DNA of 64,000 nt from Lysobacter niastensis (lineage in GTDB: Bacteria; Pseudomonadota; Gammaproteobacteria; Xanthomonadales; Xanthomonadaceae). Positions 1-64,000 of this stretch are shown here, piece after piece; position 1 is the first letter of the stretch; each line of letters opens with the position of its first letter. A program made the translations under genes and the position numbers. The stretch is from NCBI RefSeq assembly GCF_015453285.1, contig NZ_JADLZT010000010.1, forward strand, positions 1 to 64,000, read 5' to 3'. Under the pieces are notes generated by a model. The model did not search any database. It saw nothing but the letters and a program-made list of their open reading frames with translations, and was not told the origin of the DNA.

Positions 1-810
1 GCCGAAGCCGCCGCCCCCCCAGCCGCCAAAGCCACGGTCGCGGGCATAACGGCCTGCCGGCATGGTCACCAGCCCCATGAAGAAGCCGACCAGTGCACCC
101 AGGCCGCCAACCAGCACCAGCGACGAGATCAGCCAGGCGATGCCACCCGCCGCACCCGCGGTCAGCAGGCCACGCAACGGCGCCGGCGCGCCGCGGAAGA
201 TGGCGCGCGCCACCTGGGCGACGATGAAGGCGACGAACAACGCGAATACCCAACTGCTGCCGCCCGCACCGCGCTCACTGCGGTGGTCGGCCATCGGGGC
301 CGGAAGCGGCTCGCCGTCGATCAGTTTGACCAGCACGCCGGAGGCATCGCGGATGCCGCCTGCATAGTCGCCGGCGCGGAACTTGGGAACCATGTATTCC
401 TGGATCACGCGCGCCGAAGTCGCGTCGGGAATGGCACCTTCCAGGCCATAACCGACCTCGATGCGCACGCGACGGTCATCCTTGGCCACGACCAGCAGCA
501 GACCGTCGTCGACGCCCTTGCGGCCGATTCGCCATTGTTCAAACGCGCGCACCGCGTACTGGGCGATGTCCTCGGGCTGCGTTGTCGGAATGACCAGCAC
601 CTGCAACTGACTGCCCTTGCGCTGTTGCAGCGCGAGCGCCTGCGCCTCCAGCTGTTGCTTCGTGGCGGCATCGAGCGTGCCGGTCGTGTCGATGACCGGA
701 GACGTCAGTGGCGGAATCGGCGCGAGCTGCTGCGCCTGCGCGAAGGCGCAGGCGAGCATCAACACCATCAACGCGGCCACGCGCCGCGCGGCGATGCGCC
801 ATCTGGTCAC
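1..810 (-). CDS. TPM-domain (YgcG-like) membrane protein, 3' end cut by window edge
   Basis: The visible 270 codons begin with a hydrophobic export signal ending near Ala-Gln-Ala, followed by a TPM (YgcG/DUF477) domain at roughly residues 30-155. That domain includes the family-typical segments LLLVVAKDDRRVRIEVGYGLEG and a preceding block on ordering around an invariant Gly-Val-Asp-Asp-Gly. Hydrophobic helices follow, then a Gly-rich tail of the kind seen at the C-terminus of this family. The chosen start is GTG at 810, 20 bases after the lemA stop; no ATG lies upstream in this frame, and an internal ATG near 768 would cut the signal peptide. LemA and TPM proteins are commonly encoded together and are thought to act in the envelope, but the molecular function is unclear. 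The stop codon lies outside the window. Confidence 0.85.
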   Translation of the reverse strand, partial: MTRWRIAARRVAALMVLMLACAFAQAQQLAPIPPLTSPVIDTTGTLDAATKQQLEAQALALQQRKGSQLQVLVIPTTQPEDIAQYAVRAFEQWRIGRKGVDDGLLLVVAKDDRRVRIEVGYGLEGAIPDATSARVIQEYMVPKFRAGDYAGGIRDASGVLVKLIDGEPLPAPMADHRSERGAGGSSWVFALFVAFIVAQVARAIFRGAPAPLRGLLTAGAAGGIAWLISSLVLVGGLGALVGFFMGLVTMPAGRYARDRGFGGWGGGGFG

Positions 811-829
811 GGCCGCTTACCGCGCCGGC

Positions 830-1504
830 TCAGCCGTTCGCCGGAGCGGGCTGCTGCTGCGGCGGCTGTTGTGGCTGCTGCGGCTGCTGTTGCGGCTGCG
901 GCTGAGCCGGCTGGCCGAAATCGACCTTCGGCGGTTCCTGGATCTGCGCCGCGTTCTCGACGGTGAAGTTGGGCTTGGGCTTGTAGCCGAACATCATCGC
1001 CGTGAGGTTGACCGGGAACTGGCGGATGTAGGTGTTGTAGTCCTGCACCGTGCCGATGTAACGCTGGCGCTCGACGGTGATCCGGTTCTCGGTGCCTTCC
1101 AGCTGTGCCTGCAACTGCAGGAAGTTCTGGTCGGCCTTCAGTTGCGGATAGTTCTCGCTGACCACCAGCAGGCGGCCGATCGCGCTCTGCAGTTCGCCCT
1201 GCGCCTGCTGGAACTGAGCCAGCGAAGCCGGGTCGTTTGCGTTGACGTTGATGCTGCCAACCCTGGAGCGTGCCTCGGTGACCTGCGTCAGCACCTGCTG
1301 CTCATGGCTGGCGTAGCCGCGCACGGTGTTGACCAGGTTCGGCACGAGGTCGGCGCGGCGCTTGTAGACGTTCAGCACCTGAGACCACGCGGCCGTGACC
1401 GCTTCATCCTTCTGCTGGATGGTGTTGTAACCGCAGCCGCTGAGCATGACGGCCAGGCAGGCCAGCACAAAGACCTGGACAACGCGGGGGGCGAACCGGG
1501 ACAT
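830..1504 (-). CDS. lemA: LemA family lipoprotein
   Basis: This 224-residue protein starts with an export signal and lipobox (LSGC, Cys at about residue 24), so it is predicted to be a lipoprotein. The body is the alpha-helical LemA domain, with the typical N-terminal block WSQVLNVYKRRADLVPNLV and a conserved NLTAMMFGYKPKPNF segment near the end. The last ~30 residues are a Pro/Gln-rich low-complexity tail encoded by an imperfect ctg/cgg triplet run around 845-905; such tails vary in length. It is followed 20 bases later by the TPM-domain gene on the same strand, the usual partner, so the two are probably co-transcribed. The biochemical role of LemA is not established. Confidence 0.9.
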   Translation of the reverse strand: MSRFAPRVVQVFVLACLAVMLSGCGYNTIQQKDEAVTAAWSQVLNVYKRRADLVPNLVNTVRGYASHEQQVLTQVTEARSRVGSINVNANDPASLAQFQQAQGELQSAIGRLLVVSENYPQLKADQNFLQLQAQLEGTENRITVERQRYIGTVQDYNTYIRQFPVNLTAMMFGYKPKPNFTVENAAQIQEPPKVDFGQPAQPQPQQQPQQPQQPPQQQPAPANG

Positions 1505-1601
1505 GACGCGACTCCTTCCGAGACATAGGCCGGCATTGCACCACCCGCGGGGGCGGCGCGCAACGGACCGAGCGTCCTCACCTGACGCGTTTCACGCGTC
1601 G

Positions 1602-1624
1602 ACCTCTCCCACGAGGGGAGAGGT
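1602..1624. repeat. short hairpin resembling the cctctccc repeat family
   Basis: ACCTCTCCC and GGGGAGAGGT form a hairpin between the lemA start and the terC-family stop. It has no T-tract on either side, so a terminator is not certain. The sequence resembles the hairpins of the larger repeat between fliH and fliI (55785-55910), so it may be a decayed member of that family. Confidence 0.4.
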
Positions 1625-1684
1625 GTTACGGATCCCTTCACGCGAAAAGAACAGGCGCTTTCGAAGCCGCCCGGAGAACGCGCC

Positions 1685-2419
1685 TTATTCCGGCAGCAGG
1701 CGGCTCTGCGCGCGACGCTTGGCCCACAGGTTCAGGCACTCCACCAGGGCCGAGAAGCCCATCGCGACATAGATGTAGCCCTTGGGAACGTGGACATCGA
1801 AGCCGTCGGCGATCAGGAACACGCCGACCAGGACGATGAAGGCCAGCGCCAGCATCTTGATCGTCGGGTTGTGGTCGATGAAGTGGCCCAGCGGCTTGGA
1901 CGCCAGCAGCATCACGCCCACGGCCAAAAGGATCGCCGCCACCATCACCGGCAGGTGGTTGGCCATGCCGACCGCGGCGATGACCGAATCCAGCGAGAAG
2001 ACGATGTCGATGACCGCGATCTGGGCGATGACCGCCATGAACGACGCGGCCGGCTTGGTGTGCACGTCCTCGGACTCGGGCTCACCGACGATCAGGTCCT
2101 TGATCTCCATGGTGCCCTTCACGACCAGGAACGCGCCGCCCAGGATCAGCACCAGGTCGCGGACCGAGATCCCGAGGCCGAACAGGTTGAACAGTTCGCT
2201 GGTCAGGCCAGCGAGCCAGGCCAGAGTCGCGAGCAGGGCGATACGGGTGAGGCAGGCCACCGCGATACCGAAGCGGCGCGCCTTTTCGCGCTGCGCGTAC
2301 GGCAGCTTGCTGACCGCGATCGAGATGAACACCAGGTTGTCGATGCCGAGCACGATCTCGATCGCGCTGAGGGTGACGAGGGTGATCCAGACCTGCGGAT
2401 CGGTGAGCATTTCAATCAC
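1685..2419 (-). CDS. TerC-family integral membrane protein
   Basis: The 244-residue protein has about seven hydrophobic segments and the two family-signature acidic motifs inside membrane helices: GIDN at residues 25-28 and FSLDSVIAA near residue 145. The TerC family includes manganese exporters and tellurite-resistance-linked proteins, and the paired Asp motifs are thought to coordinate metal. Which metal this one handles cannot be told from sequence. It lies 83 bases downstream of dgkA on the same strand. I looked for the yybP-ykoY manganese riboswitch that often precedes TerC genes and did not see it in that gap. Confidence 0.88.
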   Translation of the reverse strand: MIEMLTDPQVWITLVTLSAIEIVLGIDNLVFISIAVSKLPYAQREKARRFGIAVACLTRIALLATLAWLAGLTSELFNLFGLGISVRDLVLILGGAFLVVKGTMEIKDLIVGEPESEDVHTKPAASFMAVIAQIAVIDIVFSLDSVIAAVGMANHLPVMVAAILLAVGVMLLASKPLGHFIDHNPTIKMLALAFIVLVGVFLIADGFDVHVPKGYIYVAMGFSALVECLNLWAKRRAQSRLLPE

Positions 2420-2502
2420 TTGCTTGCTTCCTGAACATTGTTTTCAAACATCGGCCGGGCGGGGCCCGGATCCTTCTCTTCGTGTCGTGTTCTTGTGGAC
2501 GG

Positions 2503-2883
2503 TCAGAGCACTCGGGGCAGCAGGATCGCGCCCCAGGTCAGCAGCACGTTCATCATCAGCACGAACACCGCTGCCGAGCCCATGTCCTTGGCGCGTCCGG
2601 CGAGCTCGTGGTACTCGGGCCCGTAGCGCTCGATCACGGCCTCGACGGCCGAGTTGAGCAGCTCCACGCTCAGGACCAGCAGCATCGAGCCGACCAGCAA
2701 CGCCCGCTCCACCCCGGTCTGTCCGGCCCACCAGCCCAGCGGGGCCAGCACGACGAACAGGTAGACCTCGAGCCGGAACGACGACTCGTGCAACCAGGCC
2801 GCGCGCAGGCCCTGCATCGACCACTTGGCGGCCTTGAAGATGCGCGCGGGTCCGCGCGGAAGGTGTCCGAACTCGTCTGCCAT
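2503..2883 (-). CDS. dgkA: Diacylglycerol kinase DgkA
   Basis: This 126-residue integral membrane kinase phosphorylates diacylglycerol, recycling the lipid by-product of periplasmic glucan or lipid A modification. The family signature is intact: SVELLNSAVEAVIERYG followed by EYHELAGRAKDMGSAAV, carrying the catalytic Glu and the Lys-Asp pair. Three membrane helices are visible. An open frame continues upstream to 3024, but the start MADEFGHL at 2883 gives the normal family length (about 120 residues) and the extra residues are low-quality Arg/Ser-rich sequence. Confidence 0.93.
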   Translation of the reverse strand: MADEFGHLPRGPARIFKAAKWSMQGLRAAWLHESSFRLEVYLFVVLAPLGWWAGQTGVERALLVGSMLLVLSVELLNSAVEAVIERYGPEYHELAGRAKDMGSAAVFVLMMNVLLTWGAILLPRVL

Positions 2884-3137
2884 GGGGAACTCAACAGGCC
2901 TGTGAGGGGAAGCCGGCGCGTTTTGGCTGCGCGTGTCCGGGCAGGGACTGCTCGAGGTTCGACATGGTTCGGATCGACGGTGAACCGCGGTGGGATGGCC
3001 GCGACAGGGGGCCGATTTTGCCATAAGGCCCGTTCCGGCGCCGTTCGCACCGGGCTCCCGATCCGGCCGTGCGGCTTTCGCATGGCGTTAGCGGCCGCCC
3101 GCCTAGCCTGACCTGCCGCCCCCCGGAGAGCCCCGCC

Positions 3138-3440
3138 ATGTCCCGTTGCGCCCTGCTCGCCCGGCTGGAGGCCAAGCCCGGCAAGGAAGAGCAGCTCGAG
3201 CAGTTCCTGAAGAGCGCGCTGCCCCTGGCCGAGGCCGAGCCCGGCACCCGCACCTGGTTCGCACTGCGTTTCGGCCCCAGCAGCTTCGGCATCTACGACA
3301 CCTTCGACACCGAGGCCGGTCGCCAGGCCCACCTCGATGGACCGATCGCCGCGGCCCTGATGGCACGCGCCGACGAACTGCTCGCCACGCCCCCGCAGAT
3401 CGACCGCGTCGACCTGCTGGCCAGCAAGCTGCCGCACTGA
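3138..3440 (+). CDS. Antibiotic biosynthesis monooxygenase (ABM) domain protein
   Basis: A 100-residue single-domain protein with the dimeric ferredoxin-like ABM fold pattern: an N-terminal beta strand with LLARLEAKPGKEEQLEQFL, a central strand with WFALRFGPSSFGIYDTF, and a His-containing helix after it. ABM proteins range from heme-degrading enzymes and quinol monooxygenases to proteins of unknown role, so no substrate can be assigned. The start at 3138 is chosen over an in-frame start at 3069 because it follows a purine-rich GGAGAG stretch and begins exactly at the domain. It is 31 bases from the VOC gene and probably co-transcribed with it. Confidence 0.8.
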   Translation: MSRCALLARLEAKPGKEEQLEQFLKSALPLAEAEPGTRTWFALRFGPSSFGIYDTFDTEAGRQAHLDGPIAAALMARADELLATPPQIDRVDLLASKLPH

Positions 3441-3471
3441 CCCTCGCCCACCAACGGATGGAGACCTGCCC

Positions 3472-3939
3472 ATGAGTGTGAATCCCGTTCCCGACGGCTA
3501 CCACAGCGTGACGCCCTACCTGATCGTCGATGACGCCGAACGTGCGCTGGCGTTCTATCGCGAGGCGCTCGGCGCCGAAGAGGTGGTGCGCTTGCCGATG
3601 GCCGGAAAGATCGGTCATGCCGAGATCCGAATCGGCAACTCGATGGTGATGCTGTCGGACGAATGGCCGGACATGGGCGCGCTCGGCCCGAAGTCGCGCG
3701 GCGGCGCGACCTCCTCGTTCGTGCTGTATGTCGAAGACGCCGACAAGGCGTTCGACCGCGCGGTGAAGGCCGGAGCCAAGGTCGACAAGCCGGTCGAGAA
3801 CCAGTTCTGGGGCGACCGCATGGGTTCCGTAACCGATCCGTTCGGCCACAAGTGGAGCTTCGGCTCGCACGTCGAGGACGTGTCGCCGGAGGAAATGAAG
3901 AAGCGGATGGACGCCTGGGCCAGCCAGCAGGGCGGCTGA
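3472..3939 (+). CDS. VOC-family (glyoxalase/PhnB-like) protein
   Basis: This 155-residue protein has two beta-alpha-beta-beta-beta modules: the first holds YLIVDDAERALAFYREALGAEEV and the second YVEDADKAFDRAVKAGA. It ends in the PhnB-like WGDRMGSVTDPFGHKWSFG block. The vicinal-oxygen-chelate superfamily includes glyoxalases, dioxygenases and antibiotic-binding proteins; PhnB-type members are mostly uncharacterised. It is convergent with the peptidase gene that follows, and a perfect GC hairpin lies between them. Confidence 0.85.
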   Translation: MSVNPVPDGYHSVTPYLIVDDAERALAFYREALGAEEVVRLPMAGKIGHAEIRIGNSMVMLSDEWPDMGALGPKSRGGATSSFVLYVEDADKAFDRAVKAGAKVDKPVENQFWGDRMGSVTDPFGHKWSFGSHVEDVSPEEMKKRMDAWASQQGG

Positions 3940-3955
3940 ATCGCCCCGAGGAACA

Positions 3956-3980
3956 GCGCCGGCGCATCGCGCGCCGGCGC
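3956..3980. terminator. GC hairpin between convergent genes
   Basis: Two copies of GCGCCGGCGC, each itself palindromic, are separated by five bases. The hairpin sits 16 bases past the VOC stop and 16 bases before the stop of the convergent peptidase gene, so it could end both transcripts. There is no T-run, so intrinsic termination is unproven. Confidence 0.4.
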
Positions 3981-3995
3981 GCTTGAATACTCGCG

Positions 3996-5045
3996 TTACC
4001 TGCGGCGCGTCGCCTCGGCGCTAGCCTCTTCCTCATGGATCGCCGTGCCGCGGCTGCCGTCGGGCTTGATCCAGCCACGGAACATGCTGCCGCTGTTGAA
4101 CGGCATGGCGATGTTGCCGTCGCTGTCCAGCGCGATCGCACCGCCATCGCCGCCCGCTGCCGGCACGATCTTGTTGACGACCTCCTCGGCTGCCGCCTGC
4201 AGCGAGTCGCCCCGGTAGGCGACACGCGCGCAGATGTCGTGGGCGACCGCATTGCGGATGTAGAACTCGCCCCAGCCCGTGCCCGACACGCCGCAGCGGG
4301 AGTCGGCCCAGGTACCGGCGCCGATGATCGGCGAGTCGCCGACGCGACCCCACTTCTTGTTGGTCATGCCGCCGGTGCTGGTGGCCGCGGCGATATGGCC
4401 CTGCGCGTCGAGCGCGACCGCGCCGACGGTGCCGAAATAGGTCGGCGCATCGCCGTCGGAAGTGCGCGCCTCGCGCTTGCCCTTGGCGGCCTCTTCCTGC
4501 TGCGCCTTCTCCAGTTGCTTGCGGCGCTTGTCGGTGTCGAACCAGTTGTTGGGCACGCGCTCGATCTCCGGATGCGTATCGGCAAACGCCTCCGCGCCTG
4601 CGCCCGCCAGCATCACGTGGGGGCTCTGTTCCATCACGGTACGCGCCAGCTTGATCGGGTTGCGCACCGTGGTGACGCCCGCCACCGCACCGGCGCGGCG
4701 CGTGTGGCCTTCCATGATCGAAGCGTCGAGCTCATGGCCGCCCTTGGCGTTGAACACCGCGCCCTTGCCGGCGTTGAACATCGGCGACTCCTCCATCACG
4801 ACGATCGCCGCGGTGACGGCGTCCAGCGCGCTGCCGCCGCTGCCGAGGACCTTGTTGCCTGCATCGAGCGCGCGGTTCAGCGCGGCGTGGTATTCGCGCC
4901 GGTCCTCGTCGCTGATCGAATCCTTGGGAACGAAACCGGCACCGCCGTGGATGACCAGCGCCGTCTTCGGCGAAGCGGGCTTGTCGGCGGCGTAAGCATT
5001 CATGGTGGCGAGGGCGAGGAGCGGGATCAGTAAGTGGGTGCGCAT
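3996..5045 (-). CDS. Exported isoaspartyl peptidase / type III L-asparaginase
   Basis: This is an N-terminal-nucleophile hydrolase precursor of 349 residues. A signal peptide (residues 1-20, ending AYA-A) points to a periplasmic location, unlike the cytoplasmic E. coli enzyme. The N-terminal block LVIHGGAGF, the GSGGSALDAVTAAI segment and the FGTVGAVALD motif are diagnostic. Autoprocessing is expected before Thr206 in that motif, which becomes the catalytic residue of the beta subunit. GTWADSRCGVSGTGWGE completes the active site. The enzyme removes isoaspartyl residues from peptides and may also hydrolyse asparagine. The start at 5045 is preferred over 5168 because it places a clean signal peptide at the N-terminus. 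Confidence 0.92.
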   Translation of the reverse strand: MRTHLLIPLLALATMNAYAADKPASPKTALVIHGGAGFVPKDSISDEDRREYHAALNRALDAGNKVLGSGGSALDAVTAAIVVMEESPMFNAGKGAVFNAKGGHELDASIMEGHTRRAGAVAGVTTVRNPIKLARTVMEQSPHVMLAGAGAEAFADTHPEIERVPNNWFDTDKRRKQLEKAQQEEAAKGKREARTSDGDAPTYFGTVGAVALDAQGHIAAATSTGGMTNKKWGRVGDSPIIGAGTWADSRCGVSGTGWGEFYIRNAVAHDICARVAYRGDSLQAAAEEVVNKIVPAAGGDGGAIALDSDGNIAMPFNSGSMFRGWIKPDGSRGTAIHEEEASAEATRRR

Positions 5046-5177
5046 GGCGGGCTTCCGTCGTGAGCTTCGAGGATAGCGCCATCGGACGCGCCACGGCGGT
5101 GTGGAAGGGTGGGTATGGACGAGCAGGCGCCAAGTGATCGGCAGCAGCGGCGCATCCGCTGCTGCCATGCGGGGCCG

Positions 5178-6419
5178 CTACTGCTGCCGCAACGCCTCGA
5201 TCGGATCGAGCTGCGAGGCTTTCCGCGCGGGGTAATAGCCGAAGAACAGGCCGGTCATGATCGAGAAGGTCGCGGCCAGCGCGATCACCTGCCCATTCAA
5301 CGCCACCGGAAGCGAACCGAACCTGCCGACCAGCAGCGCGCCGACCACGCCTATCGCGATGCCGAGCACGCCGCCGATCAGCGAGATCAGCATCGCCTCG
5401 GCCAGGAATTGCCGTCGCACGTCCGACGGACCGGCGCCGACCGCCATCCGCAGTCCGATCTCGCGGATCCGCTCGGTCACCGACACCAGCATGATGTTCA
5501 TGATGCCGATGCCGCCGACGATCAGCGAGATCGTCGCCACCGCGCCGAGCAGCAAGGACATCAGCCGCGTGGTCTGCGTACGCGTGGCCACGATCTCGGA
5601 GATGTTGCGGACGTTGAAGTCGTCCTCGTCGCCCGGGTTGATGCGATGCCGCTGGCGCAGCAGCGCTTCCACCTCGCCCTGCGCATAGCCCAGGTCCTTG
5701 GCGTCGCCGACGGTCAGCGCGATCTGCATCACCGCGCCGGCCGGCAGGCCCATCGCGCCCATCAGGCGCCGGCGCGCGGTCTCCAGCGGCACCATCACGA
5801 CGTCGTCCTGGTCCTGGCCGAATCCGCCCTGCCCCTTGGGCTTGAGCGTGCCGGCCACGGTGAACGGCACGCGTCCCAGGCGGATGGTCTGGCCGATGCC
5901 GGATTCGTCGCCAAACAGTGTCCGGCGCACCGTTTCACCGAGGATCACCACCTTGCCGGCACTGCCGTAGTCCTGCGTGTCGAAGCCCTCACCATCGGCC
6001 AGCGACCAGCCGTTGATGTCGAAGAACTCCGGTTGCACGCCCTGCCAGCTGGTCGACGCGTTGTTCTCCGCGTAGACGACCTGGGTATTGCCGCGCAGTG
6101 CGCCGGCGACGTACTGCACTTCGGGAATCTCCGTGCGGATCGCCTCGACGTCGCCCTCGTTGAGGGTGAAGAAGCTGGCCGCGCTCATGCGCACGGCACC
6201 GCCGCCCGGCCCGCGTCCCGCGCCGGAACCGATGTCCAGCCTTTGCGAACCGAGCCCGGACACCATCTTGTCGATCTCGGCCTGCGTGCCCTGACCGACC
6301 GAGACCATCACGATCACCGCCGCGATACCGATGATCACGCCCAGCGACGTCAGTGCGCTGCGCAGCCAGTTGCCGCGCAACGCGTAGATTGCCGTGCGGA
6401 GGATGTCGGAGAACTTCAT
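5178..6419 (-). CDS. MacB-like ABC transporter permease
   Basis: A 413-residue permease with one N-terminal membrane helix (about residues 17-38), a large periplasmic MacB_PCD domain (about 45-240), and a C-terminal FtsX domain with three helices including the conserved GGIGIMNIMLVSVTERIREIG stretch. MacB-type transporters move substrates from the periplasm through a TolC-like channel in partnership with a MacA adaptor. Here the ATPase is a separate protein, whereas E. coli MacB carries both in one chain. It overlaps the ATPase gene by four bases and is third in the adaptor-ATPase-permease operon. The substrate is unknown. Confidence 0.9.
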   Translation of the reverse strand: MKFSDILRTAIYALRGNWLRSALTSLGVIIGIAAVIVMVSVGQGTQAEIDKMVSGLGSQRLDIGSGAGRGPGGGAVRMSAASFFTLNEGDVEAIRTEIPEVQYVAGALRGNTQVVYAENNASTSWQGVQPEFFDINGWSLADGEGFDTQDYGSAGKVVILGETVRRTLFGDESGIGQTIRLGRVPFTVAGTLKPKGQGGFGQDQDDVVMVPLETARRRLMGAMGLPAGAVMQIALTVGDAKDLGYAQGEVEALLRQRHRINPGDEDDFNVRNISEIVATRTQTTRLMSLLLGAVATISLIVGGIGIMNIMLVSVTERIREIGLRMAVGAGPSDVRRQFLAEAMLISLIGGVLGIAIGVVGALLVGRFGSLPVALNGQVIALAATFSIMTGLFFGYYPARKASQLDPIEALRQQ

Positions 6420-7135
6420 GCCGTCTGCTCCGCGTGCGGCACACCGTCATGCAGCGCGCCGTCGTGCATCACGTAGGTGCGGTCGGCGTGGGCCGCGACG
6501 CCTGCATCGTGGGTGATCAGCACGATGGTGTGGCCGTCGTCGCGCAGTCGCTTGAACAACGACAGGATCTCCTCACCGGTGCGGCTGTCGAGCGCGCCGG
6601 TGGGTTCGTCGGCAAGCAGGATCGGCGGCCGGTTGATCAGCGCGCGCGCGATCGCCACGCGCTGCTGCTGGCCGCCGGACAGTTCGGTCGGGCGATGGCT
6701 GGTGCGGTCGCCCAGGCCCACCGAGGCGAGCATCTCGCGGGCACGATCCAGGCGGTCCTGCGGCGGCACGCGCGCGTAGCCCAGCGGCATCGCCACGTTC
6801 TCCAGCGCGCTCATGCGCGGCAGCAGGTTGAAGCCCTGGAACACGAATCCGATCTTGTCGCGCCGGAGCGCGGCGAGGTCTTCGGCATCGAGCGTGGACA
6901 CGTCGACACCGTCGCACTCGTAGGTGCCGGACGTGGGCGTGTCCAGGCAGCCGATCAGGTTCATCAGCGTCGACTTGCCGGAACCGGACGGCCCCATGAT
7001 CGCGACGAACTCGCCGCGTTCGATGCGCAGGTCGACGCCGCGCAGCGCCAGGACCTCCGCCTCGGTGCCGGACGCGTAAGTCTTGGACAGCCCGTCGGTG
7101 CGGATCACCGCGATGTTGCCGGACGCAGCGCTCAT
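6416..7135 (-). CDS. ABC transporter ATP-binding protein, MacB/LolD type
   Basis: This 239-residue ATPase has Walker A GPSGSGKST at residues 48-56, the signature LSGGQQQR, Walker B ILLADEPTG and a switch His in LITHD. The TALDSRTG segment after Walker B is characteristic of the MacB/LolD/FtsE group, which uses ATP to move periplasmic substrates rather than carry them across the inner membrane. It overlaps the adaptor gene upstream and the permease gene downstream by four bases each, so the three subunits are translationally coupled. Confidence 0.92.
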   Translation of the reverse strand: MSAASGNIAVIRTDGLSKTYASGTEAEVLALRGVDLRIERGEFVAIMGPSGSGKSTLMNLIGCLDTPTSGTYECDGVDVSTLDAEDLAALRRDKIGFVFQGFNLLPRMSALENVAMPLGYARVPPQDRLDRAREMLASVGLGDRTSHRPTELSGGQQQRVAIARALINRPPILLADEPTGALDSRTGEEILSLFKRLRDDGHTIVLITHDAGVAAHADRTYVMHDGALHDGVPHAEQTA

Positions 7136-8718
7136 TCGCGGGCACGCTCACCGGTGACGATCAGGTCGCCCTGCTTGAGGCCGCCACCGGACACTTCGGT
7201 GGTGGTGCCGTCGCTGGCGCCGATGCGCGCCATCAGCGGCTGCGGCTTGCCGTCGACGATGCGGTAAATCGTCGCCCGCTTGGCGTTCAACAGCGCCGCC
7301 AGCGCGGCATCCCATTGCTGCCGCTGCGCGTCGTCGAGGCTGGAGCGGAAGGTGCCGAAATCCTCGCGGAACCGCTCGGCCATGCGCTGGCGGATCTGCG
7401 CCTGCACATTGGCGCCGCTGCCACCGGCGACGACCATCATCCCGCCCGGGCCGCCCGGACCTCGGCCGCCGCCTGCTCCGAACAGCCGGTTGCCGTTACC
7501 ACCGTCCGGCGACGCCTGCGCCTGGCGCGCAGCCTGGCGCTGTCGCACCGCCGCGGCCGCCTCGTCGAACGCCGCCTGCTGTCCGGCGTCGAGCTTCAGG
7601 CTGGCCGCCGTGCGCGACAGGTCGTCGATCAGGCCGCTGCCGCCGCCGCGCATGACTGTCACCTGCGGCTGGCCAGGCGTGCCGTTGTCGGCCGGCTTGT
7701 AGCGCAGCGCCGCATTGGCGAGCTTGAGCACGTCGTCGCGACGGCTGACTTCGATCTCCGCGTTGACCGTAAGTCCTGGCAGCAGCGTGCCGTCGCTGTT
7801 GTCGACCGTCACCACCACCGGGTAGGTGACGACGTTGCTGGTCGTGGTTGCCGACAGGCGCACCTGCTCGACCTTGCCGCGGAACTGGCGGTCGGGAAAC
7901 GCGTCGACGGTGAAGGACACGTTCTGTCCCGGACGAACCTGGCCGATGTCGGCCTCGTCCACCGCCAGCACGATCTGCATCTTGCTCAGGTCCTCGGCGA
8001 TGGTGAAAAGCTCCGGCGCCTGCAGGCTCGCGGCCACGGTCTGGCCCGGCTCGATGCTGCGCGTAAGCACGACGCCGTCCACCGGCGAGCGGATCACGGT
8101 GCGGTCGAGGTTGACCTGCGTGGTCTGCGTCGAGGCGGTCTGCTGGCCGATCTGCGCCTGCGCGGCATTCACCTGTCCGCGTGCCTGGTCCAGCGCGGCC
8201 TTGGCGAGGTCCACGTCGCTGCGCGCCACCAGCTCGCGCGCGCCGAGGTCGGCCTTGCGGCGGTAATCGAGCTCGGCATTGAGCAGCGTCGCCTTCGCCT
8301 GTTCCAGCGTCGCGCGTGCGTTGGCGATCTGCGCGTTGCCCTGCGCGATCTGGGCTTCGTAGGTCTGCGGATCGATGCGGGCGATCACCTGCCCCTTGCG
8401 GACCTTGTCGTTGAAGTCGGCCAGCACTTCCGTCACCTGGCCCGAGATCTGGCTGCCGACCGTCACCGTCGAGATCGCGCTGAGCGTGCCGGTCGAGGAA
8501 ATCGCCACGCGGATGTCGCCGCGCTCCACCGTCGCAGTGCGATACGTGCCGGCCGACGCCTCCGCGCCGCGCTGCCGGTAGAGATACGCGCCGGTGGCGA
8601 CGGCCAGCACCGCGACGGCGACCACGGTGTTGCGGACTGCGCCGTTACGGAGCCAGTGGGGTTTGCGTGCTGCGGTGGGCTTGCGTGCTGCGCTCATGGG
8701 GCTCGCTTGGGTGGTCAT
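7132..8718 (-). CDS. MacA-like periplasmic adaptor (membrane fusion protein)
   Basis: This 528-residue protein has an N-terminal anchor helix (about residues 26-46), a barrel-sandwich/lipoyl half-motif, a long coiled-coil hairpin (about 120-210, rich in Gln/Ala with ATLEQAKATLLNAELDYRR), a second half-motif (VIRSPVDGVVLTR) and a beta-barrel domain. It is longer than E. coli MacA (371 residues). The extra length is a C-terminal insertion at about residues 355-480 with a Gly/Pro-rich linker and helices rich in Gln/Arg, which recalls adaptors in other Xanthomonadaceae. It should link the inner-membrane permease to an outer-membrane TolC-type channel; no tolC homologue lies nearby. Confidence 0.9.
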   Translation of the reverse strand: MTTQASPMSAARKPTAARKPHWLRNGAVRNTVVAVAVLAVATGAYLYRQRGAEASAGTYRTATVERGDIRVAISSTGTLSAISTVTVGSQISGQVTEVLADFNDKVRKGQVIARIDPQTYEAQIAQGNAQIANARATLEQAKATLLNAELDYRRKADLGARELVARSDVDLAKAALDQARGQVNAAQAQIGQQTASTQTTQVNLDRTVIRSPVDGVVLTRSIEPGQTVAASLQAPELFTIAEDLSKMQIVLAVDEADIGQVRPGQNVSFTVDAFPDRQFRGKVEQVRLSATTTSNVVTYPVVVTVDNSDGTLLPGLTVNAEIEVSRRDDVLKLANAALRYKPADNGTPGQPQVTVMRGGGSGLIDDLSRTAASLKLDAGQQAAFDEAAAAVRQRQAARQAQASPDGGNGNRLFGAGGGRGPGGPGGMMVVAGGSGANVQAQIRQRMAERFREDFGTFRSSLDDAQRQQWDAALAALLNAKRATIYRIVDGKPQPLMARIGASDGTTTEVSGGGLKQGDLIVTGERARE

Positions 8719-8832
8719 GCCGGCGGAAACGCGCGCGAAGGCACGCGGTTGACAGCGTCGGAAGGGATTCGTTCAGGGCCGTGCATCCTGACAGATGCAC
8801 CAGCAGCTCAGACCGTCGCAGCCGCGAGCGGT

Positions 8833-10107
8833 TCAGTGGCCGAAATGGATCACCGCGAGGGTGCCCTGCCCGGGCGTGCTGCTCAGCGTGACCGGCCAGC
8901 CGAAGCGGTCGCCGAGGCGACGCACGATCGACAGGCCCATGCCGCGTCCGTCAGCGCGGCGATCGTCTGCACGGAAGAACGGATCGAAGGCCTTGGCCAG
9001 CGTTTCCGGCGTCATGCCGATGCCGCTGTCGCGGATCTCGATGCGGTCCTGCGCGAGCAGCAATTCGATCCGGCCCTGGTCCGTGTAGTGCACGGCATTC
9101 TCGAGCAGGTTGCCTACCATGACGCTCAGCACGTGGCGCGGCGCGGTAAGAAGTGGCGCACCCTCGTCGCGCACGCTCAGCTCGACCGGCTTGTCGGCCA
9201 GCTCCGGCTTCACTTTCGCGACTTCGGCATCGACGATCTCGCGCACCGCGAACTCCTCGCTCAGCGGCGCGACGTCGGACTCCCGGGCGAGGATCAGGAA
9301 CGCGTCGATCACCGCCTCCATGTCGCGGCCGGCATTCCTGACCCGGTTGAGCGAGCGCTCCAGGCGCGGCGGGAGATCTGGCTCGGCCAGCATCAGGTCG
9401 CTGGCGACCCGGATCACCGTCAGCGGCGTACGCAGCTCATGGCTGGCATCGCGCGTGAAGTCGCGCTCGCGCTGCACGAACTCGTTCAGTCGCGTGGCCA
9501 GGCCGCCCAGGGCGCTGGACAGCCTGCTGACCTCTTCGCCGGCATCGGCAGGCAGGCGGGCCGGTGAGATCGCGCTGGCGTCGGGGTCGCGCGGATCCCA
9601 CTGCGCGACCTGGTTCGCCAGCCAGCTCACCGGCGTCACCAGCCGCTTGGACGTGCGGTAGGTCTGCCAGATCAGCACGCCACTGGTCAGCAGCGACAAC
9701 AGCAGCGACACCAGGCCGGTGAGCAATACCGACTGGTCGGCCATCCACGCCGAGAACACCAGGTACAAGGTGCCCTGCGGCCGGACATCCACGAACACCA
9801 TGCGGCCGGGCTCGGAAGAGCGATGCAAGCCGGGCTCCATGTCCCGCAATGCTTCCGGCAATGCGTCGTCGCTCTTTCCTGCCAGGACGAGGTAGCCGGT
9901 CATCGTCGACGACACCGGCAGGCGATGGTCGGGTTGGATCGCGCGCGCCACCCAGAAGGCCTCGGCCTCGCTGCGCACGCGCTGCTCGATCACGGAATGG
10001 CGCACGATGACCGCCGCGAGCGTGATGCCCAGCGTGATCACGATGCTGCCGATCAAGGCCTGCGTGACGAACGCAAGCTTGATCCTGCGAGGAAGCCCCT
10101 GTGGCAT
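8833..10107 (-). CDS. Sensor histidine kinase (two-component system)
   Basis: A 424-residue membrane kinase with two helices (about 12-34 and 124-150) enclosing a ~90-residue periplasmic sensor, a HAMP-like linker, a dimerisation domain with phospho-acceptor His in DASHELRTPL, and a catalytic domain with N-box NLLENAVHY, G1 DSGIGM and G2 GRGMGLSIV. It follows the response regulator gene on the same strand with a 12-base gap, so it is the cognate kinase. The MacAB-like operon lies 114 bases downstream in the same direction; regulation of that pump is a reasonable guess only. Confidence 0.9.
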   Translation of the reverse strand: MPQGLPRRIKLAFVTQALIGSIVITLGITLAAVIVRHSVIEQRVRSEAEAFWVARAIQPDHRLPVSSTMTGYLVLAGKSDDALPEALRDMEPGLHRSSEPGRMVFVDVRPQGTLYLVFSAWMADQSVLLTGLVSLLLSLLTSGVLIWQTYRTSKRLVTPVSWLANQVAQWDPRDPDASAISPARLPADAGEEVSRLSSALGGLATRLNEFVQRERDFTRDASHELRTPLTVIRVASDLMLAEPDLPPRLERSLNRVRNAGRDMEAVIDAFLILARESDVAPLSEEFAVREIVDAEVAKVKPELADKPVELSVRDEGAPLLTAPRHVLSVMVGNLLENAVHYTDQGRIELLLAQDRIEIRDSGIGMTPETLAKAFDPFFRADDRRADGRGMGLSIVRRLGDRFGWPVTLSSTPGQGTLAVIHFGH

Positions 10108-10119
10108 GGAAACGTTGCG

Positions 10120-10830
10120 TCAGTCCGGTGGTTGCGAAATGTCCGCCACGCGATAACCGGCACTTTGCACCGTATGCAGCAGCTGCTTTTCGAACGGTTT
10201 GTCGATGGTCTTGCGCAGGTTGTAGAGATGGCTGCGCAGCGTGTCGGAGTCCGGGAGGCCGTTGCCCCAGATCTCGCGTTCGATTTCCTGGCGGCTGACC
10301 ACGCGCGGCGATTCGCGCATCAGGATCGTCAGCAGGCGCAGGCCGATCGGCGACAGCTGCAGCTCGCTGCCGCCGCGCGTCACGCGCAGGCTGGCCGGGT
10401 CGAGCACGAGGTCGGCGACTTTCAGCACCTCGCCTCCCACCTGGCGGCGCTCGCGACGGATCAGCGCGCGCAGCCGTGCTTCCAGTTCCTGGATGGCGAA
10501 AGGCTTGGTCAGGTAATCGTCGGCGCCGGCCCCGAGGCCGGTGAGCTTTTCATCGAGGGTGTCGCGCGAGGTGAGCATCAGCACGGGCGTGGACTTGCGT
10601 GCTTCTTCACGCAGCTTCTTGCAGACCTCGATGCCGTCCATGCGCGGCAGCATCAGGTCGAGCACGACCACGTCGTAGTTGTTTTCGGCGGCCAGGCGGT
10701 AGCCGTCGACACCGTCAGAGGCGTAGTCCACCTCGAAGCCACGGCTTTCGAGGTACTCGCCCACCATCTCGGAAATGTTGCGGTTGTCCTCAACGATCAG
10801 GACCAGACCGCCATCTCTGCCACCTTGCAT
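10120..10830 (-). CDS. OmpR/PhoB-family response regulator
   Basis: This 236-residue protein has an N-terminal receiver domain (acidic residues in LIVEDN, phospho-Asp in VVVLDLMLPRMDG, Lys in YLTKPF). A C-terminal winged helix-turn-helix contains SPIGLRLLTILMRE and a DNA-reading segment near SDTLRSHLYNLRKTID. It is the first gene of a two-gene operon with the sensor kinase downstream and diverges from the DUF486 gene at 10944. The inducing signal and target genes are not evident. Confidence 0.92.
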   Translation of the reverse strand: MQGGRDGGLVLIVEDNRNISEMVGEYLESRGFEVDYASDGVDGYRLAAENNYDVVVLDLMLPRMDGIEVCKKLREEARKSTPVLMLTSRDTLDEKLTGLGAGADDYLTKPFAIQELEARLRALIRRERRQVGGEVLKVADLVLDPASLRVTRGGSELQLSPIGLRLLTILMRESPRVVSRQEIEREIWGNGLPDSDTLRSHLYNLRKTIDKPFEKQLLHTVQSAGYRVADISQPPD

Positions 10831-10943
10831 AAGGCCATCCCCTCCTTCAGTTTTGTGAAGGCTGCCGTCTTGCGGGTAGAGGACACGTGAAGGCGATAGG
10901 CTACGCCGATTCCGACGTAAGTTTCCATTCAGCGCCAGCCCCC

Positions 10944-11285
10944 ATGCCCTTCGACCGCCTCGCCCCCATCCTGCTCCTTCTGGGCTCGAACGTCTTCATG
11001 ACCTTCGCCTGGTACGGCCACCTCAAGTACAAGTCGGCGCCGCTGCTGATGGCCATCGTCGCCAGCTGGGGCATCGCCCTGTTCGAATACACCCTGATGG
11101 TCCCCGCCAACCGCATTGGCAGCTCGGTCTACTCGGCGCCCCAGCTGAAGGGCATGCAGGAAGTGATCACCCTGCTGGTGTTCGCCGGCTTCTCCGCCTG
11201 GTACCTCGACCAGCCCCTGAAGTGGAACCACTGGGCCGGCTTCGGGCTCATCGCCGTCGCGGCGTGGCTGATCTTCCTCGACTGA
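10944..11285 (+). CDS. DUF486 / DMT-like small membrane protein
   Basis: A 113-residue protein with four hydrophobic segments and the family pattern LLLGSNVFMTFAWYGHL at the N-terminus, followed by SWGIALFEYTLMVPANR and LKGMQEVITLLVF. DUF486 proteins resemble one half of drug/metabolite transporters and may work as dimers; their substrate is unknown. The in-frame start at 10887 would add 19 poorly hydrophobic residues, so 10944 is preferred. Confidence 0.85.
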   Translation: MPFDRLAPILLLLGSNVFMTFAWYGHLKYKSAPLLMAIVASWGIALFEYTLMVPANRIGSSVYSAPQLKGMQEVITLLVFAGFSAWYLDQPLKWNHWAGFGLIAVAAWLIFLD

Positions 11286-11315
11286 GCCCGGACATCCGTC
11301 CCGGGCCTGCCCGGC

Positions 11316-11621
11316 TCAGAACCGGATCTTGCCGCTGACGATGTCGCGGAACATCACCCAGTCCCCGACGAACGAATAGAACGGGTACCGGAACGTCGCC
11401 GGCCGGTTCTTCTCGAAGAAGAAGTGGCCGACCCAGGCGAAGCCATAGCCGCACACCAGTGCCGCCAGCAGCCACCAGGCGTTGCCCTGGGTAACGGCGA
11501 CCACCAGCAGCGCGAGCACGCCGCAACTGCCGATGAAGTGCAGGCGCCGGCTGGTCCGGTTGCTGTGCTCGCTCAGGTAGAACGGGTAGAACTCGCGGAA
11601 GCTGTGGAACTGCTGCGACAT
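11316..11621 (-). CDS. DUF962/Mpo1-like membrane protein
   Basis: A 101-residue protein with the family hallmarks FYPFYLSEHSNRTSRRLHFIG, a hydrophobic pair of helices and GHFFFEKNRPATFRYPFYSF. Yeast Mpo1, a distant relative, is an iron-dependent dioxygenase that alpha-oxidises 2-hydroxy fatty acids. The conserved His residues (SEHSN, LHF, GHFF) are compatible with metal binding, but activity here is an inference. The start at 11621 begins at the conserved domain; an upstream in-frame extension to 11711 looks spurious. It lies 22 bases downstream of mazG on the same strand. Confidence 0.8.
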   Translation of the reverse strand: MSQQFHSFREFYPFYLSEHSNRTSRRLHFIGSCGVLALLVVAVTQGNAWWLLAALVCGYGFAWVGHFFFEKNRPATFRYPFYSFVGDWVMFRDIVSGKIRF

Positions 11622-11643
11622 GCGCCCTCCTCGGGCCGTCAGG

Positions 11644-12486
11644 TCAACCCTTTTCGTCCGCCTTGGCACGGTCCCAATAACGATCCTGCTCCTGCAGCGA
11701 CAGGCCGGCAAGGCCGGTGCCGTCGGCCTCGGCCAACACTTCCATCGCCCGGAACCGGCGCTCGAACTTGAGGTTGGCCCGGCGCATCGCGGCGCCGACG
11801 TCGACCTTGGCGTGCCTTGCGATGTTGGCGGCGACGAACAGCAGGTCGCCGATCTCGTCCTCCAGCCGGTCGCGGGCGGCGGCGTCGCCCGGGTCGGCTT
11901 CCAGCGCCGCGAACTCGACGCGCACTTCCTCGATCTCTTCGTGCAGCTTGGCGATCACCGGCGTCACGTCCGGCCAGTCGAAGCCGACGCGGGCGGCGCG
12001 CTTCTGCAACTTCACCGCGCGCTGCCATTCCGGCAGCCCCCGCGCGATGCCGGCGAGCGCAGACGTGTCCTGGTGGCCGTTCTGCTCGCGCTCGCGGCGC
12101 TTCTGTTCTTCCCAGGCGATCGTCTGCGCCTCGGCGTCTTCCACCGAGGCGTCGCCGAACACATGCGGGTGCCGGCGCACCATCTTGTCGCTGATCGCAG
12201 CGACGACATCGTCAAAACCGAAGGCGCCTTCTTCCTGCGCCATGCGCGCATGGAACACGACCTGCAGCAGCAGATCGCCGAGCTCGTCCTTCAGGTCAGC
12301 CAGGTCGCCGCGGTCGATCGCGTCGGCGACTTCGTAGGCCTCCTCGATCGTGTACGGCGCGATCGTGGCGTAGGTCTGCTCAACGTCCCACGGACAGCCG
12401 TGCTGCGGATCGCGCAGCCGGGCCATGATCTCGACCAGGCCCTCGATTCCGCCGGGTAGCGTGCCGGCGCTCCGGTCTTCAGCCAT
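11644..12486 (-). CDS. mazG: Nucleoside triphosphate pyrophosphohydrolase MazG
   Basis: The 280-residue protein contains two MazG all-alpha domains. The first has the metal-binding pattern EEAYEVADAI with DELGDLLLQVVFHA; the second has HEEIEEVRVEF with LEDEIGDLLFVAANIAR. Such enzymes hydrolyse NTPs and dNTPs to monophosphates, cleaning the nucleotide pool. The start at 12486 overlaps the end of cysQ by eight bases, indicating coupling in the nudE-cysQ-mazG operon. An upstream in-frame start at 12597 would lie deep inside cysQ and is rejected. Confidence 0.95.
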   Translation of the reverse strand: MAEDRSAGTLPGGIEGLVEIMARLRDPQHGCPWDVEQTYATIAPYTIEEAYEVADAIDRGDLADLKDELGDLLLQVVFHARMAQEEGAFGFDDVVAAISDKMVRRHPHVFGDASVEDAEAQTIAWEEQKRREREQNGHQDTSALAGIARGLPEWQRAVKLQKRAARVGFDWPDVTPVIAKLHEEIEEVRVEFAALEADPGDAAARDRLEDEIGDLLFVAANIARHAKVDVGAAMRRANLKFERRFRAMEVLAEADGTGLAGLSLQEQDRYWDRAKADEKG

Positions 12487-13276
12487 GCAGCCATTGCCTC
12501 CACGGCAGAGCGGTATCGCCCAGGGCGATGAAATCGCCGTTGAGGATGCGCTCGCGCTGGTTGTAGCGGAACGGCCGGCCCTGCGGATCGAACACACCGC
12601 CGCCCGCGCCTTCGAGCACGCACTGCCCGGCCGCGGTGTCCCACTCGCTGGTCGGGCCGAAGCGCGGATACACGTCCAGGCCGCCCTCGGCGAGGCGGCA
12701 GAACTTCAGCGACGATCCCAGGCCGAGCGGCTCGACCTCGCCCATCCTGGCAATGAACCCTTCGGTGCGGGTATCGCGATGCGAGCGGCTGGCCGCCACG
12801 CGCAGCGGCGACGTCGCCGGCGCACGCACGCGCAGCTGCGTTTCCCGGTCGCCCTGGCGCAGGAACGCGCCCAGCGTCGCGCCGCCGTGCCACAACTGGC
12901 CCGTCACCGGCGCCTGCACCACGCCGAACACGGCGACGCCATCCTCGATCAGCGCGATGTTGACGGTGAACTCGCCGTTGCGCTTGACGAACTCGCGCGT
13001 GCCGTCTAGCGGGTCGACCAGCCACAGCCGTGTCCACTGGCGGCGCATCGCGGTCGGCACCTCGTGCGCGGATTCCTCGGACAGCACCGGGATGTCCGGC
13101 GTCAGCCGCGCCAGGCCGTCGACGATGCAGCGGTGCGCGGCCAGGTCGGCCGCGGTCAGCGGCGAGTCGTCGTCCTTGTGCTGGACGGCGAACTCGCTGT
13201 CGTAGATGCCCAGGATCGCCGCTGCGGCGTCCTGCGCCAGCGCGATCACGCCTTCGCGCAGCTCACGGGAAATCAT
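12479..13276 (-). CDS. cysQ: 3'(2'),5'-bisphosphate nucleotidase CysQ
   Basis: This 265-residue inositol-monophosphatase-fold enzyme shows all metal-site motifs: DSPLTAADLAAH, LSEES, WLVDPLDGTREF and SEWDTAAGQCVLEGAGG. CysQ removes the 3' phosphate of PAP and PAPS from sulfur assimilation. The ATG overlaps the nudE stop by four bases (ATGA), which fixes the start; longer in-frame extensions into nudE are not needed. Confidence 0.94.
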   Translation of the reverse strand: MISRELREGVIALAQDAAAAILGIYDSEFAVQHKDDDSPLTAADLAAHRCIVDGLARLTPDIPVLSEESAHEVPTAMRRQWTRLWLVDPLDGTREFVKRNGEFTVNIALIEDGVAVFGVVQAPVTGQLWHGGATLGAFLRQGDRETQLRVRAPATSPLRVAASRSHRDTRTEGFIARMGEVEPLGLGSSLKFCRLAEGGLDVYPRFGPTSEWDTAAGQCVLEGAGGGVFDPQGRPFRYNQRERILNGDFIALGDTALPWRQWLHG

Positions 13277-13824
13277 GCCGGTTGCGTCCTCAACCATTCT
13301 CTTGCGATGAACAATGCCGCGATGCTGCGCCCCTCGGAGAAGTCCTCGCACAGGATCAGCTCATGCAGCGCGTCGAGCTTCCACGGCACCACTTCCAGCT
13401 CTTCCGGCTCGTCGCCGGGCAGCCGCTCGGGATACAGGTCGCGCGCCAGCACGAGGTGCGCCTGGTGGCTCATGTACGTTGGCGCCAGCGTCAGCGCGCG
13501 CAGCACCGTCAGCGAACGGGCGCCGTAGCCGGCTTCTTCCTTCAGCTCGCGATCGGCGGCCTGCTCGGGGGTCTCGCCGGCATCGATGCGGCCCTTGACC
13601 AGGCCGAGCTCGTAGCGGTGCACGCCGGCGGCGTATTCGCGCACCAGCAGCACGGTGTCGTCGTCGAGCATCGGCACCACCACCACGGCGCCGTGGCCGC
13701 GGCCGTGCAGGCGTTCGTAATGGCGGCGCTCGCCGTTGGCGAACTCCAGGTCCAGCCGCTCGAGCCGGTACGGACCGGCGTCGTGCTCGGTGATGCGGTG
13801 GATGATGGGCAGCCGGCGGGTCAT
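13273..13824 (-). CDS. nudE: ADP compounds hydrolase NudE (Nudix)
   Basis: A 183-residue Nudix hydrolase with a complete Nudix box at about residues 85-107 (GRIDAGETP, then RELKEEAGY). The NudE type cleaves adenosine-linked dinucleotides such as ADP-ribose and NADH; the nudE-cysQ order is conserved among gammaproteobacteria, which supports the assignment. It is first in the overlapping nudE-cysQ-mazG operon and diverges from bioA. The in-frame upstream extension to 14037 runs into bioA and is rejected. Confidence 0.92.
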   Translation of the reverse strand: MTRRLPIIHRITEHDAGPYRLERLDLEFANGERRHYERLHGRGHGAVVVVPMLDDDTVLLVREYAAGVHRYELGLVKGRIDAGETPEQAADRELKEEAGYGARSLTVLRALTLAPTYMSHQAHLVLARDLYPERLPGDEPEELEVVPWKLDALHELILCEDFSEGRSIAALFIAREWLRTQPA

Positions 13825-13892
13825 CGCGCGGCCCCGGGTCGGGTGCCGGCGTCGGCACAGCGCGGCAGGCGCATTGACGGGATAATGGAGGG

Positions 13893-15332
13893 ATGCACAA
13901 GACGACTCACGATGCCGGGATGCTAACAGAGGCTGCGGCCGCGCAGGCTGCAGGCGACGACGCCGAGGCCTGGCGCAGGCGCGACCTTGCCGTGCTGTGG
14001 CACCCGTGCACGCAGATGCGCGAGCATCCCGACACACTGCCGCTGCTGCCTATCGCCCGCGGCGAAGGCCCCTGGCTGGTGGGCCGCGACGGCCACCGCT
14101 ACCTGGACGCGATCTCGAGCTGGTGGACCAATCTGTTCGGCCATGCCGAGCCGCGCATCGCCGCCGCGATCGCCCGGCAGGCGACGACGCTGGAGCACGT
14201 GATTCTGGCCGGCTGCTCGCATGCACCCGCGGTCGAACTGGCCGAGCGGCTGCTCGCCATCGCGCCGCGCGAGCCGGGGCGCGAACCGCTGACCAAGGTG
14301 TTCTACGCCGACAACGGCTCGGCCGGCGTCGAGGTCGCGCTGAAGATGGCCTTCCACTGGTTCCGCAATCGCGGCGTGGAGGGACGCACCAAGTTCATCG
14401 CGCTCGACAACGGTTACCACGGCGAGACGCTCGGTGCACTCGCGGTCGGCGACATCCCGCTGTACCGCCGCGTTTACGCGCCGCTGCTGGCGGAAGCGCT
14501 GTTCGCACCCTCGCCCGACGCCTACCAGTGCGAGCCAGGCGAAACTCCGGCCGACCGCGCCCGGCGCGCCGCCGGTACGCTCGGCGAACTGCTGCAGCGC
14601 CATGCCGATGAAGTCTGCGCGCTGATCCTCGAGCCGCGTGTGCAGTGCGCCGGCGGCATGCGCATGCACGATCCGCTGTACCTGAAGCTGGTTCGCGAGT
14701 TGTGCGATGCGCACGGCGTGTTCCTGATCGCCGACGAGATCGCGGTCGGCTTCGGCCGCACCGGGACGATGTTCGCCAGCGAGCAGTCGGGCGTGCAACC
14801 GGATCTGCTGTGCCTGTCGAAGGGCCTGACCGGCGGTTCGATGCCGCTGGCCGCGGTACTGGCCACGCAATCGATCTACGACGGCTTCCTCGACGACTCG
14901 CGCGAGAAGGCCTTCCTGCATTCGCACAGCTACACCGGCAACCCGCTCGCCTGCGCCGCGGCACTGGCGACGCTCGACATCTTCGCCAGCGACGGCGTCA
15001 TCGCGCGCAACCGCGTCACCTCGCAGCGCATGGCGGACCTGGCGGCTGCATTCGCAGACCACCCGCACGTGGCCGACGTGCGCCAGGCCGGCATGATCGT
15101 CGCGTTCGAACTGACGCGTAACGGCGACAAGCGCACGCCGTTCGATTCGGCCGCACGCATCGGGCTGCGCGCCTACCGCGCCGCGCTGGATCGCGGCGTG
15201 CTGCTGCGGCCGCTGGGCGACGTGCTGTACTGGATGCCGCCGTACTGCATCGACGACGATGCGCTGCAGTTGCTGGCCGCGACCACGCGCGCCGCCATGG
15301 ACCACGCCATCGAGGAGGCCGCATGCGCCTGA
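13893..15332 (+). CDS. bioA: Adenosylmethionine-8-amino-7-oxononanoate aminotransferase BioA
   Basis: A PLP-dependent class III aminotransferase of biotin synthesis that uses S-adenosylmethionine to aminate KAPA to DAPA. The N-terminal WHPCTQM, the ISSWWTNLFGH block, the NGSAGVEVALKMA phosphate-binding region, YHGETLGAL, DEIAVGFGRTG and the PLP-lysine motif LSKGLTGG are all present. The start could be the ATG at 13893 or the ATG at 13920; the GGAGGG before 13893 is almost touching the codon, so the ribosome may prefer the second. The 3' end overlaps rsmE by ten bases. No other biotin gene lies in the window. Confidence 0.93.
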   Translation: MHKTTHDAGMLTEAAAAQAAGDDAEAWRRRDLAVLWHPCTQMREHPDTLPLLPIARGEGPWLVGRDGHRYLDAISSWWTNLFGHAEPRIAAAIARQATTLEHVILAGCSHAPAVELAERLLAIAPREPGREPLTKVFYADNGSAGVEVALKMAFHWFRNRGVEGRTKFIALDNGYHGETLGALAVGDIPLYRRVYAPLLAEALFAPSPDAYQCEPGETPADRARRAAGTLGELLQRHADEVCALILEPRVQCAGGMRMHDPLYLKLVRELCDAHGVFLIADEIAVGFGRTGTMFASEQSGVQPDLLCLSKGLTGGSMPLAAVLATQSIYDGFLDDSREKAFLHSHSYTGNPLACAAALATLDIFASDGVIARNRVTSQRMADLAAAFADHPHVADVRQAGMIVAFELTRNGDKRTPFDSAARIGLRAYRAALDRGVLLRPLGDVLYWMPPYCIDDDALQLLAATTRAAMDHAIEEAACA

Positions 15333-16060
15333 CCCGCGTTCATGTCGAAAAACCTCTGCAGGTCGGCAGCGAAGTCGTCCTGCCCGAAAGCGCCGCAGCA
15401 CACCTGACCCGCGTCTTGCGCCTGGGCATCGGCGATGCCTGCGTGCTGTTCAACGGCGACGGCCGCGACTATGCCGGGCGCATCGCCGCCACGGGCAAGC
15501 GCGAAGTACGTGTCGCGATCGAAGGCGTCGCCGACGTCGCCCGCGAATCGCCGTTGCAACTGGTGCTGCTGCAGGGCGTGGCACGCGGCGAGAAGATGGA
15601 CCTGATCCTGCAGAAAGCGACCGAACTGGGCGCATCGGGCTTCCACCCGCTGTGGTCGCAGCGCAGCGAAGTGAAGCTGGACGAAGCCCGCGCGGAGAAG
15701 CGCCTGGCGCATTGGCGCAGCGTCGTCGCCTCGGCCTGCGAACAAAGTGGCCGCGCGCAGGTGCCGGACGTGCACGTGCCGGTATCGCTGGCGGCAACGC
15801 TGTCGTCATTGCCTGCCGGTGGACTGCGGCTGATCCTGGATCCGGAAGGCGAACTGTCCTTCGGCACGCTCGCGCTGGACGCAGCGACTCCGGTCTACCT
15901 CGCGATCGGCCCGGAAGGCGGCTGGTCCGACAACGACCGCGAGCAATTGCGCGCGGCTGGTTTCCTTGGACTCCGTCTCGGACCGCGCATCCTGCGCACC
16001 GAGACCGCGGGACTCGCCGCGATCGCGGCATTGCAGGCGGGCTTCGGCGACTTCCGCTGA
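15323..16060 (+). CDS. rsmE: 16S rRNA (uracil-1498-N3)-methyltransferase RsmE
   Basis: This 245-residue SPOUT-class enzyme has an N-terminal PUA-like domain (HLTRVLRLGIGDACVLFNGDGRDY) and a C-terminal trefoil-knot domain with AIGPEGGWSDNDRE and LGLRLGPRILRTETAGLAAIAAL, which bind S-adenosylmethionine. It methylates N3 of U1498 in 16S rRNA. A GGAGG ribosome site just before the start lies inside the end of bioA, so the two are translationally coupled. Confidence 0.95.
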   Translation: MRLTRVHVEKPLQVGSEVVLPESAAAHLTRVLRLGIGDACVLFNGDGRDYAGRIAATGKREVRVAIEGVADVARESPLQLVLLQGVARGEKMDLILQKATELGASGFHPLWSQRSEVKLDEARAEKRLAHWRSVVASACEQSGRAQVPDVHVPVSLAATLSSLPAGGLRLILDPEGELSFGTLALDAATPVYLAIGPEGGWSDNDREQLRAAGFLGLRLGPRILRTETAGLAAIAALQAGFGDFR

Positions 16061-16076
16061 CGCTCGCCAAGCAAAA

Positions 16077-16109
16077 AACAAAGCCCGCTTGCGCGGGCTT
16101 TGTTTTTTT
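16077..16109. terminator. Bidirectional intrinsic terminator after rsmE
   Basis: AACAAAGCCCGC and GCGGGCTTTGTT form a 12-bp perfect stem with a four-base loop, followed by a T-run on the plus strand and preceded by an A-run that serves as a T-run on the minus strand. It can therefore end both rsmE (plus) and the tRNA-Gly transcript (minus). Confidence 0.93.
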
Positions 16110-16182
16110 GGAGCGGGTGATGGGAATCGAACCCACGCTAGCAGCTTGGGAAGCTGCAGTTCTACCATTGAACTACACCCGC
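16109..16182 (-). tRNA. tRNA-Gly (anticodon CCC)
   Basis: The minus strand folds into a full cloverleaf: acceptor stem GCGGGTG/CACCCGC, D arm with TTCAATGGTAGAA, anticodon stem GCAGC/GCTGC around the loop TTCCCAA giving anticodon CCC, and T arm GTGGGTTCGATTCCCAT. The discriminator base is T and the CCA end is encoded. It reads GGG glycine codons. A strong terminator follows immediately. Confidence 0.97.
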
Positions 16183-16269
16183 GTTGCGTCTTCAGTCTAA
16201 GCCCGCCGCATGCGACTGGCAACGCGGCGCCACCGGAGCGGCGCCGCGCGGATCGCTTAAGCGGACCGT

Positions 16270-18111
16270 TTAGAACGTGCCGTTCACGCTGACGAACACG
16301 GTGGCGTCGTTGCCGCCCTTCTGACCCACCGTCAGGCTGGTGCCGATATCGGCGCCCAGTCCGAACATCTCGGTGCGCGCACCGAAGGTCATCGTGCCGT
16401 AGTCGCGATCGAACTCCACGCCCGGCACCGCGTACGGTGCGAGACCCGGCATTGAACGCAGCTGGGCGAAGGCTTCTTCTGCCTCTTCCTCGAACTGGTG
16501 GTCGTAGGTCAGGCGGGCATACGGATGCAGGTTCTCGCCCAAGGCGGCCTGCAACTGCCAGCCGACGCTGCCGATCAGCGAGTCGAACTCCTGGTCCGGG
16601 AAGCTCAGCGCGGTGGCTTCGGTGCTGTTCTCGTCGTAGCCGTCGAGGTCGATGCTCTGCGACACCAGCGAGACCACCGGGCCGTGCTTGAAGGAATCGC
16701 TGCCGAAGTCCCAACCGGCGCTGGCGGCGATGCCGAGGTTCTCGCCGTCCGGCGAACCGCTGTGCACGCGCGTGACCGGGCCGAGCTGGACCTGGCGCTC
16801 GATGTCGTAGCTCAGCCAGGTGTAGCTGACCTGGCCGTTCGCCCAGAACGCGCCGCTCGACCAGCCGAGGTAGCCGCCCAGCGTGGCATCGCTCTGGTCG
16901 AACTCGCCGCGGCGCTTGCCCCAGTCGAGCTTCTGTTCGCCGTAGCCCGCGAAGCCGCCGAACACCAGCGCGCCGCTCGACCAGTCGGCGCCGAAGGTCA
17001 GCGTCGGACCCATGCCGTCGTAGGTGTCGCCGTCGCCGTAGCGCTGCGAGTCCAGGCGCATGTCGGCCCACCAGCGCATGCCTTCGCTGTCTTCCGGACG
17101 CTGCTCGGCCTGGGCCGACACGCGATCGGCGCGAGCGCGGCCGACGGTCTCGGCAGAGTGCGTCAGCACCGCCATCTGGCGCGGCGCCTCGAGGAGGGAC
17201 AGCGCGTAGTCGGCGAGGATCGCGTGTGCCTTCGACGAGGGATGCACGCCGTCGGCGAAGACATAGGCGTCCGGCACGTCCGGTGCGACGTACGAGGCCG
17301 GGTTGCAGAACAGCGACGAGCTGCCAGCCGGCGCCGGCTGCGTGCGGCAGCCCGGGTCGGTGACGTTGCGGAAGCCGTACGGCGCCGGGTTGCTGGTGAT
17401 CTCGCGCAGCAGGTTGAAGGTGTCGACCGGGATCACGCGCAGGTTGGCGCTGGCCAGGCCAGCGAACAGCGCGTTGTTGTAGGTTGTCGACAACTGTGTG
17501 CCAGCGGCCATGCCGGCAGCGCCCTGGCGGCGGAAGTCCGGGGTGATACCGATGTCGGGCACGGTCGGCACCAGCACGTAGCGCGCACCGGCGTTCTGCA
17601 GCGCGGCGACGTTGCCGACCTGCGAGGTCACCGCGGCACCGAGGATGGCCTGCGCCTGCGCCGGCACGGCCGCGGCGGCGAAGATGTCGTTGGCGCCGCC
17701 CCACACCGTGTACAGCGCGTTGGCGTCGGCGCGGCCGCCGTTGGCGGCGAGATGGGTGTTGATCTGGGTGGTCAGCGACGGGATCGCGCCGAACGGGCTG
17801 GTGCCGTTGGTGCCGGTACGGGCACCGCCGACGGCGTAGTTCGTGCCGCCCTGGTTCGACGGGGAAGCATTGGCTCCATAGAAGTTGGCCACGTATTCCG
17901 ACCAGACCAGGCCTGGGTTGGTGGTGAAGCGGCCGAGCAGCGCGCCGTTCGGGCCCACGGCCTGGATCAGCGCCGGGCGGAAGGTGCCCGAGTCGGTGAG
18001 GCTGTCGCCGAAGAAGACGGTCTTGGAGTAGGTCTGCGCTGCGGCCGGCATCGCCATCGAAACGGCGGCAGCCGCCAGCGCCGTGGCCAGAATGGTACGG
18101 ACAGGATTCAT
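16270..18111 (-). CDS. Autotransporter GDSL esterase/lipase (EstA-like)
   Basis: A 613-residue secreted esterase with a signal peptide (residues 1-26, ending MPAAAQ), a GDSL/SGNH passenger (block I FFGDSLTDSG with the nucleophile Ser, block III WGGANDIF, block V DGVHPSSKAH with the catalytic Asp and His) and a C-terminal autotransporter beta-barrel of ~270 residues ending in the outer-membrane signature Phe (NGTF). Related EstA proteins stay surface-anchored and hydrolyse short-chain lipids, affecting rhamnolipid synthesis and motility in Pseudomonas. The start at 18111 is an ATG with a GGGGAAG site upstream; an in-frame TTG at 18129 is less likely. Confidence 0.93.
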   Translation of the reverse strand: MNPVRTILATALAAAAVSMAMPAAAQTYSKTVFFGDSLTDSGTFRPALIQAVGPNGALLGRFTTNPGLVWSEYVANFYGANASPSNQGGTNYAVGGARTGTNGTSPFGAIPSLTTQINTHLAANGGRADANALYTVWGGANDIFAAAAVPAQAQAILGAAVTSQVGNVAALQNAGARYVLVPTVPDIGITPDFRRQGAAGMAAGTQLSTTYNNALFAGLASANLRVIPVDTFNLLREITSNPAPYGFRNVTDPGCRTQPAPAGSSSLFCNPASYVAPDVPDAYVFADGVHPSSKAHAILADYALSLLEAPRQMAVLTHSAETVGRARADRVSAQAEQRPEDSEGMRWWADMRLDSQRYGDGDTYDGMGPTLTFGADWSSGALVFGGFAGYGEQKLDWGKRRGEFDQSDATLGGYLGWSSGAFWANGQVSYTWLSYDIERQVQLGPVTRVHSGSPDGENLGIAASAGWDFGSDSFKHGPVVSLVSQSIDLDGYDENSTEATALSFPDQEFDSLIGSVGWQLQAALGENLHPYARLTYDHQFEEEAEEAFAQLRSMPGLAPYAVPGVEFDRDYGTMTFGARTEMFGLGADIGTSLTVGQKGGNDATVFVSVNGTF

Positions 18112-18272
18112 CTGCTTGTTCTTCCCCAATTGATTGGAATGGTCCCTTGACCCGCCCGACGTACGGCCGCGGATGGCAGCATCGAATCATGGGCGGCGTC
18201 CCCGCACAAGCGGCGACGCGGCAAATACCGTGCCGGCTGGCCGCGGCGGCGGACCGGCGCGACAATACCCGC

Positions 18273-18473
18273 ATGGAAATCACCCTCAATGGCGAGCCGC
18301 GCGCGATCGCGGCGACGATGACGGTTCTGGAATTGCTGGCGCAGGAGGGCCTGGGCGAACGCCGGGTCGCGGTCGAGGTCAACGGCGAGATCGTTCCGCG
18401 CAGCCGCCATGGCGAGCATGCCCTGGCATCGGGCGACCGCATCGAAATCGTGCACGCGCTGGGCGGCGGTTAG
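18273..18473 (+). CDS. thiS: Sulfur carrier protein ThiS
   Basis: A 66-residue ubiquitin-fold protein beginning MEITLNGEPR and ending in Gly-Gly-Gly, preserving the C-terminal Gly-Gly that is adenylated and thiocarboxylated to donate sulfur for the thiamine thiazole ring. The ATG at 18273 starts the domain precisely; an in-frame extension to 18147 has no support. thiG lies on the same strand but 371 bases away, an unusually wide gap that contains the structured repeat described separately. Confidence 0.93.
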   Translation: MEITLNGEPRAIAATMTVLELLAQEGLGERRVAVEVNGEIVPRSRHGEHALASGDRIEIVHALGGG

Positions 18474-18537
18474 GCGTCGGCTGGCTGGGACAGACCCAGC
18501 AGGACGCCCCCGGAGGGGGCGATGCCGTTTAGGAAAA

Positions 18538-18660
18538 CCGCGCGGTGAATACCGTGGCGGACGGGAACCCGGCCATCCCGCGTAAGCAGGACCCGAGGCT
18601 TTGCGACGCCGGCTTGCGCCGGTTGTGCCTTTTCGTGCCGCACGGTATTGCACCGCGCGG
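18538..18660. repeat. 123-bp inverted-repeat element (or structured RNA) between thiS and thiG
   Basis: CCGCGCGGTG-AATACCGTG at 18538-18556 is the reverse complement of 18641-18660 apart from one extra base. The 84-base interior can form further hairpins, for example CCGGC-TTGC-GCCGG near 18610. The form (about 120 bp bounded by ~20-bp inverted repeats) is like the flagellar-cluster element at 37299-37417, so a small palindromic repeat is the simplest reading. A non-coding RNA cannot be excluded. Upstream are two more hairpins (GCTGG...CCAGC near 18487 and GCCCCC-GGA-GGGGGC near 18516). I see no TPP-riboswitch core and no convincing gene in 18474-18844. Confidence 0.6.
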
Positions 18661-18844
18661 AGCTTCTCGACCTGGGCAGCGGGGAACAGGGGGATACCCG
18701 CCGACGCTCGCGAGCCGCTCCATGGCCTATACGCATCGACTTGGGGCCCTAGGCCAAACGTTTATGCATTTTTCAGCTTCGCGCGACTGCCGGTCGGCTT
18801 CGGCCGACAACCGGCGCCGGACCCGGCGCTGGTAACATTTAGCG

Positions 18845-19651
18845 ATGACTGCCCTCCTCCATACCGCACTGGCGACCGACTCCCTGGTCGTCGCCGGCAA
18901 GCCCTATTCCTCGCGCCTGCTCACCGGCACCGGCAAGTTCGCCGACCTGGAACAGACGCGCCTGGCCACCGACGCCGCCGGCGCGCAGATCGTCACCGTC
19001 GCGATCCGCCGCACCAACATCGGCCAGAACCCCGGCGAGCCGAACCTGCTCGACGTGCTGCCGCCCGACCGCTACACGATCCTGCCCAACACCGCCGGCT
19101 GCTACACCGCCGACGACGCCGTGCGCACCTGCCGCCTGGCGCGCGAGCTGCTCGACGGCCACAACCTGGTCAAGCTGGAAGTGCTCGGCGACCAGAAGAC
19201 CCTCTACCCCGACGTCGTGCAGACGCTGGCCGCCGCCGAAACGCTGGTGAAGGACGGCTTCGACGTCATGGTCTACACCTCCGACGACCCGATCCTGGCC
19301 AAGCGCCTGGAGGAGATCGGCTGCGTGGCGGTGATGCCGCTTGCCGCGCCGATCGGCTCGGGCCTGGGCATCCAGAACCGCTACAACCTGCTTGAGATCG
19401 TCGAGAACGCCAAGGTGCCGATCATCGTCGATGCCGGCGTGGGCACCGCCTCCGACGCCGCCATCGCCATGGAGCTGGGCTGCGACGGCGTGCTGATGAA
19501 CACCGCCATTGCCGGCGCAAAGGATCCGGTGCTGATGGCTCACGCGATGAAGCTGGCCGTCGAAGCCGGACGCGCCGCCTTCAAGGCCGGCCGCATTCCG
19601 CGCAAGCGCTTCGCTTCGGCGTCCAGCCCGATCGACGGGATCATCGGGTGA
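18845..19651 (+). CDS. thiG: Thiazole synthase ThiG
   Basis: This 268-residue TIM-barrel enzyme condenses deoxyxylulose phosphate, dehydroglycine and ThiS-borne sulfur into the thiazole phosphate of thiamine. Diagnostic segments are [42 protein letters not shown] and the phosphate-binding [27 protein letters not shown]. It is followed 90 bases later by trmB, an arrangement also known in Pseudomonas (thiS-thiG-trmB). Confidence 0.96.
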
Positions 19652-19655
19652 GCCC

Positions 19656-19680
19656 GTGCGCGAGCCACTGGCTCGCGCAC
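19656..19680. terminator. Perfect GC hairpin after thiG
   Basis: GTGCGCGAGCC and GGCTCGCGCAC form an 11-bp perfect stem with a three-base loop a few bases after the thiG stop. No T-run follows, so it may attenuate or stabilise the message rather than stop transcription into trmB. Confidence 0.4.
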
Positions 19681-19741
19681 CGGCGAACGCCCGGCCCTGA
19701 GTTTCATTGCGCAGCGATCATCCTTCAAAGAAGAACCCCGC

Positions 19742-20485
19742 TTGTCCGACGCACCCGACACCCGCAAGACCCCGCCCAAGCCTTTCACCGTCGAGGAAGG
19801 ACGTCGCCAGGTGCGCAGCTTCGTGCTGCGCCAGGGGCGCTTCACGGAGGCGCAGCAGCGCGCGTTCGACACGCATTGGCCACGCTTCGGCCTGGACTAC
19901 ACCGCTGGTGACGGCCGCGGCCAGCCGCGCGATTTCGACGCCGTGTTCGGGCGCAAGGCGCCGCGCGTGCTGGAGATCGGCTTCGGTAACGGAGAGGCCC
20001 TGCGCTACGCCGGCCAGCACGACAAGGACCGCGACCTGATCGGCATCGAGGTGCACGCGCCGGGCGTCGGGCGCCTGCTCAATGCGCTGGCCGAAGACGG
20101 CAGCGACCACGTCCGCGTCTACCACCACGACGCGGTCGAGGTGCTCAGGAACGAGATCGCCGACGGCTCGCTCGACGAGATCCGCATCTACTTCCCCGAC
20201 CCCTGGCACAAGAAGCGCCACAACAAGCGCCGCCTCGTGCAGCCGGAGTTCGCGAAGCTGATCACCAGCAAACTCGCCGCGGGCGGCCGCTTGCACCTCG
20301 CCACCGATTGGCACGACTATGCCGAGCAGATGTGGGATGTGCTCGATGCGACGCTGGGGCTGGCCAATCGTGCCGGTCCGCGCGGCAGCGTGCCGCGGCC
20401 GGAATGGCGACCGCAGACCCACTTCGAAACCCGCGGCCAGAAACTCGGGCACGGGGTGTGGGATCTTCTCTACGACCGGACCTGA
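19742..20485 (+). CDS. trmB: tRNA (guanine-N7-)-methyltransferase TrmB
   Basis: A 247-residue class I methyltransferase that makes m7G46 in tRNA. Features are the [15 protein letters not shown]-terminal block, the SAM site [26 protein letters not shown], and [15 protein letters not shown] with the catalytic/tRNA-binding residues. The apparent start is TTG at 19742, preceded by AAAGAAGAA; no ATG lies upstream in frame, and the next downstream ATGs would remove conserved residues. Confidence 0.94.
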
Positions 20486-20505
20486 CGAGCGCCCCACACC
20501 AAGGC

Positions 20506-22344
20506 ATGGACACCGCGCTCCCGCTCACCACTGACATGAAGCTCGTGCTCGGGCTGGTGGGCTTCACGATGGTGATGTTCCTGTTCGAGCGCATCCGCGC
20601 CGACGTCGTCGCCCTCGTCGTGCTGGTGCTGCTGGGCCTGTCGGGCGTGGTCGAGACCGACGAGCTGTTCAACGGCTTCTCCGGTAACGCGGTGATCAGC
20701 ATCATCGCGACGATGATCCTCGGCGCCGGCCTGGACCGCACCGGCGCCCTCAACCGCCTCGCCGGCTGGCTGCTGCGCCGGGCCAGGGGCGTCGAACAGC
20801 GATTGCTGCTGCTGACCAGCGCGGTCGCGGGCATCAACTCCTCGATCATGCAGAACCCGTCGGTGATGGCGCTCTACATGCCGGTGGCTGCGCGCCTGTC
20901 CTCGCGTACCGGCCTGACCCTCCCGCGCCTGCTGCTGCCGATCGCAGCCGCCATCGTGATGGGCGGCGGCCTGACCATGGTCGGCAACTCGCCGCTGATC
21001 CTGCTCAACGACCTGTTGATGGCGGCCAACGCCAACCTGCCCTCGGGTGCGGCGACGCTGGAACCATTCAAGATGTTCGCGCCGCTGCCGATCGGCGCGT
21101 CGCTGCTGGCGGCATCGCTGGCCTACTTCCACTTCTTCGGCGACAAGCAGCTGCGCGACGAGGACGGCAAGGGCGCCACGCCGGCACGCACGCAGAGCTA
21201 CTTCGCCAAGGCCTACGGCATCGACGGCGACGTCTACGAGCTGACCGTGACCGCCGACAGCCCGCTGGTGGGCATGTCGCTGGGTGAAGCCGAGGCGCTG
21301 CGCGGCGCACCGCTGCTGCTGGCGCTGAAGACCGGCGAAGAAGCCCGGCTGGCACCGCCGGCGGACGAGCGCATCTGGGTCGGCAGCGTGCTCGGCGCGA
21401 TGGGTCCGAAGCAGCAGGTCAGCGACTTCGCGCAGAACCACTTCCTGCGCCTGAGTTCGCGGCTGCGCAACTTCGCCGACCTGTTCAATCCGAGCCGCGC
21501 CGGCATTTCCGAGGCAGTGATCCCGGCGACCTCGCAGTTCATCGGCAAGACCGGCCGCGACCTGCAGCTGCGCAAGCAGATGGGCCTGAGCCTGCTCGCG
21601 GTCAACCGCGACAAGACCGTGCTGCGCGAGAACGTGCGCGACGTCTCGCTGCGCGCCGGCGACATGCTGGTGTTCCACAGCATCTGGACCGACCTGGCCG
21701 AAGCCGCCGAGAGCCGCGACCTGGTCGTCGTCACCGACTACCCGAAGGGCGAGCAGCGCCCGCACAAGTTCAAGATCGCGATGGCGATCTTCGCGGTGTC
21801 GATGCTGCTGGCACTGTCCTCGCGCCTGCCGGTGTCGATCGCGCTGATGACCGGAGTCGCCGGCATGCTGATCGCCGGCGTGATCCACATCGACGAGGCC
21901 TACGCGGCCATCAACTGGAAGACCGTGTTCCTGATGGCCTGCCTGATCCCGCTGGGCTGGGCGATGGACTCCAGTGGCGCGGCGGCGTGGATCGCCGGCC
22001 ACAGTGTCGAGCAGTTGCCGACCGGCACGCCGGTCTGGCTGATGGAACTGACGCTGGGCCTGCTGACGACCGCGTTCTCGCTGGTGATCAGCCACGTCGG
22101 CGCCACCATCGTGGTCGTGCCGCTGGCGATCAACATGGCGCTGGCGGCAGGCGGCAACCCGACCGCGTTCGCGCTGATCGTGGCGCTGTCGGCCTCCAAC
22201 AACTTCATGACCGCGTCCAACCCGGTGATATCGATGATCACCGGTCCGGCCGGCTACACCGGCAAGGAGTTGTGGAAGATCGGTGGCCCGCTGTCGCTGA
22301 TCTACACGGCGGTGATCGTGCTGATGGTCAACCTGATGTACTGA
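20506..22344 (+). CDS. SLC13-family (CitT/ArsB-type) permease with central TrkA-C domain
   Basis: A 612-residue transporter with two blocks of membrane helices (about residues 8-205 and 425-612) flanking a cytosolic region. That region (about 225-395) carries a RCK_C/TrkA-C module: YELTVTADSPLVGMSLGEAEALRG and the second copy SQFIGKTGRDLQLRKQMGLSLLAVNRD. The helical parts have the SNNFMTASNPV and QNPSVMALYMP hairpin segments typical of the DASS/ion-transporter superfamily. Members with this layout move sulfate, dicarboxylates or other anions with sodium. The exact substrate cannot be assigned. The start at 20506 follows trmB by 20 bases. Confidence 0.85.
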   Translation: MDTALPLTTDMKLVLGLVGFTMVMFLFERIRADVVALVVLVLLGLSGVVETDELFNGFSGNAVISIIATMILGAGLDRTGALNRLAGWLLRRARGVEQRLLLLTSAVAGINSSIMQNPSVMALYMPVAARLSSRTGLTLPRLLLPIAAAIVMGGGLTMVGNSPLILLNDLLMAANANLPSGAATLEPFKMFAPLPIGASLLAASLAYFHFFGDKQLRDEDGKGATPARTQSYFAKAYGIDGDVYELTVTADSPLVGMSLGEAEALRGAPLLLALKTGEEARLAPPADERIWVGSVLGAMGPKQQVSDFAQNHFLRLSSRLRNFADLFNPSRAGISEAVIPATSQFIGKTGRDLQLRKQMGLSLLAVNRDKTVLRENVRDVSLRAGDMLVFHSIWTDLAEAAESRDLVVVTDYPKGEQRPHKFKIAMAIFAVSMLLALSSRLPVSIALMTGVAGMLIAGVIHIDEAYAAINWKTVFLMACLIPLGWAMDSSGAAAWIAGHSVEQLPTGTPVWLMELTLGLLTTAFSLVISHVGATIVVVPLAINMALAAGGNPTAFALIVALSASNNFMTASNPVISMITGPAGYTGKELWKIGGPLSLIYTAVIVLMVNLMY

Positions 22345-22357
22345 GGCCGAGAGGCCC

Positions 22358-22810
22358 TCACAGGTACCGCTGCAGCGTTTCCAGCTCTTCCCGGCACGCC
22401 CGGCTGAAGGCAACGATCGGATCGCCCTCCGCCTTGGATTCCAGCGCGCCGCGCACCAGGTCGGCCAGGGTGATGTTGGGCATCGCGTAGACCTCGGCCG
22501 TGCGCTTCAGCAGCCGCTCGGCCTCCTCGAGCACCGGCTGCGTGCACACCAGCTGGATGCGGCAGTACAGGCCATACATGCGCACGATCTGGTTGGCGTC
22601 GCTGATCTCGTGTTCCAGCGCGTCGATCATCCGCGCCGATGCTTCGTCGATGTAGGCGCCGTAGAGCGCCTCGCGCTTGGCAATTTCCTCGCGCACGCGC
22701 TGGTTTCGGGTGGTGTAGCGCTGACTCAGCCAGGCGGTGGCCAGTGTTGTCAGGCCGCCGATCAGGCTGCCGAACAGCGCCGCCATCGCGGTGATCACGG
22801 AGTTTTCCAT
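22358..22810 (-). CDS. Hypothetical membrane-anchored protein
   Basis: I do not recognise this 150-residue protein. It has one N-terminal membrane helix (about residues 5-28, ALFGSLIGGLTTLATAWLSQ) followed by a mostly helical, charged domain (REEIAKREALYGAYIDEASARMIDALEHE) that may form a coiled coil. The pattern of an N-terminal helix followed by YTTRNQRVREEIAKREALY recurs in uncharacterised proteins of proteobacteria. It is convergent with the permease gene with a 13-base gap and stands alone on its strand. Confidence 0.65.
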   Translation of the reverse strand: MENSVITAMAALFGSLIGGLTTLATAWLSQRYTTRNQRVREEIAKREALYGAYIDEASARMIDALEHEISDANQIVRMYGLYCRIQLVCTQPVLEEAERLLKRTAEVYAMPNITLADLVRGALESKAEGDPIVAFSRACREELETLQRYL

Positions 22811-22876
22811 GCTGCGCCTCCGAAACGGACCGGCCCAACAGCAGCAACGTAAATCCCCGAGAAGTCAGCCGAAAGG

Positions 22877-23260
22877 TCAATCGCCTAAGAGCACCTGCCC
22901 GTCGCGGATCGATACGGCCACGGCACGCAGCGCCTCGCCGCGGCACGGGCCGGCCACGCATTCGCCGCGTTGCAGTTCGAAGCTCGCGCCGTGCGCGGCA
23001 CAGACCAGCAGGCCGTCCTTGCTCTTGAGGAACTGGCCCGGCGCCCAGTCCAGGCGGCGCCCGGCGTGCGGGCAGATGTTGAACCACGCACGCACGTGAT
23101 CGCCATCACGGTAGAGCAGCAGCGATTCGGCATCGCTGTCGATGACGGCCTCGACCTCGGCGAATCCGCCGTCCGGAATGCGCTCAAGCGGCAGCAGCAC
23201 GGCCGGATTTCCGGCCGCGACGTGCTCATTGTTTAACGAAGTTCTCACACCTTCGTTCAT
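22877..23260 (-). CDS. Rieske [2Fe-2S] domain protein
   Basis: A single-domain Rieske ferredoxin-like protein of 127 residues. The cluster ligands are complete: CPHAG (Cys and His) and, 17 residues later, CAAHGASF (Cys and His). It lacks the disulfide Cys pair of cytochrome bc1 Rieske proteins, so it is closer to the ferredoxin components of ring-hydroxylating systems or NirD-like proteins. No oxygenase gene is adjacent. The start at 23260 is chosen over 23317 because the latter would overlap the divergent gene at 23316. Confidence 0.85.
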   Translation of the reverse strand: MNEGVRTSLNNEHVAAGNPAVLLPLERIPDGGFAEVEAVIDSDAESLLLYRDGDHVRAWFNICPHAGRRLDWAPGQFLKSKDGLLVCAAHGASFELQRGECVAGPCRGEALRAVAVSIRDGQVLLGD

Positions 23261-23315
23261 ACCTGGCCCGATACTCGCCTGCCCGGCGCCGACGCCGCAT
23301 TGTCTCACGGACCGC

Positions 23316-23609
23316 ATGTTCGCCCAGAGCTTCCGCTTCGATCACCTGCGCTTCCTCAACGGTTTCGAACCGCGCAAGCCCCGTCACCGCCTGGTGCGTT
23401 TCGCGCTGGGACTGGTCGGGCTGTCGCTGCTGGCGGTGCTGGTGATGTTCAGCGTCGTGCTCGGCGCGGCCATGATCGCGGCCGGACTCGTGTGGAAGAT
23501 GTGGAAGCGCCGCCGCCAGCCGATCGCGCGCGATCCCCGCGTCGTCGAAGGCGAGTACCGCGTCGTGCGCACGCCGTCGGCGACCCCGGTCCTGACGCGC
23601 CGCGCATGA
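23316..23609 (+). CDS. Hypothetical small membrane protein
   Basis: A 97-residue protein not recognised beyond its shape: a basic N-terminus, one clear membrane helix (about residues 34-58, LGLVGLSLLAVLVMFSVVLGAAMIAAG) and a strongly basic juxtamembrane segment (KMWKRRRQP). It overlaps the FAH-family gene by four bases (ATGA), so the two are co-translated. The divergent Rieske gene starts 55 bases upstream on the other strand. Confidence 0.65.
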   Translation: MFAQSFRFDHLRFLNGFEPRKPRHRLVRFALGLVGLSLLAVLVMFSVVLGAAMIAAGLVWKMWKRRRQPIARDPRVVEGEYRVVRTPSATPVLTRRA

Positions 23610-24325
23610 GCGACGTCGTCCCTGCGCCCTCGCAGCCGCGCATTCCGGTCCGCGGCCAGAACCTCCCCGCCGACAGCACCTTCCCCGTCCGCCGCATCTA
23701 CTGCGTCGGCCGCAACTTTGCCGAGCACGCGCGCGAAATGGGCGCCGCGGTGCCGACATCGGCCGCCGACCGCGGCTCGCCGGTGTTCTTCTGCAAGCCC
23801 GCCGACGCCATCGTTCTCGATGGCGTGGTGCCCTACCCGCGCGGCACGCGCGACCTGCACCACGAAGTCGAACTGGTGGTCGCGATCGGCCGCGACGCGC
23901 CCGCCGGCGTGCTCGATGTCGCCGATGCCGATGCGCTGGTCTTCGGCTACGCGGTCGGTCTCGACCTGACCCGCCGCGACCTGCAGGGCGCGGCCAAGGC
24001 CAAGGGCCTGCCGTGGGACACCGGCAAGGCGTTCGACCATTCCGCACCGGTCAGCGCGATCGTGCCGGCCGCCGACGCGGGCGCACTCGGTGCGCGCACG
24101 CTGAGCCTGAAGGTCAACGGCGAGACCCGTCAGCAGGGCTCGCTGGCCGACCTGGTCTGGAACGTGCCGGAGATCCTGCACGAACTGTCGCGTCTGTTCG
24201 CATTGCGCGCTGGCGACCTGGTGTTCATGGGCACGCCGGCCGGCGTCGGCCCGCTGCAGCCGGGCGACCGCTTCGACGCCGAACTCGCCGGCATCGCCAC
24301 CTTGCAGGGTCACATTACGGCCTGA
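23606..24325 (+). CDS. Fumarylacetoacetate hydrolase (FAH) family protein
   Basis: A 239-residue FAH-fold hydrolase. The conserved blocks are [24 protein letters not shown], the metal-binding [15 protein letters not shown] (Glu pair) and [15 protein letters not shown], then [18 protein letters not shown]. Such proteins cleave acylpyruvates, decarboxylate oxaloacetate or hydrolyse related 2-oxo acids; short stand-alone members like this are often acylpyruvase-like. The start overlaps the previous stop (ATGA). Confidence 0.9.
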
Positions 24326-24365
24326 GAGGTATAGTCGCGATCAGTCCCCCGTTAAGGAACGCACG

Positions 24366-24773
24366 ATGGGCATGATCAGCGAGTTCAAGGAGTTCGTATC
24401 GCGCGGCAACGTCGTCGACCTGGCGGTCGGTGTCGTCATCGGCGCGGCTTTCGGCAAGATCGTCACGGCGCTGGTCGATGGCATCGTCATGCCGTCGATC
24501 GGTGCGCTGACCGGCGGCGCCAGTGTCAGTGACTGGAAGCACGTGATCCGGCCCGCGCACCTGGATGCCGCCGGCAAGGAGATCGCCGAGGTTGCCATCA
24601 AGTACGGCCTGTTCATCCAGACGATCATCGACTTCCTGCTGATCGCCTTCGTCATCTTCCTGTTCCTCAAGGCCTACAACCGCGTCCGCACCCCGGCGGC
24701 CGCACCGGCCGTGGCGGAGGACGTGCTGCTGCTGCGTGAGATCCGCGATTCGCTGAAGTCGCGGCAGCCCTGA
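24366..24773 (+). CDS. mscL: Large-conductance mechanosensitive channel MscL
   Basis: A 135-residue channel subunit that opens under membrane tension to release solutes in osmotic down-shock. The amphipathic N-terminus [21 protein letters not shown] leads into the pore helix with the typical [17 protein letters not shown], followed by a periplasmic loop, a second helix ([23 protein letters not shown]) and the cytoplasmic bundle. The gene ends before a strong terminator. Confidence 0.96.
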
Positions 24774-24834
24774 GGCCGCGCCGGACGTAATGCCAAACGC
24801 GGCACAGCCCCGCGTGACTACAGGCACCCCAAGG

Positions 24835-24874
24835 CGAAGCCGCGAGTTGTTACCCTCGCGGCTTCGTTTTTTTT
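24835..24874 (+). terminator. Intrinsic terminator after mscL
   Basis: CGAAGCCGCGAG and CTCGCGGCTTCG form a perfect 12-bp stem with an eight-base loop, followed by eight Ts. It ends mscL and insulates the peptidase gene whose start is 20 bases further on. Confidence 0.95.
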
Positions 24875-24893
24875 GCCCAGGGGATTCGTCGTA

Positions 24894-26333
24894 ATGCGCG
24901 CAATGCTGTCGGTGGCCATCGCCACCCTGCTGTCCGGAGCCGTGCTGTCTGGTTCCGCTTTCGCCGCCGATGCCGCCAAGCGCGAAACCCGAATCCCCGA
25001 CCAGGCCATGGCCACCGCGGCCAAACTGCGCGAGACCGCCCTCGCCAGCGACCTGGGCTACCGCATCACCGAATCCCTGACCACCGAGGTCGGTCCGCGC
25101 CTGGCCGGCAGCGAAGCCGACGCGCGCGCCGTCGCCTGGGCACAGGCCAAGTTCAAGGAGCTGGGCTTCGACAAGGTCTGGATCGAGCCGGTCACCTTCC
25201 CCAAGTGGGAGCGCCGCAGCGAAAGCGCGCAGGTGCTCGGCGCCAGCACGCAGCCGCTGCGTCTGACCGCGCTGGGCGGAAGCCCGGCCGGCACGGTCGA
25301 AGCCGAGGTCGTCCGCTTCGCCGACCTGGCCGCGCTGGAAGCCGCCGCGCCGGGCTCGCTGGCCGGCAAGATCGCCTTCATCGACTACCGGATGGAGCGC
25401 GCCCGCGACGGCGCCGGCTACGGCCCCGGTGGCAAGGTGCGCAGCCGCGGCCCGTCGGCGGCGATCCGCGGCGGCGCCGCAGGCTACCTGATGCGCTCGG
25501 CCGGTACCGACTCGCATCGCATGCCGCACACCGGCATCACCCGCTTCGACGAAGGCCTGACCCCGATCCCGTCGGCCGCGCTGGCCGTGCCCGACGCCGA
25601 CCAGCTCGCTCGCCTGCTCGCGCGCGGCCCGGTCAAGGTGCGCATGGCGCTGGACTGCGGCTGGGACGGCACCTACACCTCGCACAATGTCATTGGCGAG
25701 ATCCGCGGCAGCAAGAAGCCCGACGAAGTCGTGCTGATCGGTGGCCACCTCGATTCGTGGGACCTGGGCACCGGCGCGATCGACGACGGCGCCGGCGTCG
25801 GCCTGACGATGGCGGCCGCGCGCCTGATCGGCGACCTCAAGCAGCGTCCGGCGCGCACGATCCGCGTGGTCGCATTCGCCAACGAGGAGCAGGGCCTGCA
25901 CGGCGGCAAGGCCTACGCGGCCAAACACCAGCCGAACCTCAAGCAGCACCAGATCGGCGCCGAGAGCGACTTCGGCGCGGGCCGCATCTACGCCTATTCC
26001 AGCTCCGCACCCGAACATGCGAAGGCTGCCGATGCGCAGATCGCGCAGGCGCTGGCACCGCTGGGCATCGAGTACACGCCGGGCAAGGGCGGCGCGGGTC
26101 CGGACATCGGCCCGTTCGCGGAGAAGGGCCTGGCCTGGGCGCGTCTGGCGCAGGACGGCACCGACTACTTCGACCTGCACCACACGCCGGACGACACCTT
26201 CGATAAGATCGACCCGCAGGCATTGGCGCAGAACGTGGCCGCCTATGCCGTGTTCGCCTACCTGGCCGCGTCGGCCGAGGGCGATTTCGGCAGCCAGCCG
26301 GCGGCCGCTTCCACCACCCCCGTCGGGAAATAG
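24894..26333 (+). CDS. Exported M28-family metallopeptidase
   Basis: A 479-residue zinc aminopeptidase-like protein with a signal peptide (residues 1-24, ending AFA-A). The PA-like insertion (about 150-260) precedes the catalytic domain, which shows ligands in GGHLDSWDLGTGAIDDGAG (His and Asp), the catalytic and metal Glu pair in NEEQGLHGG, Asp in ESDFGAG and the final His in LHHTPDDT. It probably trims peptides in the periplasm or outside the cell, consistent with a proteolytic lifestyle. The ATG at 24894 is chosen over a TTG at 24873 that would lie in the terminator T-run. Confidence 0.92.
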   Translation: MRAMLSVAIATLLSGAVLSGSAFAADAAKRETRIPDQAMATAAKLRETALASDLGYRITESLTTEVGPRLAGSEADARAVAWAQAKFKELGFDKVWIEPVTFPKWERRSESAQVLGASTQPLRLTALGGSPAGTVEAEVVRFADLAALEAAAPGSLAGKIAFIDYRMERARDGAGYGPGGKVRSRGPSAAIRGGAAGYLMRSAGTDSHRMPHTGITRFDEGLTPIPSAALAVPDADQLARLLARGPVKVRMALDCGWDGTYTSHNVIGEIRGSKKPDEVVLIGGHLDSWDLGTGAIDDGAGVGLTMAAARLIGDLKQRPARTIRVVAFANEEQGLHGGKAYAAKHQPNLKQHQIGAESDFGAGRIYAYSSSAPEHAKAADAQIAQALAPLGIEYTPGKGGAGPDIGPFAEKGLAWARLAQDGTDYFDLHHTPDDTFDKIDPQALAQNVAAYAVFAYLAASAEGDFGSQPAAASTTPVGK

Positions 26334-26344
26334 TCCGCAGCTAC

Positions 26345-28078
26345 ATGTCGCAGCGATATGAGGAGTTTGGTGATATCGCTGTAGACCCGATCACGGGCCT
26401 GCATCGTCTTGGCGCGAACGGCCCGAGCCTGGCCACCGCGATCGCGGTGGCCGGCGCAACCAAGCGCCGCATCGCCCTGCTGCACATCGACGTGGACATG
26501 TTCCGGTCGATCAACACCAACATGGGCGAGACCGTCGGCGACCAGGCCTTGGCGGCGGTGGCGCAACGCTTGCGCCACGCGGTGCCGCGCGATGGTTGGA
26601 TCTGGCGGCTGGGCAGCGACGAGTTCGTCGCCGGCATCGGCTACCGCCCGGGCGAGCTCGACGGCGCTGGCCTGGCCGAGCGCCTGCGCGATGCGTTCGA
26701 GATGCCGCTGTCGATCCCGCCCTACACGCTGCCGGTAACGCTGTCGATCGGCATCGCCGTGTTCCCCGACCATGCGCCCGATGCCGCCACGCTGCTGGCC
26801 AAGGCCGAGGAAGCGTTGCGCCGGGTCAAGCAGGAAGGCCTCAACAGCGTCGGTCTGTATTCGGAACGCATCGAGCGCAGCGCGCCCAACGATGGCTTCG
26901 CGCAGCGCTTCGCCGAGGCCATCGACAACGAAGAGTTCCGCCTGTTCTACCAGCCGCTGGTCAACGCCAACGACGGCGGACTGAGCGGCTTCGCCGCGCT
27001 GCTGCGCTGGCAGACCGATCGCGGCCTGCTGCGACCGAGCCAGTTCCTGGAGATCGTCAACCGCGTCGGACTCTCGGCGCGGCTGGGTGCGTGGGTGGTC
27101 GAGGCCGCGACGCGGCAGCTCGCGCAGTGGCGAGCGCAGGGGCTGGATTACCTGTCGACGTCGGTGCACCTCGACGGCGCGCTGTTGGCGCAGCGCGACT
27201 GCGTCGACCGCATCGGCGAACTGCTGCACCGCTACGACGTGCCGGCGCGCGCGATCGAGTTCGAGATTCCGGAAAGCGCACTGGCCAGCGAGGCGCACCG
27301 CATACGCGACACGCTGGCGGGCCTGCGCACGCTCGGCGTGGCACTGACCGTGCAGGACTTCGGCCTGGGCGGACTGAGCTTCGCATCGCTGGCGCAATAC
27401 CCGCTGGATCGCCTGAAGATCGACCGCAGCTTCATCCGCAACGTGTCCAGCGACCCGCGCAGTGCGGCGATCGTGCGCGGCATCATCGCGATGGGCCACC
27501 AGCTCGGCATGAAAGTGATCGCCAAGGGCGTGGAGAACGAGGCCGAACTCGGCTTCCTGCGCCGCAACCATTGCGACTTCTTCCAGGGTTATCTGTTCAG
27601 TCCGTCGCTGCCGGCCGAACAGCTCGGCGACCTGGTGCGCAAGCGCTTCCTGCTGCCGAGCGCGTTCGCGGCGACCCGGCCTGAACGCACGCTGCTGCTG
27701 GTCGACGACGAGGAGAACGTGCTGCGTTCGCTGGTGCGACTGTTCCGCCGCGACGGCTACCAGATCCTCACCGCCAACAGCGTCAGCGAGGCCTTCGACC
27801 TGCTCGCCAGCAACAGCGCGCAGGTGATCCTGTCGGACCAGCGCATGGCCGACATGAGCGGCACCGAGTTCCTCACCCGCGTACGCGACCTGTATCCCGA
27901 CACGATCCGCATCGTGCTGTCGGGCTATACCGACCTTGCGACGATCACCGACGCGATCAATCGCGGCGCGATCTACCGTTTCCTGACCAAGCCCTGGAAC
28001 GACGAGGAGCTGCGCGAACACATCCTCGATGCGTTCCGCGCGCACGAGCGGCGTGCGGCGGGCGAGACGGGTTACTAG
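26345..28078 (+). CDS. Degenerate GGDEF-EAL protein with C-terminal receiver domain
   Basis: A 577-residue protein with a GGDEF-like domain (about residues 15-165), an EAL-like domain (about 185-440) and a C-terminal REC domain (about 450-570). The diguanylate cyclase signature reads LGSDEF instead of GGDEF. The EAL motif reads FAALLRW, lacking the catalytic Glu, and the normal DDFG reads QDFG. Cyclic-di-GMP synthesis and cleavage therefore look unlikely, and it may act as a c-di-GMP sensor or scaffold. The REC domain keeps its acidic pocket (VDDEEN), phospho-Asp (ILSDQRMADMSG) and Lys (FLTKPW), resembling RpfG-type receivers. A kinase has not been identified. The gene follows the peptidase by 11 bases. 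Confidence 0.88.
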   Translation: MSQRYEEFGDIAVDPITGLHRLGANGPSLATAIAVAGATKRRIALLHIDVDMFRSINTNMGETVGDQALAAVAQRLRHAVPRDGWIWRLGSDEFVAGIGYRPGELDGAGLAERLRDAFEMPLSIPPYTLPVTLSIGIAVFPDHAPDAATLLAKAEEALRRVKQEGLNSVGLYSERIERSAPNDGFAQRFAEAIDNEEFRLFYQPLVNANDGGLSGFAALLRWQTDRGLLRPSQFLEIVNRVGLSARLGAWVVEAATRQLAQWRAQGLDYLSTSVHLDGALLAQRDCVDRIGELLHRYDVPARAIEFEIPESALASEAHRIRDTLAGLRTLGVALTVQDFGLGGLSFASLAQYPLDRLKIDRSFIRNVSSDPRSAAIVRGIIAMGHQLGMKVIAKGVENEAELGFLRRNHCDFFQGYLFSPSLPAEQLGDLVRKRFLLPSAFAATRPERTLLLVDDEENVLRSLVRLFRRDGYQILTANSVSEAFDLLASNSAQVILSDQRMADMSGTEFLTRVRDLYPDTIRIVLSGYTDLATITDAINRGAIYRFLTKPWNDEELREHILDAFRAHERRAAGETGY

Positions 28079-28092
28079 CGACGGGGCGCATC

Positions 28093-28572
28093 ATGGACGA
28101 CCTTGCTCCGATTCCAGGCGATGCCTTCGAGAACTTGCCCAGCCGGCCACCGATGTCATTGCGCGCAGGCAATGCCGTGGACAGTTATGAGACGGCTCCC
28201 GACTTCGACGCGGAACTCGACCGGGTTACGCCGGAGTATCTGGAGCAGAACTTCTGGGGCGTCGCGCACCTGGACGCAGTCTCGTGGCAGTACTACCTGC
28301 CCATCCTGATGGCCCACGCGCTCCGCAACATCCGGAACCCGGGATCGATGGCGGTGGATGCGTTCCTCGCTTCCCTGCGTCCACCGGACCGGGATCCACC
28401 GCGCTTTGCCGCGCTGACGCCTGCACAGGAGCAGGCGGTCGCCCGGATGCTCGACATCCTGGCCTTCCAGGAGGACTCCGCCTGGAAGGAAGCCGCGATG
28501 ATCGCGCTCGAAGAATATTGGGCGCCCGGCGCCATCTACCGTGACGGCGCCAGGCAGTCGCGGGTGGACTAG
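28093..28572 (+). CDS. Conserved hypothetical protein
   Basis: A 159-residue acidic protein I cannot place with confidence. It has an FWGVAHLDAVSWQYYLPILMAHALRN core, near a Trp/Tyr/Leu-Pro cluster, and a C-terminal FAALTPAQEQAVARMLDILAFQ segment, reminiscent of small DUF-type proteins (DUF6714-like) that have no known function. No signal peptide or membrane helix. It starts 14 bases after the c-di-GMP-type gene, so it may be co-transcribed, and it is convergent with the flagellar histidine kinase gene (four-base overlap). Confidence 0.65.
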   Translation: MDDLAPIPGDAFENLPSRPPMSLRAGNAVDSYETAPDFDAELDRVTPEYLEQNFWGVAHLDAVSWQYYLPILMAHALRNIRNPGSMAVDAFLASLRPPDRDPPRFAALTPAQEQAVARMLDILAFQEDSAWKEAAMIALEEYWAPGAIYRDGARQSRVD

Positions 28573-29807
28573 CTTCGCGACAGCTGCGGCTGCGCGATCG
28601 GCAGCACCACGCGGAACAGGCTGCCCGCGCCGGGTCGGCTGCTGACCTCGATGCGGCCGTGGTGCTTGGCGACGATGCGGTACGCGATTGCGAGGCCGAG
28701 GCCGGTGCCGCGGCCGATCGGCTTGGTCGTGTAGAACGGTTCGAAGATGCGCTGCAGCGCTTCATCGGGAATGCCGCAGCCGTCGTCGGCCACGCTCACC
28801 CAGACCTCGTCGCCTTCCACGCCCATCGCCAGCGTGATGGTGCCGCGGTCGGAGATCGCCTGCCCGGCGTTGATCAGCAGGTTCATGAAGACCTGGTTGA
28901 TCTCCGACAGGTGGCATTCCACCAGCGGCAGGTCGGCGTAGTGGCGCTCCACGCGCGTTTTGTACTTGAGGTCGTTCCAGACGATGTTGAGCGTGGATTC
29001 CAGGCCCTTGCGCAGGTCCGAGGGCCGCATCGATTCGTCGCGGCCGATGTGCGAGAACTCCTTGAGATCCTGCACGATCTTGGTCACGCGCTCGATGCCT
29101 TCGCGCGACTCCTCCAGCAGTTTGGGTACGTCGCCGACGATGAAGTCGACGTCCAGGCGCTCGCGCAGCGTGCGCAGCGAATCGCGACGGCCGGCCGGGT
29201 CGTCGGACGCGATCGCGTCGGCGTAGCCGTCGACCAGCGTCAGCAGCGCGTCGACGTATTCCTGCAGCGTGCCCAGGTTGGAGTGCACGTAGCCGATGGG
29301 GTTGTTGATCTCGTGCGCGACACCGGCGGCGAGCTGACCGATGGAGGCCATCTTTTCCGACTGGAGCAGCTGCTCCTGCGCGCTGGCCAGGCGCAGGTAC
29401 GTGCTCTGCAGCTCGTCGTGGCGACGCTGCAGTTCCGACTCGCGGGAACTGCGCGCCGACACGTCGTAGATCACCACGTAGCGGCGCAACGCGCCTTCGT
29501 GCATGCCGGCGCAGGCGACGAACTCCAGCACCATCGACGAATCCTGCACGACGACTTCGGCCGTGCCGCGGCCGTCGCGCTCGGCTTCGTCCCAGGTGTG
29601 TCGCGGCAACAGGCGCAGCAGCTCCGCCGGACCCGCACCGCGATGCGGCCAGGCCTTTTCGGCCAGCGCATGCGCGGAAGGATTGGCGTAGCAGACGCCG
29701 CCATCATCGTCGAGCAGGATCGCCGAAGCGGTGATGCGCGACGTTGCCCAGGCCAGTTCGTGGCCCCAGGACTGGCGGCGGCTGTCAGTGCAGTCTGTTT
29801 CGTTCAT
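28569..29807 (-). CDS. Cytoplasmic PAS-histidine kinase encoded with flgM-flgN
   Basis: A 412-residue kinase without membrane helices. An N-terminal PAS-like sensor (about residues 20-125) leads through a coiled coil (RESELQRRHDELQSTYLRLASAQEQ) to a dimerisation domain with phospho-acceptor His in GVAHEINNPIGYVHSNL and a catalytic domain with N-box NLLINAGQA, G1 DDGCGI and G2 GRGTGLGLAI. The layout resembles FleS of Pseudomonas, a soluble PAS kinase in the flagellar cascade, although no linked FleR-like regulator is present. The start overlaps the flgN stop (ATGA) and fixes the N-terminus at MNETDC. It would be expressed from the flgM sigma-28 promoter. Confidence 0.88.
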   Translation of the reverse strand: MNETDCTDSRRQSWGHELAWATSRITASAILLDDDGGVCYANPSAHALAEKAWPHRGAGPAELLRLLPRHTWDEAERDGRGTAEVVVQDSSMVLEFVACAGMHEGALRRYVVIYDVSARSSRESELQRRHDELQSTYLRLASAQEQLLQSEKMASIGQLAAGVAHEINNPIGYVHSNLGTLQEYVDALLTLVDGYADAIASDDPAGRRDSLRTLRERLDVDFIVGDVPKLLEESREGIERVTKIVQDLKEFSHIGRDESMRPSDLRKGLESTLNIVWNDLKYKTRVERHYADLPLVECHLSEINQVFMNLLINAGQAISDRGTITLAMGVEGDEVWVSVADDGCGIPDEALQRIFEPFYTTKPIGRGTGLGLAIAYRIVAKHHGRIEVSSRPGAGSLFRVVLPIAQPQLSRS

Positions 29808-30139
29808 CCGACTCCCAGACAGCGCGCCTGCAAACGGGCGCCGGACTGTCCGGAGGCATCGTACATGGTGTCGGCTTCGATCCGGCCGAGGTGGCGCAAC
29901 GACCAGCTCACTTCGCGGCGCCGGCGTGCCAGCAACGCGCCGTTGGCCCGGTTCATCTCGCTCAGCGCGTTGACTCGCTCGCCCGCCGCGGCTTCCGCCG
30001 GCAGCGATTGCGCATGGCGGATCGCTTCGAGCTTGGCCTGCGTGGAGCGCAGCAGCGCGTCGACGTCGTGCGCCAGCAGCGCATTGCGCTCGTCGTGAAG
30101 CGCCTGCTCCAGCGCGTCGAGCGGATGCACGGCGCTCAC
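29804..30139 (-). CDS. flgN: FlgN-like flagellar export chaperone
   Basis: A 111-residue, almost wholly helical protein. FlgN binds the hook-filament junction proteins FlgK and FlgL and delivers them to the export gate. Sequence similarity in this family is low, so the assignment rests on size, helix content, the conserved central region around NALSEMNRANGALLARRRR, and its position after flgM with a four-base overlap (ATGA). Confidence 0.8.
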   Translation of the reverse strand: MSAVHPLDALEQALHDERNALLAHDVDALLRSTQAKLEAIRHAQSLPAEAAAGERVNALSEMNRANGALLARRRREVSWSLRHLGRIEADTMYDASGQSGARLQARCLGVG

Positions 30140-30450
30140 TTCGCCAGTTCGCTTTCCAGTGCGAGCAGGCGGTTGGCGATTTCCTGCGCGTTGATGCGGT
30201 AGCTGCCGTCGGCGAGTGAGGCGCGGATGCTGTTGACCTTCGCCACGTCGATGCCGGCGGGGGCGGCACCGAGTTCGCGCTCCAGGGCCTGCAGTCCGGT
30301 GGCGTCGCCGGTCAGGCGCATCTGGTCGGCGGGCGCGGTAGCGCCAACTGGCTGGGAACGTTCGCTGCCCGCGCGCTGCACGGGCGCATTGGCCGCCGCA
30401 TCCACCGGACGCAGGGCGGGCGACAGCGCGCCGTCGATTTTCTGGGTCAT
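30136..30450 (-). CDS. flgM: Anti-sigma-28 factor FlgM
   Basis: A 104-residue protein with the FlgM layout: a disordered N-terminal half exported through the completed hook and a C-terminal FliA-binding region (VNSIRASLADGSYRINAQEIANRLLALE). It inhibits sigma-28 until the hook-basal body is finished. A sigma-28 site lies 32 bases upstream, giving the usual autoregulatory loop. ATG at 30450 is chosen; an in-frame extension to 30558 would cross that promoter. Confidence 0.9.
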   Translation of the reverse strand: MTQKIDGALSPALRPVDAAANAPVQRAGSERSQPVGATAPADQMRLTGDATGLQALERELGAAPAGIDVAKVNSIRASLADGSYRINAQEIANRLLALESELAK

Positions 30451-30481
30451 GGCTGGCTCCTGGAAAACTCGTTCGGGCTTG

Positions 30482-30508
30482 GTAACGGCCGCGTTCGGGG
30501 AAACTTGA
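30482..30508 (-). promoter_or_regulatory. Sigma-28 (FliA) promoter for flgM
   Basis: On the minus strand TCAAGTTT and GCCGTTAC are separated by 11 bases, a close match to the FliA consensus TAAAGTTT-N11-GCCGATAA. It drives flgM, flgN and the kinase gene as late genes. Confidence 0.85.
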
Positions 30509-30529
30509 AGGAAGAAAACGCGACCGGCT

Positions 30530-31087
30530 TCACAAGGCCACCTCGACGAGTCCGGCACCGACCAGTCTGCCGCGGATGATACGGTGCGAGCCGAGGTTCT
30601 CCACGGTCACGCTGCCGCCCTCGCGGGCGGGCCCGAGCGCTCGGCCACTCATCCGCACCTCGACGCCACCGGCGCGCGAGACCAGCACCACCGGATCGCC
30701 GCGCTGAAGGGATGCCCCAGCCGCGGCATCGCCCGGGGCGGCGTCGCCGCCCTGCCCGGTCTGCGGCATCGTTCCGCGCTGGGGCGTCGCACCACGCACT
30801 GGCACGTAAAGCTGCCAGCCCGGTGCATCGTCGCAATGCACCCGCACGATCCGCGGGCTGGTCGCGACCGCACGCAATGGCTGCCCGCACTGCGGCATGC
30901 GCAGTTGCGAGTCGACCGCGGCATCGCCTGCGGAGCCCACTCCCAGTGCCGCGACCGCGGCTTCACGGATGCTGGCCGGTGTCTGGAACGAACCCGCGCA
31001 CGCGCTCGGCACGGCCAGGCACAGCAGCGCCGCCACGGCGTAATGCCGCGGCAGCATCGGGCGTCGTGCTTGGCGAAGCAGGCGCAT
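30530..31087 (-). CDS. flgA: Flagellar P-ring assembly chaperone FlgA
   Basis: A 185-residue periplasmic protein with a signal peptide (about residues 1-28), a beta-clip/SAF domain (LQRGDPVVLVSRAGGVEVRMSGRALG) and a typical C-terminal VENLGSHRIIRGRLVGAGLVEV. FlgA helps FlgI polymerise into the P ring. The start at 31087 has GGAG spaced six bases upstream; the in-frame ATG at 31099 has no ribosome site. A sigma-54 site lies just upstream. Confidence 0.92.
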   Translation of the reverse strand: MRLLRQARRPMLPRHYAVAALLCLAVPSACAGSFQTPASIREAAVAALGVGSAGDAAVDSQLRMPQCGQPLRAVATSPRIVRVHCDDAPGWQLYVPVRGATPQRGTMPQTGQGGDAAPGDAAAGASLQRGDPVVLVSRAGGVEVRMSGRALGPAREGGSVTVENLGSHRIIRGRLVGAGLVEVAL

Positions 31088-31120
31088 GGCGCGCTCCATG
31101 GGAGGGTCGCCCGCTTCGCT

Positions 31121-31135
31121 GCAAGCTCCGTGCCG
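31121..31135 (-). promoter_or_regulatory. Sigma-54 promoter for flgA
   Basis: The minus strand reads CGGCAC-GGAGC-TTGC, matching the -24/-12 consensus TGGCAC-N5-TTGC except for the first base. It lies 34 bases before the flgA start. Confidence 0.7.
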
Positions 31136-31176
31136 CGTTCGGCCTGCCCATCGCGACCCATCGCGACCTTTCGCGC

Positions 31177-31203
31177 TCAAGGACCATGGCGCGCGGCCGA
31201 CAA
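31177..31203 (+). promoter_or_regulatory. Candidate sigma-28 promoter for cheV
   Basis: TCAAGGAC and GCCGACAA separated by 11 bases resemble the FliA consensus (-10 GCCGATAA with one change; -35 matches TCAAG then diverges). The predicted start of RNA would fall at or just before the cheV ATG at 31211, giving a near-leaderless message, so the assignment needs testing. Confidence 0.5.
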
Positions 31204-31210
31204 CCTCGCC

Positions 31211-32131
31211 ATGAGTCAGGATCTGCTCGACCGCATCGACCAACGCACCCGTCTGGCCGGCCACAACCGGCTGGCCCTGTTGCTGTTCCGGCTGGGCTCG
31301 CGTCAGCTTTTTGGCGTCAACGTGTTCAAGGTGCAGGAAGTGCTGCCGCGCCCGCCGCTGTTCACGCTGCCGCACCTGCCGCCGGCCTTCAGCGGCGCCG
31401 CCGACGTGCGTGGGCGCAGCATCCCGGTGCTGGACCTGGCCCGCGCCATCGGCCACGGCCACGACCCGCAGCCGCCGTACCTGGTGGTCACCGAGTTCAA
31501 TCGCTCGGTGCAGGGCTTCCTCGTGTCGGCGGTCGACCGCATCGTCAACATCGCCGTCGAGGACATCCATCCGCCGCCGGAGCACGGCGCGGACCACCAC
31601 TACCTGACCGGCGTCACCCGCCACCACGGCGAGCTGATCCAGCTGATCGATGTGGAGAGCGTGCTGGCCGAATCGGCCCCGCGCATCAGCGACGCCGACC
31701 AGATCGCGCCGCTGGCGGCGCCGTCCGGAAAGGCACCGCGTGAGGTATTGGTGGTTGACGATTCGCGCGTGGCGCGCAACCAGATCCGTTCGGTGCTGGA
31801 GCAGCTCGGCCTCGGCGCGACGCTGCTCTCCGACGGCCGCCAGGCCCTGGAGCACCTGCAGCAGATGGTCCAGGGCGGCGTGGCACCGGGCGACCGTTAC
31901 GCCATGGTCATTTCCGACATCGAGATGCCGGCGATGGATGGATACACCCTGACGACGGAAATCCGGCGCGACCCGGCCCTGCGCGGGATGTTCGTGTTGC
32001 TGCACACCTCGCTGTCGGGCGTGTTCAACCAGGCCATGGTCGAGCGCGTGGGCGCCGACGACTTCGTGCCGAAGTACTCCGAGCACGAGCTGGCGCAGCG
32101 CATCTCGGCGCGGGTGATGGCGCTGCAGTAG
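31211..32131 (+). CDS. cheV: Chemotaxis coupling protein CheV (CheW-REC)
   Basis: A 306-residue protein fusing a CheW domain (about residues 20-160; FRLGSRQLFGVNVFKVQEVL, with the typical GAADVRGRSIPVLDLA) to a receiver domain (about 175-300) with VVDDSRVAR, phospho-Asp in ISDIEMPAMDG and Lys in FVPKYSE. It couples chemoreceptors to CheA and adapts by phosphorylation. It stands between flgA and flgB, an order seen in other gammaproteobacteria such as Pseudomonas and Vibrio relatives. Confidence 0.94.
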   Translation: MSQDLLDRIDQRTRLAGHNRLALLLFRLGSRQLFGVNVFKVQEVLPRPPLFTLPHLPPAFSGAADVRGRSIPVLDLARAIGHGHDPQPPYLVVTEFNRSVQGFLVSAVDRIVNIAVEDIHPPPEHGADHHYLTGVTRHHGELIQLIDVESVLAESAPRISDADQIAPLAAPSGKAPREVLVVDDSRVARNQIRSVLEQLGLGATLLSDGRQALEHLQQMVQGGVAPGDRYAMVISDIEMPAMDGYTLTTEIRRDPALRGMFVLLHTSLSGVFNQAMVERVGADDFVPKYSEHELAQRISARVMALQ

Positions 32132-32148
32132 GCGTCTGGGAGCGCCTC

Positions 32149-32163
32149 TGGCACAGCCCTTGC
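32149..32163 (+). promoter_or_regulatory. Sigma-54 promoter for the flgB operon
   Basis: TGGCAC-AGCCC-TTGC is an exact -24/-12 match. It lies 36 bases before the flgB start and is almost identical over 21 bases to the fliE promoter at 52005. Confidence 0.93.
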
Positions 32164-32198
32164 CTTGCCCTCCGGGAACCCGCTCCCCCGGAGGCGAC

Positions 32199-32561
32199 AT
32201 GTCGGACTTCCTTGGCATCCACGGCACCGCGCTCGCGCTTCGCGAGCAGCGCCTGCAGGTGCTGGCCGCCAACCTGGCCAACGCCGACACGCCGAACTAC
32301 CAGGCGCAGGACCTGGACTTCGCCGGCGCGCTGCAGGCGGCGCTGCAACCCGGAACGGCCGCCACCGGCGACCCGATCGACGCCGCCGCGCAAGGTGCGC
32401 GTTATCAACGCCCCAGCACCCAGCCCAGCCTCGACGGCAACACTGTCGACGGCGAACGCGAGCACGCCGCCTTCGCCCAGGCCGCGCTCGAGTACCGCGC
32501 CTCGATGTCGTTCGTCGAATCGAAAGTGCGCTCGATGCTGACCGCGATCACCGGCCAGTAA
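32199..32561 (+). CDS. flgB: Flagellar rod protein FlgB
   Basis: A 120-residue proximal-rod subunit. The rod/hook N-terminal motif LAANLANADTPNYQAQDLDF is present, as is a C-terminal helix that pairs with it in the assembled rod. A GGAGG ribosome site is four bases from the ATG, which rules out the longer in-frame start at 32160. It is the first gene of the flgBCDEFGHIJKL operon. Confidence 0.95.
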   Translation: MSDFLGIHGTALALREQRLQVLAANLANADTPNYQAQDLDFAGALQAALQPGTAATGDPIDAAAQGARYQRPSTQPSLDGNTVDGEREHAAFAQAALEYRASMSFVESKVRSMLTAITGQ

Positions 32562-32586
32562 TAGCGGCCCAATAGGAGTTTCGCGC

Positions 32587-32994
32587 ATGAGCAACCTGCC
32601 CATCTTCGACGTCGCCGGCTCGGCGATGAACGCGCAATCGGTGCGGCTGAGCACGATCGCCAGCAACCTCGCCAATGCCGACTCGGTCTCCGGCAATCCC
32701 GACGCCGTGTACCGCGCCAGGCAGCCGGTGTTCAGTGCCGAAGTCGTCGGCAGCGATCCGTCGCTGGCCGGCGTGCGCGTGGCGCAGGTGCGCGAAAGCG
32801 AGGCTGCGCCGCTCAAGCGCTACGAACCCGGACACCCGCTCGCCGACGAGCAGGGCTACGTCTATGCGCCCGACATCGATCCGGTCGCGCAGATGGTCGA
32901 CCTGATCTCGGCCTCGCGCAGCTACCAGGCCAATGTCGAGGTGTTCAACACCGCTAAGGAATTGGCCATCTCCACTCTCGGCATGGGACGCTGA
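32587..32994 (+). CDS. flgC: Flagellar rod protein FlgC
   Basis: This 135-residue proximal-rod subunit has the N-terminal AMNAQSVRLSTIASNLANADSV motif and a C-terminal SRSYQANVEVFNTAKELAISTLGMGR helix, both typical of FlgC. TAGGAG upstream serves as ribosome site. It lies 25 bases after flgB. Confidence 0.96.
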   Translation: MSNLPIFDVAGSAMNAQSVRLSTIASNLANADSVSGNPDAVYRARQPVFSAEVVGSDPSLAGVRVAQVRESEAAPLKRYEPGHPLADEQGYVYAPDIDPVAQMVDLISASRSYQANVEVFNTAKELAISTLGMGR

Positions 32995-32996
32995 TC

Positions 32997-33653
32997 ATGA
33001 GCACCGTCAACACCGACAACACCTTCAGCAACTTCGGCGCGGCCGCGCAGTCGGCACGCAAGGAAAACCTCGGCCAGGCCGATTTCCTGAAGCTGATGAC
33101 CGAGCAGCTCAAGCACCAGGACCCGCTCAAGCCGCTCGACAACAACCAGTTCCTCGGCCAGCTCGCGCAGTTCTCCACCGTGCAGGGCATCGAATCGATG
33201 CAGGGCGCGATGAACGCGATGGCCAGCGTGATGGAGTCCGACCAGACTCTGCGCGCCGCCGCGCTGGTCGGGCGCAATGCCCTGATCGAAGCCAGCGAAG
33301 TGCAGCTCGCCGCAGGCGCCACGCTCACCGGCGAAGTCACCGCGCCCGCGGCAGGCCCGGTGCAGATCGAGATCGTCGATGCCTCCGGCGCCGTCGTGCG
33401 CAAGCAAATCGTGCAGGCCGACGCCAAGGGCACGCTCGATTGGCAATGGGACGGCCGCGACGATGCCGGCAAGCCCATCGCGGCAGGAAATTACGAAGTT
33501 CGTGCGATCGCCGGCACGGGCGACGACGCGGAAGCGCTGGAAGTGCGCCTGTCCACGCGCGTGGACAGCGTCTCGATCGGGCCCACCGGCCTGGAGCTCA
33601 ACCTTTCCGGAGTCGGCAGCCATCCGCTGTCGTCGATCCGCCGCATCAGCTGA
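32997..33653 (+). CDS. flgD: Hook-capping scaffold FlgD
   Basis: A 218-residue protein that caps the growing hook. The N-terminal conserved QADFLKLMTEQLKHQDPLKPLDNNQFL is followed by a FLGQLAQFSTVQGIESM segment and a C-terminal FlgD Ig-like/Tudor region with WQWDGRDDAGKPIAAGNYEV. The gene starts two bases after the flgC stop, consistent with one message. Confidence 0.96.
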   Translation: MSTVNTDNTFSNFGAAAQSARKENLGQADFLKLMTEQLKHQDPLKPLDNNQFLGQLAQFSTVQGIESMQGAMNAMASVMESDQTLRAAALVGRNALIEASEVQLAAGATLTGEVTAPAAGPVQIEIVDASGAVVRKQIVQADAKGTLDWQWDGRDDAGKPIAAGNYEVRAIAGTGDDAEALEVRLSTRVDSVSIGPTGLELNLSGVGSHPLSSIRRIS

Positions 33654-33694
33654 CCGTCGCAGCAGCGACTGAAGACAGACCAGGAGTCCCTCGC

Positions 33695-34915
33695 ATGAGT
33701 TTCCGCATCTCGCTCAGTGGCATGAACGCGGCCACGGCCGACCTCAACGTCACCTCCAACAACATCGCCAACTCCAACACCACCGGCTTCAAGCAGTCGC
33801 GCGCCGAGTTCGGCGACGTGTTCCCGGTGTCCAACTACGGTCTCTCGCGCAACGCCATCGGCGCCGGCGTCAAGCTGAGCCAGGTCGCGCAGCAGTTCGG
33901 CCAGGGCAACATCGAGTTCACCGGCAAGGCGCTGGACATCGCGATCAGCGGCCAGGGCTTCTTCACCCTCTCCAACCAGGGTTCGATGGTCTATTCGCGC
34001 GCCGGCAACTTCAGCCCCGACCGCGAGAACTACGTCGTCAACCCGGCGGGGCAGCGCCTGCAGGTGTTCCTGCCCAACCCATCCGGCAATGGCTTCGACA
34101 CCGGACGCCTGAGCGACCTGCGCCTGGCCAACGGCGACTCGCCGCCGCGCGCGACCGGCCTGGTCGAAGTCGGCACCAACCTGCCCACCAACGCCACTCC
34201 TCCGACGGTGACACCGTTCAATGCCGCCGATCCGGACACCTACACGCACACCACGTCGCTGACGGTGTACGACTCGCTCGGCGCGGCGCACACGCAGTCG
34301 ATGTACTTCGTGAAGACCGCCAATCCGAACGAATGGCAGGTGCACGTCGCCGTCGACGGCAATGCGGTCGGCGGCCCGACGACGCTGCAGTACACCAACA
34401 CCGGCGCGCTGCAGACGCCCGCCAACGGCCAGATCGCCTTGCCCGCCTACGCGACCACCAACGGTTCGGCTCCGCTGAACCTGACGCTGGATCTGGCCGG
34501 CTCCACCCAGTACGGCGAGAAGTTCAGCGTGTCGTCGCTGGTGCAGGACGGCCACGCGACCGGCCGCCTGACCGGCGTGGAAGTGTCGGCGGAAGGCATC
34601 GTCAATGCGCGCTACACCAACGGCGTGTCGACGCCGCTGGGCCAGCTGGCGCTGACCAACTTCTCCAATCCAGGCGGACTGCAGCCGCTGGGCGACAACG
34701 GCTGGGCCGAGACGATCGATTCGGGCGCGGCACGTCGCGGTTATGCGGGTTCCTCGGAGCTCGGCCAGGTGCAGGGCGGCGCGCTGGAAGCCTCCAACGT
34801 CGACCTCACCGAACAGCTGGTCAACATGATCACCGCGCAGCGCAACTTCCAGGCGAACGCGCAGATGATCCAGACCCAGGATCAGGTCACGCAGACCGTG
34901 ATCAACATCCGCTGA
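33695..34915 (+). CDS. flgE: Flagellar hook protein FlgE
   Basis: A 406-residue hook subunit. It has the N-terminal NVTSNNIANSNTTGFKQSRAEF rod/hook motif, central FlgE D2-type domain, and a C-terminal helix with VDLTEQLVNMITAQRNFQANAQMIQTQD. The start at 33695 has CAGGAG nearby and gives the canonical MSFRISLSGM N-terminus; the long open frame starting at 32933 is in the same frame but unrelated upstream. Confidence 0.96.
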   Translation: MSFRISLSGMNAATADLNVTSNNIANSNTTGFKQSRAEFGDVFPVSNYGLSRNAIGAGVKLSQVAQQFGQGNIEFTGKALDIAISGQGFFTLSNQGSMVYSRAGNFSPDRENYVVNPAGQRLQVFLPNPSGNGFDTGRLSDLRLANGDSPPRATGLVEVGTNLPTNATPPTVTPFNAADPDTYTHTTSLTVYDSLGAAHTQSMYFVKTANPNEWQVHVAVDGNAVGGPTTLQYTNTGALQTPANGQIALPAYATTNGSAPLNLTLDLAGSTQYGEKFSVSSLVQDGHATGRLTGVEVSAEGIVNARYTNGVSTPLGQLALTNFSNPGGLQPLGDNGWAETIDSGAARRGYAGSSELGQVQGGALEASNVDLTEQLVNMITAQRNFQANAQMIQTQDQVTQTVINIR

Positions 34916-34946
34916 TGTTGACCACGGATAACGCCGGGACGCCGCC

Positions 34947-35693
34947 ATGACCGACCGCGCGCTCTATATCGCCATGACCGGCGCCAGCGCCACGCTGAAG
35001 ACGCAGGCCTCGGTCTCGCACAACCTCGCCAATGCCGACACCGTCGGTTTCCAGGCCACGCTGAGCGGCACCGTCGCCGCGCCGGTGAGCGGTGCCGGAC
35101 ATGCCTCGCGCGTGGCGGCCTCGCATCAGACGCTCGGCATCAGCGGTGCGCGCGGTGCGTTGATCAACACCGGCAACCCGCTCGATGTCGCCCTCGATCC
35201 GGACCGCTGGCTGGCGGTGCAGGACGAGCGCGGCGGCGTCGCCTACACGCGCGCGGGCGACCTCAAGCTCAGCCCCAATGGCGTGCTGACCACGGCCAGC
35301 GGCCGCCCGGTGCTCGGCACCGACGGCGCGCCGATGACGATCCCGCCGCACCAGTCGCTCGACATAGGCGGCGACGGCACGATCTCGGTCGTGCCGCAGG
35401 GTCAGCCGGCTTCGACGATGACCCAGGCTGGTCGCCTGCAGATCGTCAGCGCCTCGACCAAGGATCTGGTGCGCGGCGACGACGGCCTTATGCGCGCCGC
35501 GCCCGGAAAAGAACCCGCACCGGCCGCCGGCAAGGTGCTGACCGGCGCCGTGGTTGAGGACAGCAACGTCGAAGCGACCTCGATGCTGGTGTCGATGATC
35601 CAGCTCGCGCGCCAGTTCGAAATGCAGGTACGCGTCTTGCAGAGCGGAGACGAGAACGCACGCTCCGCCAACTCCCTGCTCTCTTCGCGCTGA
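34947..35693 (+). CDS. flgF: Flagellar rod protein FlgF
   Basis: A 248-residue proximal-rod protein with MTDRALYIAMTGASATLKTQASVSHNLANADTVGFQ at the N-terminus and a C-terminal VEATSMLVSMIQLARQFEMQVR helix. It lies 31 bases after flgE and 28 bases before flgG, the usual order. Confidence 0.95.
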   Translation: MTDRALYIAMTGASATLKTQASVSHNLANADTVGFQATLSGTVAAPVSGAGHASRVAASHQTLGISGARGALINTGNPLDVALDPDRWLAVQDERGGVAYTRAGDLKLSPNGVLTTASGRPVLGTDGAPMTIPPHQSLDIGGDGTISVVPQGQPASTMTQAGRLQIVSASTKDLVRGDDGLMRAAPGKEPAPAAGKVLTGAVVEDSNVEATSMLVSMIQLARQFEMQVRVLQSGDENARSANSLLSSR

Positions 35694-35721
35694 CGAATCA
35701 GCGCCTCACTGAGGAAACGCC

Positions 35722-36507
35722 ATGACCCAGGCTCTGTGGATCGCCAAAACCGGCCTCGACGCGCAGCAGACGCGCATGGCGGTGATTTCCAACAACCTCG
35801 CCAACACCAACACCACCGGCTTCAAGCGCGACCGCGCCAGCTTCGAGGACCTGCTCTACCAGACCGTGCGCCAACCCGGCGGCGCGACCTCCGAGCAGAC
35901 ACAGCTGCCGACCGGCCTGAGCACCGGCACCGGCGTGCGTGTCGCGGCCACCGCCAAGGAATTCTCCCAGGGCAACCTCGCGCAGACCGGCAACGCGCTC
36001 GATGTGGCCATCGACGGCCGCGGCTTCTTCGAAGTGCTGATGCCCGACGGCAGCACCGCCTACACGCGCGACGGCAACTTCAAGACCGGCCCGCAGGGCG
36101 AGCTCGTCACCAACGCCGGCTACGCGGTGCAGCCCGGCATCCAGCTGCCGGAAGGCGTGCAGGGCATCACCATCGGCGCCGACGGCACCGTCAGCGTGAG
36201 GGTGGCGGGACAGTCCGACTCGGTGCAGATCGGCGCGTTGACGCTGGCCGACTTCGTCAATCCGGCCGGTCTGCAGGCGATCGGCGGCAACCTGTATGTC
36301 GAGACCGGCGCCAGCGGCCCGGCGCAGAGCGGTTCGCCTTCGCAGGGCGGCCTCGGCCGGCTGGCACAGGGCTCGCTGGAAGGCTCCAACGTGAATGTCG
36401 TCGAAGAACTGGTGTCGATGATCGAGACGCAGCGCGCGTACGAGACCAACGCCAAGGCGATCTCGACCACCGACTCGATGCTCGGCTTTCTCAACAACAA
36501 CCTGTGA
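35722..36507 (+). CDS. flgG: Distal rod protein FlgG
   Basis: A 261-residue rod subunit, the standard FlgG length. It has [31 protein letters not shown] at the N-terminus and a C-terminal [27 protein letters not shown] helix. A GAGGAAACGCC ribosome site precedes the ATG. Confidence 0.97.
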
Positions 36508-36515
36508 GCACGGCC

Positions 36516-37232
36516 ATGCTCCTGCGCACCACGTCCCTGCGCATCATGTTCCTGCACACCGGTGCCGCTTCCGTCGTCATGCTCGCGCTCGGCGGCTGCG
36601 CCGCGCTGGTCGGCGACGTGCGTCCCTACGAGCCGCTGGCGCCGATGCCGGCGCCTGTCGTGGTTGCGCCATCCGGCGGCGCCAGCGAAGGTTCGATCTA
36701 TCCCGGCAGCCGCGCCCTGCGCCTCTTCGAGGACAACAAGGCGCGCGAAGTCGGCGATCTCGTCACCATCGTGCTGGTCGAGAGCACCAACGCGCGCACC
36801 CAGGCCAATACGTCGGTCACCAAGGACAGCACCATCGACATGGCGGCTCCCACGATCGCCGGCGTGCCGATCACCTATAACGGCAACAACCTGCTGCAGG
36901 CTTCGGTCGAGGGCTCGCGCGATTTCGAAGGCGCGGGCAACAGCACGCAGAGCAACCGCCTCGACGGTTCGGTGACGGCCACGGTCGTGCAGAACCTCGG
37001 CAACGGCAACCTTCTGGTCCGCGGCGAGAAGCGCCTGCGCCTGAACCAGGGGGACGAACTGGTGCAGGTTCAAGGAATCGTCCGCGTCGCCGATATCGGT
37101 CCCGACAACCGCATAGCGTCCGACCGCGTCGGCGATGCGCGCATCGTCTATGGCGGGCGCGGCACGCTGGCCCGCTCCAACGCGATGGGCTGGCTGGGAC
37201 GCTTCTTCAATTCGGCTGTTTATCCCTACTGA
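36516..37232 (+). CDS. flgH: L-ring lipoprotein FlgH
   Basis: A 238-residue outer-membrane ring subunit with a lipobox (LGGC, Cys near residue 28) and conserved RALRLFEDNKAREVGDLVTIVLVESTNA, NLLVRGEKRLRLNQGDE and ARIVYGGRGTL stretches. The start could be the ATG at 36516 or a GTG at 36504 overlapping the flgG stop; both give acceptable signal peptides. It is followed nine bases later by flgI. Confidence 0.94.
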   Translation: MLLRTTSLRIMFLHTGAASVVMLALGGCAALVGDVRPYEPLAPMPAPVVVAPSGGASEGSIYPGSRALRLFEDNKAREVGDLVTIVLVESTNARTQANTSVTKDSTIDMAAPTIAGVPITYNGNNLLQASVEGSRDFEGAGNSTQSNRLDGSVTATVVQNLGNGNLLVRGEKRLRLNQGDELVQVQGIVRVADIGPDNRIASDRVGDARIVYGGRGTLARSNAMGWLGRFFNSAVYPY

Positions 37233-37241
37233 GGTGGCGTC

Positions 37242-38519
37242 GTGAAATCCCTGACCGATCTCGCACGCACCTGGCTCGCAACATCCCGGCGATCTGACAC
37301 CGTTCGTCCTGAGCGTAGCGCTCCAGCGCGGAGTCGAAGGGCGAGCGAACCTGCAGCGCATCCGGCCCGTCCATCCTTCGACTCCGGCACTGCGTGCCTA
37401 CGCTCAGGACGAACGGTATTTCTTTCCGCCGTCGGTGCGATGTTCGTTCTGTTCGCCACCGGTGCCATCACCCCCGCCCACGCCGAGCGCATCAAGGACC
37501 TCGCGCAGGTGGCCGGCGTGCGCGGAAATCCGCTGGTGGGCTACGGTCTCGTCGTCGGCCTCGACGGAAGCGGCGACCGCACCAGCCAGACGCCGTTCAC
37601 CGTGCAGAGCCTGAAGACGATGCTCGACCAGCTCGGCGTCAGCATTCCGCCGGGCGTGAACCCGCAGCTGAAGAACGTCGCCGCGGTCGCCATCCACGCC
37701 GAGCTTCCGCCTTATTCCAAGCCTGGCCAGAGCATCGACGTCACCGTGTCCTCGATCGGCAACGCTGGTTCGCTGCGCGGGGGCAGCCTGTTGATGGCGC
37801 CGCTGCGCGGTGCCGACGGCGAGGTGTACGCGATCGCCCAGGGCAACCTGGTCGTGTCGGGTTTCGGTGCCTCCGGCAAGGACGGTTCGCGCATCTCGGT
37901 CAATGTTCCCAACAGCGGCAGCATTCCCAACGGCGCCATCGTCGAGCGCGCCGTCGCCGGTGCAGCGCCCGCGGGCAACGTCACGCTGAACCTGCACGAG
38001 GCCGATTTCACCACGGCATCGCGCATCGTCTCGGCCATCGACGGCGCGTTCGGCAACGGCCGCGCGCATGCGGTCGACGCCGTCACCATCGAAGTGATGC
38101 CGCCGGCCGGCATGGATCGCGTCGGTTTCCTGGCACGGCTGGAATCGCTGGACGTCGCACCGGGCACGTCGGCAGCCAAGGTCATCGTTAACTCGCGCAC
38201 CGGCACGGTGGTGATGGGTGGCCAGGTCGACGTGCTGCCGGCGGCGGTTTCGCACGGCTCGCTGACCGTGTCGATCACCGAGAACGCGCAGGTCAGCCAG
38301 CCGGCGCCGTTCGGCGACGGCCGTTCCGTGGTGACGCAGCAGTCGAGCATCGAAGCCAGCCAGGATGGCGGCCGCATGTTCCTGTTCCAGGGCGGCACGT
38401 CGCTGGAGGCCATCGTGCGCGCGGTTAACGCGGTCGGCGCCGCGCCGGGCGACATCGTCGCGATCCTGGAAGCGCTCAAGCGCGCCGGTGCGCTGCGTGC
38501 GGAGCTCGAGGTGATCTAG
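37242..38519 (+). CDS. flgI: P-ring protein FlgI with a repeat element inserted in its signal-peptide region
   Basis: A 425-codon gene whose mature part (from Glu82 after AHA) is an ordinary ~344-residue Flg[22 protein letters not shown] and [22 protein letters not shown] are intact. The N-terminus is abnormal. Residues 1-19 ([19 protein letters not shown]) look like a normal n-region and residues 60-81 like a normal hydrophobic core and cleavage site, but residues 20-58 are encoded by a 119-bp palindromic repeat (37299-37417) read in frame without stops. GTG at 37242 has GAGGTGG upstream. The alternative ATG at 37440 would leave a 15-residue signal without basic residues. Export may be impaired or may tolerate the Arg-rich extension. 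Confidence 0.9.
37299..37417. repeat. Palindromic element, copy 1, inside flgI
   Basis: ACCGTTCGTCCTGAGCGTAG at the left is the exact reverse complement of the last 20 bases. Inside are gagtcgaaggg and its near-inverse atccttcgactccg, so the element can fold into a long cruciform. Same family as 51777-51893 and 62917-63035. Confidence 0.93.
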
Positions 38520-38544
38520 GCACGCGTCTTGCCTTGAACTACAC

Positions 38545-39507
38545 ATGCGTCTCCCCTCCGCCACCGCCATCCCGCTCGCGCCTTCGAACGACACGCCACG
38601 TTCGCGGATCGAGACGGCTGCGCGCGAGCTGGAGGCGCAGTTCGCGCAGATGCTGCTGAAGTCGATGCGCAGAGCGAGCTTCGGCGACCCGCTGATGGGC
38701 GACAGCACCTATCGCGACATGTACGACCAGCAACTGTCGCGCGAGCTGACCAAGGGACGCGGACTCGGGTTGGCACCGATGATCGTGCGCCAGCTCGAAG
38801 GCCGCACGTCATCCTCAGCAACTGCCGGTCCGCAGGACGGCTCGATGCCACTGCCCTCGCCCGCCGGAGCGGGGACCGTGCTTCCGCTACAAGCGCCTGC
38901 CGGCGCACTGCCACTGGCACCCAGCGACAACGGCGTTTCGCTGCCGGCCGCTGCACTGCCTCACATGCCGGTGACATCGGCGCAGCAGGCTTGCCCGCCC
39001 GACGCTCCACTCGACTGCAGCAGCCCCGAAGCCTTCGTGCGATCGATCTGGCCGCACGCCCAGCGCACGGCCGAGGAACTCGGCGTTTCGCCCAAGGCGC
39101 TGGTCGCGCAGGCCGCGCTGGAGACCGGCTGGGGCCGCCGCCTCGTCGGACATGGCGAGACGACGTCGCACAACCTGTTCGGCATCAAGGCGGGATCGCG
39201 CTGGCAGGGCGCGCGCGTCAACGCGGGCACGCACGAGTTCGTCGATGGCGTGCGCCGCGCCGAGCGCGCCGACTTCCGTGCGTATGACTCGGCCGGCGAG
39301 AGCTTCGCCGACTACGCGCAGTTGCTCGGCCATCCGCGCTATGCCGCGGCGCGCGCCGCGGGGCAGGACACGCATCGCTTCGCGCAGGCACTGCAGGGCG
39401 CCGGCTACGCCACCGATCCGGCGTACGCAGACAAGATCAACGCCATCGCCAATGGCCCCACCCTCCACCGCGCGCTCGCCGACCTCGGCGGCGCAGAACG
39501 GGGATAA
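38545..39507 (+). CDS. flgJ: Flagellar rod-assembly protein/muramidase FlgJ
   Basis: A 320-residue bifunctional protein. The N-terminal rod-cap domain (about residues 20-95) has ARELEAQFAQMLLKSMRRA, and the C-terminal glucosaminidase domain (about 160-310) has SPKALVAQAALETGWGRR with the catalytic Glu and HNLFGIKAG. It cuts peptidoglycan to let the rod through. The middle linker (about 100-155) is Pro/Ala-rich. Confidence 0.95.
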   Translation: MRLPSATAIPLAPSNDTPRSRIETAARELEAQFAQMLLKSMRRASFGDPLMGDSTYRDMYDQQLSRELTKGRGLGLAPMIVRQLEGRTSSSATAGPQDGSMPLPSPAGAGTVLPLQAPAGALPLAPSDNGVSLPAAALPHMPVTSAQQACPPDAPLDCSSPEAFVRSIWPHAQRTAEELGVSPKALVAQAALETGWGRRLVGHGETTSHNLFGIKAGSRWQGARVNAGTHEFVDGVRRAERADFRAYDSAGESFADYAQLLGHPRYAAARAAGQDTHRFAQALQGAGYATDPAYADKINAIANGPTLHRALADLGGAERG

Positions 39508-39510
39508 CCC

Positions 39511-41391
39511 ATGACGGGAATGCTTTCGACCGGTAGCTCGGCCCTGCTCGCCTTCCAGCGCGCACTGTCGACCGTCGGCCACAACGTCGCCAACGCCGCC
39601 ACGCCCGGTTACAGCCGCCAGCGCGTCGACCTGGTCGCGAGACCCGGCATCGATCGCGGCGCCGGCGCCATCGGCACGGGCGTGGACGTGCAAGCGCTGC
39701 AGCGCCTTGCCGACAGCCTCGTGTTCGCTCGGCAGATCGACAGCAGCGGCGAAGTCGGGCGCCTGCAGCAGCTCTCCGATTCCGCGAGCCGCGTCGACAA
39801 GCTGCTGTCCGACAGTGCCAGTGGATTGTCCGGGCCGTGGTCGGCGTTCTTCGGCGCCGTGGAAGGCGTGGTGTCGGCGCCGACCTCGCAGGTCGCGCGC
39901 TCGCAGCTGCTCGACAGCGCGCGCCAGCTGACCTCGCGCTGGCAGTCGATCGACGGCCAGCTCGCGCGCATGGAAAGCGACACCAACGCCGACCTGAAGG
40001 CGCACGTCGAGTCCGCCAACCAGCTCGCCAACGAGATCGCCAACCTCAACCGCGACATCGTCGGCGCCGGCAGCAATGCCTCGCCGGACCTGATCGACCA
40101 GCGCGCGCTGCGCATCAACAAGCTCGCTGCGCTGGTCGGCGTCACCGCGGTCGAGCAGGACAACGGCGCGATCAACCTCTTCACCACCGGCGGCCAGCCC
40201 CTGGTGCTGAACCAGCGCGCGATGGGCCTGGCGACCACGCAGGATCCGTACCGCTCCGACCGCCTGCAGCTCGCCGTGCAGGGCGCACAGGGACCGGTGC
40301 CGCTGCCGGCCGGCACGGTATCGGGCGAGATCGGCGGCCTGCTGGAGTTCCGCAGCCGCGTGCTCGATCCGTCGCGCGCCGAACTCGGCCGCCTCGCCAC
40401 CGCGTTCGCGCAGAGCTTCAACGCCACGCAACGCGCGGGTGTCGACTACAACGGCAATCCCGGCGCGGATGTGTTCTCGATTCCGCCGCCGCGCACCTCC
40501 GCGCACTCCGGCAATACCGGCACGGCGACGCTGTCGGCGAGCATCGCCGACCTCGGCCAGCTCACCGGCCAGGACGTGGTGCTGCGCTTCGACGGCACCG
40601 CCTGGAACGCGACGCGCGCCGGCAGCGGCGAAGCCGTGCCGATCACCGGCACCGGCAACGCCGCCGATCCGCTGCGCGTCGGTGGTGTCTCTCTGGTCGT
40701 CGGCGGCACGCCCGCCAGCGGCGACCGCTTCATGCTGCAGCCGACGGCCGCAGCCGCCGCCAACATCCGCGTGTCGATGACCGATCCCAACGGCATCGCC
40801 GCCGCGCAGCCGATCCAGTCCACCATCGACGAGGCCAACCTCGGCAACGCCAAGCCGGGCGCGACCAGGGTGACCGATCCCATCGCGTTCGCCAGCTTCG
40901 CCGGCGCGACGATCGATTTCATCGACGCCAACCAGTACACGATCGATGGCGCCGGCCCGTTCGGCTACACGCCCGGCACCCCGATCGCCGGCAACGGCTG
41001 GTCATTGTCGTTGGAAGGCACGCCCGCTGCCGGGGACAGCTTCACGCTCGCGCGCACGCCGCCGCGCTCCAGCGACAACGCCAACGCGCGCCTGCTGGCC
41101 GCGATCGACGACAACCCGGTGCTTGCCGGTGGCACGCTCGCCCTCACCACCGCGATGTCGCAGTTCAGCGGCAGCATCGGTTCGGAGGCGCGCCACGCCA
41201 AGCTGACCCTGGATGCGCAGACCGCGATCGACAAGCAGGTCGCGGCCGAGGTGGACTCGCTGTCGGGCGTCAACCTCGACGAGGAAGCCGCGAACCTGAT
41301 GCGCTTCCAGCAGGCCTACCAGGCCGCCGCGCAGGTGATCAGCACGGCCGACACGATGTTCCAGACGCTGCTGTCGTCCGTGCGCCGCTGA
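39511..41391 (+). CDS. flgK: Hook-filament junction protein FlgK (HAP1)
   Basis: A 626-residue protein with the N-terminal LSTVGHNVANAATPGYSRQRVDL motif and C-terminal GVNLDEEAANLMRFQQAYQAAAQVISTAD helix. The central part has repeated Ala/Gly/Thr-rich strands. The gene starts three bases after flgJ with GGGGATAACCC upstream. Confidence 0.95.
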   Translation: MTGMLSTGSSALLAFQRALSTVGHNVANAATPGYSRQRVDLVARPGIDRGAGAIGTGVDVQALQRLADSLVFARQIDSSGEVGRLQQLSDSASRVDKLLSDSASGLSGPWSAFFGAVEGVVSAPTSQVARSQLLDSARQLTSRWQSIDGQLARMESDTNADLKAHVESANQLANEIANLNRDIVGAGSNASPDLIDQRALRINKLAALVGVTAVEQDNGAINLFTTGGQPLVLNQRAMGLATTQDPYRSDRLQLAVQGAQGPVPLPAGTVSGEIGGLLEFRSRVLDPSRAELGRLATAFAQSFNATQRAGVDYNGNPGADVFSIPPPRTSAHSGNTGTATLSASIADLGQLTGQDVVLRFDGTAWNATRAGSGEAVPITGTGNAADPLRVGGVSLVVGGTPASGDRFMLQPTAAAAANIRVSMTDPNGIAAAQPIQSTIDEANLGNAKPGATRVTDPIAFASFAGATIDFIDANQYTIDGAGPFGYTPGTPIAGNGWSLSLEGTPAAGDSFTLARTPPRSSDNANARLLAAIDDNPVLAGGTLALTTAMSQFSGSIGSEARHAKLTLDAQTAIDKQVAAEVDSLSGVNLDEEAANLMRFQQAYQAAAQVISTADTMFQTLLSSVRR

Positions 41392-41405
41392 CCGGAGACG
41401 ACCAG

Positions 41406-42611
41406 ATGATGCGGGTTTCCACGAACGGGTTGTTCCTGCAGGGCCTCAACGCGATGCTGCAGCGCCAGCAGGAGCTTTCGCGCACGCAGCTCGAACTGGG
41501 CAGCAAGCAGAAGCTGCTGCAGGCCTCGGACGATCCCGCGGCCTGGGCGAGCGCACAGCGGCTCGACCATGCCGTCGCCAAGCTGGAGCAGTACGGCCGC
41601 AGCGGCGATACCGTCGAACACCGCCTGCGCCTGCAGGAAGAAGCCATGGCCGACAGCACCGCGGCGCTATCGCGCGCGGCCGAGCTGACCGTGCAAGGCA
41701 ACAACGCGACGCTGTCGAGCGAGGAGCGCAAGCTGATCGCTGCCGAGTTGCGCAGCCTGCGCAGCGAACTGCTCGGCATCGCCAACCGCGACGACGGCAC
41801 CGGCCGGCGGCTGTTCGCCGGCACGCGCGACGGCATCTCCCCGTTTTCCGAGAGCGGCGGCCAGGTGAGCTATGCCGGCGACGACGGCCGCAACCTGGTC
41901 GACGTCGGCCCCGATCTATCCGTCGCCGACACCGATCCTGGCAGCGCGATCTTCATGCGCGTGCGCACGGGCGACGGCGTCGTGCGCGGCAGCGCTGCTG
42001 CCGGCAACGGCGGCACCGGAATTTTGCAGTCGACGGCGCTGACCGACACCGCGGCGTGGAACGCAGCCGCATCGCCGCTGCAGGTGCAGTTCACCGCGGC
42101 CAATGCGTGGCAGGCGGTCGATGCCGGCGGCACGGTCGTGGCCAGCGGTGCCTACGCTTCGGGCCAGTCGATCACCGTGGCCGGCACGCGCTTCACGATC
42201 ACCGGCGCACCGAACCCGGGCGACAGTTTCACGCTCGAGCACGCACCGACGCGCGACGTGTTCGCGACGCTCGACTCGATCGCCGATGCGCTGGAAGCAC
42301 CGCTCGTGACCGACGCCGACCGCGCCCGCGCCAACAACGCGATCGGCGCGGCGATCGGCGACATCGCCACGGCGCAGACCCACTTCTCGGCAGTGCGCGC
42401 CGATACCGGCGCGCGCCTGTCCACGTTGGACAAGGCCGCCGATACGCGGGAAGCCTCGGACATCTCGTTGCAGGAAACGCTGTCGGGACTGCGCGACCTC
42501 GATTACGCCGAGGCGGCCTCGCGGCTGGCGATGCAGATGACCGCGCTCGACGCGGCCCAGCAGGTGATGTTGAAGACGCAGTCGCTATCGCTGTTCGACA
42601 AGATGCGGTGA
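41406..42611 (+). CDS. flgL: Hook-filament junction protein FlgL (HAP3)
   Basis: A 401-residue flagellin-like protein. N-terminal MRVSTNGLFLQGLNAMLQRQQEL and ELTVQGNNATLSSEERKLIAAELRSLRSELLGIAN helices and the C-terminal DYAEAASRLAMQMTALDAAQQVMLKTQSLSLFD are typical. Two adjacent ATGs (41406, 41409) could start it. It is the last gene of the flgB operon. Confidence 0.95.
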   Translation: MMRVSTNGLFLQGLNAMLQRQQELSRTQLELGSKQKLLQASDDPAAWASAQRLDHAVAKLEQYGRSGDTVEHRLRLQEEAMADSTAALSRAAELTVQGNNATLSSEERKLIAAELRSLRSELLGIANRDDGTGRRLFAGTRDGISPFSESGGQVSYAGDDGRNLVDVGPDLSVADTDPGSAIFMRVRTGDGVVRGSAAAGNGGTGILQSTALTDTAAWNAAASPLQVQFTAANAWQAVDAGGTVVASGAYASGQSITVAGTRFTITGAPNPGDSFTLEHAPTRDVFATLDSIADALEAPLVTDADRARANNAIGAAIGDIATAQTHFSAVRADTGARLSTLDKAADTREASDISLQETLSGLRDLDYAEAASRLAMQMTALDAAQQVMLKTQSLSLFDKMR

Positions 42612-42732
42612 TGGGGGCGGGGCCTCACCTTCCCGGCGGATACGCACGGGGCGGAAGGAGGAAGACCGTCACGGAATGGATGTGCGTGGAGAAAGGGAAA
42701 CGGGGACCAGGCGGCAAACGAAAAAAGGCCGC

Positions 42733-42759
42733 TAAAGCTTGACAACCCGGCGCCGTTAT
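42733..42759 (+). promoter_or_regulatory. Sigma-28 (FliA) promoter for fliC
   Basis: TAAAGCTT and GCCGTTAT are separated by 11 bases, a near-perfect FliA site. The fliC ATG is 100 bases downstream. The rest of 42612-42858 holds no gene that I can support. Confidence 0.93.
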
Positions 42760-42858
42760 TCATCACAGCAGCGGCGCGGGCCCCAAAGCCAACACCCTGC
42801 GATAGCCGGCCCAGGCCCTTCGCGCCGCCGGGTTCCCACCTTCCAGGAGACCGCAATC

Positions 42859-43995
42859 ATGCAAGTCATCAACACCAATACGATGTCGCTGAACGCCCAG
42901 CGCAACCTGTCGAGCTCGGGCGCCCAGCTGGCGACGAGCCTGCAACGCCTGTCGTCGGGCCTGCGCATCAACAGCGCCAAAGACGACGCCGCCGGCCTCG
43001 CCATCTCCGAGCGCTTCACCACCCAGATCCGCGGCCTCGACCAGGCGGCCCGCAATGCGAACGACGGCATCTCGCTGGCGCAGACCGCTGAAGGCGCCAT
43101 GGGCGAGATCGGCAACAACCTGCAGCGTATCCGCGAGCTGGCCGTGCAGTCGCGCAACGCCACCAACTCCGCCACCGACCGCGCCGCGCTGAACGCCGAA
43201 GCGCAGCAGCTGAAGGCCGAGATCGACCGCGTCTCCTCGCAGACCAACTTCAACGGCGTGAAGCTGCTCGACGGCTCCTTCGCCAACCAGGTGTTCCAGG
43301 TCGGCGCCAACCAGGGCGAGACGATCACCGTCGGCGCGATCGTCGACGCCAGCTCGGCCAACCTCGGCACCTACAGCCGCGCTTCGGTCACCGGCGCCGC
43401 CGCCACCACCTTCACGGCGGTCACCGCAGGCGACCTGACCGTCAACGGCGTCTCGGTGGGCGGCATCGCCGCCGACACCTCGGCCACCGAACGCGCTGCC
43501 AGCGTCCGTACCGCGGTCAACTCGGTCTCCGACCAGACCGGCGTCTACGCGATCAACGACACCGCCACCACGGTCACGCTGGTCTCGACCACGGCCGACA
43601 TCGCCGTCGCCCACGCCGGCGCTTCCTCGACCGCCGCGACGACCGGCCTGGCCGCAGCCACCACGACCCGCGTCGCCAACACCGGCTTCGGCACGCTCGA
43701 CATCTCCACGACCGCTGGCGCCGACGCCGCGATGCAGTCGATGGATGCCGCGCTGTCGGCGATCAGCACCGCTCGCGCCAACATGGGTGCCGTGCAGAAC
43801 CGCTTCAGCTCGGTCGTGTCGAACCTCTCGGGCACGTCGGAGAACCTGTCGGCTGCCCGCAGCCGAATCCAGGACACCGACTTCGCCAAGGAAACCGCGC
43901 AGTTGACCCGTAACCAGATCCTGCAGCAGGCCGGCACCGCGATGCTGGCGCAGGCCAACCAGGCTCCGCAGGGCGTGCTCAGCCTCCTGCGCTAA
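42859..43995 (+). CDS. fliC: Flagellin FliC
   Basis: A 378-residue filament subunit; the only flagellin gene in the window. The N-terminal D0/D1 helices (NTNTMSLNAQRNLSSSG onwards, with a flg22-like region at about residues 29-50 keeping RINSAKDDAAGLAIS) and the C-terminal SAARSRIQDTDFAKETAQLTR and QAGTAMLAQANQAPQGVLSLLR are conserved. The variable middle (about 185-285) is Ala/Thr-rich. AGGAGA lies ten bases upstream of the ATG and a terminator follows. Confidence 0.97.
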   Translation: MQVINTNTMSLNAQRNLSSSGAQLATSLQRLSSGLRINSAKDDAAGLAISERFTTQIRGLDQAARNANDGISLAQTAEGAMGEIGNNLQRIRELAVQSRNATNSATDRAALNAEAQQLKAEIDRVSSQTNFNGVKLLDGSFANQVFQVGANQGETITVGAIVDASSANLGTYSRASVTGAAATTFTAVTAGDLTVNGVSVGGIAADTSATERAASVRTAVNSVSDQTGVYAINDTATTVTLVSTTADIAVAHAGASSTAATTGLAAATTTRVANTGFGTLDISTTAGADAAMQSMDAALSAISTARANMGAVQNRFSSVVSNLSGTSENLSAARSRIQDTDFAKETAQLTRNQILQQAGTAMLAQANQAPQGVLSLLR

Positions 43996-44007
43996 GCCCC
44001 ACCCGCA

Positions 44008-44048
44008 CCGGGCGCGACGTTTCGGCGTCACGCCCGGCGCTTTTTTTT
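44008..44048 (+). terminator. Intrinsic terminator after fliC
   Basis: A GC-rich stem (CCGGGCG-C-GACG with CGTC-A-CGCCCGG, one internal mismatch) and a TTTCGG loop region are followed by eight Ts. It should limit flagellin transcription into fliD. Confidence 0.88.
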
Positions 44049-44061
44049 GAAGAGGAACGCG

Positions 44062-44175
44062 ATGAACACCACCCGCCATGACGCCAGGACCCGATCCGCA
44101 ACGTCCGATGCCGGTGCGTCGCGATCCAATGCCGGCTCTTATCTGAATCTTTTCCGTCGCGGAGGCCGCCGATGA
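44062..44175 (+). CDS. Possible 37-residue upstream ORF coupled to fliD
   Basis: ATG at 44062 has AGAGGAA about five bases upstream and opens a frame of 37 codons, basic and Ser/Arg-rich (starts MNTTRHDARTR, ends RRGGRR). Its TGA overlaps the fliD ATG (ATGA). It matches no family I know. It could be a leader that controls fliD translation, or chance; fliD also has its own GGAGG within this ORF. Confidence 0.4.
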   Translation: MNTTRHDARTRSATSDAGASRSNAGSYLNLFRRGGRR

Positions 44176-45497
44176 GTTCGGTAGGCGGTCTCGGTGGCAG
44201 CGGCCTCGACGTCAACACCATCGTCGCGCAGCTGGTCGCGGCCGAGCGCGCGCCGGCGGATGGCCGCATCGACCGCGCCGATCGTCGACTGCAGGCGGAG
44301 ATCTCCGCGATCGGCACGCTGCGTGGCGCCTTTTCCGGGCTGCGCACGGCCGTGTCCGCGCTGGCCTCCAACGATTCCGCACAGGCACGCAAGGCCACGG
44401 TGCCGGAGGGTTCCGGCTTCGCCGTCAGTGCCGGCGCCGGTGCGGCCGTCGGCCGCTACCAGGTCGAAGTGATGGCGCTGGCGACCGCGCACAAACTGTC
44501 CTCCACGGCTTACACCAAGCCCGAAAGCGCGGTCGGCACCGGCCGCCTCACCATCAATGCCGGCACGACCAAGCTCGAGGTCGACATCGACGCCGAGCAC
44601 AACAGCCTCGGCGCGATCCGCGACGCGATCAACGCCAAGGCCGCCGGCAGCGGCGTGGTCGCCAGCATCGTGCAGGCAGACGACGGCGCGCACCTCGTGC
44701 TTTCGGCACTGAAGACCGGCAAGGCGAATGCCATCACCGTCAGCGCCTCCGGCGGCGACGGCGGCCTCGCCGGCCTGGCATATCCGGGCGGCATGAACCA
44801 GGTCATCGCTGCGGACGATGCGCGCGTGATCGTCGACGGTTTCGAGCGCCACAGCGCGGAGAACAGCATCAGCGACCTCGTGCCCGGCGTAACGCTCAAC
44901 CTGACCAAGGCCGAGCCCGGCACCAAGCGCGAGGTCGTCGTCAGCAACGATCCGTCAGCGCAGCGCACGGCGATCAAGAACTTCGTCAACGCCTACAACG
45001 CATCGATCGCGGCGATCAACACGACGACCTCCTACAACAGCAGCACCAAGGTCGCGGCCGCGCTGAACGGCGACGCGATGGTGCGCGGCGCCAGCAGCGA
45101 GCTGCGCGGCCAGCTCAGCGGCTCGGTCACCGACCTGAAGGCGCTCGGCGTCACCATCGCGAAGGACGGCACGCTGAAGTTCGAGGAGGGCGGCTTCGAT
45201 GCCGCCATCGCCAAGGACCCGCTGCCGGCAGCGCGCCTGTTCGGCGCCAACGGCAGCCTGACCGGCGGACTGAAGGCCTCGCTCGACGGCATCCTCAACG
45301 ACGACGGCATGCTCGACTCGCGCAGCGATGCGCTCAGCCAGCGCACGCGTTCGATCGAGAAACAGCGCACCGACCTGGACCACCGCATGGAACAGGTCGA
45401 GAAGCGCTACCGCGCGCAGTTCATCGCGCTCGACACGATGGTGTCGAAGATGCAGAGCACCAGTTCCTACCTCGCGCAGCAGCTCGCCGCGCTCTGA
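44172..45497 (+). CDS. fliD: Filament cap protein FliD (HAP2)
   Basis: A 441-residue cap subunit. The N-terminal region has GSGLDVNTIVAQLVAAERAP and the C-terminal coiled coil has RTRSIEKQRTDLDHRMEQVEKRYRAQFIALDTMVSKMQSTSSYL, both standard for FliD. GGAGG precedes the ATG by seven bases. The transcript may come from read-through of the fliC terminator, since I find no clear sigma-28 or sigma-54 site in the 176-base gap. Confidence 0.95.
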   Translation: MSSVGGLGGSGLDVNTIVAQLVAAERAPADGRIDRADRRLQAEISAIGTLRGAFSGLRTAVSALASNDSAQARKATVPEGSGFAVSAGAGAAVGRYQVEVMALATAHKLSSTAYTKPESAVGTGRLTINAGTTKLEVDIDAEHNSLGAIRDAINAKAAGSGVVASIVQADDGAHLVLSALKTGKANAITVSASGGDGGLAGLAYPGGMNQVIAADDARVIVDGFERHSAENSISDLVPGVTLNLTKAEPGTKREVVVSNDPSAQRTAIKNFVNAYNASIAAINTTTSYNSSTKVAAALNGDAMVRGASSELRGQLSGSVTDLKALGVTIAKDGTLKFEEGGFDAAIAKDPLPAARLFGANGSLTGGLKASLDGILNDDGMLDSRSDALSQRTRSIEKQRTDLDHRMEQVEKRYRAQFIALDTMVSKMQSTSSYLAQQLAAL

Positions 45498-45523
45498 GTC
45501 CCCCGCTCCCCGAAGGCCCCGAC

Positions 45524-45919
45524 ATGCACACCGCCCGTGGATTCGCCGACCAGTACCGCCAGACCGGCCTGACCAGCGCCGTGCTCGATGCCGACCCGCA
45601 CCGCCTGATCGCCCTGATGCTGTCGGGCGCGCGCGAGCGGGCACGCCTGGCCGTGGCCTGCCTCGAACGCGGCGACCTGCCGCGCAAGGCACAGGCGATC
45701 AGCGAGGCCAGCGCGATCATCGGCGGGCTCAACGGCGCGCTGAACCTGGATGCCGGCGGCGAAATCGCCGACGGACTGCAGGCGCTGTACGACTACGCGC
45801 AGCGCCGCCTGCTCACCGCCAACGCCGAGAACGATGCCGAACCGCTGCGCGAGGTCGACGGCCTGCTCGGCGACATCGAATCGGCGTGGCTGGCGATCGC
45901 CCCGGCACGCACGCCATGA
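45524..45919 (+). CDS. fliS: Flagellin export chaperone FliS
   Basis: A 131-residue helical-bundle chaperone that binds flagellin in the cytosol. Typical parts are the N-terminal YRQTGLTSAVLDADPHRLIALMLSGARERA and a C-terminal ANAENDAEPLREVDGLLGDIESAW. It overlaps the following gene by four bases. Confidence 0.94.
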   Translation: MHTARGFADQYRQTGLTSAVLDADPHRLIALMLSGARERARLAVACLERGDLPRKAQAISEASAIIGGLNGALNLDAGGEIADGLQALYDYAQRRLLTANAENDAEPLREVDGLLGDIESAWLAIAPARTP

Positions 45920-46191
45920 TCCCCGCCCTGCCCGAGCCCGCCATCCGCGCCGCCGTGCAGTGCGGCGACTGGAACCAGGCGGAACGGCTGCTGTCGCAGT
46001 TCGACCTCGATGTACGTCGTGCACTGCCCACCGCCGACCTGCGTGCGGAACGCGACGCATGGCAGCAACTGCTGGAGGCGCAGCAGCACCTGCTGGCCGA
46101 CCTGAAGCGCGAGCGCGACGAAGCCGGCGCGGCATTGGCGCGTCTGGGGCACGAACACCGCGGCATGCGTGCCTACCTGCAGGAGGCCTGA
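45916..46191 (+). CDS. FliT-like flagellar chaperone (putative)
   Basis: A 91-residue helical protein immediately after fliS, with overlaps at both ends (ATGA at its start, TGATG at its end). The C-terminal half (LLEAQQHLLADLKRERDEAGAALARLG) forms a coiled coil as in FliT, the chaperone of FliD. Similarity in this group is too weak for certainty, so the call rests on size, shape and position. Confidence 0.65.
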   Translation: MIPALPEPAIRAAVQCGDWNQAERLLSQFDLDVRRALPTADLRAERDAWQQLLEAQQHLLADLKRERDEAGAALARLGHEHRGMRAYLQEA

Positions 46192-46751
46192 TGGACACCA
46201 CACCCTGGCAGCAGGAACTGTTCGCCGACGTGCTGGCCTGCGAGGAGATCCGCCCGGCCGGCTACCTTCCCGGCGATGTCGATGCCGCCGCCGTACAGTC
46301 GGCCGCCGCTCGCGGCGAAGCATTGCTGCGTGCGCTCGCCGTGGTCGAGGACGGCCGCGGCGAGGAATCCGACGAACACGGCGCCACCCACCTGGCCATC
46401 GCCCGCATCGAGGCCCGGCTGGACCTGCTGACCGCGATGGTGGCGACGCTGGCCCGCAGCGCGCAGGACGATCCCGCTCGCGAGTTGCACTGGTCCGCGC
46501 GCGGCGTACGCCTGCGCATGCCCGAGGCGGTGCCGGCGGGCAGCCGCGGCCGCTTCCGCGTGCAGCCGGCCGACTGGCTTCCGGAACCGCTGCTGATACC
46601 CGCGACCGTACTGGCCTGTATCGAAGCCGGGGGCGAGTACGACCTCTGGCTGCGCTTCGGCCCGCTCGGCCCCGCACTGGCGGCCGCCCTGGAGCGCCAT
46701 CTGTTCCGCCAGCACCGCAAGGCCGTCGCCGGCCAGCGTCGTCCGCGCTGA
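46191..46751 (+). CDS. Flagellar-cluster PilZ-like protein (atypical)
   Basis: A 186-residue protein in the fliS operon. A helical N-terminal part (about residues 1-95) is followed by a beta-rich part (HWSARGVRLRMPEAVPAGSRGRFRVQPADWLPEPLLIPATV) that resembles the PilZ barrel. It lacks the RxxxR and D/NxSxxG residues needed for canonical c-di-GMP binding; SARG takes the place of NxSxxG. The same position in Xanthomonas flagellar clusters holds an atypical PilZ gene. It may therefore be a structural or protein-interaction PilZ rather than a nucleotide receptor. Confidence 0.6.
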   Translation: MDTTPWQQELFADVLACEEIRPAGYLPGDVDAAAVQSAAARGEALLRALAVVEDGRGEESDEHGATHLAIARIEARLDLLTAMVATLARSAQDDPARELHWSARGVRLRMPEAVPAGSRGRFRVQPADWLPEPLLIPATVLACIEAGGEYDLWLRFGPLGPALAAALERHLFRQHRKAVAGQRRPR

Positions 46752-46849
46752 CAATTGGTCCACCCGTCACATTCTCGACGCGCGCAAATAGCCTGCCCCC
46801 CCGGGCTCCGATAAGGTGGCCGGGCTGTAAAAGCTTCGGGGACCTGGCA

Positions 46850-47488
46850 GTGGCTGTGGGGTTGTTGCGCGTACTGATCTGTGACGACCACACCCTGGTC
46901 CGGGCGGGTCTTCGCCGTCTCCTGGAGTCCTTCTGCAACATCGAGGTGGTGGCCGAGGCCGCCAACGCCGACGAAGCCGTGATCGGCACCCAGCAGACCC
47001 AGCCCGATATCGTCCTGCTCGACCTGTCGATGCCCGGCCGCAGCGGCTTCGAGGCCCTGGCCGAACTGCGCCGGGTCAGCCCGGACAGCGCCGTGGTGGT
47101 GATGTCGATGCACGACGACCCGGCCCATGTCCGCGAATCGCTCGCGCGCGGTGCCAGCGGCTTCGTCGTCAAGGAAGCCGCACCGGCCGAACTCGAGATC
47201 GCCCTGCGCGCCGCCGCCGCTGGCCGTACCTTCCTCAGCCCGCAGGTGTCCGCACCGCAGTTGTTCGCACGTCCGCGCAGCGACGAGGGCGTCGATTCGC
47301 TGCCCCCTCGCCAGCGCGAGATCCTGGCCGCACTCGGCGCCGGCCGCACCAGCAAGCAGATCGCCGCCGACCTCGGCATCAGCGTCAAGACCGTGGAAAC
47401 GCACCGCTCGCGCATCATGGCGACGCTCGGCTGCCGCAACTCGATCGAGCTGCTGCGTGTGGCGATGCGGTTGCACGATCGACGCTGA
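46850..47488 (+). CDS. NarL/FixJ-type response regulator
   Basis: A 212-residue regulator with an N-terminal receiver (ICDDHTLVRAG, phospho-Asp in IVLLDLSMPGRSG, Lys in FVVKEAAP) and a C-terminal LuxR-type helix-turn-helix (PPRQREILAALGAGRTSKQIAADLGISVKTVETHRSRI). The GTG start at 46850 has GGGGA about seven bases upstream; another in-frame GTG at 46856 is possible. No partner kinase is adjacent, though the flgMN-linked kinase is a candidate. Confidence 0.9.
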   Translation: MAVGLLRVLICDDHTLVRAGLRRLLESFCNIEVVAEAANADEAVIGTQQTQPDIVLLDLSMPGRSGFEALAELRRVSPDSAVVVMSMHDDPAHVRESLARGASGFVVKEAAPAELEIALRAAAAGRTFLSPQVSAPQLFARPRSDEGVDSLPPRQREILAALGAGRTSKQIAADLGISVKTVETHRSRIMATLGCRNSIELLRVAMRLHDRR

Positions 47489-47556
47489 CGCTTAGCGCGT
47501 TCCCAGCAGCACGCTATTCATCAGTCATCCCCCGCGTACGTGGGATCCAGGCCAAT

Positions 47557-47753
47557 GCTTCCGTCCGCCCTGCGGTCGGCCGGGTCACTTTCTTTGCTGG
47601 CCCAAAAGAAAGTGACCAAAGAAAACGGCCCTCCTCGACGAGGCAAACCTAGAAGATCGCTACTACGGGGATTTTTCGACTCGCCATCCTGGCTCGGTCG
47701 AAAAACGCCGCACGTCCATGTGCGGCGCCCTACGGGTCTGCAGCCCTAATCGG
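47557..47753. repeat. Left arm of a long inverted-repeat element
   Basis: About 195 bp, roughly 80% identical by eye to the reverse complement of 47856-48050. Shared blocks include tcacttt(c)tttg, cctcctcgac-aggcaaacct, ctacggggattt, tcctggctcggtcg and catccatgtgcg-type segments. Both arms can be read as the same short peptide series (AQKKVTKE..., LLRGF, LGRKT, HVHVR), a pattern annotated as short hypothetical proteins in Xanthomonadaceae, which I take to be repeat and not genes. Confidence 0.8.
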
Positions 47754-47855
47754 TCGCTTGAGGGACAGCCAAGGGCCAAGGGCCGCAGCGAAAGTATCGG
47801 GGGCCGTGTCTGCAAGAGCTTCGCTGCTGCTGTTGCCGTTGCTGCCCTTGAACAG

Positions 47856-48050
47856 CCGACTGGGCGTCCAGACCCGAAGGGTGGCGCACATGGATGTGCG
47901 CCGTTTTCCGACCGAGGCAGGATGCCGAGTCGGAAAATCCCCGTAGCAGCTCCGCTTTAGGTTTGCCTTGTCGAGGAAGGCACTTTCTTTTGGTTACTTT
48001 TCTTTGTGCCACCAAAGAAAAGTGACCCGGCCGCGTCGCGGACGGAAGCT
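47856..48050. repeat. Right arm of the long inverted-repeat element
   Basis: The inverted partner of 47557-47753, separated by a 102-base spacer. The whole 47557-48050 unit resembles a miniature inverted-repeat element or large palindromic repeat. It fills most of the 912-base gap between the NarL-type regulator and rpoN2; I see no transposase. Confidence 0.8.
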
Positions 48051-48136
48051 TGGTTGTTGCCTACAGTAACAACAAGGACACAGCGGCTTTCACGACAGGC
48101 GCAGGAGCAACCCCGCCAACATCCCGGCAACCCGCG

Positions 48137-48151
48137 TGGCACCTCCTTTGC
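48137..48151 (+). promoter_or_regulatory. Sigma-54 promoter upstream of rpoN2
   Basis: TGGCAC-CTCCT-TTGC exactly matches the -24/-12 consensus. It is 250 bases before the rpoN2 start, with no gene between, so rpoN2 may be transcribed by a sigma-54 holoenzyme and carry a long untranslated leader. Confidence 0.75.
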
Positions 48152-48400
48152 ACGCCGTCGTGCACATGCACGAACACCCCATTCCCGCCCGTGCGGCCGA
48201 TCGCGTCGCCATGACCCACCGCGTCGTCACGTGACGCGCTCCGGCAGGTGCCGCCGGAATCACGTCGCGATGTAGGGGAAGCCCCGACAAGGCGACAGGT
48301 TTTCCCCGAAACCACCCCGGGTTCGCCCCGATTCGATTGCCGTCACCGGAGTCGCAGGATGGCGTCGTGGCCGCCGTGCAACGGTGGTAGGGGACACACC

Positions 48401-49786
48401 GTGAAAGCATCGATGCGCCCGCAGCTGGCGCAGAGCATCAACCTGACGCCGCAGTTGCTGCAGTCGATCCGCCTGCTGCAGCTCACCGCACCGCAGCTGG
48501 AACTCGAACTGCGCCAGGCGCTGGAACGCAATCCGCTGCTGGAGCAGGAAGAACCTCTGCACGATGCCGGCGAAGACGGCGCCGCCGATGATGCGGCGCT
48601 GGAAACCGCGGCGTGGGATGAACTGCCCGAACCCTCCTTCCTGTCCGGTGGAAGCGCGGGCAGCGATTACGCCGACGATGCCGCCTCTCGCATCGCCGAC
48701 AGCGCATCCGCCGATCCACGCGTGCGCCTGCTGCAGCTGCTGTCGCTGCGCTGGAACGAACGCGACCTCGCCCTGGCATCGTGGTGGCTGGACCAGTGCG
48801 ACGACCGCGGTTACCTCGAGCAACCGCACGCCGAACTCCTTGCCCTCGGCGCCGCATCGCTCGGCATCGACGCGCAGGAACTCGAACTGGTGCGCATCCG
48901 CCTGCTCCACGACGAATGGCCGGGCATGGCCGCCGCCGATATCGGCGAGTGCCTGCGCGCGCAGCTCGTCACGCATCGCGACGGTCCCGCGCGCGATGCC
49001 GCGCAACGCCTGCTGCGCGACCACCTCGACCTGCTGGCCCGCCACGACGAAGCCGCGATCGCATCGGCGCTGGACATCGATGCCGAACTGGCACGCGAAG
49101 CCATCGCGATGGTGATGACGCTGCGTCCGCACCCGGTCGACGAACCGGCGGCGACGGAAGACACCCATGTCGTTCCCGACGTCGTCACCTGGCACGCCGA
49201 CGGTCGCTGGCGCGTCGCGCTCAACCCGCGCACCGCGCCGCGCGTGCGCATTTCCGCACACTGCGAACGTGCGCTGGCCGACGCGCCGGGCGACGTCTCG
49301 GCGCTGCGCGGCCTGCTGGAAGAAGCACGCTGGCTGGTGCGCGGCGTCGCGATGCGAAACGACACGCTGCTGCGCACCGCACAGGTGCTGGTCGAACGCC
49401 AGCGCGGATTCCTGGAGCGCGGCGAGGAAGCCATCGCGCCGCTGACGCTGCGCGAGGTCGCCGACGCGATCGGCATGCACGAATCCACCGTGTCGCGCAT
49501 CACCAGCGGCAAGTACATGCAGACGCCGCGCGGCACGTTCGAACTCAAGCGCCTGTTCGCGGTGCGCCTGGACGGCGCCGAAGTGTCGGGCAGCGCGGTC
49601 AAGGCGATGGTCAAGCGCCTGATCGACGCCGAACCCGCGCACGCGCCGCTGGCGGATGACACGATCGCCGGCCTGCTCGCCCGCCAGGGCGTGCGCATCG
49701 CCCGGCGCACCGTCGCCAAGTATCGCGATCAGCTGTCGATCGCCCCCGCCCGCCAGCGCCAGCGCGTGCTGGCCTGTGCCAGTTGA
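48401..49786 (+). CDS. rpoN2: RNA polymerase sigma-54 factor RpoN2 (flagellar-linked)
   Basis: A 461-residue sigma-54. Region I (PQLAQSINLTPQLLQSIRLLQLTAPQLELELRQALERNPLLE), the core-binding and HTH part (LTLREVADAIGMHESTVSRITSGKYMQTPRG) and the RpoN box ARRTVAKYR near the C-terminus are all present. GTG at 48401 has GGGGA upstream; a shorter ATG at 48413 is also possible. Xanthomonas species carry two rpoN genes, with the flagellar copy called rpoN2; the symbol rests on that context. It should recognise the -24/-12 sites in this cluster with FleQ as activator. Confidence 0.93.
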   Translation: MKASMRPQLAQSINLTPQLLQSIRLLQLTAPQLELELRQALERNPLLEQEEPLHDAGEDGAADDAALETAAWDELPEPSFLSGGSAGSDYADDAASRIADSASADPRVRLLQLLSLRWNERDLALASWWLDQCDDRGYLEQPHAELLALGAASLGIDAQELELVRIRLLHDEWPGMAAADIGECLRAQLVTHRDGPARDAAQRLLRDHLDLLARHDEAAIASALDIDAELAREAIAMVMTLRPHPVDEPAATEDTHVVPDVVTWHADGRWRVALNPRTAPRVRISAHCERALADAPGDVSALRGLLEEARWLVRGVAMRNDTLLRTAQVLVERQRGFLERGEEAIAPLTLREVADAIGMHESTVSRITSGKYMQTPRGTFELKRLFAVRLDGAEVSGSAVKAMVKRLIDAEPAHAPLADDTIAGLLARQGVRIARRTVAKYRDQLSIAPARQRQRVLACAS

Positions 49787-49797
49787 AGGAACCGGTC

Positions 49798-50174
49798 ATG
49801 CGTGAACTGAAGATCCTGCTGGTCGACGACCATCCCGGTTTCATCGGCGCCGCCGTGCGCCACCTGCGCCGCCTGGACTGGGCCGAGATCGTCGGCACCG
49901 CCGGCAACGGCATCGAGGCGATCACGCAGTGCGAGACGCTGCGGCCCGACGTCGTGCTGATGGACATGGCGATGCCGGAAATGGGCGGCCTGCAGGCCAC
50001 GCGCCTGATCAAGGCGCAGGACCACCCGCCGTACGTCGTCATTGCCAGCCATTTCGACGATCACGAACACCGCGAGCACGCCCTGCGCGCCGGCGCCGAC
50101 GCCTTCGTCAGCAAGCTGGCCTACATCCAGGACGTCGTGCCGCTATTGGAGCAACTGGTCAAGGAAGAAACCCC

Positions 50175-50178
<4 letters not shown>
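49798..50178 (+). CDS. Stand-alone receiver-domain protein
   Basis: A 126-residue single REC domain with no output domain: acidic pair in LLVDDHPGF, phospho-Asp in VVLMDMAMPEMGG and Lys in FVSKLAY. It lies 11 bases after rpoN2 and overlaps fleQ (GTGA), so it is made with both flagellar regulators. It could act as a phosphotransfer or anti-activator partner of FleQ or the motor, but nothing in the sequence decides which. An in-frame TTG at 49783 is a less likely start. Confidence 0.88.
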
Positions 50179-51638
<1,460 letters not shown>

Positions 51639-51670
51639 CGACGCCATCCCGCCAAACGAACCCTCGTCTT

Positions 51671-51726
51671 TCCCGGTACGCGACCGCCTCCTCCCTCGGG
51701 GTCGCAAGCCGGGATTTCTTTTTTTC
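51671..51726 (+). terminator. Intrinsic terminator after fleQ
   Basis: TCCCGG-n-CGCGACC and GGTCGC-n-CCGGGA form a broken stem around a pyrimidine-rich loop, followed by a long T-run (TTTCTTTTTTT). Confidence 0.88.
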
Positions 51727-51776
51727 GCAATCGGCGGCGAGCGCGCGCATTGCGGGCTCATCGCCGACATCCCTTT

Positions 51777-51893
51777 CACCGTTCGTCCTGAGCGTAGGCG
51801 CATGGCGCCGAAGTCGAAGGATGAAACGGGCGAAGGCCATCACCCGCTCGCCCTTCGACTCCGGCCCGCGGCCTACGCTCGGGACGAACGGTG
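51777..51893. repeat. Palindromic element, copy 2, between fleQ and fliE
   Basis: The left end CACCGTTCGTCCTGAGCGTAGG matches the family; the right end CCTACGCTCGGGACGAACGGTG is its inverse with one change. Internal gaagtcgaagg and cccttcgactccgg complete the pattern. The rest of 51639-52052 holds the fleQ terminator and the fliE promoter and no gene that I can support. Confidence 0.93.
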
Positions 51894-52004
51894 GGGGCCT
51901 GCGCATGCTCGGGGTGAAAACGGCGAGCAAGCATGGAAGATCTCCGTCGCTCGTCCCGGAGCTCCGGCACAGGATCCCGCGCCAGAAACCCGTTCATCGC
52001 CCTC

Positions 52005-52019
52005 TGGCACAGCGCTTGC
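52005..52019 (+). promoter_or_regulatory. Sigma-54 promoter for the fliE operon
   Basis: TGGCAC-AGCGC-TTGC is an exact -24/-12 match, 34 bases before the fliE ATG. It likely drives fliEFGHIJK. Confidence 0.93.
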
Positions 52020-52052
52020 CTATGACAGGCAGTCCCCTGGACCGGACGTCCG

Positions 52053-52412
52053 ATGACCGATGCGATCTCCTCCATCCTGTCGCAGATCCGCGCGCACGAA
52101 ACGCGCATGCGCGGCGGCGACCTCGCGCCGGGCAATGCGATCGCGCCGGGCGCGCTTGCCCCTGGCGCCGTGGGTGGGAGCGCGGCCGCGCCGGGTTTCC
52201 AGCAGACCCTCAACAACGCCATCGACAGCGTCAGCCGCACGCAGAACAACGCCAGCGCGTTGCAGCAGGCATTCGAACTGGGCGATCCGCGCGCCGACCT
52301 GGCGCGCGTGATGGTGGCGATGCAGCAGTCGCAGGTCGCGTTCCGGGCCACCGTCGAGGTACGCAACCGCCTGGTCCAGGCGTACCAGGACGTCATGAAC
52401 ATGCCGATCTGA
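52053..52412 (+). CDS. fliE: Rod-MS ring junction protein FliE
   Basis: A 119-residue protein that joins the MS ring to the rod. The conserved C-terminal region GFQQTLNNAIDSVSRTQNNASALQQAFELGDPRADLARVMVAMQQSQVAFRATVEVRNRLVQAYQDVMNMPI is complete. It is the first gene of the second flagellar operon. Confidence 0.96.
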   Translation: MTDAISSILSQIRAHETRMRGGDLAPGNAIAPGALAPGAVGGSAAAPGFQQTLNNAIDSVSRTQNNASALQQAFELGDPRADLARVMVAMQQSQVAFRATVEVRNRLVQAYQDVMNMPI

Positions 52413-52482
52413 TGGTCCTCCGCACCGCTCCGAGTTCCACCGACTTCCGAACCGCAAGCACGACGTTTCGAGACCGCACACG

Positions 52483-54165
52483 ATGAGCGTGATCGCCCTG
52501 CCCAAGAATCAACAGCTGCGCGACCTGGGCCGCCTGCAGGACATCCCGGTGGTGCGCCAGCTCGGCACGTTCGCGCTGGTCGCCGCGGTGATCGCGTTCG
52601 GCCTGTGGCTGTTCTTCTGGTCGCAGCGTCCGGACTACGTGCCGGTCTATGCCGGCCTTGATGCCAAGGCCACCAGCGATGCGTCCGAACTGCTGCGCAC
52701 CGCGCAGATCCCGTTCCGCATCGAGCCGGGCAGCGGCGCGCTGGCCGTGCCGGACGACCAGATCGGCCAGGCCAAGCTCGCGCTCGCCGCCGCCGGGCTT
52801 CCGGCCAACAACACGTCCGGTTTCGAGACCATCCAGGGCGACCAGGGTTTCGGCACCAGCCAGTTCATCGAGAACGCCCGCTACCAGCACGCGCTGGAAA
52901 CCGAACTCGCACGCACGATCACCAACCTGCGCCCGGTGCGCGAGGCGCGCGTGCACCTCGCACTGCCCAAGCCGAGTGCGTTCACCCGACAGAAGGAAGC
53001 CGCCAGCGCGTCGGTGGTGCTGCAGTTGCATAGCGGCGCATCGCTGGAACAGGGCCAGGTCGATGCGATCGTCCACCTGGTGGCATCGAGCATCGCCGGC
53101 CTGCCGCCGGAACGGGTGACGGTGGTCGACCAGTTCGGCCGCATGCTCTCCAACGTCGATCCCGACAGCGATGCCGCGGTCAGCGCCAAGCAGTTCGACC
53201 AGCAGCGCAGGCAGGAATCGGTGTACGTGCAGCGCATCCACGAACTGCTCGAGCCGATGACCGGTCCCGGCCGCGTCAGCGCGCAGGTCTCGGTCGACAT
53301 GGACTTTGCCCAGACCGAGGAAGCGCGCGAGGTCTACGGCCCGCAAGCGGCGATGGTGCGCAGCGAGCAGGTGTCGGAATCGGGCAACCTCGCCGCTGCT
53401 GCGGCACCGCAGGGCGTGCCGGGTAGCGCCAGCAACACGCCGGGCGCGCCCGGTGCAGCCGCCAGCGCCAATGCCGCGCCTGCGGCCGCCGTGAGCGCCA
53501 CCGCCAACGGCCCGTCCTCGCGCAGCTCGGTACGCAATTACGAGATCGACCGCACGCTGACCCACACGCGCCAGGGCCCGGGCCGCATTCGCCGCGTCAC
53601 CGCCGCGGTGCTGGTCGACAACGTGCAACAGGCCGCCACCAACACCGACGGCAAGAACCGCAAGCCGAGCCTGCGTCCGCTCAACGAGGCCGAACTGAAG
53701 CGGATCCAGACGCTCGTCGAGCAGGCCATCGGTTTCGATTCCACGCGCGGCGACGCGGTGTCGGTGGTCAACGCACCTTTCGCACGCGACCTCACCGACG
53801 GCGCCGACGACGCGCCGCCGGTCTGGGAACGCGCATGGGAGCATCCGCGCGCGATGGAAGTGCTGCGCATCGTGCTCGGCGGCCTGGCAGTGCTGGTGCT
53901 GATCCTGACCGTGCTGCGCCCTGCGTTCCGACAGCTCATGGGCGGCAAGCCCGCAGCAAAGGCGCAGGTCGCCACCGCGACCGTCATCCCGGTAGCCGAC
54001 GAGGACGTGCCGGTCGCGCTGTCGTCGCCCGCCGCGCAGGCCGTGGGCGGCGCGCCGGCACTGATGAGTTTCGACGAGAAACTCGACGTCGCCCGGGTCG
54101 CGGTGAACAACGACTCCAAGCGTGTCGCGCAGGTCGTGCGCGATTGGGTGGAATCCGATGGCTGA
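52483..54165 (+). CDS. fliF: MS-ring protein FliF
   Basis: A 560-residue membrane ring subunit. It has an N-terminal helix (about residues 28-46), the YscJ/FliF ring-building domains (ALAVPDDQIGQAKLALAAAGLP, GFETIQGDQGFGTSQFIENARYQHALE) and a second helix (about 455-475) before the FliG-binding C-terminus (WVESDG end). An Ala-rich loop at about 300-345 is typical of variable periplasmic regions. It overlaps fliG by eight bases. Confidence 0.96.
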   Translation: MSVIALPKNQQLRDLGRLQDIPVVRQLGTFALVAAVIAFGLWLFFWSQRPDYVPVYAGLDAKATSDASELLRTAQIPFRIEPGSGALAVPDDQIGQAKLALAAAGLPANNTSGFETIQGDQGFGTSQFIENARYQHALETELARTITNLRPVREARVHLALPKPSAFTRQKEAASASVVLQLHSGASLEQGQVDAIVHLVASSIAGLPPERVTVVDQFGRMLSNVDPDSDAAVSAKQFDQQRRQESVYVQRIHELLEPMTGPGRVSAQVSVDMDFAQTEEAREVYGPQAAMVRSEQVSESGNLAAAAAPQGVPGSASNTPGAPGAAASANAAPAAAVSATANGPSSRSSVRNYEIDRTLTHTRQGPGRIRRVTAAVLVDNVQQAATNTDGKNRKPSLRPLNEAELKRIQTLVEQAIGFDSTRGDAVSVVNAPFARDLTDGADDAPPVWERAWEHPRAMEVLRIVLGGLAVLVLILTVLRPAFRQLMGGKPAAKAQVATATVIPVADEDVPVALSSPAAQAVGGAPALMSFDEKLDVARVAVNNDSKRVAQVVRDWVESDG

Positions 54166-55156
54166 TGCATTGAGCGGTGTCCAGCGCGCCGCGGTGGTGC
54201 TGCTCTCGCTCGGCGAGCAGCAGGCCGCCGAAGTGCTCAAGCACATGAGCGCCAAGGAAGTGCAGAAGCTCGGCGTCGCCATGACCTCGGTCAGCGGCGT
54301 TTCGCGCGAGAACGTGGGCAAGGTGATCGACGAGTTCGTCGACACGCTGGCCCAGCCCAGCGGCCTGGGTTCCGGCGCCGACGAGTACGTGCGCGCGGTG
54401 CTGGTGCAGGCGCTCGGCGAGGAGCGCGCCAGCAGCCTGATCGACCGCATCCTGCTCGGCCGCAACACCTCCGGCCTCGACACGCTGAAGTGGATGGAGC
54501 CGCGCGCGATCGCCGACCTGGTGCGCAACGAGCATCCGCAGATCATCGCGATCGTGATGGCGCACCTGGACAGCGACCAGGCCGCCGAGGTGCTCAAGTG
54601 CCTGCCCGACCGCGTGCGCTCGGACGTGCTGCTGCGCATCGCCACGCTCGACGGCATTCCGCCGAATGCGCTGAACGAACTCAACGACGTGCTGGCGCGC
54701 CAGTTCGCCGGCTCGCAGAACCTCAAGTCCTCGTCGGTCGGCGGCGTGAAGGTAGCGGCCAACATCCTCAACTTCATGGACTCGGGGCAGGACGAGGTGA
54801 TCCTCGGTGCGATCGGCGAGGTCGACAACGAACTCGGCGGCCGCATCCGCGACCTGATGTTCGTGTTCGACAACCTCGCCGAGATCGACGACCGCGCGAT
54901 GCAGACGGTGCTGCGCGAAGTCGCCAGCGAGCGCCTTGCCGTCGCGCTGCGCGGCGCCGACGCGAAGGTACGCGAGAAGATCACCACCAACATGTCGCAG
55001 CGCGCGGCCGAGATCCTTGTCGAGGACATGGAAGCGCGCGGCCCGGTTCGCCTGGCTGAAGTGGAAGCCGCACAGAAGGAAATCCTCGGGATCGTGCGTC
55101 GCATGGCCGACGCCGGCACGATCCAGCTGGCCGCCAAGGCCGAGGCGTTCGTATGA
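54158..55156 (+). CDS. fliG: Motor switch protein FliG
   Basis: A 332-residue rotor protein with the typical N-terminal GVQRAAVVLLSLGEQQAAEVLKHMS, middle NEHPQIIAIVMAHLDSDQAAEVL (EHPQ) and C-terminal charged torque helix MFVFDNLAEIDDRAMQTVLREV. It contacts FliF, FliM and the stator. The start at 54158 overlaps fliF and begins at the conserved MADALSGVQRAA. Confidence 0.97.
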   Translation: MADALSGVQRAAVVLLSLGEQQAAEVLKHMSAKEVQKLGVAMTSVSGVSRENVGKVIDEFVDTLAQPSGLGSGADEYVRAVLVQALGEERASSLIDRILLGRNTSGLDTLKWMEPRAIADLVRNEHPQIIAIVMAHLDSDQAAEVLKCLPDRVRSDVLLRIATLDGIPPNALNELNDVLARQFAGSQNLKSSSVGGVKVAANILNFMDSGQDEVILGAIGEVDNELGGRIRDLMFVFDNLAEIDDRAMQTVLREVASERLAVALRGADAKVREKITTNMSQRAAEILVEDMEARGPVRLAEVEAAQKEILGIVRRMADAGTIQLAAKAEAFV

Positions 55157-55767
55157 ACCTGGCCGCGTCGATGGACGCCAGCGGCGCGGTGCGCTGGACC
55201 GCTCCGGGGCTGGCACCGTTGCCGGTGCAACCGGTCGCCGACATGCCGGCGCCTCCGAGCGTGGAGGAACTGCAGGCGATCGAGCAGGTCGCGCGCGAGG
55301 AAGGTTTCGCGCGCGGGCACTCCGAAGGCTTCGCATCCGGCCAGGCCGAGGTGCGGCGTCTGATCGCGCAGATCGAAGGCGTGCTTGACGGCTTCACCCG
55401 ACCGCTGGCACGCCTCGACGACGAAGTCGCCGACTCGCTTGCCGAACTGGCCGTGCGTATCGCCGGTTCGCTGCTCGGCCCGGCCTACACGGCCGACCCG
55501 GCGCTGCTCGCCGACCTGGTGATGGAAGCGCTCGATTCGGTCGGCAGCAGCCAGCGCGAGGTCGAGTTGCGCCTGCATCCGGACGATCTCGGCGTGCTGG
55601 CGCCGCATCTGGCCGGCCTTGACGGCGTGCGCCTGACCAACGACAGCACGCTCGGTCGGGGCGAACTTCGCCTGCACAGCGAGAGTGTCCGCATCGACGG
55701 CACGGTCGCCGCGCGCCTGCAGTCGGTGCTGGATTCGACGATCGCGGCGCATGGGGCTAAGCGATGA
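55153..55767 (+). CDS. fliH: Flagellar export regulator FliH
   Basis: A 204-residue stator of the export ATPase FliI. The N-terminus is Pro/Ala-rich, then a Gly-rich helix typical of FliH (EGFARGHSEGFASGQAEVRRL, GxxxG spacing) and a C-terminal domain with LRLHPDDLGVLAPHL. It overlaps fliG by four bases. The downstream junction with fliI is interrupted by a repeat. Confidence 0.93.
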   Translation: MNLAASMDASGAVRWTAPGLAPLPVQPVADMPAPPSVEELQAIEQVAREEGFARGHSEGFASGQAEVRRLIAQIEGVLDGFTRPLARLDDEVADSLAELAVRIAGSLLGPAYTADPALLADLVMEALDSVGSSQREVELRLHPDDLGVLAPHLAGLDGVRLTNDSTLGRGELRLHSESVRIDGTVAARLQSVLDSTIAAHGAKR

Positions 55768-55784
55768 GTTTCGCGGCCTCTGCC

Positions 55785-55910
55785 CTCACCCCAACCCCTC
55801 TCCCGCAGGCGGGAGAGGGGCTCAGAACCGCTGCGGGAGAGGGGCTTTTGATCATTCCCTTCTCCCGCAAGCGGGAGAAGGTGCCCGGAGGGCGGATGAG
55901 GGCCGCTTTT
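55785..55910. repeat. Double-hairpin repeat between fliH and fliI
   Basis: Two strong hairpins (CCCCTCTCCCGC/GCGGGAGAGGGG at 55795-55820 and CCTTCTCCCGC/GCGGGAGAAGG at 55858-55881) with flanking ctcaccccaac and gcccggagggcggatgag segments. These are features of a dispersed intergenic repeat in Xanthomonadaceae. A related short piece is at 1602-1624. Confidence 0.85.
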
Positions 55911-55927
55911 GCCTTGGAAACAAACGC

Positions 55928-57328
55928 ATGAGCATCGCCGCCTCGCACTGGCGCGAAGCGCGCAACCTGCGCCTGGCTGCACGACTGGACAACACCAGTG
56001 CGCAGCCGCGCGCGCTCGGACTCGCACGCGAAGGCGTGCTGCGCCGCGCCGTAGGACTGACGCTGGAAGCCAGCGGCTGCAGCGCCCCGCTCGGCTCGCG
56101 CTGCCGCGTGGAGACCTCGGGCGGACGCTGGGTCGATGCCGAAGTCGTCGGCTTCTCCGGCGATCGAACCTTCCTGATGCCCAGCGCCGACCTCGAAGGC
56201 CTGCTGCCGAATGCGCGGGTGGTACCCAGCGGCCAGCGAGGCGAAGTCGCCGTCGGTGAGGCGCTGCTGGGGCGCGTGATCGACAGCGACGGCGTGCCGC
56301 TCGATGGTCGCGGTCCGCTGCGTGCCGAGCACTGGGTCGGTCTGGCCGGCACCTCGATCAATCCCTTGATGCGCGAACCGATCACGCGCTCGCTCGACGT
56401 CGGCGTGCGCGCGATCAATGCGCTGCTGCCGATCGGCCGCGGCCAGCGTGTCGGTTTGTTTGCAGGCTCCGGCGTCGGCAAGTCGACGCTGCTGGGCATG
56501 ATGACGCGCTTCACCGCCGCCGACGTGATCGTGGTCGGACTGATCGGCGAGCGCGGACGCGAAGTGCGCGACTTCGTTGAAGCGACGCTCGGTGAGGAAG
56601 GCCTGCGCCGTGCCGTGGTCGTCGCCGCACCGGCCGACCGACCGCCGCTGGCGCGACTGCACGGCGCGCTGCGCGCCACCGCCATCGCCGAGTGGTACCG
56701 CGACCAGGGTCTGCATGTGCTGCTGCTGATGGATTCGCTGACGCGCTTCGCGCAGGCGCAGCGCGAGATCGGCCTGTCGGTCGGCGAGCCGCCGACCACA
56801 CGCGGCTATCCGCCGTCGGTGTTCGCCAAGCTGCCGGCACTGGTCGAGCGCGCCGGCAACGGCGCCGACGGGCGCGGCTCGATCACCGCGTTCTACACCG
56901 TGCTGACCGAAGGCGACGACCAGCAGGAACCGATCGCCGATGCCGCCCGCGCGATCCTCGACGGCCACATCGTGCTGACACGCCGCATCGCCGACGCCGG
57001 CCAGTACCCGGCCATCGATGTCGAAGTGTCGGTCAGCCGCGTGATGCAGGACATCACCGACGCGCCGTGGCGCGAGCGCATCCGCAAGCTCAAGCGGCTG
57101 ATGTCCGCCTACAACGCCCAACGCGACCTGATCGCGATCGGCGCCTATCAGCGTGGCAACGACCCGGTGGTCGACGAGGCGCTGGCGCGCTGGCCGTCGA
57201 TCCTGCAATTCCTCGGACAGGACGTCAGCGAAGCAGCCGACGTGGCCGCGAGCCGCGACGCGCTGGCGCGGCTGCTCGACGATGTCCGTACGCCCCCGAT
57301 CACGACTCCCACGACGGAGACCGCATGA
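55928..57328 (+). CDS. fliI: Flagellum-specific ATPase FliI
   Basis: A 466-residue hexameric ATPase that powers export. Walker A is AGSGVGKST (in GLFAGSGVGKSTLLGMM), with Walker B LLLMDSLTRFAQAQREI and the arginine-containing TTRGYPPSVFAKLPALVERAG. Chosen start ATG 55928 (MSIAASHWREARN) overlaps the stop of a small frame that begins at 55764 (see findings). It overlaps fliJ by four bases. Confidence 0.95.
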   Translation: MSIAASHWREARNLRLAARLDNTSAQPRALGLAREGVLRRAVGLTLEASGCSAPLGSRCRVETSGGRWVDAEVVGFSGDRTFLMPSADLEGLLPNARVVPSGQRGEVAVGEALLGRVIDSDGVPLDGRGPLRAEHWVGLAGTSINPLMREPITRSLDVGVRAINALLPIGRGQRVGLFAGSGVGKSTLLGMMTRFTAADVIVVGLIGERGREVRDFVEATLGEEGLRRAVVVAAPADRPPLARLHGALRATAIAEWYRDQGLHVLLLMDSLTRFAQAQREIGLSVGEPPTTRGYPPSVFAKLPALVERAGNGADGRGSITAFYTVLTEGDDQQEPIADAARAILDGHIVLTRRIADAGQYPAIDVEVSVSRVMQDITDAPWRERIRKLKRLMSAYNAQRDLIAIGAYQRGNDPVVDEALARWPSILQFLGQDVSEAADVAASRDALARLLDDVRTPPITTPTTETA

Positions 57329-57780
57329 CCCGCTCGCAACGCCTCGATCCCCTGCTGCGCGTGGTGCAGCAACGCCAGGATGCCGCCGCGCGCGATGTCG
57401 CCGAGCGCGACCGTGCGCTGGCCGAACAGGAAGCGCGCCTGGATGCGCTGCGCCGTTATGCCGAGGAGTACTCGGCCGCGCCACCGGAGAGCACGACGAT
57501 CGCGCCGGCCGTGCTCGCCAACCGCCTGGCCTTCCGCGCCAAACTCGAAACCGCGGTCGCGCAGCAAAGCCGGATCGTCGACAGCAGCCGCCAGCACTGC
57601 GACGTCGAGCGCACGCGGCTGATGCTCGCCAGCCGCGACACCAAGGTCCTGGAACAGTTGGCCGGCAGCTACCGGGCGGAGGAATCGCGCGCCGTCGAAC
57701 AACGCGCGCAGCGCGAACTCGACGACCTCGGTGCCCGCCGCGCGCGGCTGGCCAGCCAAGAGAACGGCTCGAACGAATGA
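57325..57780 (+). CDS. fliJ: Flagellar export protein FliJ
   Basis: A 151-residue coiled-coil protein that docks FliI to the export gate. Heptad-rich Gln/Glu/Ala helices span nearly the whole length (RLDPLLRVVQQRQDAAARDVAERDRALAEQEARLDALRRY at the N-terminus). The start overlaps the fliI stop (ATGA). Confidence 0.92.
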   Translation: MTRSQRLDPLLRVVQQRQDAAARDVAERDRALAEQEARLDALRRYAEEYSAAPPESTTIAPAVLANRLAFRAKLETAVAQQSRIVDSSRQHCDVERTRLMLASRDTKVLEQLAGSYRAEESRAVEQRAQRELDDLGARRARLASQENGSNE

Positions 57781-58973
57781 TGAGTTCACCCGTTGCCGTG
57801 CTCCCGCCGTCGCCATCCGCCGCCTCCCCTGGCGGAACGGCGGCGGGAGCCGCATCCTCCGGCAACGGCGCCGGCAAGACGGGTTCGTTCGACGACATGA
57901 TGTCCAACGGCGCGATGTCCAACGGCGCGATGTCCAAGGGCACGACGTCCAAGGGCACGACGTCCAAGGACGCAGCGAGCAAGGATCCGGTCGAGTCCGA
58001 TGGTGCCGCCGCAGGGAAATCCGCGTCGGAGAAGGCCTCGGCAGGCAAGCGCACCGGCGCTACCGACCAGGCGCAGACGCAGGACGAGTCCGGCCGCGGG
58101 TCCGACGCCGAAGTTGACGCGCCGACGCAAGCGTCATCTCCCGAGCCGACCGCTGGCGCCGCCAGCCCGGCAGACTCCGCGCTGCCGGCTCAAACGAACA
58201 CGGATGCGTCGCTGCCGGCACAGCTGCTGGCGATGCTCGCTGGACTCGCGCCGAAGGCGGAGGCAGCCGCCGCGCCAGCGACGTCGGCTTCAACGCCAGC
58301 CACCGCGGTCGCCATGAAGGGCGCCGTTGCGATGCAGGCCAACGTGCCGGCGGCGGCCACGCAGGACGCTGGCGCCGGCGCCACTTCATTCCCCGCTTTG
58401 ACCGCGACCGCCGCACCCGCGCCGGAATCCACCAACCCTGCAGCGACCGACGCCGGTATCGCCTCTGACACCGCAACCCCCGCAGCCTGGCCCACGCTTG
58501 CGCCGGCAGCAGCGCCCGTGCGCGATTCAGCGGCCGCCGCTTCGGCCGCACCGGTGCCGGTGTCCACGCCGGTCGACATCGATGCCGACTTCGGTGGCGG
58601 CGTCGGCTCGCGCATCGTCTGGATGGCGGAACAACGGCTCGGCCATGCCGAGATCCGCGTGATGCCCGAACACCTCGGCCCGATCGACGTGCGCCTGCAG
58701 CTCGACGGCAGCCGCGTCAGCGCCGAGTTCCACAGTGCCCAGCCCGAAGTCCGCCACGCGCTCGAAGCCAGCCTGCCGCGCCTGCGCGACATGCTCGGCC
58801 AGCAGGGCCTGCAGCTCGCGCAGGCCGATGTCGGCCAGCGTCACGGCCAGCATTCGGCTCCCGCCTTCCGCGGTCCCGCCGGCGAGGACCGCAATGCACC
58901 GCCAGGCGACAGCGGCTGGTCAGCCGCTCCCGTCGTGCGCAGCACGCGCGGCCTGATCGACGAGTACGCCTGA
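57777..58973 (+). CDS. fliK: Flagellar hook-length control protein FliK
   Basis: A 398-residue protein with a disordered Ala/Thr/Pro/Ser-rich N-terminal region (about residues 1-265), the secreted molecular-ruler part, and a C-terminal Flg_hook domain (about 270-360) with the conserved HAEIRVMPEHLGPIDVRLQLDGSRVSAEFHSAQPEVRHALEASLPRLRDML core. Residues 41-65 contain a short tandem repeat (MSNGA, MSNGA, MSKGT, TSKGT, TSKDA) from a 15-base unit. It overlaps fliJ by four bases and is the last gene of this operon. Confidence 0.94.
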   Translation: MMSSPVAVLPPSPSAASPGGTAAGAASSGNGAGKTGSFDDMMSNGAMSNGAMSKGTTSKGTTSKDAASKDPVESDGAAAGKSASEKASAGKRTGATDQAQTQDESGRGSDAEVDAPTQASSPEPTAGAASPADSALPAQTNTDASLPAQLLAMLAGLAPKAEAAAAPATSASTPATAVAMKGAVAMQANVPAAATQDAGAGATSFPALTATAAPAPESTNPAATDAGIASDTATPAAWPTLAPAAAPVRDSAAAASAAPVPVSTPVDIDADFGGGVGSRIVWMAEQRLGHAEIRVMPEHLGPIDVRLQLDGSRVSAEFHSAQPEVRHALEASLPRLRDMLGQQGLQLAQADVGQRHGQHSAPAFRGPAGEDRNAPPGDSGWSAAPVVRSTRGLIDEYA

Positions 58974-59044
58974 CGCGCGTCAAAGCTCCGCCGGGGCGCG
59001 CATTCAAGCGGGCGTCAAAACCCCGACGCCACTCCGCCCGCTCA

Positions 59045-59190
59045 CCCTTCGACTCCGACGCTGCGCATCTACGCTCAGGGCGAACGGTGATGCTGTCTGC
59101 GATTCCCGCGCGCACTCTCCCACCGTTCGCCCTGAGCGTAGGGCCGGCAGGCCCGGAAGCCTGCCCTGAGCACCTCGAAGGGTCGAAGGG
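59045..59190. repeat. Two half-elements of the palindrome family between fliK and fliL
   Basis: A right half (cccttcgactccg ... ctacgctcagggcgaacggtg, 59045-59089) is followed 31 bases later by a left half (caccgttcgccctgagcgtagg ... gtcgaaggg, 59121-59190), the reverse of the normal order. Nothing else is seen in 58974-59235 except this and the fliL promoter. Confidence 0.8.
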
Positions 59191-59235
59191 TCAACGGGTG
59201 ATCGACACCAGCCACTGGATCGGGTGACTCTGCCG

Positions 59236-59250
59236 CGGCACACCACTTGC
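59236..59250 (+). promoter_or_regulatory. Sigma-54 promoter for the fliL operon
   Basis: CGGCAC-ACCAC-TTGC, one base off the TGGCAC consensus, lies 35 bases before the fliL GTG. It likely drives fliLMNOPQR and flhB. Confidence 0.78.
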
Positions 59251-59285
59251 ACGGTACCGGCAACTCCACGCCGAGACCGTATCCA

Positions 59286-59762
59286 GTGCCCGCCAACGCC
59301 TCCGCCCCGCCGCGCAGCAACAACATCGCGCTCTGGATCCTGATCGTCCTGGTGGTCATCGCGATCGGTGGCGGCGTCTTCTGGTGGCTGCAGATGCGCG
59401 CGCCGGCCGGTGCTTCCGCCAAGCCGGCCGTGGCCGCGTTCAAGCCGGCGCACTACTTCGCGCTGGAACCGGCCTTCGTCGTCAACCTCGCCGACGCCGA
59501 CGCGGTGCGCTACCTGCAGGCGGACGTCCAGGTGATGACCCGCGACGAGGCCACCGGCGCCGCGCTCGAACAGCACGCACCCGCCGTCCGCAACCGCCTG
59601 CTGCTGCTGTTCGGCCAGCAGTCGGCCGCGCAGCTCGCCCAGCGCAGCGCCAAGGAGCGCTTGCAGGAGAAGGCCCTGGTCGAAGTGCGCGCCGTGCTCA
59701 AGCGCGAGCGTGCTGCCGACAAGGTCGAAGCGGTCTATTTCACCAGCCTCGTCACGCAGTAA
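59286..59762 (+). CDS. fliL: Flagellar basal body protein FliL
   Basis: A 158-residue protein with a single N-terminal membrane helix (about residues 14-38, IALWILIVLVVIAIGGGVFWW) and the periplasmic FliL domain (YFALEPAFVVNLADADAVRYLQADVQVMTRD, and LEQHAPAVRNRLLLLFG). It sits around the stator. Start taken as GTG 59286; an earlier in-frame TTG at 59247 falls inside the -12 promoter element and is rejected. Confidence 0.93.
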   Translation: MPANASAPPRSNNIALWILIVLVVIAIGGGVFWWLQMRAPAGASAKPAVAAFKPAHYFALEPAFVVNLADADAVRYLQADVQVMTRDEATGAALEQHAPAVRNRLLLLFGQQSAAQLAQRSAKERLQEKALVEVRAVLKRERAADKVEAVYFTSLVTQ

Positions 59763-59777
59763 CGCGGAGCACGCGCC

Positions 59778-60809
59778 ATGATGACCGACCTGCTGTCACA
59801 GGACGAGATCGACGCGTTGCTGCATGGCGTCGACAGCGGCGCGGTCGAGACCGAGCCGCCGCCGGCGCCGGGCGAAGCGCGCAGCTACGACTTCGCCAGC
59901 CAGGACCGCATCGTCCGCGGCCGCCTGCCGACGCTGGAGATGATCAACGAGCGCTTCGCGCGCACCTGGCGCATCGGCCTGTTCAACCTGCTGCGCCGCT
60001 CGGCCGACCTGTCGGTGCGCGGCATCGACCTGGTCCGCTTCGGCGAGTACATGCACTCGCTGCAGGTGCCGACCAACCTCAACCTGGTGAAGATGAAGCC
60101 GCTGCGCGGCACCGCGCTGGTGATGTTCGAGCCGCGCCTGGTGTTCACCGTGGTCGACAACTTCTTCGGCGGCTCGGGCAAGTACCACACCCGCATCGAA
60201 GGCCGCGAGTTCACGCCGACCGAGATGCGGGTAATCCAGCTGCTGCTGAAGCAGACGTTCGCCGACCTCGTCGACGCCTGGGCGCCGGTCCTGCCGGTGG
60301 AGTTCGAGTACCTCAACTCCGAGGTCAACCCGCACTTCGCCAATATCATCAGTCCGCGCGAATACATCGTGGTGAGCCGCTTCCACTGCGAACTGGAAGG
60401 CGGCGGCGGCGAGTTCCACGTCGCCCTGCCCTACGCGATGATCGAACCGATCCGCGAGCAGCTCGACGCCGGCGTGCAGAGCGACCGCATCGAGCGCGAC
60501 GAAGGCTGGACCGTGGCGCTGCGCGCGCAACTGCAGGATGCGCAGGTCGAGTTGAGCAGCACGTTGGCGCAGCGGCAGATCAGCCTGCGCGAGCTGTGCA
60601 AGCTGCGTGTCGGCGATGTCATTCCGATCGAACTGCCGCGCACGGTGACCTTGCAGGTCGAACAGATGCCGCTTTTCAGCGGCGAGTTCGGCGTCCACAA
60701 CGGCCGCAACGCGATCAAGGTCAACAACGTGCTCGCCACCCGCGCGACGCCGGCGTTCGATCCCACCCTGCTTCCCGGCGTGCCGGGCACCCCCAATCCC
60801 CAGAGCTGA
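59778..60809 (+). CDS. fliM: Motor switch protein FliM
   Basis: A 343-residue C-ring protein. The N-terminal CheY-P-binding peptide LLSQDEIDALLHGV is intact, followed by the middle domain (with GGSGKYHTRIEGREFTPTEMRVI) and a C-terminal SPOA domain (LCKLRVGDVIPIELPRTVTLQVEQMPLFSGEFGVHNGRNAIKV) that pairs with FliN. Confidence 0.97.
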   Translation: MMTDLLSQDEIDALLHGVDSGAVETEPPPAPGEARSYDFASQDRIVRGRLPTLEMINERFARTWRIGLFNLLRRSADLSVRGIDLVRFGEYMHSLQVPTNLNLVKMKPLRGTALVMFEPRLVFTVVDNFFGGSGKYHTRIEGREFTPTEMRVIQLLLKQTFADLVDAWAPVLPVEFEYLNSEVNPHFANIISPREYIVVSRFHCELEGGGGEFHVALPYAMIEPIREQLDAGVQSDRIERDEGWTVALRAQLQDAQVELSSTLAQRQISLRELCKLRVGDVIPIELPRTVTLQVEQMPLFSGEFGVHNGRNAIKVNNVLATRATPAFDPTLLPGVPGTPNPQS

Positions 60810-60817
60810 CCGCAGCC

Positions 60818-61147
60818 ATGAACATCGACAACAGCGCCCTGCGTGCCGCCTTCGACCCGCTGACCGCCGACAGCCAGTCAGGCACCGACCTCAACCTCGA
60901 CGTGATCCTCGACGTTCCGGTGTCGCTGTCGCTGGAAGTCGGCCGCGCGCGCATCCCGATCCGCAACCTGCTGCAGCTCAACCAGGGCTCGGTGGTCGAG
61001 CTCGAGCGTGCCGCCGGCGAACCGCTCGACCTGTACGTCAACGGCACGCTGATCGCGCAGGGCGAAGTGGTCGTCGTCAACGACCGTTTCGGCGTGCGCC
61101 TGACCGACGTGGTCAGCCCGGCCGAACGCATCAAGCGCCTGCGATGA
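60818..61147 (+). CDS. fliN: Motor switch protein FliN
   Basis: A 109-residue C-ring protein with the SPOA domain: LDVILDVPVSLSLEVGRARIPIRNLLQLNQGSVVELERAAGEPLDLYVNGTLIAQGEVVVVNDRFGVRLTDVVSP. ATG at 60818 lies eight bases after fliM. It overlaps fliO by four bases. Confidence 0.97.
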   Translation: MNIDNSALRAAFDPLTADSQSGTDLNLDVILDVPVSLSLEVGRARIPIRNLLQLNQGSVVELERAAGEPLDLYVNGTLIAQGEVVVVNDRFGVRLTDVVSPAERIKRLR

Positions 61148-61770
61148 GCTACATCGCTCCACGCGCGATCGCGGCCGACGCCGCGATGCCATCGATGGCG
61201 CTCACCGCCGTCACGATGGCGGCGCAGTCGAGGCCGGCGGAGGCGTCCGCGCTGTCGGCCACGGTGCAGCCGCAAGCTTCCGCCCCCGCGATCGCCACAT
61301 CCGCTGCGTCCACCGCATCCATCACGCCTGCCGCGACCGTGCCGCAGATGGCGCGCGCGCAGTCCGCTTCACCCGCTCCTACCGTGAGCAAACCTGCCAA
61401 CACCACCGCGCACACCGCGACGCCATTCGCACCGGCGCGTCACGACAGCGCGGCCGGCTCGATCGGCGGCACCGTGCTGGCACTGGTGCTGGTGGTCGGC
61501 CTGATCCTCGCACTGGGCTCGCTCGCGCGCCGCATGCCCGGCGTCGGCGGTGCTTCCAGCAAGGGCCTACGCGTGGTCGGTTCGCTGCCACTGGGCCCGC
61601 GCGATCGCGTGGTCGTGGTGGAAGTCGGCAGTACCCAGTTGCTGATCGGCGTCGGCCCCGGCGGCATGCGCACGCTGCATACGCTGGAGGAGCCGCTGCC
61701 GGTGGCGCCCGCGCCGTCGACGCCGCCGTTCGCGCAACTGCTGGCGCAGCATTTTGGAAAGAAAGCATGA
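61144..61770 (+). CDS. fliO: Flagellar export protein FliO
   Basis: A 208-residue protein with one membrane helix (about residues 108-130, IGGTVLALVLVVGLILALGSLARR) and a small cytoplasmic domain with RVVGSLPLGPRDRVVVVEVGSTQLLIGVGPGGMRTL, the typical FliO/FliZ pattern. FliO helps FliP assemble. It has an Ala/Thr-rich N-terminal extension of ~100 residues, longer than in E. coli FliO. Confidence 0.92.
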   Translation: MSYIAPRAIAADAAMPSMALTAVTMAAQSRPAEASALSATVQPQASAPAIATSAASTASITPAATVPQMARAQSASPAPTVSKPANTTAHTATPFAPARHDSAAGSIGGTVLALVLVVGLILALGSLARRMPGVGGASSKGLRVVGSLPLGPRDRVVVVEVGSTQLLIGVGPGGMRTLHTLEEPLPVAPAPSTPPFAQLLAQHFGKKA

Positions 61771-62597
61771 CCCGCTTCATCGCTTCACTGCGCGGCGTGT
61801 TCGCCGCCCTCATCCTGCTGGCGATGCTGACGCTGTCGCTGCCGGTGGCGGCACAGTCCGCAACGGCGCCGTCCGTCGCGACGCCGGCGACGTCGGCACC
61901 GGCCGCGGCGCCCACGCTCAACAAGCCGTTGCCGTCGGTCAACGTCGGCAAGATCGGTGGCGAGCCGGTGAGCATGCCGATGCAGGTGCTGCTGCTGATG
62001 ACCGGCATCACGCTGCTGCCAGCCGCTTTGCTGGGCCTCACCGCGTTCACCCGCATCATCATCGTGCTCGGCTTGCTGCGGCAGGCACTGGGAACCGGGC
62101 AGACGCCGAGCAACCAGGTGCTGCTGGCGCTGGCGTTGTTCCTCACCGCGATGGTGATGACGCCGGTGTTCGACCAGGCCTGGGCCAGCGGCATCGCGCC
62201 TTACCTCAACGACCAGATGGATTTCAAAAACGCGTGGACGGCGGCCTCGCAACCGTTCCGCGGCTTCATGCTGGCGCAGGTGCGCGAAGGCGACCTGATG
62301 ACCTTCGCCGGACTGTCCAACAGCGGCCCGTACGCGACGCCGAACGACGTGCCCTTCAGCGTGCTCGCGGCGTCGTTCCTGACCAGCGAGCTGAAGACCG
62401 CGTTCGAGATCGCGTTCCTGATCTACATCCCGTTCGTGATCATCGACCTGGTCGTGGCCAGCGTGCTGATGTCGATGGGCATGATGATGCTGTCGCCAAT
62501 GCTGATCTCGGCGCCGTTCAAGATCCTGCTGTTCGTGCTGGTCGACGGCTGGGTGCTGGTGGTCGGCTCGCTCGCCGCCAGTTTCAACCCGGTCTGA
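61767..62597 (+). CDS. fliP: Export gate protein FliP
   Basis: A 276-residue core gate subunit with a cleavable signal peptide and four membrane helices. The conserved LLLMTGITLLPAALLGLTAFTRIIIVLGLLRQALGTGQTPSNQVL, AFEIAFLIYIPFVIIDLVVASVLMSMGMMMLSP and LVDGWVLVVGSL are present. It overlaps fliO by four bases. Confidence 0.97.
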   Translation: MTRFIASLRGVFAALILLAMLTLSLPVAAQSATAPSVATPATSAPAAAPTLNKPLPSVNVGKIGGEPVSMPMQVLLLMTGITLLPAALLGLTAFTRIIIVLGLLRQALGTGQTPSNQVLLALALFLTAMVMTPVFDQAWASGIAPYLNDQMDFKNAWTAASQPFRGFMLAQVREGDLMTFAGLSNSGPYATPNDVPFSVLAASFLTSELKTAFEIAFLIYIPFVIIDLVVASVLMSMGMMMLSPMLISAPFKILLFVLVDGWVLVVGSLAASFNPV

Positions 62598-62610
62598 GCA
62601 GGAACCGCGC

Positions 62611-62880
62611 ATGACGCCCGAAACCGCCCTGACCGAAATCGGCCGCGGCCTGCAGATGGCGATGCTGCTCGGCGCGCCGCCGCTGATCGCGGTGCTGGTG
62701 ATCGGCGTGGTCATTGGCGTGGTGCAGGCCGCCACGCAGATCAACGAACCGACGATCGGCTTCGTCGCCAAGGCCATCGGCCTGGTGGCGACGCTGGCGC
62801 TGGCTGGCAACTTCCTGCTCGGCAAGCTGGTGTCGTTCACGATCGACCTGTTTCATCGGATTCCGCAGTTGATCGGGTGA
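62611..62880 (+). CDS. fliQ: Export gate protein FliQ
   Basis: An 89-residue protein with two membrane helices and the conserved GAPPLIAVLVIGVVIGVVQAATQINEPTIGFVAK segment. It is followed by a palindromic repeat that splits it from fliR by about 190 bases. Confidence 0.96.
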   Translation: MTPETALTEIGRGLQMAMLLGAPPLIAVLVIGVVIGVVQAATQINEPTIGFVAKAIGLVATLALAGNFLLGKLVSFTIDLFHRIPQLIG

Positions 62881-62916
62881 TGGTGCGAGCGCCCACAATG
62901 CTCGGCCCTGATGCTT

Positions 62917-63035
62917 CACCGTTCGTCCTGAGCGTAGGCGCACCGCGCCGGAGTCGAAGGATGAGCGGGTCGGACACGTTCTCCCGCCCGCCCTTCGACT
63001 CCGGGCCTGCAGCCCTACGCTCAGGACGAACGGTG
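62917..63035. repeat. Palindromic element, copy 3, between fliQ and fliR
   Basis: CACCGTTCGTCCTGAGCGTAGG at the left and its near-exact inverse ending CAGGACGAACGGTG at the right bound 119 bases. The interior has ggagtcgaaggatgag and cgcccttcgactccggg. Same family as 37299-37417 and 51777-51893. Confidence 0.93.
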
Positions 63036-63073
63036 CTGGAGTACCGTGAGTCTCCTGACGGCCACAACGCCTG

Positions 63074-63862
63074 ATGGACACCGTCACCCTCACCACCACC
63101 GACGGCCTCAACCTGTTCGGCATGCTCGGCGCCGTGCTGTGGCATGCGATCCGCATCGGCGCGGCGATGCAGGCGCTGCCGATGATCGGTGGCCGCGGCG
63201 TGCCGGCACGGGTGCGGCTGGTGCTGACGCTGGCGCTGTCGGGCGCGTTGTCGGCGCTGCTGCCGACGCCACCCGCCGCTGCGGTCGATGCGATGACGGT
63301 GCTGACCGTGCTGCGCGAGTTCGCCGTCGGCATCGCCATCGGGCTGATGCTGCGCCTGGCGTTCGAGGCCGGACAGTTCGCCGGCGAATTGGTATCGCAA
63401 GGCATGGGCTTGTCGTTCGCGACGATGGCCGATCCGCTCAGCGGCGCGTCGTCGCCGGTGCTGGCGCAGTGGTTCTACCTCGTCTTCGGATTGCTGTTCT
63501 TCACCCTCGACGGCCACCTCGCGCTGGTGCGGCTGCTGCTGGACAGCTACCACGCGCTGCCGATCGGCACGCCACTGGCCGACGTGCAGGAGTTCCTTGC
63601 GGTCGTGCCGACGTTCTTCTCGACCTGCCTGCGCGCCGGCCTGCTGCTGGCGTTGCCGGTGATCGTCGCCCTGCTCGCGGTCAACCTCGCCTTCGGCGTG
63701 CTCTCGCGTGCGGCTTCGCAGCTCAATCCGATGCAGCTGGGCATGCCGGTCGCGCTGCTGGTCGGCCTGGTGCTGCTGATGCTGCTGGCACGCGAGATGC
63801 AGGGACCGGTCGAGCGGCTGTTCGAGGAGGCATTCTCCGCGGCCCGCACATTGACCGGATAG
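63074..63862 (+). CDS. fliR: Export gate protein FliR
   Basis: A 262-residue protein with about six membrane helices. The conserved FRIGAAMQALPMIGGRGVPARVRLVLTLALS-like region, GELVSQGMGLSFATMADPLSG and the C-terminal FGVLSRAASQLNPMQLGMPVALLVGLVLLML are present. Its start lies 38 bases after the repeat. Confidence 0.95.
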   Translation: MDTVTLTTTDGLNLFGMLGAVLWHAIRIGAAMQALPMIGGRGVPARVRLVLTLALSGALSALLPTPPAAAVDAMTVLTVLREFAVGIAIGLMLRLAFEAGQFAGELVSQGMGLSFATMADPLSGASSPVLAQWFYLVFGLLFFTLDGHLALVRLLLDSYHALPIGTPLADVQEFLAVVPTFFSTCLRAGLLLALPVIVALLAVNLAFGVLSRAASQLNPMQLGMPVALLVGLVLLMLLAREMQGPVERLFEEAFSAARTLTG

Positions 63863-63904
63863 CAAGGACGGGCGCGCCTCGGCGGGTTCGGGACGGATGA
63901 GGCG

Positions 63905-64000
63905 ATGTCCAGCGAAGACCAGGAAGACCGCACCGAACAGCCATCAGAGAAACGATTGCGCGAGGCGCGCGAACGCGGCGACGTGCCGCGATCACGCGAG
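63905..64000 (+). CDS. flhB: Export switch protein FlhB, 5' end only
   Basis: The first 32 codons of a protein beginning MSSEDQEDRTEQPSEKRLREARERGDVPRSRE, the conserved FlhB N-terminus (TExPTxKRLxxAREKGxVPxSRE). A GAGGCG site precedes ATG 63905. The rest is beyond the window. FlhB switches export from rod-hook to filament substrates. Confidence 0.9.
   Translation, partial: MSSEDQEDRTEQPSEKRLREARERGDVPRSRE

Follow-up and report, generated by a model that had tools for sequence, protein, structure and literature searches.

How is a flagellar gene to be read when a palindromic repeat separates its apparent start codon from the hydrophobic core of the signal peptide: is the repeat translated, or does the gene start downstream of it? 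We address this question for flgI in the window, i.e. the whole stretch of 64,000 nucleotides of Lysobacter niastensis DNA analysed here. N-terminal REP inserts are usually set aside as misannotated starts. The comparison of species argues that this one is translated.

Two kinds of in-frame palindromes are known from the literature. The accessible text of Di Nocera et al. 2013 (PMC3733652) describes GTAG/CGTC REPs as short palindromes that are mostly intergenic and often dimeric. Some of them lie in frame in genes, at the N-terminus more often than at the C-terminus, and most of the N-terminal ones are held to be possibly extragenic, through misannotated starts (PMC3733652). The term 'signal peptide' occurs zero times in this accessible text. 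Rickettsia palindromic elements (RPEs) are palindromes of about 150 bp lying in frame inside many unrelated genes, to which they add a peptide (accessible parts of PMC10969869 and PMC3733652).

A palindromic element within the flgI reading frame

The features of the locus are given in Table 1. The flgI ORF (37242-38519, 425 aa from a GTG) has no stop codon anywhere, the element included. Its product matches the Pfam FlgI domain (PF02119) over residues 83-424 with an E-value of 2.4e-136. It also matches solved P-ring chains (best E 1.2e-111), one of which, 9iyc_A, aligns from query residue 82 with its own residue 1. From this domain and chain homology, the predicted product is FlgI, the flagellar P-ring protein. 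The AHA motif of the signal ends at residue 81. By eye, no Tat motif was seen beside the h-region.

The element has two 20-nt arms that are 100% complementary, with 79 nt between them and an inner pair of arms at 37329-37340/37375-37386. It encodes exactly 39 residues (residues 20-58, TVRPER...LRSGRT). This bears out the sequence-only reading of this DNA, which had placed a 119-bp palindrome (37299-37417) in frame in the n-region of the signal and had counted about 39 extra residues ahead of the hydrophobic core. The element also encodes Arg57, beyond which the signal peptide has no charged residue, and the hydrophobic run starts at the right edge of the element. Up to this Arg, the long basic n-region counts 57 residues, including 12 Lys/Arg and 5 Asp/Glu. 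The RNA of the element region folds strongly (-114 kcal/mol over 236 nt, z -6.46), and the hairpin is positioned 57 nt past the start codon. An identity as a known RNA family was rejected: the sole Rfam match, MIR8788, scored 30.9 bits, far under its gathering score of 124. A MITE would combine terminal inverted repeats with a target-site duplication; no duplication was seen by eye at 37296-37298 / 37418-37420. In the window, the 25 bp that separate flgI from the following gene carry no palindromic repeats of the GTAGC-C/G-CGGG type (see below).

Table 1. Features of the flgI locus and further family-A doublets in the window.
Feature	Position	Strand	Remarks
flgH (L-ring lipoprotein)	36516..37232	+	TGA stop overlaps the flgI Shine-Dalgarno
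GAGG ribosome-binding site and putative flgI GTG start	37231..37244	+	GTG at 37242-37244
n-region, first 19 codons of flgI	37242..37298	+	
Family-A palindromic element (REP-like doublet)	37299..37417	+	residues 20-58, in frame; arms 37299-37318 / 37398-37417
Hydrophobic core and AHA site	37413..37484	+	downstream of Arg57; overlaps the last 5 nt of the element
In-frame alternative ATG	37440..37442	+	rejected as main start; choice of the codon-usage gene caller
Predicted mature FlgI (P-ring protein)	37485..38519	+	Glu82 onward
Family-A doublet, intergenic	51778..51892		
Family-A doublet, intergenic	59045..59165		opposite arrangement; limits approximate
Family-A doublet, intergenic	62918..63034		

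The element belongs to a multi-copy family

REPINs, or REP doublets, consist of two inverted REP units that form one long hairpin; they occur in tens of copies and are associated with RAYT transposases. The family of the window element (family A) is similar to them in being an inverted doublet that forms a hairpin and is present in tens of copies. Within the window, the arm has 8 matches at up to 3 mismatches, compared with 0.03 expected. In the 4.03-Mb genome (G000), the 18-mer arm has 65 matches with at most 2 mismatches, while a reversed control has 2. Once grouped, they form 38 intervals that are nearly all intergenic, three of them lone two-mismatch matches that are perhaps due to chance. 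A codon-usage gene caller places 37 of the 38 outside genes, the other one (C10:230455-230568) touching a gene. The flgI element is counted as outside because this caller starts flgI at 37440; on the comparative evidence given below, we count it as inside, which leaves 36 intergenic intervals.

Eighteen distinct two-armed copies in G000 have the arrangement seen in flgI, and 47 of their 108 strand-by-frame combinations are stop-free. Hence, a stop-free frame through the element is not rare in itself. The suggestion that frame-keeping insertion is uncommon finds no support here, given these open combinations and the other repeat families present in this n-region of flgI both in sister species and in other genera (see below).

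The arm (at most 2 mismatches) is present in 10 of the 12 genomes of the genus, with, besides the matches of G000, 54 in G009, 53 in G008, 30 each in G007 and G011, and 28 in G001; four others have one or two each. The exact 18-mer was found in 5 of 119 family genomes sampled. Family A is a multi-copy short palindrome, chiefly intergenic and commonly arranged as inverted dimers, and its copy in flgI is a candidate intragenic REP. Members of the GTAG/CGTC superfamily bear one of these tetranucleotides at one end of the unit. The family-A arm ends in GTAG, which may be the end of its unit, and family B, described below, carries CGTCATCCC. The family differs from RAYT-mobilised REPINs: the Y1 transposase domain (Y1_Tnp, PF01797) has no match in G000 and none above the family cut-off in the 12 genomes of the genus, where G003 has one weak match. 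A resident RAYT was accordingly rejected as the mover of family A.

For further signal-peptide insertions, we also surveyed 67 clusters of families A and B from G001, G007, G008 and G002: 65 lie outside genes and 2 overlap gene 3' ends. This survey includes 23 listed of the 53 matches of G008 and 11 regions of the 86 family-B matches of G002, and leaves out one match of G007. It is no strong negative, since the same caller puts the flgI element outside its gene, and in several clusters the frame is open through the element, as judged by eye. According to the caller, family-A copies at loci L209 and L241 overlap gene 3' ends, where they possibly form C-terminal tails.

Start position and frame of flgI across the genus

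We found flgI in 10 of the 12 genomes of the genus. It was not found in G001 and G010, though these genomes are rated 98-99% complete, and flagella may perhaps have been lost there. The other nine products share 86-89% identity with that of the window (352-358 residues matched). A candidate flgI start 8-9 nt past the flgH stop occurs in 10 out of 10 loci. These starts were picked by a script as the first with a Shine-Dalgarno past the flgH stop, ignoring frame, and all 10 are in frame and stop-free up to the mature protein. The pre-sequences take 8 distinct lengths: 81 residues in G000, and 72, 102, 102, 44, 59, 107, 37, 107 and 56 in the others. By our own arithmetic, which assumes a free frame and independent events, the chance of all being in frame is about 1 in 3^7 to 3^8.

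Alignment of flgI with its relatives, from which the sequence-only reading expected proof of insertion, gave a mixed answer. Family A is indeed absent from the flgI n-region in all nine other genomes (0/9), but no clean empty site was found among the relatives, because the n-regions do not align. Several of these genes carry other repeats. G007, G002 and G003 have family B (CGTCATCCCGGCG ... CGCCGGGATGACGG) in the n-region; G008 and G009 have a half-element related to B and another palindrome; and G005 has an apparent decayed B copy, near-intact B being absent from its genome. The flgI genes of G004, G011 and G006 have no repeat, with pre-sequences of 37, 44 and 56 aa, respectively. Matches to family B range from 0 to 209 per genome of the genus (6 in G000). 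In a tree of flgH and mature flgI, G000 stands outside the other nine with a support of 97. Since the sequences of A and B differ, there have been at least two acquisitions at flgI. The CATCCCGGCG stretch immediately left of the G000 element may, by eye, be a remnant of B.

As a control for position, flgH has a signal peptide and a tight junction too. It is not lengthened in the same 10 genomes: 62-89 nt lie between the flgG stop and its lipobox Cys, as against 120-330 nt to the mature start for flgI. Elsewhere, flgH is not immune, because the gap is 137-203 nt in seven of 40 other measurable loci (four values over 1600 among these 40 are failed measurements). At L052 (Lysobacter sp. GX 14042), the flgH signal MGSRVRGNDVIAVLCLL looks by eye like a family-B repeat giving the N-terminus. 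Palindromes of the GTAGC-C/G-CGGG type were seen by eye in the intergenic stretch 3' of flgI in 5 of the 10 genomes (G007, G008, G009, G005 and G004). Repeats therefore reach the operon often, and at the flgH-flgI junction they lie inside the ORF. The loci with these 3' palindromes are L002, L003, L004, L006 and L008.

Other repeat families in other genera

Among 395 genomes of the family searched, 239 have flgI; we examined 60 that belong to other genera, almost all of them taken from the head of the list. The n-region of flgI in G032 contains family C (TAGCCCGGGTAAG...) with the frame open, and the 26-mer of this family has 29 matches in that genome, one being the flgI copy. Family D occupies the n-region, also with an open frame, in G131, G389 and G360, whose genomes have 81, 73 and 71 matches; the flgI copy is among the matches listed for G389 and G360. 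Families C and D come from two other genera. Family E, in the flgI n-region of G251, G021 and G070, is tentative because it has only 9, 3 and 2 genome matches with at most 3 mismatches.

Counting duplicate species between collections, 150 flgI loci were handled, of which 140 were measurable. At least 110 nt separate the flgH stop from the mature start in 62 of the 140 (the 10 genus loci included). In 59 of these 62, an in-frame start at most 34 nt past the flgH stop is followed by a stop-free frame, a result weaker than the genus test, as the script sought such a start. In the three exceptions (L074, L097 and L118), all outside the genus, the open frame does not reach back as far as flgH. When the start was chosen automatically, the reading was out of frame or interrupted at L046, L074, L095, L097, L103, L143 and L124. 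The flgI genes of G182, G167, G105 and G130 (loci L132, L137, L145 and L147), all from one other genus, have long extensions in which no REP is evident. They share a conserved FELDA-x-RD-x-EFGV motif, a hint that the extension is functional in these genes.

In-frame REPs are already known, as the accessible text of PMC3733652 describes; the new part is their recurrence in one signal peptide, of which a single, presumably cleaved segment has been entered by no fewer than four repeat families (A, B, C, D) across three or more genera. Like the GTAG/CGTC REPs of that text, the window element is short and palindromic, comes from a mainly intergenic family and is in frame at the N-terminus. It differs from them in that the coding reading is favoured for the window and in that several unrelated families occur in the signal peptide of one gene. 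The likeness to RPEs, as described in the accessible sources, is in behaviour only, and the flgI insert sits in a removable n-region. In the open-access literature searched, we found no earlier account of an extended n-region in the flgI signal peptide, and REP together with flgI matched only a Bradyrhizobium flagella paper.

Probable translation through the repeat and its alternatives

From the observed repeat, its copy number, its open frame, the kept start position and the other families at the same place, we infer the use of GTG 37242, cleavage and neutrality, and draw an argument from translational coupling. The repeat is probably translated as an added part of the n-region and cleaved off with the rest of the signal, leaving mature FlgI unchanged. 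A multi-copy REP-like palindromic doublet would have entered the 5' end of flgI, between the start codon and the hydrophobic core. Translation would begin at GTG 37242, coupled to the termination of flgH, and continue through the element, whose 39 residues would join a long basic n-region ahead of a normal h-region. After Sec export, signal peptidase would cut behind AHA81 and the repeat-encoded part would be discarded, so that the P-ring protein would stay as it is. The altered P-ring assembly envisaged in the sequence-only reading is not borne out, the cleavage site and the mature protein being conserved. Any lengthening of the short spacing from flgH to flgI would break coupled translation, and the inserts tolerated would be those in frame just downstream of the start. 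The site would thus take repeats recurrently because the n-region is little constrained and the flgH-flgI spacing is fixed by coupling. The simplest explanation is that such inserts are neutrally tolerated, and they may have a regulatory role.

The genus comparison favours this coding reading of the window insert, through the open frame, the kept start position and the orthologues without family A. Among 17 loci with long or repeat-bearing pre-sequences, stop codons are absent from frame 0 in all 17, from +1 in 3 and from +2 in 9; for the 7 non-genus loci among them the start was chosen in frame, and only openness is informative. The pre-sequences of G002 and G003 differ by two indels of 3 nt each. 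Pairs that align poorly have indels that are not all multiples of 3 (1 and 154 for G003/G006; 89, 3, 1 and 1 for G007/G009; 5, 4, 21 and 9 for G007/G005). Substitutions by codon position are 21, 13 and 30 for G002/G003 (28 nonsynonymous and 20 synonymous codons over 106), 4, 10 and 9 for G131/G389 (11 and 4 codons), and 7, 6 and 11 for G021/G251 (10 and 7 codons). Signs of selection on the extension are weak, with little purifying selection. These weak signs count against read-through, as do the indels of the poorly aligned pairs, the frequency of stop-free passage through the element, and the loci outside the genus with closed, interrupted or out-of-frame readings.

It might instead be that the repeat is non-coding and that flgI starts at ATG 37440 or, in sister species, at a start donated by the repeat. 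This would agree with the 37 of 38 family-A intervals outside genes, flgI being one of them and starting at 37440 for the caller, and with the opinion, in the accessible text of PMC3733652, that N-terminal REPs are often extragenic. In addition, the family-B insert supplies an in-frame ATG (GGGATGACG) in G007, G002, G003, G008 and G009, which would yield ordinary signals (23 aa with a Lys in G007). Read-through is for this reason less certain in these sisters than in the window, whose flgI has no donated ATG: the only in-frame ATG, GTG or TTG codons before its cleavage site are GTG 37242 and ATG 37440. We nonetheless consider a relocated start unlikely. Beginning at ATG 37440, as the sequence-only reading had pointed out, the signal would have 15 aa and no Lys or Arg, whereas the longest in-frame signal candidates of 72 unextended loci (duplicates included) have 19-38 aa, none of them 18 or fewer. 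The hydrophobic run also starts upstream of 37440, at the edge of the element, and the flgH-adjacent start is kept together with an open frame in all 10 genus genes found. ATG 37440 was rejected as the main start.

A repeat n-region or mRNA hairpin recruited to slow or tune the synthesis or targeting of FlgI, e.g. P-ring relative to L-ring supply, would be in line with the recurrence at flgI in at least three genera and not at flgH of the 10 genus genomes, with the strong hairpin 57 nt past the start and with the repeat-free extensions that share a motif in another genus. Yet repeat family, length and sequence all vary, G004, G011 and G006 do without any repeat, and the signs of selection are weak, which makes such a function improbable. 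That an assembler misplaced the repeat into flgI is hardly credible. The many copies of the element and an assembly of 15 contigs speak for it, but 119 bp is short for a misjoin, flgH and flgI flank the element as expected, the reading frame is unbroken, and other repeats stand at the same place in other assemblies.

If translation through the repeat is the correct reading, the cut-off stretch of FlgI looks like a recurrent and safe landing place for repeats. A rule may be suggested, namely that extragenic palindromes turn coding in n-regions that are cleaved, under weak constraint and preceded by a fixed, coupled start. Several repeat families and a range of 37 to 107 residues within one genus make the flgI pre-sequences a natural experiment in how long and how odd a Sec n-region may become while the protein still serves a flagellar ring. 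A bolder version, which we regard as rather unlikely, is that the Lysobacteraceae FlgI n-region is a genuine repeat-capture site. REP families would be recruited to it repeatedly, since a palindrome in this frame would bring along a basic n-region or even a start codon of its own, and the mRNA hairpin that comes with it at a coupled start would tune P-ring supply. Were this true, signal peptides would be a general route for extragenic palindromes into protein coding.

A second family-A copy in a signal peptide

A further family-A copy of G000, at about 230454-230569 of C10 (locus L188, C10:229500-231500), falls within the signal-peptide region of a family S58 peptidase gene (PF03576). The ATG of this gene overlaps the upstream stop codon. 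The element (116 bp vs 119 in flgI) begins 57 nt past this ATG, as in flgI, with identical orientation and frame, and the hydrophobic core of the signal is directly 3' of it. The equal 57-nt offset in the two genes may be chance. The S58 gene was found in 3 of the 12 genomes of the genus, and the signals of the orthologues in G010 (MRRLLASITLAAACAAATA) and G001 are short and lack the repeat. It is the S58 peptidase, rather than flgI, that provides the clean comparison of a signal with and without the repeat.
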